Origin: Actinomycetes bacterium
GTDB lineage: Bacteria; Actinomycetota; Thermoleophilia; Gaiellales; Gaiellaceae
NCBI GenBank assembly: GCA_025964535.1
Contig: JAOPYX010000190.1
Coordinates: 1 to 33,246, forward strand
Reading direction: 5' to 3'
DNA: 33,246 nt
Positions 1 through 33,246 of the stretch are shown here, piece by piece (positions within the stretch are counted from its first letter, which is position 1; each line of letters begins with the position of its first letter). The translations under genes and the position numbers were made by a program. The notes beneath the pieces are model-generated. The model did no database searches. It saw only the letters and a list, made by a program, of their open reading frames with translations, and had not been told where the DNA came from.

Positions 1-1191
1 GATCAAGACGGCTTCACCTTCGCCGATGCCGCCGCAGATGGTGACGAGTCCCAGCCCTCCACCGCGACGAGCAAGCTCGAACGCAAGCGTCATGACGAGT
101 CGTGCACCCGTAGCGCCCGTCGGATGCCCGATCGCGACGGCACCGCCGTTCACGTTCGTCTTCTCGCGCAACCGCTCCGCGGCGCGCGCGTCGCCGCCGG
201 CGAGCACGAGCGTGCTCACGAGCGGCACGGCAGCAAACGCTTCGTTGATCTCGATCAGCGCGACGTCGTCGAGGCTTACGCCGGCGCGCTCGAGCACGCG
301 GCGCGCGGCAACGGCCGGAATCGACGCGACCTTCTGCGGCGGCCCGGAGGCCATCGTCGTCGCAAGAACGGTCGCCAGCGGCTGGATGCCGCGGCGCGCG
401 GCCTCCTCTGCCGGCATGAGCACGACACTCGTCGCGCCGGTGCTCAGTCCCGGCGCGTTCCCACCGGTCACCGTCGTGCTGCCGTTCACGGTCGGCAGGC
501 GGCCGAGCGCCTCCAGGCTCGTGTGCGGCCGGGGCGACTCGTCGACGTCGACGCGCCGCACAGCCCCGTCGCCCAGTGGGACGTCGATCGGCGCGATCTC
601 GGGATCGAAGCGTCCATGCGCGACGGCGTCGGCGCACCGCTGCTGGCTCCGCAGCGCCCACTCGTCCTGCTCCTCCCGCCCGATCCCGTATTCCGCCGCC
701 TCGACCGCAGCCTGCACGGCGCGCGGCACGCCGGTGTGCGGGCACGAGATCACGAGTTGGTCGACCAGCTCGATGTTGCCGAGCCGGTTCCCCCACCGCA
801 TGTCCTCGAGAAAATACGGAACCCGGCTGAGATTTTCCGCTCCTCCCGCGAGCGCGACGCCCGCCTCGCCGGCACGGACGGAGCGCACGGCCATGCCGAT
901 CGCCGCCAGCGACGAGCAGCAGGCCCTGTCGACCGTGTACGCGTTCCGCTCCTCGGGGACGCCCGCGCGAAGCGCGACCTGCCGTGCGATCGAGCGGTCG
1001 GAGCCGGGGAAGTTGACGCCGAGTGCGAGCTCGTCGACCTCGTCGGGCCTGATCTCGGCACGTTCGAGTGCGGCCGTGGCAGCGTGGCTGCCGAGCTCGG
1101 GGAGGCTGAGCGAGCGGAGCGCGCCGCCGAACTTTCCGAACGGCGTGCGCGCAGCGCCGACGATCGCAACCGAGTCCTGACGCGTGCTCAT
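1..1191 (-). CDS. Thiolase / acetyl-CoA C-acyltransferase (3' end truncated by window edge)
   Basis: Reverse-strand translation from ATG at 1191: MSTRQDSVAIVGAARTPFGKFGG...; Cys region DRACCSSLAAIG, INEAFAAV and NVNGGAVAIGHPTGATGARL motifs; no stop before window base 1. ATGA overlap with the upstream gene. Confidence 0.93.
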   Translation of the reverse strand, partial: MSTRQDSVAIVGAARTPFGKFGGALRSLSLPELGSHAATAALERAEIRPDEVDELALGVNFPGSDRSIARQVALRAGVPEERNAYTVDRACCSSLAAIGMAVRSVRAGEAGVALAGGAENLSRVPYFLEDMRWGNRLGNIELVDQLVISCPHTGVPRAVQAAVEAAEYGIGREEQDEWALRSQQRCADAVAHGRFDPEIAPIDVPLGDGAVRRVDVDESPRPHTSLEALGRLPTVNGSTTVTGGNAPGLSTGATSVVLMPAEEAARRGIQPLATVLATTMASGPPQKVASIPAVAARRVLERAGVSLDDVALIEINEAFAAVPLVSTLVLAGGDARAAERLREKTNVNGGAVAIGHPTGATGARLVMTLAFELARRGGGLGLVTICGGIGEGEAVLI

Positions 1192-2216
1192 GGAAGCGCC
1201 ACCTCCGCCGACCCGGTGACATGGTCGCCGAGCGAGTTCGTTCCGCGAAGCTCGAGCTCGATGAGCCGGCGTCCTGCACGCTGCTCGCGCGCGCTGACCC
1301 GTCCCGAGAGGCGGAAGGTGTCGTACGGGTAGTTGGGAGCGCCGAGCCGGATCGAGACCCGCTCGAGCGACGCCTCCGGTCCGGCCCATTCGCCGATGAA
1401 GCGCCCGACGAGGCCGTTCGTCGTGAGGATGTTCATGAAGATGTCCGCTGCGCCGGCGGCGACCGCGCGGTCGCGGTCGTGGTGCAGGACGTTGAAGTCA
1501 CGAGAGGCGATGGCGCCGCTGATGATCAGCGTCGGGGTCAGGGGAACCTCCAAGTCCGGAAGCTCGTCGCCGACGCTGACCTCGTCGTAGCGTCGCGTCG
1601 CGGTCGTCACGGGCCCGATCGTGCGCCCGACGACGTCCGTCGGGTTCGCCGAGATCTCCGCCGGACGTGGCACCGGCGCTTCCGAGCGTCGCGCGGCGGG
1701 TCGATAGCGGAGCGAACGAGAGCGCATCGTCCCCACCAGCAGCCCTGCGGCGTCGCGGTACTCCGTCTGCAGCGTGACGAAGAACCCCTCACCCAGGGCG
1801 GTGCTCTTGGGGCCGGCGACATCGGCGATCGTCGACTGCGAGCTGACGCGATCGCCCGGGCGCAAGGGACGGACGTAGGCCTGCTCGCAGTTCGTGGCGA
1901 CCACACCCGTGCATCCTCGGTCCGTGAGCGTCGCCATCAGCTCGGCTTCCGCGGATTCAGGGCCCTCCGGGAGTGGTGCCTGCCGCCGATCGTGCATCGT
2001 CCATGCCTGCAGCATCGTCGGCGGGGCGATGATCCCGCCCCAGCGCGTAGCCGCCGCGAAGTCCGCGTCGAGGTAGACCGGAAGCGAGTCGCCGAGCGCC
2101 TGGCACCAGCAGCGAATCATCCCCTCGTCGACGGCGGCCGGAGACTGCCGGGGAGGCCCCGCGGCGCGGCCGACGTAGTCGAGCAGATCAGCGTTCGTTT
2201 CCAGTGCCGCGGTCAA
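1188..2216 (-). CDS. MaoC-family dehydratase/hydratase with N-terminal FAS1-like dehydratase domain (two hot-dog domains fused)
   Basis: ORF of 342 aa; N-half GGIIAPPTMLQAWTM...CEQAYVRPLRPGDRVSSQSTIADV, C-half YDEVSVGDELPDLEVPLTPTLI..RDFNVLHHDRDRA..; TTG start preceded by GAGGAGGG. Confidence 0.85.
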   Translation of the reverse strand: MTAALETNADLLDYVGRAAGPPRQSPAAVDEGMIRCWCQALGDSLPVYLDADFAAATRWGGIIAPPTMLQAWTMHDRRQAPLPEGPESAEAELMATLTDRGCTGVVATNCEQAYVRPLRPGDRVSSQSTIADVAGPKSTALGEGFFVTLQTEYRDAAGLLVGTMRSRSLRYRPAARRSEAPVPRPAEISANPTDVVGRTIGPVTTATRRYDEVSVGDELPDLEVPLTPTLIISGAIASRDFNVLHHDRDRAVAAGAADIFMNILTTNGLVGRFIGEWAGPEASLERVSIRLGAPNYPYDTFRLSGRVSAREQRAGRRLIELELRGTNSLGDHVTGSAEVALP

Positions 2217-2307
2217 GCGACGCCCTCCTCGTCGAGCCGAGCGGAACCTCTCTCACTATATGGAGAGACTATCCACATCCGCAACGACGTACTAGTATCC
2301 ACTCTCG

Positions 2308-4452
2308 ATGGATGCCGCCGTTGCGGACGCACGTTCACGGGGCACGGCGCCGGCGGAGCGCACCCGCCCGAGCCGCGGCCGCCTGCAGTCGATCCTGACC
2401 GCGAGCACCGTCGCGCTCGTCGGCGCGTCCGACAACTCGCGCTGGTCGCTGACGGCGCACGCGGCGTTGACCGGATACGGGTTTCCGGGAACGCTCTTCC
2501 TCGTTAACCGGCGCGGCGCCCCGGCGCACGGACGTGAGACCTCGACGAGTTGCGTCGCGATCGGACGGCCCATCGATCTCGCCGTCTGCATCGTGAGCGC
2601 GGAATCGCTGCCCGACGCGCTACGTGACGCGGCCGCGGCGGGCGCCAAGGGTGCCATCGCCCTCGCCTCGGGCTTCGGTGAGTCGGGTGCAGCGGGCAGG
2701 CAAGCGCAGGCCGACCTCGTCGCGCTGGCCGACGAGCTCGACATCACGTTCTTCGGGCCGAACTGTCTCGGGTTCCTGAATCTCGTCGACGGCGTATCCG
2801 GGTGGGCATCGCCGCCCCCGGTCCCCGATCCCGAGCCGGGGTCGATCGCGCTCATCTCGCAGAGCGGCGGAATCGCAATCCAGCTGGGACGCTTCTCCGC
2901 GAAGCACGGCATCCGGTTCAGTCACGTCATCTCGACCGGCAACGAGGCGATGGTCGACGCATTCGACGTTGCACGCACGATCGTCGAGGACGAGCGCGTG
3001 CGCTGCATCGCGATGTTCGTCGAGGCGATCGGAGACGCACAGCGGTTCGACGAGCTCACGGCGCGGGCCGCCGAGCTGGACAAGCCGATCGTGATGATGA
3101 AGGTCGGCCGAAGCGCGCTCGCCGCGGAGGTGATCGCGAGTCACACCGGCGCGCTGGCGGGCGACGACGCGCTCATCGATGTCGCGCTGCGCGGCGCCGG
3201 CGTGATCCGCGTCGACTCGCTCGAGGAGCTCGTCGTCACGGCGGGGCTCGTCGCCGGGACCGGACGTCTTCCCGCAGGCAAGCTCGGCGTCGTCTCGATC
3301 TCGGGCGGCGCCTGCGACGTCGTCGTCGACGCCGCCGACACGTTCGGGACACCGCTCGCGGCGTTCTCCGAGCAGACGCAGGCGAGGCTGCGTGAGACCG
3401 GCTCGGCCTACGGCGCCGCGCACAACCCGCTGGACGTCACGGGCGCCGCCGTCGGCGGGCCACAGCTCATGACGGACGCCGTCGAGGCGGTGGCGGCCGA
3501 CCCCGATGTCGGGATCGTCGCGATCGTCGACGTCTTGCCCGACGGCGACCTGCAGCGCAAGCCGAGCGCACGCCTCACGGCCCTCGGCGAGGCTATCTCG
3601 CGCGTGGACAAGCCCTGCGTCGTGATCCATCAGGTGACCCAGGACCTGACCGACGACGCCTCGCGATCGACCGAGGCGATCGGCGTCGACCACCGGATCT
3701 GCGGCATCGACATGGCCGTCAAGGCGATCGGCGGGGCGATGCGCTGGTCGGAGTGGCGTCCACGCCCGATCGATGCGCCGACGGCGCGCATCGCGATCGA
3801 GCCGCGTCCGCTCTCCGAGGCGGAGGCACTCGAGCTGCTGAGCGCCCACGATATTCCCATCGTCCCGCGACGACTCGCAACGAACGCCGACGAAGCGGCC
3901 GCAGCCGCTGTCGAGCTCGGCTACCCCGTCGTCGTCAAGGTGGTCTCACCCGAGATCCTGCACAAGTCCGACATCGGCGGCGTCGCGCTCGACCTGGGCA
4001 GCGAAGCCGACGTCCGCACCGCGTTTGCGCGTGTGACCTCTGCGGCATCGGCCGTCGCCGGCGCGCGCGTCGACGGCGTGCTCGTCGCGCCGATGCGCTC
4101 GGGCGGCGTCGAGCTGATCGCCGGCGTCGTGCGAGATCCGGTCTGGGGCCTCGCACTTGCGGTAGGCCTCGGCGGCGTCTGGGTCAACGTGCTCGACGAC
4201 TCGAGCCTGCGCAGGCTCCCCGTCGACGAGGCGGTCGTGCACGAGATGCTCGGCGAGCTCCGCGGCCGCTCGCTGCTTGAGGGGGCGCGCGGGAGCAAGC
4301 CGGCAGACCTCGCCCGGCTCGCTCAGGTGATCGCCAACCTCGGCAGGCTCGCACTCGCGCTCGGCCCGCGGCTCGAGTCGATCGAAATCAATCCCCTGCG
4401 TGTCGACGGCGCCGAGATCGAAGCGCTCGACGGCGCTGTGACCTGGAGCTGA
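2308..4452 (+). CDS. Acetate--CoA ligase family protein (NDP-forming acyl-CoA synthetase, CoA-binding plus ATP-grasp domains)
   Basis: 714 aa; VALVGASDNSRWSLTAHAAL, FFGPNCLGFLN, ALISQSGGIAIQLG, SHTGALAGDDALID, C-terminal ATP-grasp YPVVVKVVSPEILHKSDIGGVALDL. Confidence 0.92.
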   Translation: MDAAVADARSRGTAPAERTRPSRGRLQSILTASTVALVGASDNSRWSLTAHAALTGYGFPGTLFLVNRRGAPAHGRETSTSCVAIGRPIDLAVCIVSAESLPDALRDAAAAGAKGAIALASGFGESGAAGRQAQADLVALADELDITFFGPNCLGFLNLVDGVSGWASPPPVPDPEPGSIALISQSGGIAIQLGRFSAKHGIRFSHVISTGNEAMVDAFDVARTIVEDERVRCIAMFVEAIGDAQRFDELTARAAELDKPIVMMKVGRSALAAEVIASHTGALAGDDALIDVALRGAGVIRVDSLEELVVTAGLVAGTGRLPAGKLGVVSISGGACDVVVDAADTFGTPLAAFSEQTQARLRETGSAYGAAHNPLDVTGAAVGGPQLMTDAVEAVAADPDVGIVAIVDVLPDGDLQRKPSARLTALGEAISRVDKPCVVIHQVTQDLTDDASRSTEAIGVDHRICGIDMAVKAIGGAMRWSEWRPRPIDAPTARIAIEPRPLSEAEALELLSAHDIPIVPRRLATNADEAAAAAVELGYPVVVKVVSPEILHKSDIGGVALDLGSEADVRTAFARVTSAASAVAGARVDGVLVAPMRSGGVELIAGVVRDPVWGLALAVGLGGVWVNVLDDSSLRRLPVDEAVVHEMLGELRGRSLLEGARGSKPADLARLAQVIANLGRLALALGPRLESIEINPLRVDGAEIEALDGAVTWS

Positions 4453-4462
4453 GGAGGACTAC

Positions 4463-5629
4463 ATGCCGGCGAAAGCCGCCATTGCAGGGCTGGGCATCAC
4501 GGAGATGGGCAAGATCTACGGGCGTTCGGCGATCGACCTCGCCGGAGAGGCGATCGCACTCGCGCTCGACGATGCCGGGCTCGTGAAGTCCGACCTCGAC
4601 GGCCTCCTGGTCAACGCGAACTCACGCTTCGACAATGTCGGGCCCCGACTGCAGATGTCGCTCGGCCTCGAAGATCTCACGCTCGTCAACGTGATGAACT
4701 CCTTCGGGTCGACCGCGGGGATGATGCTCGAGTACGCGTCCTACGCTGTCGACAGCGGCCGCGCAACCGCGGTCGCGTGCGTCTTCGCCGACAACCCGCT
4801 GCAGGAGAAGGTCTCGAGCTCCGCCGCGTATGCCGGGAATCGCTATCGCGGCGCAACGGGAATGGCAGGGCTCCGCACGGCCTACGGATCGTTCGGTGCG
4901 AACCCTTCCTATGCGCTCGGCGCTCGGCGCCACATGCACGAGTACGGCACGACGCAGGACCAGCTCGGGGCGATCGCCGTGGGGCAGCGCCGCTGGGCGC
5001 TGATGAATCCCCGCGCGCAGATGAAGAAGCCGATGACGCTGGACGACTACCACGCGTCGCGCTGGATCGTCGAGCCGTTTCATCTCTTCGACTGCGGCCT
5101 CGTGTCGAACGGAGCCGTCGCGGTGATCGTGACGTCCGCCGAGCGCGCACGCGATCTGCCGAATCGCCCCGTCTACCTCCGCGGCTTCGGTCAGGTCGCA
5201 CCCGGAGACAACCAGTTCGCCGGACGCGACCCGCTGCTCGACACCGGCGCGAAGATCTCCGGTGAGCAGGCGCTGCGACAGGCCGGCATCACGCTCGCGG
5301 ACATCGATCTCGTCCAGCTGTACGACTGTTACACGTACACCGTCCTCGTGACGCTCGAGGACTACGGCTTCTGCGCGAAGGGCGAGGGCGGTCCGTTCGT
5401 CGAGGACGGCAAGCTCGGCCCCGGGGGATCGCTGCCGACCAACACCGGCGGCGGACAGTTGTCCGCGTACTACATGTGGGGCTTCACGCCGATCTCCGAA
5501 GCCGTCATCCAGCTGCGCGGCGAGGGCGGCGAGCGGCAGGTCGAGAAGAGCGACCACGCTCTCGTGAGCGGGAACGGCGGCGTCCTCAACTACCACTCGA
5601 CGACGATCATGAGCACGCACCAGGGCTGA
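4463..5629 (+). CDS. Thiolase-fold protein of the SCP-x/Ltp lipid-transfer family; probable retro-aldolase-like member
   Basis: 388 aa; KAAIAGLGITEMGKIYGRSAIDLAGEA, VQLYDCYTYTVLVTLEDYGFC, LPTNTGGGQLSAYYMWGFTPISEAV, LVSGNGGVLNYHSTTIMS; nucleophilic Cys region reads VNVMNSFGSTAG. Confidence 0.85.
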   Translation: MPAKAAIAGLGITEMGKIYGRSAIDLAGEAIALALDDAGLVKSDLDGLLVNANSRFDNVGPRLQMSLGLEDLTLVNVMNSFGSTAGMMLEYASYAVDSGRATAVACVFADNPLQEKVSSSAAYAGNRYRGATGMAGLRTAYGSFGANPSYALGARRHMHEYGTTQDQLGAIAVGQRRWALMNPRAQMKKPMTLDDYHASRWIVEPFHLFDCGLVSNGAVAVIVTSAERARDLPNRPVYLRGFGQVAPGDNQFAGRDPLLDTGAKISGEQALRQAGITLADIDLVQLYDCYTYTVLVTLEDYGFCAKGEGGPFVEDGKLGPGGSLPTNTGGGQLSAYYMWGFTPISEAVIQLRGEGGERQVEKSDHALVSGNGGVLNYHSTTIMSTHQG

Positions 5630-5641
5630 CGAAGGAGAGCG

Positions 5642-6079
5642 ATGTCGATCACCGAGAGCACCAAGCCGATCCCGATGCCCGACGACGAGTCGCGGCCGTT
5701 CTTCGAAGGCGCGAAGCGCCACGAGCTGATGATCCTGCGCTGCCGTGCGTGCGATCACCCGATGTGGCCGGCGAGCCACGCAGGCTCGCTGCCGGTCAAC
5801 CCGCGCTGCCATAAATGCTTCGCCGCGGAGCTCGACTGGGCCGTTGCGACAGGCAAGGCGACGCTCTACAGCTTCGTGGTCATGCACCAGCCGTATCCCG
5901 GCTTCGAGAACGACGTGCCGTACAACATCGCACTCGTCGAGCTCGAAGAGGGCGTGCGCTGCCTCACCAACGTCGTCGGATGCGACAACTCGGACCTGCG
6001 GATCGGGATGCCCCTCGAAGTCGTCTTCGAGGATCTCAGCGACGAGGTCTCCCTGCCCAAGTTCAGGAGCGCGACATGA
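5642..6079 (+). CDS. OB-fold / zinc-ribbon DUF35 protein
   Basis: 145 aa; CRAC...CHKC zinc-ribbon cysteines followed by an OB-fold-like C-terminus; directly downstream of the thiolase-fold gene. Confidence 0.88.
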   Translation: MSITESTKPIPMPDDESRPFFEGAKRHELMILRCRACDHPMWPASHAGSLPVNPRCHKCFAAELDWAVATGKATLYSFVVMHQPYPGFENDVPYNIALVELEEGVRCLTNVVGCDNSDLRIGMPLEVVFEDLSDEVSLPKFRSAT

Positions 6080-6858
6080 GCTACGAGTACGTCATCTACG
6101 AGAAGAAGGATCGCATCGCCTACGTGACGATCAACCGTCCCGAAGTGATGAACGCGATGAACGCGGCGACGCACGTCGAGTTGCGCGAGATCTGGGAGGA
6201 CTTCAAGCAAGACGACGACGTGTGGGTGGCGATCTTCTCGGGAGCCGGCGATCGTGCGTTCTCGACCGGCAACGACCTGAAGGAGAGCGCGTCGCGCGAC
6301 GAGAAGAGCCGCGCAGCGGAGCGCCCGCCGTTCGCAGGCATGACGAGCAAGTTCGAGTGCTCGAAGCCGATCATCGCCGCGGTGCACGGCTACTGCGTCG
6401 CCGGCGGCTTCGAGACCGCACTCGCATGCGACCTGATCATCGCGGCCGACAACACGCAGTTCTCGCTGCCCGAGGTGAAGGTCGGCCTCGTGGCCGGCGC
6501 CGGCGGGCTGCATCGCCTGGCACAGACCGCTCCGCTCAAGACGACGATGGGGATGGTGCTCACCGGGCGGCGGATGTCGGCCGAGGAGGCGTTCCGGCTC
6601 GGCATCGTGAACGAGGTCGTGCCCGTCGAGGATCTCCTGCCGACGGCCGAGCGCTGGGCGAACGAGATCCTCGCCTGCGCGCCGATCGCGGTCCGGATGA
6701 CGAAGGAAGCCGTGATGGCCGGCCTCGACGTGCCGGTCGGGGACGCGATCGCGCGCGACGTGCGCGAGGTGAAGCCCAAGATTCGAGCGTCGGAGGATTA
6801 CCTCGAGGGCCCCCGGGCGTTCGCCGAGAAGCGAAAGCCGGTCTGGACGGGACGCTAG
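6076..6858 (+). CDS. Enoyl-CoA hydratase/isomerase family protein
   Basis: ATG at 6076 overlapping the previous stop; RIAYVTINRPEVMNAMN, AFSTGNDLKE, VAGGFETALACDLIIAA, LPEVKVGLVAGAGGLHRLAQ. Confidence 0.93.
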   Translation: MSYEYVIYEKKDRIAYVTINRPEVMNAMNAATHVELREIWEDFKQDDDVWVAIFSGAGDRAFSTGNDLKESASRDEKSRAAERPPFAGMTSKFECSKPIIAAVHGYCVAGGFETALACDLIIAADNTQFSLPEVKVGLVAGAGGLHRLAQTAPLKTTMGMVLTGRRMSAEEAFRLGIVNEVVPVEDLLPTAERWANEILACAPIAVRMTKEAVMAGLDVPVGDAIARDVREVKPKIRASEDYLEGPRAFAEKRKPVWTGR

Positions 6859-6860
6859 CG

Positions 6861-7328
6861 ATGACGGGCACGCGCCTCCTCGATCGCCTCGAGGCGATCG
6901 AGGAGATCCGGACGCTGAAAGCGTCGTACTGCCGCTGGGCCGATCGGGGTTACGCATCGGCAGGCGACGACGCCGCGCGCTTCGCCGGGCTTTTCGTAGA
7001 GGGCGCGGTCTGGACGGGCGGTCGCAGCGAGCCGGCCGTCGGTCCCGCGGAGATCGAGGAACGGTTCGCGTCCTTCCGTCCGTTCGGCTTCCACTTCGTG
7101 ACGAACGGCATCGTCGACGTCGACCTCGACGCGGGCCGAGCGACCGCCCGCTGGAGCGCGCTCGCACCGTCGACGGACGACGACGGCAGCGCGCTCTGGA
7201 TCGCCGGCACGTACGACGATGTGCTCGTGTCGACACCGGAGGGCTGGCGCTTTCTCAGCGTCACGTTCACGCCGGCGTTCAGAACGCCGTACGACGACGG
7301 CTGGTCGCGCACTCGCTTCGTCTCCTAG
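6861..7328 (+). CDS. SnoaL-like (NTF2 fold) nuclear transport factor 2 family protein
   Basis: 155 aa; LEAIEEIRTLKASYCRWADRGY..., FHFVTNGIVDVD, AGTYDDVLVSTPEGWRFLSVTF; same length as the convergent paralog. Confidence 0.85.
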   Translation: MTGTRLLDRLEAIEEIRTLKASYCRWADRGYASAGDDAARFAGLFVEGAVWTGGRSEPAVGPAEIEERFASFRPFGFHFVTNGIVDVDLDAGRATARWSALAPSTDDDGSALWIAGTYDDVLVSTPEGWRFLSVTFTPAFRTPYDDGWSRTRFVS

Positions 7329-7336
7329 ACGAAGCG
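7314..7336. repeat. Perfect 10-bp inverted repeat across two overlapping convergent stop codons
   Basis: CGCTTCGTCT-CCT-AGACGAAGCG read directly from the sequence. Confidence 0.9.
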
Positions 7337-7792
7337 GGTCTTCCCCCACCCGTCCTCGTACGGCGTCCGGAAGGCGGCGTGGAACGTCACGCGTGCGAAT
7401 CTCCAACCGTCGTCCGTGCGGACGAACGAGTCGTCGTACGTGCCGGCGAGCCAGACGGCCTGGCCGTCGGACGCGGTCGACGGTACGAGGGCGTGCCAGA
7501 CGCCGGTCGCTCGGTCCCCGTCGAGCTCGATGATCGGATTCGCGACGAGATGCAGCCTGAACCGTCGCGACGACGAGGCGCGCGCGCGAATCGCCTCCCG
7601 TCCCGACACCGGCTCGGCCGAGACCGCCCACACGCCGTCGACAGCGAAGAGCTCTGCGAAGCGCGTCGCGTCGTCGCCGGCCGACTCATACCCGGTGTCG
7701 ATCCAGCGGCAGTAGAGCGCCTTCAGCGTGCGGATCTCCTCGAGGTCGGCGAGACGACGCAGCCGAACGGACGTGTCGTCGACGACGCTCAT
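7325..7792 (-). CDS. SnoaL-like (NTF2 fold) protein, inverted paralog of 6861..7328
   Basis: MSVVDDTSVRLRRLADLEEIRTLKALYCRWIDTGYESAGDDATRFAELF...; about half of residues identical by eye to the neighbour; shared C-terminus TRFV. Confidence 0.85.
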   Translation of the reverse strand: MSVVDDTSVRLRRLADLEEIRTLKALYCRWIDTGYESAGDDATRFAELFAVDGVWAVSAEPVSGREAIRARASSSRRFRLHLVANPIIELDGDRATGVWHALVPSTASDGQAVWLAGTYDDSFVRTDDGWRFARVTFHAAFRTPYEDGWGKTRFV

Positions 7793-8811
7793 GCCGGCGC
7801 CACCTCGATCAGCATCTTCCCGAGGTTCTCGCCGGAGAAGAGCCCGATGAAGGCGGCCGGCGCGTTCTCGATCCCCGACACCGTCGTCTCGGCGTAGCGG
7901 ATCGAACCGGATGCGACGAGCGGCGTCACCTCCTCGAGGAACTCCGGATAGCAGTCGCGATGCGCGCGGCTTCTGACGCCCTGGATCGTCAACTCCTTGG
8001 TGAAGAGCAGATCGAGGTTCGCCGGCCCGGGCGTCGCACGCTCGTCGTTGTAGAGCGACACCGCTCCGCACGCGACGATGCGGCCGCGGAACGCCATGTT
8101 GTCGAGCGCCGCCTGCAGGTGACCGCCGCCGACGTTGTCGAAGTACAGGTCGATGCCATCGGGTGCGAGCGTCGGAAGTGCCTCGTCCACGGGCTGCTCC
8201 CGGTAGTTGAACTGTGCGTCCAGCCCACAACCGGCGAGCCATGCCAGCTTCTCCTGCGAGCCGGCGCTGCAGATCACGCGGCTGCCGCCGCCGGCGGCGA
8301 GCTGTGCCGCGAGGCTGCCGACCGTGCCTGCCGCGGCCGAGACGTAGACGGTCTCGTTCTCACGCGGGCGCCCGAATCGCTGCATCCCGTACCAGGCGGT
8401 GAGGCCGGGCATCCCGAGTACGCCGAGCGCCGTCGAGACAGGCGCCGCCGCCGCGTCGATGCCTCGCACACCGTCGTCGTCGATGCGAATCCGCGCGATC
8501 TCACGCCAGCCGGACTGATGGACGACCCAATCGCCCTCGGCGATTCCGCGTGCCCTCGAGGCGACGACCTGGCCGACCGCGCCGCCGGCGAGCGGCGCGC
8601 CCGCCTGTGACGCCGGCCGGTCGGCGACAGGGCGAACCGTGCTCATCATCATCCGCATGAATGGATCGACCGAGCAATACGCGTTGCGCACGATCGCCTC
8701 GCCGGGCGCGGGATCCCCCACTTCGACCTCGACGACGGCGAAGTCGTCGAGGCTCGGCAGCCCGGTGGGTATCCGAACGAGGCGGACCTCCCGGCTCCGC
8801 AGGAGGGTCAC
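7789..8811 (-). CDS. NADP-dependent MDR-family oxidoreductase (prostaglandin/leukotriene reductase or curcumin reductase-like)
   Basis: 340 aa; NAYCSVDPFMRMMM, VYVSAAAGTVGSLAAQLA, FNYREQP..LAPDGIDLYFDNVGGGHLQAAL; no zinc-ligand signature. Confidence 0.9.
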   Translation of the reverse strand: MTLLRSREVRLVRIPTGLPSLDDFAVVEVEVGDPAPGEAIVRNAYCSVDPFMRMMMSTVRPVADRPASQAGAPLAGGAVGQVVASRARGIAEGDWVVHQSGWREIARIRIDDDGVRGIDAAAAPVSTALGVLGMPGLTAWYGMQRFGRPRENETVYVSAAAGTVGSLAAQLAAGGGSRVICSAGSQEKLAWLAGCGLDAQFNYREQPVDEALPTLAPDGIDLYFDNVGGGHLQAALDNMAFRGRIVACGAVSLYNDERATPGPANLDLLFTKELTIQGVRSRAHRDCYPEFLEEVTPLVASGSIRYAETTVSGIENAPAAFIGLFSGENLGKMLIEVAPA

Positions 8812-10460
8812 TGCGCCGGTGCGATGTGGCGCTGCTCGCGGGGATCGCCGCGGTCGTGTGCGCCGGGGCCGAGACCTTCCTCACGCAGCCGGTACTTCTC
8901 GACCCTCCCCGTAGGAGTGCGCGGCAGCTCCTCGCGAAACTCGACGTAGCGGGGCACCATGAACTCCGGCAACCGCTCGACGCAGAAGGCGAGCAACTCC
9001 TCTGCCGTGAGCTGCGCGCCCTCGTTGAGCGTGATGACCACGCGGACGTCGTCCTCACCGAGCGGCGACGGGTACGGCACGGCCGCGGCTTCGGCCACCG
9101 CCTCGTGCTCACGCAGCACCTGCTCGACCTCCCAGGAGGAGACGTTCTCGCCCCTACGGCGGATCGCATCCTTCTTTCGATCCTGGAACGTGTAGAAGCC
9201 CTCGCCGTCCACGCTTGCGAGGTCGCCCGTGTGGAACCAGAGGTTGCGCCAGGCGGCCACCGTTGCCTCGGGCTTGTTGAGATACCCGGGCATGATCAGC
9301 CCGGGATACCTCGGGCGGATGACGATCTCGCCCGGCTCGCCGACGGGAACGTCACGGTCGAGGTCGTCGACGAGCCGCACCTCCCAGTCCTCGGACACCC
9401 GCCCGCACGATCCAGGCGGCGTCCGCTCGCCGGGCCGCGCGTAGATCGCGACGCCCGCCTCGGTGAGCCCATAGCCCTCGACGAGCCGGATCCCGAAGCG
9501 CTCCTCGAACTCGGGGTCGTAGCGCGCGTTGTAGAGACAGCGCAGCGTGTGGTCCCGATCGGCGGGGGTCGGGGTCGCCTTCTTGAGGATCTGCGGGATC
9601 GTGAAGACGCAGAAGCCGACGGTCGCGCCGAGCCGGCGCACGTCGTCCCAGTAGCCGCTGGCGCTGAAACGCTCGCGCAGCGCGCACCGGCAGCCGGCGA
9701 CGACCGCCGTCACGACGCCGCGCTGAAGCGCGAAGCTGTGGAAGAGCGGGACAGGGGCATAGATGCAGTCGTCCTCGCCGATCTCGCACAGGCGGATCAC
9801 TTCGATCGCCTTGGCGACGCTGTGCCCGTTGGTCAACGGCACGCCCTTGGAAGGCCCCGTCGTCCCCGACGTGTAGATGACACAGCTCACGTCGTCGGAG
9901 GCGACCTCCGGCCGAGTCGCGACCGCATCGCCGTCGACGGCGCGGAGCGCGATCGTCGTCACGCCGTCAAGCGTAGGTAGGCCGTCGATCTCGCCGCGCA
10001 CGATGACGCACTCCAGCGATTCGAGCGTCGGGAGCGCGTCGCGAACGCGATCGAGATACGCGGCATCGACGATCAGGAACCGGCAGCCCGTGTCGTTGAG
10101 GACGTACTCGAGCATGTAGCCCCGGTACGCGGTGTTGATGGGCACGGTCGGCGCACCGAGCTTGGCAGCAGCGAAGTAGCAGTTGACGAACTCGGCGCAG
10201 TTCGGCAGGAAGAGCCCGACTCTCGTGCCGTGCGCGACACCGAGCCCGGCCAATCCGCCCGCGATGCGCGCTGCGGCCGCCTCGACGGCGCCGAACGTCC
10301 AGCTCTCGTCGCCGTAGACGAGGAACTCGCGGTCGGGCATTTCGGCGGCGCGCCGCTCGAGCAGACGCGGCACGACCATGTCCTCGAACGCGACCCCGAA
10401 GCTGGGCAGCGGCCGGTCGGCGGCCTGGAAAGACGCGGAGCCCGAGGCGTTGGCCGTCAT
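8808..10460 (-). CDS. AMP-dependent acyl-CoA synthetase/ligase
   Basis: 550 aa; CVIYTSGTTGPSKGVPLTN, EGYGLTEAG, LWFHTGDLASVDGEGFYTFQDRKKDAIRRRGENVSSWEVE; start codon uncertain. Confidence 0.93.
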   Translation of the reverse strand: MTANASGSASFQAADRPLPSFGVAFEDMVVPRLLERRAAEMPDREFLVYGDESWTFGAVEAAAARIAGGLAGLGVAHGTRVGLFLPNCAEFVNCYFAAAKLGAPTVPINTAYRGYMLEYVLNDTGCRFLIVDAAYLDRVRDALPTLESLECVIVRGEIDGLPTLDGVTTIALRAVDGDAVATRPEVASDDVSCVIYTSGTTGPSKGVPLTNGHSVAKAIEVIRLCEIGEDDCIYAPVPLFHSFALQRGVVTAVVAGCRCALRERFSASGYWDDVRRLGATVGFCVFTIPQILKKATPTPADRDHTLRCLYNARYDPEFEERFGIRLVEGYGLTEAGVAIYARPGERTPPGSCGRVSEDWEVRLVDDLDRDVPVGEPGEIVIRPRYPGLIMPGYLNKPEATVAAWRNLWFHTGDLASVDGEGFYTFQDRKKDAIRRRGENVSSWEVEQVLREHEAVAEAAAVPYPSPLGEDDVRVVITLNEGAQLTAEELLAFCVERLPEFMVPRYVEFREELPRTPTGRVEKYRLREEGLGPGAHDRGDPREQRHIAPAQ

Positions 10461-10461
10461 T

Positions 10462-10472
10462 CCATACTATGG
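10462..10472. promoter_or_regulatory. 11-bp palindrome in the divergent CoA-ligase / flavin reductase intergenic region; possible operator or -10 region
   Basis: CCATACTATGG, perfect around a central C, next to the ligase start codon. Confidence 0.45.
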
Positions 10473-10535
10473 TATCAATGTCCACACTTGCTTCAACGTG
10501 CACCCGATCCGGGTCGGGACGAGAACGTTTCTGAC

Positions 10536-11024
10536 GTGACGTCCTTCGGCCCCGACAGCCCCAGCTTCCGGGGTCTGATGAGCCGCTGGGCGACCGGCGT
10601 CAGCCTCATCACGTGCGCGGGCGACGACGGTCCGGTGGGTTGCACGGTGAACGCGCTCACCTCTCTCTCGCTCGACCCCCCGCGCCTGCTCGTGTGCCTC
10701 GACCTGACGGCGAGAACGCTCGAGCATCTGCGCGCCGCCGGACGCTTCTGCGTCAACATGCTCGGCGCCGAGCAGCAAGAGCTCTCGCGCCGCTTCGCCT
10801 CTCGCTCGAGCACGCAGGCCGAGAAGTTCGACGGGACGCTCTACCGGTCGGATCACGGCACGATTCTCCTTGAGGGATGCATCGCGACGCTCGTGTGCGA
10901 CGTCGTCGACGAGCTCGTCCATGGTGACCACGCGATCATCGTCGGCGAGTTCGTGCACGGCGACGCTCGCGACGGCGATCCGCTGATCTTCTTCCGGAGC
11001 GAGTTCGGTACGCTCGTGGCGTGA
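10536..11024 (+). CDS. Flavin reductase family protein (FMN-binding split barrel)
   Basis: GTG start proposed at 10536; FRGLMSRWATGVSLITC...GCTVNALTSLSLDPPRLLVCL, FCVNMLGAEQQELSRRFA. Confidence 0.88.
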   Translation: MTSFGPDSPSFRGLMSRWATGVSLITCAGDDGPVGCTVNALTSLSLDPPRLLVCLDLTARTLEHLRAAGRFCVNMLGAEQQELSRRFASRSSTQAEKFDGTLYRSDHGTILLEGCIATLVCDVVDELVHGDHAIIVGEFVHGDARDGDPLIFFRSEFGTLVA

Positions 11025-12058
11025 CGACGTTCGACCGGCTGGCGACGAGCGCGGCACCAACGGCCAGCCTCGAGCAAGCCCTGGCCGACATCCGCGCAGG
11101 CAAGTTCGTCGTCTTGGTCGGTGCGGCCGACCGTCGGAGCGAGGGAACGCTCACCATCGCCGCACAGCACTGCGACGCCGACGCCGTCGCGTACATGGCG
11201 CGCCACGGCCGGGGGATCATCTCGCTCTGCCTCACCGAAGCGCGGTGCGACGAATTGGGGCTTCCGCCCATGACACGAACGAACACGTCGACGTACCAAG
11301 CGGCATTCACGATCTCGATCGAGGCACGCGAAGGTGTCAGCACCGGAATCTCCGCCGCGGACCGGGCTCGCACGATCGCCGTCGCAGTCGATCCGTCGAG
11401 CACGGCGCGGGATCTCGTCAGTCCCGGCCACATCTTTCCGCTCCGGGCGAGGCCGGGGGGTGTGCTCGCTCGCGTCGCGCACACGGAGGGCGCCGTCGAC
11501 CTCGCGGCGCTCGCGGGTCTTCAGCCCGCGGCCGTGATCTGCGGGATCCTCACGCCCGACGGAAGCATGGCCGGCCCCGCCGAGATCGAGAGCGTCGCGT
11601 CGCAGCTCGACCTCACCGTCCTCGCTGTCGAGGATCTCGTGGCGCACCGCCGACGGCTCGAGCAATGGATCGTCCCCGCTGGAGAGCGGCTGCTGCGTAC
11701 GACCACCGGCGAGCTGCACGCCTTCTCGTTCGCCGAGGAGCACACGGGCCTTACGCATCTCGCGCTCGTCAAGGGAGATGCCTCTCTCGAAGGGCCGGTC
11801 TTCGTGCACGAGGAATGCGCGGGCGGCGACGTCTTCGGCGCGCTCGACTGCGGCTGCGGGGAAGCGCTGCAGGGCGCGCTCGAGACACTCGAGCGCACCG
11901 GGTCAGGCGTGCTCGTGTACGTCGCGCGCGAGGCCGACGAGCGGCGACTGCAGGACGTCGTCCTGGCCTGCGAGCGAAACGGTGACAGCATTTCGCCGAA
12001 GGCGATCGAGCTCGCGCGCCAGGTGCTGCACGCGCTCGGCTCTCCCGCCGCCCCCTGA
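11021..12058 (+). CDS. RibBA-like protein (DHBP synthase domain plus truncated GTP cyclohydrolase II-like domain) with altered active-site motifs
   Basis: 345 aa; DHBPS motifs GVSTGISAADRARTI and DLVSPGHIFPLRARPGGVLARVAHTEGAVDLA; GCHII-like HEECAGGDVFGALDCGCGEALQGALE. GTGA overlap with the flavin reductase gene. Confidence 0.85.
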   Translation: MTTFDRLATSAAPTASLEQALADIRAGKFVVLVGAADRRSEGTLTIAAQHCDADAVAYMARHGRGIISLCLTEARCDELGLPPMTRTNTSTYQAAFTISIEAREGVSTGISAADRARTIAVAVDPSSTARDLVSPGHIFPLRARPGGVLARVAHTEGAVDLAALAGLQPAAVICGILTPDGSMAGPAEIESVASQLDLTVLAVEDLVAHRRRLEQWIVPAGERLLRTTTGELHAFSFAEEHTGLTHLALVKGDASLEGPVFVHEECAGGDVFGALDCGCGEALQGALETLERTGSGVLVYVAREADERRLQDVVLACERNGDSISPKAIELARQVLHALGSPAAP

Positions 12059-12130
12059 GCCGCACGCCGGCGCGAGGGCGCCTTGCGTCAATGTGGAAAT
12101 CTCCGCCACGACGTGGAATACTTCGAAGCG

Positions 12131-14263
12131 ATGGCGATCGCCGCCGTGGAGCTCACCGAACTCGAGGCCGCAGTCCGTGGCGTGCTCGACCGCCATTGGC
12201 CCAGCGAGCGGCGGATCAGCCGGGATTCGTCCGGCCTCGGTGAGATGTGGCAGCAGGCGATCGAGCACGACTGGCTCGACCTCGGAGGCGACGAGGCACT
12301 TCCCGTCGCGATCCGCGTGCTCGGCGAGCTCGGACGCGCGAACTGCGGCATTCCCCTGCTCGATGCGCTCGTCGCATCCACGGTCCTCTCCAGGACCGAC
12401 TATGCAGAGAGGATCGCAGCCGGCGAGGTCACCGTGATCGTCGGCCACGCGCCCGCCTCCGGTCTGCTGGAGCACCTCGAGGGTGCGACGCTTGCAACGC
12501 ACGCACTCGTACTGCCGCATGAAGGCAGCACCGCCGAGCTGTACGCGATCGACGCGCGGATGCTCGAGCCGACACCGAGCATCGCTCCGCAGGGCTGGAC
12601 GCGGCTGACGCTCCCCACCGCACCGGAGCTGCAGATCGAGCTTGCTCCCACGGAGCTCGAGGCCGCGGCGCGAACCATGCGTCTCGGGCTCGCAGCGCGC
12701 GCACTCGGCGCTGCGCGGCGCGCACACGAGCTCGCGGTCGAGCACGCGAGCACACGAGAGCAGTTCGGACAGCCCATCGGCCGCTTCCAGGCCGTATCCC
12801 ATCGCGCCGCGACATGCGCCATCGACCTTGCGAGCAGCGCCCTGCTCCTCGACGACGCCGTCGAAGCCGTGCAGCGCGAGCCCGATGAGGCCGCGCTCGC
12901 TGTCGGACTTGCAACGTCACATGCGCTGGCCGCTGCGCCGCGCGTGATTCTCGGCGCCCTGCACACGCTTGGCGGGATGGGATTCCACGAGGAGCACGAA
13001 GGCGCGTGGCTCTTCCGCCGCGTATACGCCGATGTGGCCCGTGCCGTTGCCTTCGACGATGCCGCAGGCGATCCGAGCCGGATGCTGATCGAAGAGAAGC
13101 GAGAGCAGCCGTCGCTCGACCTCGGGCCCGACGCAAACGCCTTTCGCGACGAAGTGCGGATGTTCTTCGCAGAGCACTGGGACCCTGTCCGCGTCCTCGA
13201 CGAGGATGCGCAGTACGACCCCGAGCTGCGACGTCTCCTCGTGGAGCGGGGCTGGCTCGGCGCCGGCTGGCCGAAGGAATGGGGCGGCCAGGAGCGCAGT
13301 CCGGAAGAGCTGCTCGCGCTGACCGAGGAGATCCGCTACCGCGGTGTCCCTGTGCGCCGGCTGTTCACGACCGTGAACATCGTGGGCGGAGCGATCGTCC
13401 GTCACGGGACGGACGAGCAGAAGCAGCGCTACCTGCCGGGCATCAAGACCGGCGAGACACTCTTCTGCCTCGGCTACAGCGAGCCGGGTGCCGGCTCCGA
13501 CCTCGCGTCGCTGCGCACGTCCGCCCGGAAAACCGAGGGCGGCTGGATCGTCAACGGCCAGAAGATCTTCACGACGTTCGGGCATCGCTCCCACTTCCAC
13601 TGGCTGGCTGTGCGCACCGACGCGGACGCGAAGCCGCCGCACGCGGGCATCAGCGTCTTCATCGTCCCGCTCGACTCGGGCGGGATCACGATCCAGGAGA
13701 ACCACGCGCTGAACGGCGAGACGACGTGCACCGTCTTCTACGACGACGTCTTCGTCCCGGACGAGGGCGTCGTCGGACAGGTGAACGACGGCTGGAAGGT
13801 GATCGGTACTGCACTGTCCGTGGAGCGCATCCAGATGGGCGGCAACGTTGCGGAGCTTCGCGGGATCCTCGACGGCCTGCTCACTGCCATGCGCGAGGAT
13901 CCGGATCGCTATGCCGGAGCTGCGGGCTCGTGGCAACGCGAAGCGATCGTCGAGATCGCAGCGTGGCTGCGCGCCGTTCGCCTCTTCGTCGTCTCCGGCC
14001 TCCGGGCGATGGCAGCGGGCGAGAGCACGCGGCTGACCGCGGCGATGGCGAAGGTCGCAGGCGGAGAGACTGCAGAGAAGCTCGCCGACGTCGGGCTGCG
14101 CATCCTTGGACCAAACGCGGCACTCGCCGCCGGCGCTCCCGGCTCGCTGCTCAATGGATCGATCGAGCGGATGCTGCGCCTGGCGCCGATGTACGTGATC
14201 GGTGGCGGCACGAACGACATCCAGAGAAACCTGATCGCGCGCGAGCTGGGGTTGCCGCGCTGA
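12131..14263 (+). CDS. Fused tandem acyl-CoA dehydrogenase (two ACAD-like modules in one polypeptide)
   Basis: About 711 aa; N-module ...HASTREQFGQPIGRFQAVSHRAATCAIDL..LGGMGFHEEHEGAWLFRR; C-module FFAEHWDPVRVL...GYSEPGAGSDLASLRTSA..GGGTNDIQRNLIARELGLPR. Start could be further upstream (ORF opens at 12083). Confidence 0.9.
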   Translation: MAIAAVELTELEAAVRGVLDRHWPSERRISRDSSGLGEMWQQAIEHDWLDLGGDEALPVAIRVLGELGRANCGIPLLDALVASTVLSRTDYAERIAAGEVTVIVGHAPASGLLEHLEGATLATHALVLPHEGSTAELYAIDARMLEPTPSIAPQGWTRLTLPTAPELQIELAPTELEAAARTMRLGLAARALGAARRAHELAVEHASTREQFGQPIGRFQAVSHRAATCAIDLASSALLLDDAVEAVQREPDEAALAVGLATSHALAAAPRVILGALHTLGGMGFHEEHEGAWLFRRVYADVARAVAFDDAAGDPSRMLIEEKREQPSLDLGPDANAFRDEVRMFFAEHWDPVRVLDEDAQYDPELRRLLVERGWLGAGWPKEWGGQERSPEELLALTEEIRYRGVPVRRLFTTVNIVGGAIVRHGTDEQKQRYLPGIKTGETLFCLGYSEPGAGSDLASLRTSARKTEGGWIVNGQKIFTTFGHRSHFHWLAVRTDADAKPPHAGISVFIVPLDSGGITIQENHALNGETTCTVFYDDVFVPDEGVVGQVNDGWKVIGTALSVERIQMGGNVAELRGILDGLLTAMREDPDRYAGAAGSWQREAIVEIAAWLRAVRLFVVSGLRAMAAGESTRLTAAMAKVAGGETAEKLADVGLRILGPNAALAAGAPGSLLNGSIERMLRLAPMYVIGGGTNDIQRNLIARELGLPR

Positions 14264-14307
14264 CCCCGCGGCCGAACGTCCGCAAAATGGTAGTAGGATC
14301 CACATAG

Positions 14308-15711
14308 ATGAACGTGGCTGACGCGCACGCGAGCGAGGTCACGCAGGCGATGGCCGAGATGGTCGTCGCGATCGAGCCCCGGCACCTCCCCGCCGACATC
14401 GTCGACCTGATCACCAAGGCGTTCGTCGACAGCCTCGGCTGCGGGCTCGCCGGCACCGCGCAACCGGAAGGACAGATCGCGCGGGCGTGGGTCGAGTCGC
14501 TCGGCGGGGCCGCAGATTCCACGCTGATCGGTGCGGGCGGCAATCGAGTCCCTGCCGCCATGGCCGCGCTCGCGAACGGCGTCACGATGCACGCGCTCGA
14601 CTACGACGACTTCTCGCTGAAGCGCATGCTCCACCCGAGCGTCGTCTTCGTCCCGGCCGTGCTCGCGCTCGGCGAGCGTGAGGGCGCGAGCGGAATGGAC
14701 GTCGTCGTCGCGTACGCGGCGGGATACGAAGCAGCAGCGAGGATCGCGAAGCAGCTCAACCCCGACCACTACGCGCGCGGGTGGCACTCGACGAGCACGA
14801 TCGGCGGTCTGGGTGCCGCCGCTGCTGCAGCACGCCTCCTTGGTCTCGACGCGGAGCGCGTCGCTGTCGCCGTCGCGATCGCGGCTTCGAGCGCCGGTGG
14901 GCTGCGGAACAACTTCGGGACGATGGTGAAGCCGCTCCACGCGGGCAACGCCGCCTTCCACGGCGTCGCGGCGGCCGAGCTCGCGGCACGGGGCTTCAGC
15001 GCCTCGAAGGCGATCTTCGACGGCGACCGCTCGTACCAGGAGGTCTACCGCAACGAGGAGACACCCGAGTTGTCCGCGAGAGACTTCACGCTCGACAAGC
15101 TCGAGCTCGTCGAATCCGGCATCACCTTCAAGCGCTACACGTGCTGCGGCGCGATCCACGCCGCGCTGGACGCAATCCTCGAGCTGACCGCGGAGCACGG
15201 GCTCACGCCGGACGCGGTCGCAAGCGTTCGCTGCGCCGTCCACCCTCGTGCGCCGGAGATCCTGATCCATCACGTGGCCGCGACGCCCGAGCAGGGCCGC
15301 TTCTGCGTCGAATACTCCCTCGCGGTTGCGCTCACCGACGGCCACGCGGGCGTGCCGCAGTACACGGAGGAGCGCCTCGCGGATCCGGCGGTGCAGGAGC
15401 TCTCGCGCCGCGTCGAGGTCTACGTCGACGACGCGCTCGCCTTCAACGAGGGAGCGGCGACCGCGATCTCGAACAGCGTCGTGACGGTCGAGACCACCGA
15501 CGGCCGGACTCTCGAGCACCGCGTGCCGCCGCACCGGCCGATGTCGTGGGAGGAGCTGGAACGCAAGTTCCGCAGCTCCGCCGCGATCGTGCTCGCCAAG
15601 GACGGCGCAGAAGCCGCGCTCGCAACGGCGCGTGCACTGCCCGAGCTCGAAGATGCCGGCACGCTCGCGCGCGCGTTCTCCGGAGCCGCGGCAGCCCAGG
15701 TGTCGGAATAG
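14308..15711 (+). CDS. MmgE/PrpD family protein
   Basis: 467 aa; LPADIVDLITKAFVDSLGCGLAG, MAALANGVTMHALDYDDF, PLHAGNAAFHGVAAAELAARGFSASKAIFDG. Confidence 0.92.
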   Translation: MNVADAHASEVTQAMAEMVVAIEPRHLPADIVDLITKAFVDSLGCGLAGTAQPEGQIARAWVESLGGAADSTLIGAGGNRVPAAMAALANGVTMHALDYDDFSLKRMLHPSVVFVPAVLALGEREGASGMDVVVAYAAGYEAAARIAKQLNPDHYARGWHSTSTIGGLGAAAAAARLLGLDAERVAVAVAIAASSAGGLRNNFGTMVKPLHAGNAAFHGVAAAELAARGFSASKAIFDGDRSYQEVYRNEETPELSARDFTLDKLELVESGITFKRYTCCGAIHAALDAILELTAEHGLTPDAVASVRCAVHPRAPEILIHHVAATPEQGRFCVEYSLAVALTDGHAGVPQYTEERLADPAVQELSRRVEVYVDDALAFNEGAATAISNSVVTVETTDGRTLEHRVPPHRPMSWEELERKFRSSAAIVLAKDGAEAALATARALPELEDAGTLARAFSGAAAAQVSE

Positions 15712-15746
15712 CCGAGTCGTTCGATCCAGGACGCCCTCGCGTCGTC

Positions 15747-16508
15747 GTGATCACCGGTGCGAGCGGCGGGCTCGGCTCGGTGATGGCGCAGCGCTTCGCG
15801 CGCGGCGGCGACACCGTCTTCGTCGGCTACCGGCACGGGCGGGAGAAAGCCGAAGCGCTCGTCGAGTCGATCGCCGGCGAGGGCCTGGATGCGCGACCGC
15901 TCCACCTCGAGCTCGCGTCGAGCGAGTCGGTGGCGACGGCGCTCGCGCAAGCCGCGGCCGACGCGGGCCCGGTCGACGTGCTGATCAACAACGCCGCCTA
16001 CCGGCCGATCGGGCCCTTTGTCGACATCCCCGACTCGGAATGGGAAGAGGTGCTGTCGATCAACGTCCTCGGCGCCGTGCGCTGCTGCCGCGCGGTGCTT
16101 CCGGCCATGGCGGAGCGCGGGTTCGGGCGGATCATCAACATCTCGGGCCTCGACGCGCTGCACGGCGGCTTCGAGCGCTCGCACGTCACGGTCTCGAAGA
16201 CGGCGATCATGGGGCTCAGCCGCGCCGTCGCGCTCGAGTTCGGCCATCTCGGCGTGACGGCGAACACCGTCGTGCCCGGCAGCTTCCGCGTCTGGCGCGA
16301 CCCGAAGCTCTATCCCTACTGGGAGAAGCTGCGGAACTACCTCGTGTCGCACACACCGGTCGGCCGCCAGGGCGAGCCCGACGAGCTCGCGGAGCTGTGC
16401 TGGTACCTCGCCTCGCCGGCCGCGGCGTTCGTCACCGCGCAGGACATCCACATCAACGGTGGCCTGTTCCCGCTGCTCGCGAATCCCTTCCTCGGGCCGG
16501 ACGAGTAG
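15747..16508 (+). CDS. SDR-family protein with atypical active site
   Basis: VVITGASGGLGSVMAQRFARGGDTVFVGYRHG, VDVLINNAAYRPIGPF, C-terminal INGGLF; proposed GTG start at 15747, no upstream ATG/GTG/TTG evident in frame near the PrpD stop. Confidence 0.78.
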   Translation: MITGASGGLGSVMAQRFARGGDTVFVGYRHGREKAEALVESIAGEGLDARPLHLELASSESVATALAQAAADAGPVDVLINNAAYRPIGPFVDIPDSEWEEVLSINVLGAVRCCRAVLPAMAERGFGRIINISGLDALHGGFERSHVTVSKTAIMGLSRAVALEFGHLGVTANTVVPGSFRVWRDPKLYPYWEKLRNYLVSHTPVGRQGEPDELAELCWYLASPAAAFVTAQDIHINGGLFPLLANPFLGPDE

Positions 16509-16519
16509 CACCGTCCACC

Positions 16520-16879
16520 GTGACGCAGCACCTCGGAACGCTGCGTCAGCTGATCGTCCCCGTCGGCAGCGTCGAAGCTGCGTTGCCCTTCTATCGCGAC
16601 GGCCTCGGGCTCGTGGTCCGCTTCCAGGACGGTGATCGCTGGGCGGCGCTCGATGCCGGCGGGCTCACACTCGCGCTGGCGGGCCCGGGCGAGCACCCGG
16701 CGGGAGATCGTGTCGCGCTCGGCGTGAAGGTCGCAGACCTCGACGCTGCGGTCGCACGAGTCGTGGCTGCGGGAGGGACGGTGGTGGATCCGCCGCAAGA
16801 AGGCGAGCACGAGCGGCGCGCGACGTGTCTCGACGGCCAGGGAACGCCGATCGCGCTGTACGAGCCGCTGCGTAACTAG
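16520..16879 (+). CDS. VOC family (glyoxalase/dioxygenase-like) protein
   Basis: GTG at 16520; LRQLIVPVGSVEAALPFYRDGLGLVVRFQDGDRWAALDAGG...GTPIALYEPLRN. Confidence 0.82.
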   Translation: MTQHLGTLRQLIVPVGSVEAALPFYRDGLGLVVRFQDGDRWAALDAGGLTLALAGPGEHPAGDRVALGVKVADLDAAVARVVAAGGTVVDPPQEGEHERRATCLDGQGTPIALYEPLRN

Positions 16880-18456
16880 TTCACGCGGCGCTCGTGGCCC
16901 TGCCAGAGCTTGTCGCGGAGCTCACGCTTCAGGACCTTGTTCGACGAGCCGAGCGGCAGGCTGTCGAGGAACTCGACGCGCTGCGGCTTCTTGTAGTGCG
17001 CGAGGCGCTCGCGCGTCCATTCGATGATCTGCGCTGCGTCGAGATCGCTGTCGATCGGCACGACGTAGGCCACGACCGCCTCGCCCCACTCCTCGTCAGG
17101 CGCGCCGACGACCGCGACCTCACGCACACCCGGGTGTGCAGCAATCGCACGCTCGACCTCCGAGGGATACACGTTGAGACCGCCTGAGATGATCAGGTCG
17201 CGCTTGCGATCCTGAAACGTGACGTAGCCGTCGTCGTCGACCGTCGCGAGATCGCCCGCGCGATACCAGCCGTCCTCCGTGAGGACCTCGCCGGTCGCCT
17301 CGTCGTTGCGCCAGTAGCCGCGCATGAGGTTCGCGGAACGGATCAGCAGCTCGCCGAGCTCGCCTTGCGCCACCTCGACGTCGTCGTCGTCGACGAACTT
17401 CACGTCGACGCCGTAGGCGACCCGCCCCGCGCTCGTGAGCACAGCGTCCGACGCATCCGCGTCCTCGTAGTCCCTCGGCCGGAGCAACGTGATTGGATGC
17501 GGCGCCTCGCTCGATCCGTACACCTGCGTGAGGATCGATCCGAACGACTCGATCGCGCGGCGAAACAGCGCGGCGCTGATCGGGGAGCCGCCGAACGAGA
17601 TCTGCTCGAGCGCCGAGACCGCGCCGACCACCTCGTCGCCGGCCTCCAACAGGCGCTGGATCATCGTGGGGACGAGGAAGGTGTGCGTACCGCCCTCGTC
17701 CACGACGGCACGCGCGAAAGCTTCCGGCGTGAACTTCGGCAGGATGACGTTGACAGCGCCGGCCGCGAGGAACGAGATGAGCTTCGATCCACTCCCGTGC
17801 GTGAGCGGGCCTGCGTGCACCATCACCGACCGCGGCCGCAGGACGAGCTCGGAGGCCAGCATGTTCAGCGTCGACGCCGCACGGCCGCCGTGCGTGTGCG
17901 TCGCGCCCTTCGGCCGGCCGGTCGTGCCGCTCGTGTACAGGATGTAGTTCGCCGTCTCGGGCGCGACAGCGCCGGCCGCGAACGAGCTCGACGCGGCTGC
18001 CAGTGCGTGCTCGTATGGCACGAGCGGGATGGAGCCGTTGCGGGCGTTCTCCTCGCCGACGAGCAGGATCAGTCGCAGCGAATCCGGCAGCTCGTCTTCG
18101 AGCGCCTCGAACAGGCTCCGCGTTGCGACGAGCACCGCCGCCTCCGAGTCGGCCAGGAGATAGCGACACTCGTCGGCACTGAGACGCTCGCTGATACCGA
18201 GCCGCGTGATGCCCGCGCGCGCGCAGGCAACGTCGACCTCGACGAACTCGAGCGTGTTCGGCAGCAACGTCGCAGCCGGATTGTCGGCTCCGGCGTGCGC
18301 ATCGAGCAACACATTGGCGAGACGGCCGCTGCGGTCTCGAAGCGTGGCGTAGGTCTCACGGCGCTCGCCGTCCACGACGGCCGGCCGGTCCCGCCACGAG
18401 CGCAGGCTGCGCTCGACGAGCCGCTGCGCGGTGAGCATCTGCGGCGGATGGGTCAC
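16876..18456 (-). CDS. AMP-dependent acyl-CoA synthetase/ligase
   Basis: GTG at 18456 overlapping the mutase stop; NYILYTSGTTGRPKGATHTHGG, QVYGSSEAPHPITLL, DGWYRAGDLATVDDDGYVTFQDRKRDLIISGGLNVYPSEVE. Confidence 0.93.
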   Translation of the reverse strand: MTHPPQMLTAQRLVERSLRSWRDRPAVVDGERRETYATLRDRSGRLANVLLDAHAGADNPAATLLPNTLEFVEVDVACARAGITRLGISERLSADECRYLLADSEAAVLVATRSLFEALEDELPDSLRLILLVGEENARNGSIPLVPYEHALAAASSSFAAGAVAPETANYILYTSGTTGRPKGATHTHGGRAASTLNMLASELVLRPRSVMVHAGPLTHGSGSKLISFLAAGAVNVILPKFTPEAFARAVVDEGGTHTFLVPTMIQRLLEAGDEVVGAVSALEQISFGGSPISAALFRRAIESFGSILTQVYGSSEAPHPITLLRPRDYEDADASDAVLTSAGRVAYGVDVKFVDDDDVEVAQGELGELLIRSANLMRGYWRNDEATGEVLTEDGWYRAGDLATVDDDGYVTFQDRKRDLIISGGLNVYPSEVERAIAAHPGVREVAVVGAPDEEWGEAVVAYVVPIDSDLDAAQIIEWTRERLAHYKKPQRVEFLDSLPLGSSNKVLKRELRDKLWQGHERRVN

Positions 18457-20093
18457 AGGCGCACCTGTGACGAGCGGTGGAAGCCGACGACCGATCCGAT
18501 GCTCGCAGTGATCTCGCCGAGGCTCGCGCGTGACCGCGCCGCGTCGATGACGGCCGGCATGCAGTTGCGGCCCTCGCCCACGGCCCGCGCGACCTCGGCA
18601 AGCGCGCGTTGCACCGCATCCGAGTCGCGCGCCGCGCGCCGCGCGGCCAGCGAGGCCCGTTGCTGCGCCTGCAGCTCGACCGGCACCTTGAACACCTCCG
18701 CGTAGGGCTCGGCTTCGACCGGGTGCACGCTCACGCCGACGATCTTCCGCTCGCCCGACTCGACCTCGCACTGGAACCGGTAGGCGGAGTCGCTGATCAT
18801 CTGGGCCAGCAGCCCGGACTCGAGCGCAGCGACCGCACCACCGGCCTCGGCGATCTCCAGCACGATCGCAACGACCTCTGCCTCGATCCGGTCGGTGAGC
18901 TCCTCGACGTAGTGCGAGCCACCCAGCGGGTCGACGACGTTCGCGGCGCCGGACTCGTGGGCCGCGATCTGTTGCGTCCGCAACGCGAGATGCGCGGCTG
19001 CGGCGGTCGGGAGCCCGAGCGCCTCGTCGTAGGACGACGTCGCGAGCGTCTGGGCGCCGCCGAGCACGGCGGCAAGCGTCTCGTAGGCCACGCGCACGAC
19101 GTTGTTCATCGGCTCCTGCGCGGTCAGCGCGCCGCCGAGGGTGTAGACGAACAGGTTGATCGCCGCCCGCTCGATCGGCACGTCGTACCACTCGTGCAAG
19201 AGGCGCGCCCAGAGGCGGCGCGCGGACCGCAGCTTCGCAGCCTCCTCGAACACGTCGACGCCGGTGGACAGAAAGAGGAAGAGCGACGGAGCGATCGCGC
19301 TCACGTCGACTCCACGCCGGCGGGCCTCGTCGAGATACGCCATCCCGTTGGCGGTGGCGATGGCTACCTCCTGCACGGCGGTCGAGCCCGCGTCGCGAAT
19401 GTGGTACCCGCAGAACTCGATCGGCTCCCAATGCGGCACCGTCGCCGCGAAATGCTCGACCACGTCGACCGCGAGCAGCAGGCTGGCACGTGGCGGGAAG
19501 ATGAACGTGCCTCGCGCGGTGAACTCCTTCAACGGATCGTTCTGGAGCATCACGCGAATCGACGCGGGATCGACGCCGAGCTCCTCGAGCGCGACGAGCG
19601 CAAACGCCGCGAAGACCGGGCCGATGGCGTTCGCCGTCGTCCGCATCTGCCGAACGCGCTCGAGCGGGAGCCCGTCGAGCAGCGCCAGGAGGTCGTCGAC
19701 GGTGTCGAGCGGCGTCCCCACCTTGCCCACCTCTCCGTCCGCGAGCGGATCATCGGAGTCGAGCCCCATCTGGGTCGGCAGATCGAGTGCGATCGAGAGA
19801 CCTGTCTGACCGGCGTCGAGGAGGCGGCGGAAGCGCGCGTTCGTCTCGCTCGGCGTTCCGTAACCGGAGTACATGCCCATCACCCAGAGCTCGTCGAGGT
19901 ACCCGCGCGCGCTGCGGCCGCGCGTGTACGGATAGGCCCCCGGCGTCTCGTCCTCGCCGTACCAGGGCTCGAGCGGGATCTGTGCCGAGCTCGAGCCGCG
20001 GGTCGTGCCTGCGGGCGGCGCCGGCAATGCGGTCGCCCAGCGGCGCAGCAGCTCGGGCAGCGAGCCTGCGGCGGTCGGAGCCACGCCGATCAT
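18453..20093 (-). CDS. Methylmalonyl-CoA mutase family, large (substrate-binding) subunit-like; no B12-binding domain
   Basis: 547 aa; GAYPYTRG, GTPSETNARFRRLLDAGQTGLSIALDLPTQMGLDSDDP, LQNDPLKEFTARGTFIFPP, FCGYHIRDAGSTAVQE, DPLGGSHYVEELTDRIEAEV; ends VVGFHRSSQVRL with no DxHxxG B12 domain. Confidence 0.9.
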   Translation of the reverse strand: MIGVAPTAAGSLPELLRRWATALPAPPAGTTRGSSSAQIPLEPWYGEDETPGAYPYTRGRSARGYLDELWVMGMYSGYGTPSETNARFRRLLDAGQTGLSIALDLPTQMGLDSDDPLADGEVGKVGTPLDTVDDLLALLDGLPLERVRQMRTTANAIGPVFAAFALVALEELGVDPASIRVMLQNDPLKEFTARGTFIFPPRASLLLAVDVVEHFAATVPHWEPIEFCGYHIRDAGSTAVQEVAIATANGMAYLDEARRRGVDVSAIAPSLFLFLSTGVDVFEEAAKLRSARRLWARLLHEWYDVPIERAAINLFVYTLGGALTAQEPMNNVVRVAYETLAAVLGGAQTLATSSYDEALGLPTAAAAHLALRTQQIAAHESGAANVVDPLGGSHYVEELTDRIEAEVVAIVLEIAEAGGAVAALESGLLAQMISDSAYRFQCEVESGERKIVGVSVHPVEAEPYAEVFKVPVELQAQQRASLAARRAARDSDAVQRALAEVARAVGEGRNCMPAVIDAARSRASLGEITASIGSVVGFHRSSQVRL

Positions 20094-20121
20094 GTGGCTC
20101 ACCTTCGGCCGACCTGCGCCA

Positions 20122-20802
20122 TCAGCTCGGCTGGTCGACGGCCCAGAAGCCGATCGAGTCGAGATGGCGCAGCAGCAACTGGCCGGCGAACGCGATGTGG
20201 GAGGACATTGCGACACGGGCCGCCTCGGCGTCATGTGCCTCGAGCGCGTCGATCACCGGCGCATGTCCTGAGCGGTTGTGCTCGATCCAGCCGGGGATCA
20301 TCCCCCAGAAGCGCCGCGGGACGAAGCGCGACGCGGAGCGGACGAACCAGGTCAGCCGATCGGAGTCCGCAACGGCGTAGATCGCGTCGTGCAACTGGTA
20401 GTTCGCACGCTCGAGGTAGCCCGCGTCGTCCTGGGTATGGGCGTTGATCTCCTCGTCGATCAGTCTCAGCGCGGCGAGCTGCGCGTCGTCGATCGCGAGC
20501 GCAGCGCGTGCGGCGAGCTCGCCGCTGACGAACGCCTGCACGAGATACGCATCCTCGACGTCACGGCGCGTGATGGTCATCACCCGGAAGCCGCGGTTCG
20601 GCTCCTGCGTGACCCAACCGTCCTGGGCGAGGAGGAGGAGCGCCTCGCGCACCGGAGTGATGCTCGAGCCGATCCGCTCGGCCAGCGGAGCGAGGCGAAG
20701 AAGCTGGCCCGGCGGGACCTGGCCGGAGACGATCAGCTCGCGAATGTGCGTCGCGGCCTCGTCCTTGAGCTGGAGTCTGGGCTGTGTCGTGCTCGCCGCC
20801 AT
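20122..20802 (-). CDS. GntR-family transcriptional regulator, FCD (FadR) subfamily
   Basis: 226 aa from MAASTTQPRLQ; wHTH AATHIRELIVSGQVPPGQLLRLAPLAERIGSSITPVREALLLLAQDGWV; helical C-terminal domain with conserved His. Confidence 0.93.
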   Translation of the reverse strand: MAASTTQPRLQLKDEAATHIRELIVSGQVPPGQLLRLAPLAERIGSSITPVREALLLLAQDGWVTQEPNRGFRVMTITRRDVEDAYLVQAFVSGELAARAALAIDDAQLAALRLIDEEINAHTQDDAGYLERANYQLHDAIYAVADSDRLTWFVRSASRFVPRRFWGMIPGWIEHNRSGHAPVIDALEAHDAEAARVAMSSHIAFAGQLLLRHLDSIGFWAVDQPS

Positions 20803-20813
20803 CGAATTCTCCC

Positions 20814-20826
20814 GTATATAATATAC
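20814..20826. promoter_or_regulatory. Palindromic AT-rich site A (TATATAATATA core), upstream of the GntR-mutase-ligase operon
   Basis: GTATATAATATAC, 13-bp perfect odd-centre palindrome 12 bp upstream of the GntR start. Confidence 0.7.
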
Positions 20827-20909
20827 AACTTCGGACGCCATGCTACCTCGGGTCAACCGGCGGCGTCCAACCACGCACGATGCCCGACCGAGTGGACGAC
20901 GGCAACGTC

Positions 20910-22679
20910 CTAGCGGAACCCGACGCTCGCCGAGCTGTCGTTGCCCGCGCCCGTGAGGCGATAAAACAGCGCGGCGATGACGAGCACCGGCACGATCACG
21001 ACGACCGCAGCGGTCGCCGCCTCCGGCAGCGCCGCGTTGTTCCAGATCGCCCAGATCCAGCTCGAGACGACATTGAGATTCGGTCCCGAGAGGAAGATCA
21101 CGAGCGAGAGCTGACGCATGGTCGCCATGAACACGAAGAGGCCGCCTGCGAACAGCATCGGACGCATGAGCGGAACGAGGATGCGCACGAAGACCCGCAG
21201 CCGGCTCGCACCGCTCACGTCAGCCGCTTCCTCGAGCTCGCGATGCTGCGTGATCAAGCCCGCGTGGTTGAAGCGGAGGCCCCACGGCAGGTAATGGATC
21301 ACGAGCGCGACGAGGATGATCCACGACGTGTCGTAGATCGGGATCGGCGAGTTGATGAAGACGCGCAGCACCGCGAGCGACAAGACGACGCCGGGAACGA
21401 CGAGTGGCAGGCTGCCGAGCTGGTCGACCCCGCGGCTCAAGATGCTCGGCCGGCGAAGCACGCCCCACGCCGTGACGAGGCCGATCGCCATCACGAGGAC
21501 GGCTGCACCGAGGCCGAGTATGAAGGTGTTCTTCAGCGCGTCGAGGAACGACGCCGAGTGGAGCACGTCGTGGTAGTTCAACAACGTGAAGTGCCTGACC
21601 TGGTGAACGGACGGCGCTGAGTAGTAGCGCAGGAAGGAGGCCCACAAGAGCATGAACACGGGCGCGAGAATGATCAGCGGCACGAGCAACGTCGCAAGCG
21701 CCGACGGCCACCGGAACTTCATCAGGTCGATCTTGTCCGGCCGGTAGCCCTTGCCGGTGACGGTGACGAAGCGGTGCGCACGTGCGGTCGCGCGCTGGTA
21801 GAGGTAGAGACCGAAGATCGTGCAGGCCATCAGGAGCGTCGCGTAGACGGCGGCCGCCCCGAAGTCCGGCTGGACGGCGTTGCTGATCTCGAAGTAGATC
21901 GCGGTGCTGAGCACGTTGATGTGCGCGGGCGTCCCGATCAGCGCCGGCACCTCGAAGGACTCGATGCCGACGATGAGCGAGAGCAGCACGGCCGCCAGCA
22001 GGCTCGGCCTGACGAGCGGCAGCGTCACCGTCCGCAACGTGCGCAGGTAGCCCGCGCCACTCACGGCGGCGGCCTGCTCGAGGGCGGGATCCGCGAATCT
22101 GAAGGCCGGTGCGACGAGCAGGAAAGCCGCCGGGAACACGATCGTCGCCTGGATGAAGATCATCCAGGTCCACCCGTAGACGTCGACCTGTGGCGCGCCA
22201 CGGCCGAAGATCCCCTGGAGCACCGAGTTCACGAGGCTCGAGTTGGGGCCGAGCAGGAGGATCCACCCCATGGCCTCGACGACGATCGGCACTCCGAGCG
22301 CGACGATCACCGTGAAATAGACGAGCCGGCGGAACGGCGCGTTGGTGCGCTCGACGAAGAAGGCGACGATCGCAGCCACGGCCACGGCGAGCAACGCGCT
22401 CGCGGCAGAGAAGATGAACGTGTTCTCGATCGTCTTGAGGCCCGTCCCCTGGGAGAAGACGTTCCGGTAGTGGTCGAGCGTTCGCGCCCCGTGCCACACG
22501 TTGTTGCCGTTGACGAAGCCGGAGTAGATGACGGTGGCGATCGGCGGAAGAATGAGCGCGCCCATCGCCACGGCGACGAGAATCGTCGTCGCGTTGCGCT
22601 GTGTCGCGCCGACGAGGCGGCGGACGGCAAGCGTGGTCGCCGGCACCGGCGCCTGATCGACGGCCGAATGCGTGCTCAC
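20910..22679 (-). CDS. ABC transporter permease (iron/putrescine-type fused double permease)
   Basis: 589 aa with two membrane permease halves; EAA-like loops EQAAAVSGAGYLRTLRTVTLPLVRPSLLAA and EEAADVSGASRLRVFVRILVPLMRPMLFAG. Confidence 0.92.
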   Translation of the reverse strand: MSTHSAVDQAPVPATTLAVRRLVGATQRNATTILVAVAMGALILPPIATVIYSGFVNGNNVWHGARTLDHYRNVFSQGTGLKTIENTFIFSAASALLAVAVAAIVAFFVERTNAPFRRLVYFTVIVALGVPIVVEAMGWILLLGPNSSLVNSVLQGIFGRGAPQVDVYGWTWMIFIQATIVFPAAFLLVAPAFRFADPALEQAAAVSGAGYLRTLRTVTLPLVRPSLLAAVLLSLIVGIESFEVPALIGTPAHINVLSTAIYFEISNAVQPDFGAAAVYATLLMACTIFGLYLYQRATARAHRFVTVTGKGYRPDKIDLMKFRWPSALATLLVPLIILAPVFMLLWASFLRYYSAPSVHQVRHFTLLNYHDVLHSASFLDALKNTFILGLGAAVLVMAIGLVTAWGVLRRPSILSRGVDQLGSLPLVVPGVVLSLAVLRVFINSPIPIYDTSWIILVALVIHYLPWGLRFNHAGLITQHRELEEAADVSGASRLRVFVRILVPLMRPMLFAGGLFVFMATMRQLSLVIFLSGPNLNVVSSWIWAIWNNAALPEAATAAVVVIVPVLVIAALFYRLTGAGNDSSASVGFR

Positions 22680-23863
22680 AGCACCGACTCGGCGACCGAC
22701 TCCAGCGGAACGTCCGCAGTGGCAGGCTCGATCGCCGGGGTCACGCCGCTCGCCTCGCGCGGGAAGACGAGCCCCTGCGCGGGAAGCGTCAGCAGCACCG
22801 CGTCGCCGATGCCGATCTCCGGCTTCATGCCGGAGACGCGGGCGCGAATCTCCACGCCCTCGGCATCGACGAGGAAGTCCGTGCTCTCGCCAAGGAAGAC
22901 GCTACTGCGCACCGTGCCGTGGAGAGCTCCGGCCGACGACGGCTCCGCCGAGTGAGACCGCGTGGCCCGCTCGATCTTGATGCTCTCCGGCCGAATCGTG
23001 AGCGCGACGGCGGCTCCGGAAACGGCCGCTGCCGTGAGCACGCCGGCGCACGACGAGCCGCCGATCTCGACCACGCAGGCCTCGCCGACCGCCGCCGCCT
23101 CGCGCAATGTCCCCGACAGGAGGTTGGTCGAGCCGATGAAGTCGGCCACGTACTCGGACTCGGGGCTGTGGTAGATCGACGCAGGCGGCCCTTGCTGGAC
23201 GATGCGCCCGTCGTGCATGAGCGCGATCTCGTCGGAGAGCGCGAGCGCCTCCACCTGGTCGTGTGTCACGTAGACCGTCGTCAGTCCCGTCTCGACCTGC
23301 AACCGCTTCAGCTCGAAGCGCATCCGCTCGCGCAGCTTCGCGTCGAGGTTGCTCAACGGCTCGTCGAGGAGCAGCAGTCTCGGATTCCCGACGATCGCAC
23401 GCGCGAGTGCGAGTCGCTGCTGCTGGCCGCCGCTGAGCAGCGTCGCCGAGCGCTTCGCAAGATGCTCCATGTTCATGAGCGTCAGCGTGCGCTCGACAGC
23501 CTCGCGAATCTCGGCCCGGCCGCGGTGCTTGACGCGCAACGGGAACGCGACGTTCTCGAACACCGTCATGTGCGGCCAGATCGCGTACGACTGGAACACC
23601 ATGCCCAGATCGCGCTTGTTCGGCGGGACGAAGAGCGCCGCCGACCCGTCGAAGACCGCGACGTCGTCAATCTCGATTCGGCCCGCGTCCGGACGCTCGA
23701 GGCCCGCAATCGAGCGAAGCGTCGTCGTCTTTCCCGAGCCAGACGCACCGAGCAAGGTGAAGAGCTTGCCTTCGGTGACGTTGAACGAGACGCCGTCGAG
23801 TGCGCGGACGATGTCGCTCTTGCGCGGTGAGAACCGCTTCTCCAATGCCGTGACTCGAAGCAT
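22676..23863 (-). CDS. ABC transporter ATP-binding protein (PotA/FbpC-like with TOBE domain)
   Basis: LLGASGSGKTTTLRSIAG (Walker A), LLSGGQQQRLALARAI (signature), LLLLDEPLSNLDAKLR (Walker B). Confidence 0.95.
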   Translation of the reverse strand: MLRVTALEKRFSPRKSDIVRALDGVSFNVTEGKLFTLLGASGSGKTTTLRSIAGLERPDAGRIEIDDVAVFDGSAALFVPPNKRDLGMVFQSYAIWPHMTVFENVAFPLRVKHRGRAEIREAVERTLTLMNMEHLAKRSATLLSGGQQQRLALARAIVGNPRLLLLDEPLSNLDAKLRERMRFELKRLQVETGLTTVYVTHDQVEALALSDEIALMHDGRIVQQGPPASIYHSPESEYVADFIGSTNLLSGTLREAAAVGEACVVEIGGSSCAGVLTAAAVSGAAVALTIRPESIKIERATRSHSAEPSSAGALHGTVRSSVFLGESTDFLVDAEGVEIRARVSGMKPEIGIGDAVLLTLPAQGLVFPREASGVTPAIEPATADVPLESVAESVL

Positions 23864-23918
23864 CTACCTCTGCTCTCCTGCTCTCCGTTGACGCGACCGG
23901 TCGTGCTGGACATGGAAC

Positions 23919-23955
23919 GTGTGCTGCCGGCAGCACACACCGCCGGCAGCACACA
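23919..23955. repeat. 20-bp perfect palindrome plus a direct repeat of its right arm, between the binding-protein and ATPase genes
   Basis: GTGTGCTGCCGGCAGCACAC (23919-23938); GCCGGCAGCACACA at 23926-23939 and 23942-23955. Confidence 0.95.
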
Positions 23956-23975
23956 GGTCGAGGAGTTCTACAGCC

Positions 23976-25103
23976 TTATCCGCCGTTGATGAAGTACCGG
24001 GTGTAGAGATCGACCCAGGAGTTGTACGCCTGGTAGTAGTCCTTGAAGCCCGTCCACGTGTGCTTCGAGGTCTGCGAGATGACGTTCCATTTCGACTGCG
24101 GCATCTGCCCGGCGATGTCGAACGGCAGGATGGCCGCATTCTTGAAGGGCAGGGCGTTGCCGAGATCCGCGAGGACCTTCGAGCCCTCCTTCGCGTTCAT
24201 GTACCAGTCGACGAGCAGCATCGCAGCGCACGGATGCGGCGCATGTGCCGAGATGGATGACGCCTGGAACTGGCCGAGCATCGGGTTCATCAGCTGCAGG
24301 AGCAGCGGCGCACCCTTCACGATGTGGTCACGCTGGTAGTACGACGACGACATGTCGATGCCCATCGGCGCCGTGCCGGCGATCACGAGGTCGGCCACAC
24401 CGCGACCGCTCACGTTGAGGACACGCACCTGCTTGGCGAGAGCGCGGTAGTACCCGACGCCGTACGTGCGGCGCAGCAGAGCCGTGAACGCCGGAGCCGT
24501 GCTGTCGGTGCCGATGTAGATCTTGCCCTTGTACTGCGGCTTGAGCAGATCGGTCCACTTCTTCGGCACGTCGCTCGGGGCCACGAGGTTCGGGTTGTAG
24601 TAGACGCCCGACATGACGTAGCCGTTCGTGGCGAGGTAATACGGCGACGTCAGGTCCGGCTGGACCTTCGCCATGTACGGCGACCAGAACGGCTGGAAGT
24701 ACTTGTTGTCGCGCGGGATGTTCCCGAGTGCGTCGTTGTAGACGTCGAAGTTGTGCTTGCCGGCGTCCTCTTCGCTCGTCAGACGCGTCACGAGCGGGCT
24801 CGTCGCGATGTACGTGCTCATCTTGACGCCGGGGTACTGCGCTTCGAAGGCAGGCTTGAGCGACGCGTCGGTGGCCGACGAGCTCGTGTAAAGCGTGACG
24901 GCTCCTTCGTTCTTTGCGCACGCGTAGAGGTGCGCCTCGCGATCGGCCTTCTTGTACGTGAAGATCGGGTTGATCTTGGACGTCGCCGACGGCGTCTTGG
25001 CCGCGAGCGACGCAGTTGCGCCGACGGTTGCGAGCAGGCTCAAAGCGCCGAGCAGCAGCGCATACCGGCGCCAGCGATTTCCGCGGTCAAGGCCATTGAA
25101 CAT
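23976..25103 (-). CDS. Extracellular solute-binding protein of ABC transporter (Fe3+/polyamine-type fold)
   Basis: MFNGLDRGNRWRRYALLLGALSLLATVGATASLAAK signal-like N-terminus; EGAVTLYTSSSATDASLKPAFEAQYPGVKMSTYIATSPLVTRL; SD AGGAGGGC upstream. Confidence 0.9.
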   Translation of the reverse strand: MFNGLDRGNRWRRYALLLGALSLLATVGATASLAAKTPSATSKINPIFTYKKADREAHLYACAKNEGAVTLYTSSSATDASLKPAFEAQYPGVKMSTYIATSPLVTRLTSEEDAGKHNFDVYNDALGNIPRDNKYFQPFWSPYMAKVQPDLTSPYYLATNGYVMSGVYYNPNLVAPSDVPKKWTDLLKPQYKGKIYIGTDSTAPAFTALLRRTYGVGYYRALAKQVRVLNVSGRGVADLVIAGTAPMGIDMSSSYYQRDHIVKGAPLLLQLMNPMLGQFQASSISAHAPHPCAAMLLVDWYMNAKEGSKVLADLGNALPFKNAAILPFDIAGQMPQSKWNVISQTSKHTWTGFKDYYQAYNSWVDLYTRYFINGG

Positions 25104-25121
25104 CCGCAAAGCCCTCCTTCT

Positions 25122-25132
25122 TATATGATATA
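25122..25132. promoter_or_regulatory. Palindromic AT-rich site B, between divergent ABC-importer operon and LLM gene
   Basis: TATATGATATA, perfect palindrome around a central G. Confidence 0.7.
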
Positions 25133-25272
25133 TCCAGCAGCGCGAAAGTATCACTCGCTGCTGTCGCGATGTCAAGAGCGACGCCCTCTTCCTTACAGAC
25201 GCCATCCGGCCGTGGTTGATTGCGTCCAGGTTCGTTCGCAATCTGGAGTGGCCTTCCGTATGCTGGCGAACG

Positions 25273-26169
25273 GTGCACGTCGGCGTCCAGCTGCCGCAGA
25301 ACGAGATCGGTGCCGACCCGGGCGAGATCCGCGAGCTGGTGCAGGGAATCCGCGACCTCGGCTTCCACCACGTCTCCGTCCTCGATCACGTGCTCGGCGC
25401 CGACCGCGCGACGTACGGCGATCGCGAGTTCCTCCCGTACGACGCGACCTCCGTCATCCACGAGCCGCTCGTGCTCTTCGGCTACATCGCCGCGTGCGCC
25501 CCGGAGCTCCACCTGCTCTCGTCCATCCTCGTGCTGCCGCAGCGCCAGACCGCGCTCGTCGCGAAGCAGATGGCCGAGGTCGACATCCTCGCGCGCGGAC
25601 AGACGCGGCTCGGCGTCGCCGTCGGCTGGAACGACGTCGAGTACGAGGCGCTCGGCATGGACTTCACGTCACGCGGCCGTCGTCTCGAGGAACAGGTGGG
25701 GCTCCTGCGCCGGCTGTGGACCGAGCCGGTCGTGACCTTCGAGGGCGAGTTCGACCGGATGCGGGCGGTGGCGATCAACCCGCCGCCCGTTCAGCGACCG
25801 ATCCCGATCTGGTTCGGCGGCGGCACGCAACGGGCCCGGTGGCGGGCATCCGTCCTCGGCGACGGGCTCGTGATGCGGTGGCCGCTGCCCGACCGTCCCC
25901 TCGAGAGCGCGTGGCCGCAGCAGATCGAGGAGATGCGCATGTGGCGACAGGACGCCGGCCTCGACGGCGGCGTCGGCCTCGAGGCGCGCATCTCGGCCGA
26001 TCTCGCCCGGTCGCCGGAGGAGTGGCGCCGCACCGCGGAGGAATGGAAGGAGCTCGGCGCGAGCCATCTCGCCATTCGCACGATCCGGCTCGGGCTCGAC
26101 AGCGCCGCGGCGCATCTGGAGCGACTCGAGCTTGCCCGGGACGCGCTCGGGGCGTTGATGCCGTCGTGA
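25273..26169 (+). CDS. LLM class (luciferase-like) flavin/F420-dependent oxidoreductase
   Basis: GTG start proposed at 25273; VHVGVQLPQNEIGADPGEIRELVQGIRDLGFHHVSVLDHV, GRGQTRLGVAVGWNDVEYEALG-like core, RPIPIWFGG. Confidence 0.88.
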   Translation: MHVGVQLPQNEIGADPGEIRELVQGIRDLGFHHVSVLDHVLGADRATYGDREFLPYDATSVIHEPLVLFGYIAACAPELHLLSSILVLPQRQTALVAKQMAEVDILARGQTRLGVAVGWNDVEYEALGMDFTSRGRRLEEQVGLLRRLWTEPVVTFEGEFDRMRAVAINPPPVQRPIPIWFGGGTQRARWRASVLGDGLVMRWPLPDRPLESAWPQQIEEMRMWRQDAGLDGGVGLEARISADLARSPEEWRRTAEEWKELGASHLAIRTIRLGLDSAAAHLERLELARDALGALMPS

Positions 26170-26194
26170 GGCGCGCAGTCGACTCCGGCGATCT

Positions 26195-26205
26195 TATATT
26201 ATATA
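26195..26205. promoter_or_regulatory. Palindromic AT-rich site C, upstream of LLM-hydrolase-SDR-SDR operon
   Basis: TATATTATATA, exact reverse complement of the site A core. Confidence 0.7.
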
Positions 26206-26316
26206 GTCGCTCGCAATCCCCGGCTGAGCCCGGCTTCACGACCCGGATCGCAGGGCGCCGATGACGCCACCACCGCCCATCCAGTCGGCCAAATACGTGG
26301 ACGAGGAGGCAGCGCC

Positions 26317-27477
26317 ATGGAATTCTCGATGATCTTCGAAGCGCAGATCGCCGGCCCGACGCCGGAGACGGAGCCGCAGGTGATCCGCGAGTGCGTCGAG
26401 CAGGCCGTGCTCGCCGAGGAGATGGGCTTCGACCGGATCTGGGCGGTCGAGCACCACTGCCTCCACCAGTACGCGCACATGAGCGCGCCCGAGGTCTTCC
26501 TCTCGTTCGTCGCCGGCAAGACGTCGCGCATCCGGATCGGCCACGCGGTCATGTGCCTGCCCTTCCGTTACAACCACCCGATCCGCGCCGCCGAGCGCAC
26601 GGCGATGCTCGACATCCTCTCGGAGGGCCGGCTCGACGTCGGCGTGGGCAAGGGCGCAACCGACGAGGAGCTGCTCGCGTTCGGCATCGGCAAGGACCAG
26701 GTGCAGGAAGAGATGATCGAGTCGCTCAACATGCTGCCGCGCATGTGGCAGGACGAGATCTTCGAGCACAAGAGCGAGCTGATCGAGGTGCCGCCCAGGC
26801 GCATCCTCCCCAAGCCGGTGCAAGATCCGCACCCGCCGCTGTTCCTCGCGTGCACACGCGAAGAGATGTTCACGTACGCAGGCGGGCACGGCATCGGTGC
26901 GCTTGCGCTCGGGTTCGCGGGACCGGAAGACATCGCCGAGAAGAACAAGCGCTACCGCGATGCGATCGCGAATCGCAACGAGGAAGACGTGATCGGCGCA
27001 GTCGCAAACGACAAGCTCGTCGCGCTCTGCCCGGCGATCGTGCTCGAGGACCGCGAGGAGGCGCAGAAGATCGGCTTCCGCGGCCAGCGCTTCTTCGTCG
27101 AGGCGATCGCTCAGTGGAGAGGCGGGCCGCCCCCGTCGACCGACCTCTACGAGGTCGACAACGAGGCAGCGCTCCTGGCGATGCAGCAGAAGACGCTCGA
27201 AGCGAACTTCGGCTCTGAGAAGATCAAGTCGATCTCGATCGACGAGATCCGGAGCTCCGGCCTCCAGCGCTACAACGTCAACCAGGCCTATGGCAACCCC
27301 AGCGACGCAATCGCCTACATCGAGCGCCTCATCGAGGCCGGCGCCGACGAGATCATGTTCCTGATGCAGATGGGAACCGTGCCGCAGGAGGCGATCCTCG
27401 AGTCGATCAGGCAGATCGGGCAGCACGTGATCCCGCACTTCGCCAAGACGAGAACCGCTTCGGCCGTCGCCGGCTGA
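26317..27477 (+). CDS. LLM class flavin-dependent oxidoreductase (bacterial luciferase-like monooxygenase)
   Basis: 386 aa; MEFSMIFEAQIAGPTPETE..AVLAEEMGFDRIWAVEHHCLHQYAHMSAPEVFLSFVAGKTSRIRIGHAVMCLPFRYNHPIRAAERTAMLDILSEGRLDVGVGKG. Confidence 0.93.
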   Translation: MEFSMIFEAQIAGPTPETEPQVIRECVEQAVLAEEMGFDRIWAVEHHCLHQYAHMSAPEVFLSFVAGKTSRIRIGHAVMCLPFRYNHPIRAAERTAMLDILSEGRLDVGVGKGATDEELLAFGIGKDQVQEEMIESLNMLPRMWQDEIFEHKSELIEVPPRRILPKPVQDPHPPLFLACTREEMFTYAGGHGIGALALGFAGPEDIAEKNKRYRDAIANRNEEDVIGAVANDKLVALCPAIVLEDREEAQKIGFRGQRFFVEAIAQWRGGPPPSTDLYEVDNEAALLAMQQKTLEANFGSEKIKSISIDEIRSSGLQRYNVNQAYGNPSDAIAYIERLIEAGADEIMFLMQMGTVPQEAILESIRQIGQHVIPHFAKTRTASAVAG

Positions 27478-27486
27478 CGCGCGGCG

Positions 27487-29208
27487 ATGCGAACCACCGT
27501 CGAGAAAGGCGTCGTCGTGCCCATGCGCGACGGCGTCGATCTCGTCGCGGACGTCCATTTGCCTGAGGGTCGCGGCCCGTTTCCCGCGTTGCTCCAGCGC
27601 GTGCCCTACAGCCGAGAGGCCGGGCGCATCGTCGACTTCTCGCTCGACTCGCGCCGCGCACTGAAGGCCGGCTACGCCGTCGTCGTGCAGGACGTGCGCG
27701 GCCGGTTTGCATCGGGAGGCGCGTTCACGCCGTTCCTCGACGACGCGAACGACGGCGCCGAGACCGTCGCGTGGACTGCCGCGCAACCGTGGTGCGACGG
27801 GCGTGTCGGCATGGCAGGTGGCTCGTACGGCGGCGCGGTGCAATGGGCGGCGGCCCGCATGCGCCCGCCGGCGCTCTCCGCGATCGCGCCGTTCGTGGCG
27901 ACGAACGACTGCTACGACGGCTGGATCTACCGCGACGGCGTCTTCGAGCTCGGCTTCAACCTCCACTGGGCGCTGCGCAACATCGCGCCGCCGGCCGCGG
28001 CGCGGCAGCGATCGGACCGGCTCGAGCAGGCCATCGGCGCGAACGACCGGATCGACGAGCTCTACCGGCGCGTGCCGCTGCTCGACCAGCCCGACCTCGA
28101 CGACCTCGCCCCGTTCTACGGTGACTGGCTCCGCGAGCCGGTCCCCAACGGGCGCTGGGGCGGGCTGCGCCCGGCCGGCCCGGCGGCGGTCGACCTCCCC
28201 ACGCTGTCGATCGGCGGGTGGTACGACATCTTCCAGATGGGCACGCTCGCCGGCCACGCCTCGCTTGCGGGAAGCGCGGCGCCGCGGCGGCTCGTGATGG
28301 GCCCGTGGGCGCACAGTGTCTTCGGCGGGACGTTCGCGGAGCGTTCCTTCGGGATCGGTGCGGACTCCGCCGTCGTCGACCTGACCGGCCTGCACCTGCG
28401 CTGGTACGACCGGTGGGTCAAGGGCGAGCAGAACGGGGCCGAGCACGACGCCCCGGTCCGTCTGTTCGTGATGGGCGCCGACTACTGGCGCGACGAGCCG
28501 GACTGGCCGCTCCCCGATACCGACTACACGGAGTACTTCCTCCACAGCGGCGGCAAGGCGAACGGCGCCGCCGGCGACGGGACGCTCTCGACGCGACCGC
28601 CGCGCGACGAGCCGGCAGACACCTACGACTACGACCCGCGCACGCCCGTGCCGACGGTCGGCGGCACCACCTTCCTTCCCGGCCTGCACGTCGCGGCGAA
28701 CGCGGGGCCGCGCGACCAGCACCCCGCCGAGTCTCGGAGCGACGTCCTCTGCTTCACCTCGGCGCCACTCGACGCAGCCGTCGAGGCCACCGGGCCGGTC
28801 GCTGCGATCCTGACGGTGTCGTCGTCGGCGCCGGACGCGGATTTCGTCGTAACGCTTGCCGACGTCACGCCGGAGGGCCGCTCGACCAATGTGACGAGCG
28901 GCGTCGCACGAGCGCGGTACCGGAGCTCGCGGACCGCGCCTTCACTCCTCGAGCCTGGGCGGTCGTACGAGATCGCCGTCGATCTCGGTGGTTGCTCGCA
29001 CGTGTTCCGGCGCGGGCACCGCATCCGGCTGCAGGTGACGAGCGGCAGCTTCCCGCGTTTCGAGCGAAACCCGCAGACGGGCGGCCTGCCGGCCGAGGAC
29101 GCGGAGCTGCGGCCGGCGCGACACACCGTGTACCACGACGCCAAGCGCGCGTCCCGGATCGTGCTTCCCGTGGTCGAGCGCGACGAGACACTGGCACGGC
29201 TCGCGTGA
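27487..29208 (+). CDS. CocE/NonD family hydrolase (Xaa-Pro dipeptidyl-peptidase S15-like)
   Basis: 573 aa; VPMRDGVDLVADVHLPEGRGPFPALLQRVPY, VQDVRGRFASGG, MAGGSYGGAVQWAAA nucleophile elbow, C-terminal jelly-roll-like region. Confidence 0.92.
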   Translation: MRTTVEKGVVVPMRDGVDLVADVHLPEGRGPFPALLQRVPYSREAGRIVDFSLDSRRALKAGYAVVVQDVRGRFASGGAFTPFLDDANDGAETVAWTAAQPWCDGRVGMAGGSYGGAVQWAAARMRPPALSAIAPFVATNDCYDGWIYRDGVFELGFNLHWALRNIAPPAAARQRSDRLEQAIGANDRIDELYRRVPLLDQPDLDDLAPFYGDWLREPVPNGRWGGLRPAGPAAVDLPTLSIGGWYDIFQMGTLAGHASLAGSAAPRRLVMGPWAHSVFGGTFAERSFGIGADSAVVDLTGLHLRWYDRWVKGEQNGAEHDAPVRLFVMGADYWRDEPDWPLPDTDYTEYFLHSGGKANGAAGDGTLSTRPPRDEPADTYDYDPRTPVPTVGGTTFLPGLHVAANAGPRDQHPAESRSDVLCFTSAPLDAAVEATGPVAAILTVSSSAPDADFVVTLADVTPEGRSTNVTSGVARARYRSSRTAPSLLEPGRSYEIAVDLGGCSHVFRRGHRIRLQVTSGSFPRFERNPQTGGLPAEDAELRPARHTVYHDAKRASRIVLPVVERDETLARLA

Positions 29209-29996
29209 GCGCGGACGTCGGAACGCTGGACGGCAGCGTCGCTGTCGTCACGGGCGCCGCAGGCGGGCTCGGCGGCGCGATCGTCGACGCGCTGCTGCGC
29301 GCAGGAGCGACGCCGGTGCTGCTCGACGTCGCCGGCGACGCGCTGGAGGACGCGGCGCGGGCGATCGAGCGGGAGCAGGGGCAGCGTCCCGGCACGATCC
29401 CGTGCGACGTCACCGACCCGGCGGCGATCGAGGACGCGGCCGCGTGGGTGGAGCGCCGCCACGGGCGGTGCGACGTGCTCGTCAACAACGCCGCGATCCT
29501 CGAGCGCTCGCCGCTCGAGGAGCACCCCGTCGATCTCTGGGACCGCGTGCTCGCGGTGAACGTGCGCGGCTACTTCCTCTGCACGCAGGCGTTCGGCCGC
29601 CTCATGATCGCCGCAGGGAGCGGGAGCATCGTCAACGTCGCGTCGCTTGCCGGCGAGTCGCCGTCGTTCGGCAACGGCGCGTACTGCGCGAGCAAGGCCG
29701 GCGTTCTCGCGCTGACGCGGCAGACCGCAGTCGAGTGGGGGCCGCGTGGCATTCGCGCGAACGCGGTTAGCCCGTCCTTCATGCGCACGCCGATGATGGC
29801 CGGCGCGAGCCCCGAGTTCGAGCAGCAGCGCACGCACAACGTCCCGCTCGGCCGCATCGCGGAGACGAGCGAGGTCGCAGGCGCCGTCGTCTTCCTCGCG
29901 GGACCCGGCGCGTCCTATCTCAACGGCGTCAACGTGCCCGTCGACGGAGCCCTCGCGCAGGCACGCGCGGCAGGCTGGGACGGGCCGGCGCGGTGA
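29205..29996 (+). CDS. SDR family oxidoreductase
   Basis: GTG start with GTGA overlap; VAVVTGAAGGLGGAI, LVNNAAILERSPLEEH, AYCASKAGVLALTRQ (YxxxK). Confidence 0.93.
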   Translation: MSADVGTLDGSVAVVTGAAGGLGGAIVDALLRAGATPVLLDVAGDALEDAARAIEREQGQRPGTIPCDVTDPAAIEDAAAWVERRHGRCDVLVNNAAILERSPLEEHPVDLWDRVLAVNVRGYFLCTQAFGRLMIAAGSGSIVNVASLAGESPSFGNGAYCASKAGVLALTRQTAVEWGPRGIRANAVSPSFMRTPMMAGASPEFEQQRTHNVPLGRIAETSEVAGAVVFLAGPGASYLNGVNVPVDGALAQARAAGWDGPAR

Positions 29997-30760
29997 ACGC
30001 GCCGGTCGCGGTCGTCACGGGCGCCGGCGGCGGGCTCGGCGCGTCGGTCGCCGAGGAACTCGCCCGCGCGGGCGCCGAGCTTGTGCTGCTCGACGTGTCG
30101 ATGGACGCGCTCGGGCCGATCTGCGACACGCTGGAGCAGACCACGGGCATGCGCCCCGTCGCGATCGCCTGCGACGTGTCCGACGCAGATCGTGTCGACG
30201 CGGTTCAGCGCGAGGTCGAAGAGCGCGTCGGACCGTGCACGGTGCTCGTCAACAACGCAGCCGTCTATCTGCGCGCGCCGCTCGAGGAGCACTCGCTCGA
30301 GCTCTGGGACACGACGCTCTCCGTCAACCTCCGCGGCTACTTCCTCTGCACGCGCGCGTTCGGCCGTTCGATGATCGCGCAGCGGTCGGGGAGCATCGTG
30401 AACGTGTCGTCGATCGCCGCGCAGGGTCCGACGCCCGGCGCCGTCTCGTACTGCGTGAGCAAGGCGGCGATCATCGCGCTGACGCGCCAGACGGCGCTCG
30501 AGTGGGGCGGCTACGGCGTCCGCGCCAACGCCGTCAGCCCCGGCTTCATGAGCACGCCCATGTCCTCCGCGTTCGGCAGCGACGACCTCTACAAGGCACG
30601 CGAGCAGCGCGTGCCGGTGGGTCGCGTCGGAACGACGGCCGAGGTCGCGCGCGTGATCGGCTTCCTCGCGGGTCCCGATGCGTCGTTCATCTCGGGCGTC
30701 AACGTCACCGTCGACGGTGGACTGACGCAGACGCTCTCGCAGACGTTCCCGCGCCCGTAG
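29993..30760 (+). CDS. SDR family oxidoreductase
   Basis: GTG start with GTGA overlap; VAVVTGAGGGLGASV, SYCVSKAAIIALTRQ; similar to the upstream gene. Confidence 0.93.
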   Translation: MNAPVAVVTGAGGGLGASVAEELARAGAELVLLDVSMDALGPICDTLEQTTGMRPVAIACDVSDADRVDAVQREVEERVGPCTVLVNNAAVYLRAPLEEHSLELWDTTLSVNLRGYFLCTRAFGRSMIAQRSGSIVNVSSIAAQGPTPGAVSYCVSKAAIIALTRQTALEWGGYGVRANAVSPGFMSTPMSSAFGSDDLYKAREQRVPVGRVGTTAEVARVIGFLAGPDASFISGVNVTVDGGLTQTLSQTFPRP

Positions 30761-30767
30761 CGCGGCG

Positions 30768-31973
30768 TTACTCGGAGAAGACGAGCGGCAGCGTCACGTA
30801 GCCGCAATGCGTGGCGGCGTCGTCGATCCGCTTCGACGGCCCTGTGCCGCGGTCGATCGTCGAGAAGCGATCGAGGATCGCGTCGAGCGCGGCGATGCTC
30901 TCGAGCCGCGCGAGCGGCGCGCCGAGGCAGAAGTGGATGCCGTGCCCGAACCCGGCGTGCCGCGGGCCTGCGTTCGAGAGATCGAAGCGATCGGGCTCCG
31001 GGAAGACGGCCGGATCGCGGTTCGCAGCGCCGAAGTACACGATCGCCGACGCGCCTGCGGGGATCGTCACGCCGCCGAGCGTCGTCTCCCGCAGTGTCCG
31101 CCGGTAGAACCACTGCACCGGGCTGTGGAGGCGCAGCGACTCCTCGATCGCGTGCTCGGTGAGCGACCGGTCGGCGCGCAGCTGCGCATAGAGCTTCGGA
31201 TCGTCGGCGAGCATGCCGAGGAGGTTGCCGAGCAGGTTGGTCGTCGTCACGTTTCCCGCGGTGAGGAGCAGCGCGCAGACCGCCGCGACCTCCTCCTCCG
31301 TCAGGGCGTCGTCGCCGTCGTTTGCGCGCACGAGGTCGGAGATGAGGTCGTCGACGGGGGCGGCACGGCGCGAGCGCCCCTCCTCGAGGAAGTAGTCGAG
31401 CAGGCGGCGATTCGCGACGCGCGCCTGTTCGATGCGCTGGGCGTGCTCGGGCGACCGCGCGTCGCCTCTCTGCGCGACGAGATACGTCCGCTCGTCCGAC
31501 CAGGCCTTGAGCTCGGCGTGCCGCTCCTGCCCGACGCCCATCACCTCGGCGATCACGCGAACGGGCAGCGGGTCGCAGAAGGACTCGATCGCCTCGACCT
31601 CGGTGGACGGCGGGAGCGCGTCGACGATCTCCTGCACGACGCGCGCGACCCACGGCTTCATCGCCTCGATGCGCTTCGGCGTGAAGGCCGGCTGCACGAG
31701 CTTGCGGTGGCGGGTGTGCCCGGGCGGGTCCTCGAAGATGATCGGCGTCTCGCGCAGCACCTCGTTGTCGATGTGACTCAGATCGGACGAGAACGTGCGG
31801 TGGTCGGAGAGCGCCGCGAGCACGTGCGCGTGCTGCATGACGAGCCACATCCCGTCCTCCGTCTCGCACGGGGTGTGCGGCCGCAGCTCCCGGTAGAAGG
31901 GGAACGGGTCGGCCACGACCTCGGGGGAGAAGATCGCGTGCGCGTCGAGCGAGCGCTGGAGCGGTGCGGCCAA
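30768..31973 (-). CDS. Cytochrome P450
   Basis: 401 aa; ExxR EESLRLHSPVQWFYRRT, heme loop AGFGHGIHFCLGAPLARLE; probable TTG start. Confidence 0.95.
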   Translation of the reverse strand: MAAPLQRSLDAHAIFSPEVVADPFPFYRELRPHTPCETEDGMWLVMQHAHVLAALSDHRTFSSDLSHIDNEVLRETPIIFEDPPGHTRHRKLVQPAFTPKRIEAMKPWVARVVQEIVDALPPSTEVEAIESFCDPLPVRVIAEVMGVGQERHAELKAWSDERTYLVAQRGDARSPEHAQRIEQARVANRRLLDYFLEEGRSRRAAPVDDLISDLVRANDGDDALTEEEVAAVCALLLTAGNVTTTNLLGNLLGMLADDPKLYAQLRADRSLTEHAIEESLRLHSPVQWFYRRTLRETTLGGVTIPAGASAIVYFGAANRDPAVFPEPDRFDLSNAGPRHAGFGHGIHFCLGAPLARLESIAALDAILDRFSTIDRGTGPSKRIDDAATHCGYVTLPLVFSE

Positions 31974-31978
31974 GATCT

Positions 31979-31989
31979 CATATGATATT
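31979..31989. promoter_or_regulatory. Palindromic AT-rich site D, between divergent P450 and SDR genes
   Basis: CATATGATATT, inner 9 bp ATATGATAT perfectly palindromic. Confidence 0.62.
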
Positions 31990-32018
31990 CAATCTTCGGC
32001 ACCGAGAGAAAGGACGTC

Positions 32019-32804
32019 ATGCCAGGCGAACGCGCCGGACAGCCGGTGATCGTGATCACGGGCGCAGGATCGGGCCTCGGCCGGGTCACCGCCGGCCTGG
32101 TCGCGGGGCAGGGGTCGACCGTCGTCGTGCTCGACGTCGATCTCGCCGCTGCGCAGGAGACGGTGGCAGAGCTCGAGCGGAGCGGCGCGCAAGCGTCCGC
32201 GCTGCAGGCCGACGTCACCGATCCCGCTGCCGTCGCGCGGGCGAAGGATGCGGTGCTCGCCGAGCACGGACGCATCGACGGGCTCGTCAACAACGCGGGG
32301 ATCCTCACGAAGCAGGTGCTCCTCTCGGAGACGCTCGAGGCGTGGCAGCGCACGCTCGACATCAACGTCACGGGGTACTTCCTCTGCCTCCAGGCGTTCG
32401 GCGGCGCGATGGCCGATGCAGGGTCGGGCGCGATCGTGAACATCGCGTCGATCGGCGGGACGCGGCCGACGATCGGCGCCGGCGCGTACTGCGTCAGCAA
32501 GGCGGGCGTGCTCGCGTTGACGCGACAGGCGGCGCTCGAGCTCGGGCCGAGCGGCGTGCGCGTGAACGCGGTCAGCCCAGGCTTCATGAAGACGGCGATG
32601 ACCGCCGATCGCTACGCCGTTTCCGGGCTCGAGGAGCGTCGCGCGCAGATGATCCCGCTGCGGCGCATCGCGCCGCTCGAGGAGGTTGCAGGCGTCGTCG
32701 CGTTCCTGCTGACGCCGGCCGCCGGCTACGTCAACGGCGAGGAGATCGTCGTCGACGGCGGCTTCGTCCACAGCACGACGGCGAACGTCCCACAGCCGGC
32801 CTGA
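32019..32804 (+). CDS. SDR family oxidoreductase
   Basis: VIVITGAGSGLGRVTAGL, LVNNAGILTKQVLL, AYCVSKAGVLALTRQ, SD GAAAGGA upstream of ATG 32019. Confidence 0.94.
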   Translation: MPGERAGQPVIVITGAGSGLGRVTAGLVAGQGSTVVVLDVDLAAAQETVAELERSGAQASALQADVTDPAAVARAKDAVLAEHGRIDGLVNNAGILTKQVLLSETLEAWQRTLDINVTGYFLCLQAFGGAMADAGSGAIVNIASIGGTRPTIGAGAYCVSKAGVLALTRQAALELGPSGVRVNAVSPGFMKTAMTADRYAVSGLEERRAQMIPLRRIAPLEEVAGVVAFLLTPAAGYVNGEEIVVDGGFVHSTTANVPQPA

Positions 32805-32873
32805 TCCGCCGGGCGTCCCTCCGCCGGCGCGGTCGCAGCGACGGAGGGGTGGCCCGAAGGATGGAGCGCGTCG

Positions 32874-33149
32874 CTACTGCTCGAGCACGCGGCTCGCCTT
32901 GGCGAGGCCGCGGCTGAGGATGTAGCCGATCGTGAGCCAGGTGAAGAGCGTCGCGAACCCGTGCGCGTCGAACAGGTCGCTCGCGGCCCAGATGATCGCG
33001 AGCACGATCGTCGCGAGCAGGTAGATCGCGAGCTCGGCGTTGCCGGGCACCGGCAGGATCGCACCGGTGGTCGCCGTCCGGCCGAGCCCTGCGTACGCGG
33101 GCGGCGGAGGCGGCGGAACGATCGGAGGCTCGGGAGGGGTGGTCGACAT
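32874..33149 (-). CDS. Small membrane protein with proline-rich N-terminus, function unknown
   Basis: 91 aa MSTTPPEPPIVPPPPPPAYAGLGRTATTGAILPVPGNAELAIYLLATIVLAIIWAASDLFDAHGFATLFTWLTIGYILSRGLAKASRVLEQ; two hydrophobic stretches, SD upstream (AGGAGCACCACC). Confidence 0.7.
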   Translation of the reverse strand: MSTTPPEPPIVPPPPPPAYAGLGRTATTGAILPVPGNAELAIYLLATIVLAIIWAASDLFDAHGFATLFTWLTIGYILSRGLAKASRVLEQ

Positions 33150-33166
33150 GGTGGTGCTCCTGACTG

Positions 33167-33246
33167 TCAGGCCGCGAGGGCCGGGACATGGACGATCTCC
33201 AGCTTTATTCCATCCGGGTCGAAGAAGAACACCGCGTAGTACCCCG
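33167..33246 (-). CDS. C-terminus of a VOC/glyoxalase family protein (truncated by window edge)
   Basis: Reverse translation ...GYYAVFFFDPDGIKLEIVHVPALAA-stop, typical VOC C-terminal FFxDPDGxxLEI. Confidence 0.75.
   Translation of the reverse strand, partial: GYYAVFFFDPDGIKLEIVHVPALAA

Follow-up and report, generated by a model that had tools for sequence, protein, structure and literature searches.

A thiolase-fold protein without the nucleophilic cysteine and its DUF35 neighbor as a predicted CoA-dependent retro-aldolase in a crotonase-linked operon

This locus raises the question of which reaction a thiolase-fold protein may catalyze when the nucleophilic cysteine is missing and a DUF35 protein is encoded directly beside it. 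The original prediction read the two genes as a retro-aldolase module matching the Ltp2/ChsH2 organization of steroid side-chain degradation. In the window, by which we mean the whole 33,246-nucleotide stretch analyzed, both open reading frames were recovered on the + strand, at 4463-5629 (388 aa) and 5642-6079 (145 aa), and the two motif regions quoted for the larger protein, VNVMNSFGSTAG (residues 75-86) and GGGQLSAYYMWGF (residues 329-341), are present. The pair forms only the middle of a tight five-gene run.

The operon and the thiolase fold

The first gene of the run encodes an NDP-forming acyl-CoA synthetase (2308-4452, +; Pfam CoA_binding_2, Succ_CoA_lig and ATP-grasp_5), which among solved proteins comes closest to the ADP-forming 4-hydroxybutyrate-CoA and 3-hydroxypropionate-CoA ligases and is predicted to activate an acid substrate. 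Ten bases separate its end from the gene of the thiolase-fold protein, the predicted acyl-CoA retro-aldolase and putative catalytic subunit, with AGGAGG just upstream of the start. The DUF35 gene, encoding the putative partner subunit, follows, and its stop codon overlaps through a common ATGA with the start of a crotonase gene (enoyl-CoA hydratase/isomerase; 6076-6858, +; ECH_1, E 1.3e-64). Alignment with PDB sequences showed that both crotonase Glu positions are kept (in GGFE and LPEVKVG), and the enzyme is predicted to furnish a 3-hydroxyacyl-CoA. The final gene (6861-7328, +) was identified by domain search as SnoaL_4 (NTF2-like), no homolog of which turned up near related aldolase loci; a second, similar SnoaL_4 gene lies tail to tail with it directly after the operon (7325-7792, -). 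A FAS1-DH/MaoC-type hydratase gene (1191-2216, -) is divergent from the operon, and hydratases of this kind adjoin the aldolase gene in Nocardioides, Pimelobacter and Aeromicrobium (e.g., L050, L069 and L082).

Pfam assigned the 388-aa protein to the thiolases (Thiolase_C_1, E 1.6e-47), and the best chains in a PDB sequence search were 4u4e, Ltp2 (6ok1) and Sal (9myr). The SCP-x architecture that had been proposed holds for the thiolase part only, since the protein has no SCP-2 domain. An AlphaFold2 model built on a 28-sequence alignment (pLDDT 82, pTM 0.87; residues 116-132 uncertain) gave the same Foldseek order, with 4u4e followed by Ltp2 and Sal, all above the Cys-bearing thiolases. As the TM-scores overlap (0.83-0.87 for aldolases, 0.78-0.86 for thiolases) and fail on their own to split the two groups, the argument is carried by residues and phylogeny.

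Active-site residues and the DUF35 partner

Alignment with solved thiolases placed Gly82 (codon 4706-4708, +) in the column of the nucleophilic Cys and Tyr337 (5471-5473, +) in that of the GHP His, so both substitutions called from the motifs stand, and no Cys was seen at the nucleophile position. The same column contains Gly in Ltp2 and Sal, and Cys in BbsB, the SCP2-thiolase and an archaeal thiolase. Our 81 homologs consisted of 80 loci from genome contigs (56-67% identity) plus a divergent paralog from the same genome. Gly82 and Tyr337 are each fixed in 81/81, so neither substitution is accidental; Tyr287 is found in 80/81 and Cys289 in 79/81. Gly82, Tyr287 and Tyr337 are thus invariant in all 80 loci, as the lone Tyr287 exception is the paralog, which is also one of the two exceptions at Cys289. 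This paralog (L002:551-1693; about 40% identity) has its own DUF35 and keeps the Tyr337 equivalent, with QDPT replacing YDCY.

Residue roles for Ltp2 and Sal were both drawn from the Sal paper (PMC12329534). TcLtp2 uses Tyr294 of YDHF as base and Tyr344 as acid; in CtSal these roles fall to Tyr302 and Cys304 of its YDCY motif, and Gln352 takes the place of Tyr344. The Tyr287-Asp288-Cys289 codons of the YDCY motif lie at 5321-5329 (+), where Tyr287 corresponds to Ltp2 Tyr294 and Sal Tyr302, and Cys289 to Sal Cys304 and Ltp2 His296. Tyr337 corresponds to Ltp2 Tyr344 and Sal Gln352, and is Tyr in IpfD as well. The 388-aa protein therefore combines the Ltp2 pair (Tyr287, Tyr337) with the Sal Cys (Cys289), and by alignment Tyr287 is the predicted catalytic base and Tyr337 the predicted general acid.

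L004 and L107 carry Ser at position 289, and the IpfD group has Ala or Pro there, whereas Tyr337 is kept in all of them, suggesting that the two tyrosines would be the working pair and Cys289 an auxiliary residue. Since Cys289 is kept in 79 of the 81 homologs, a role like that in Sal is still conceivable, and it may act in this way. This Cys had been overlooked: the retained residue of YDC289Y is the one used as acid/base by SCP2 thiolases and for aldolase chemistry by Sal. The marks of SCP2-type thiolases are absent, with YDCY rather than HDCF, AYYM rather than GHP, and Gly82 rather than Cys.

The adjacent gene was confirmed by Pfam as a zinc-ribbon/OB-fold DUF35 protein (zf-ChsH2 and OB_ChsH2_C), with the DUF35 parts of Shy (9myr_B) and ChsH2 (6ok1_B) as its best solved relatives. 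All four zinc-ribbon cysteines (Cys34, Cys37, Cys56 and Cys59; 5741-5818, +) are present in 68/68 aligned DUF35 sequences, which makes the zinc site C4, whereas Shy has a C3H1 site. Of the 80 loci, 73 have a DUF35 gene on the aldolase strand no more than 600 bp from the aldolase gene, and 79 have one when the distance is extended to 1.3 kb; the sole locus without one is on a 3.9-kb contig. The protein is indeed stand-alone, as had been remarked, but this is not distinctive: IpfD likewise has a stand-alone DUF35 (IpfE), and the same is true of most relatives examined.

Position among known aldolases and thiolases

Two trees were built. In the careful 42-row tree, the window protein, IpfD and four other dioxygenase-linked proteins form one clade (100/100), whose sister is Ltp2 plus a Variovorax protein (joined at 93/89); Sal and 4u4e fall outside this grouping, and the Cys-bearing thiolases split off at 100/100. 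The larger 64-row tree agrees on the clade with IpfD (100 SH-aLRT). The companion of the window protein is thus IpfD instead of Ltp2, the rows of which form their own 100/100 clade. Within the clade, the window protein groups most closely with members from Ktedonobacteria, Acetobacteraceae, Aeromicrobium and R. opacus (98/93), and the dioxygenase-linked proteins form a subgroup of their own with Ala or Pro at the Cys289 position; an AU test of the non-dioxygenase members as a single clade gave p 0.08.

IpfD-IpfE is encoded on plasmid pIBU218 of Rhizorhabdus wittichii MPO218, and the same proteins are found on a Sphingopyxis granuli RW412 plasmid. The pIBU218 gene row, comprising Rieske alpha and beta subunits, the 49%-identical homolog, an OB-fold protein and an AMP ligase, agrees with the order ipfA-B-D-E-F, and on four further plasmids a clade member is encoded together with Rieske alpha/beta subunits. 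In the published account, ibuprofen is activated with CoA and dioxygenated, and a retro-aldolase step then splits the product into propionyl-CoA and 4-isobutylcatechol; an ipfD transposon insertion mutant is Ibu-minus and does not grow on ibuprofen, and the retro-aldolase assignment is based on genetics and metabolites (PMC9195938). IpfD shares with the window protein the Gly at the nucleophile position, the equivalents of Tyr287 and Tyr337, a DUF35 gene directly downstream and a CoA ligase in the operon. It differs in having YDAF instead of YDCY, and its operon contains a Rieske dioxygenase and an AMP-binding ligase where that of the window has a crotonase and an NDP-forming ligase.

Ltp2-ChsH2(DUF35) of Thermomonospora curvata (6ok1) is alike in thiolase fold, DUF35 partner and Gly at the nucleophile, with base and acid tyrosines at matching positions and a C4 zinc site in both, but it belongs to a separate clade, has YDHF against YDCY (His for Cys289), and carries its DUF35 fused to a MaoC domain within a steroid gene cluster. 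The bile-acid aldolase Sal-Shy(DUF35) of Comamonas testosteroni (9myr) shares YDCY, Gly at the nucleophile and Gln at the GGQL position (Gln332 here, Gln347 in Sal), and differs in Gln352 against Tyr337, C3H1 against C4 zinc, a MaoC-fused DUF35 and a separate clade. The best PDB match by both sequence and fold, the putative thiolase 4u4e of Sphaerobacter thermophilus, is also without the nucleophilic Cys, but has YDSF and His at the Tyr337 position and belongs to a separate 100/100 group. SCP2-type thiolases and the benzoylsuccinyl-CoA thiolase BbsAB, with BbsA as DUF35 partner, have the fold in common and, unlike the window protein, keep the Cys nucleophile, the His of HD[CA]F and the GHP/GH motif. 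Steroid degradation of the Ltp2/ChsH2 type was therefore the wrong nearest relative, whereas the mechanism class was right, and the window protein is to be compared with IpfD/IpfE first and with Ltp2/Sal second.

Predicted reaction, alternatives and genomic setting

We consider it probable that the 388-aa protein and the DUF35 protein constitute one enzyme, a CoA-dependent retro-aldolase on a thiolase fold. This is the best reading of the invariant Gly82, Tyr287 and Tyr337, of a DUF35 gene nearby in 79/80 loci and of the exact mapping of the Ltp2 tyrosines; together with aldolase folds among the nearest structures and the 100/100 clade with IpfD, it leaves the retro-aldolase assignment well supported. 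Complex formation, chemistry, direction and substrate we infer as follows. The synthetase would convert an acid to its CoA thioester, and the crotonase would hydrate the alpha,beta double bond to give a 3-hydroxyacyl-CoA. Tyr287 would then deprotonate the beta-hydroxyl, cleavage between Calpha and Cbeta would yield an aldehyde or ketone and a CoA enolate, and protonation of the enolate by Tyr337 would free acetyl-CoA or propionyl-CoA. Cys289, at the position of the Ltp2 oxyanion-hole His, probably helps and would be replaceable, and the DUF35 protein should associate in the manner of Ltp2-ChsH2(DUF35), completing the substrate pocket. The overall route would run from acid through enoyl-CoA and 3-hydroxyacyl-CoA to a carbonyl product and an acyl-CoA.

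A steroid side-chain aldolase with Ltp2 or Sal function, its ring-degradation genes being elsewhere in the organism, would account for the fold, the Ltp2 Tyr/Tyr pair, the Sal-type YDCY and the P450, acyl-CoA dehydrogenase and MaoC-type genes of the window. We regard it as unlikely, because the tree places the protein in neither the Ltp2 nor the Sal clade, KshA was not found in the 76.6%-complete genome, a crotonase stands in place of the MaoC-DUF35 fusion, and the zinc site is C4 against the C3H1 of Shy. The window contains no steroid ring genes, as had been noted for the surroundings, and none were seen near loci with annotated neighbors. Equally improbable is the IpfD reaction proper, removal of an acyl-CoA from a dearomatized arylalkanoyl-CoA cis-diol made by a Rieske dioxygenase. 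The common clade would favor it, but the one Ring_hydroxyl_A (Rieske alpha) gene of the genome is on another contig (C227), the crotonase takes its place in the operon, and the dioxygenase-linked proteins are a subgroup in which Ala or Pro replaces Cys289.

Databases label relatives of the protein as acetyl-CoA acetyltransferase, and the near-invariant Cys289 occupies the second Cys position of SCP2-thiolases, so one has to weigh whether the protein is still a thiolase or a Claisen-type acyltransferase, with Cys289 serving as the nucleophile. This is very unlikely, given that Gly has replaced the nucleophilic Cys, and Tyr the GHP His, in every homolog, that Cys289 gives way to Ser, Ala or Pro in relatives, and that Sal, which also has this Cys, works as an aldolase and has no nucleophile (PMC12329534). 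A decarboxylase or a non-catalytic scaffold, in which the fold alone was kept, seems to us the least probable; TbSLP (YDCF) does decarboxylate malonyl-CoA very slowly, but CtSal does not decarboxylate it (PMC12329534), and the invariance of the polar residues in the active site and the strict linkage to DUF35 speak against both.

If the members of the clade are read as CoA-dependent aldolases, many pathway predictions would be corrected, since hundreds of its genes bear the annotation acetyl-CoA acetyltransferase, thiolase or lipid-transfer protein even though the thiolysis residues are gone. This reading would also point to the removal of side chains from non-steroid compounds by retro-aldol cleavage in several phyla, and in pollutant pathways carried on plasmids among them. 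With Tyr337 invariant and position 289 varying between Cys, Ser, Ala and Pro (His in Ltp2), the clade offers a clean test of the acid residue.

No close aldolase ortholog was found in 40 genomes of the same genus, family and order (best 38%), and the methylmalonyl-CoA mutase of the window is also without a close match in relatives (best 46%; 20-40 relatives for the two genes), so mis-binning was considered. The tetranucleotide composition of the contig fits that of other contigs in the assembly (r 0.89-0.97 for eight of nine), making a mis-binned contig less likely than an acquired island. The missing ortholog, together with this match in composition, suggests that the window is an acquired catabolic island, which we prefer. 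It also encodes a P450, several SDRs, an acyl-CoA dehydrogenase, MmgE/PrpD, a luciferase-type monooxygenase and two AMP ligases. The nearby mutase would fit propionyl-CoA release, which is only suggestive; beside its gene lie an ABC importer (permease, ATPase and solute-binding protein) and a GntR/FCD regulator (20910-25241, -).

The core of synthetase, aldolase, DUF35 and crotonase, ordered NDPACS-ALD-DUF35-ECH in the window, is found in other gene orders in Ktedonobacteria, Aeromicrobium and Rhodococcus opacus plasmids: Ktedonosporobacter and Thermogemmatispora (L004, L015, L019) have NDPACS-DUF35-ECH-ALD, and Aeromicrobium (L039) and the plasmids (L134, L141) have ALD-DUF35-ECH-NDPACS. The crotonases of these modules are 51-58% identical to that of the window, and their tree shows no single resolved clade. 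A crotonase or MaoC-type hydratase is directly beside the aldolase in 19/80 loci overall and in none of the Acetobacteraceae members. The aldolase clade thus adjoins three unrelated ways of putting oxygen beta to the thioester, namely crotonase, MaoC-type hydratase and Rieske dioxygenase. Neither the window nor the 6 kb around each of the 80 loci yielded a 3HCDH-family 3-hydroxyacyl-CoA dehydrogenase, which is weak evidence, as SDRs can perform this step and sit about 22 kb away in the window.

The literature searched contained no description of a crotonase-linked version, a weak negative given that subscription papers were mostly outside its coverage, and no biochemistry for members of this branch. 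This operon type, with the addition of SnoaL here, is apparently undescribed. We tentatively propose, with somewhat less than even confidence, that NDP-forming acyl-CoA synthetase, crotonase, Tyr/Cys/Tyr thiolase-fold aldolase and stand-alone DUF35 make up a widespread undescribed catabolic module, in which side chains of non-steroid substrates would be shortened or removed by hydration and retro-aldol cleavage instead of beta-oxidation. If so, two separate enzymes would do what feruloyl-CoA hydratase-lyase does with one.

A scan of neighbor families at the 80 loci for a common substrate pointed to no single pathway, with subsets carrying CoA-transferases, NMO-type flavoproteins, P450s, PhyH, Baeyer-Villiger-type FMOs and others. 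A nitronate-monooxygenase-type flavoprotein is directly beside the aldolase in 17/80 loci (L036, L040, L043, L047, L048, L052, L058, L060, L065 and others). At L007, L008 and L044 a flavin-binding (Baeyer-Villiger-like) monooxygenase adjoins it, which would suit a ketone product, and L007 and L008 also have an adjoining alpha/beta hydrolase. On the R. opacus S8 plasmid the aldolase gene (L134:10001-11144) is split in two frames, either a pseudogene or a sequencing error, and that on the R. opacus G13 plasmid (L141) is intact.
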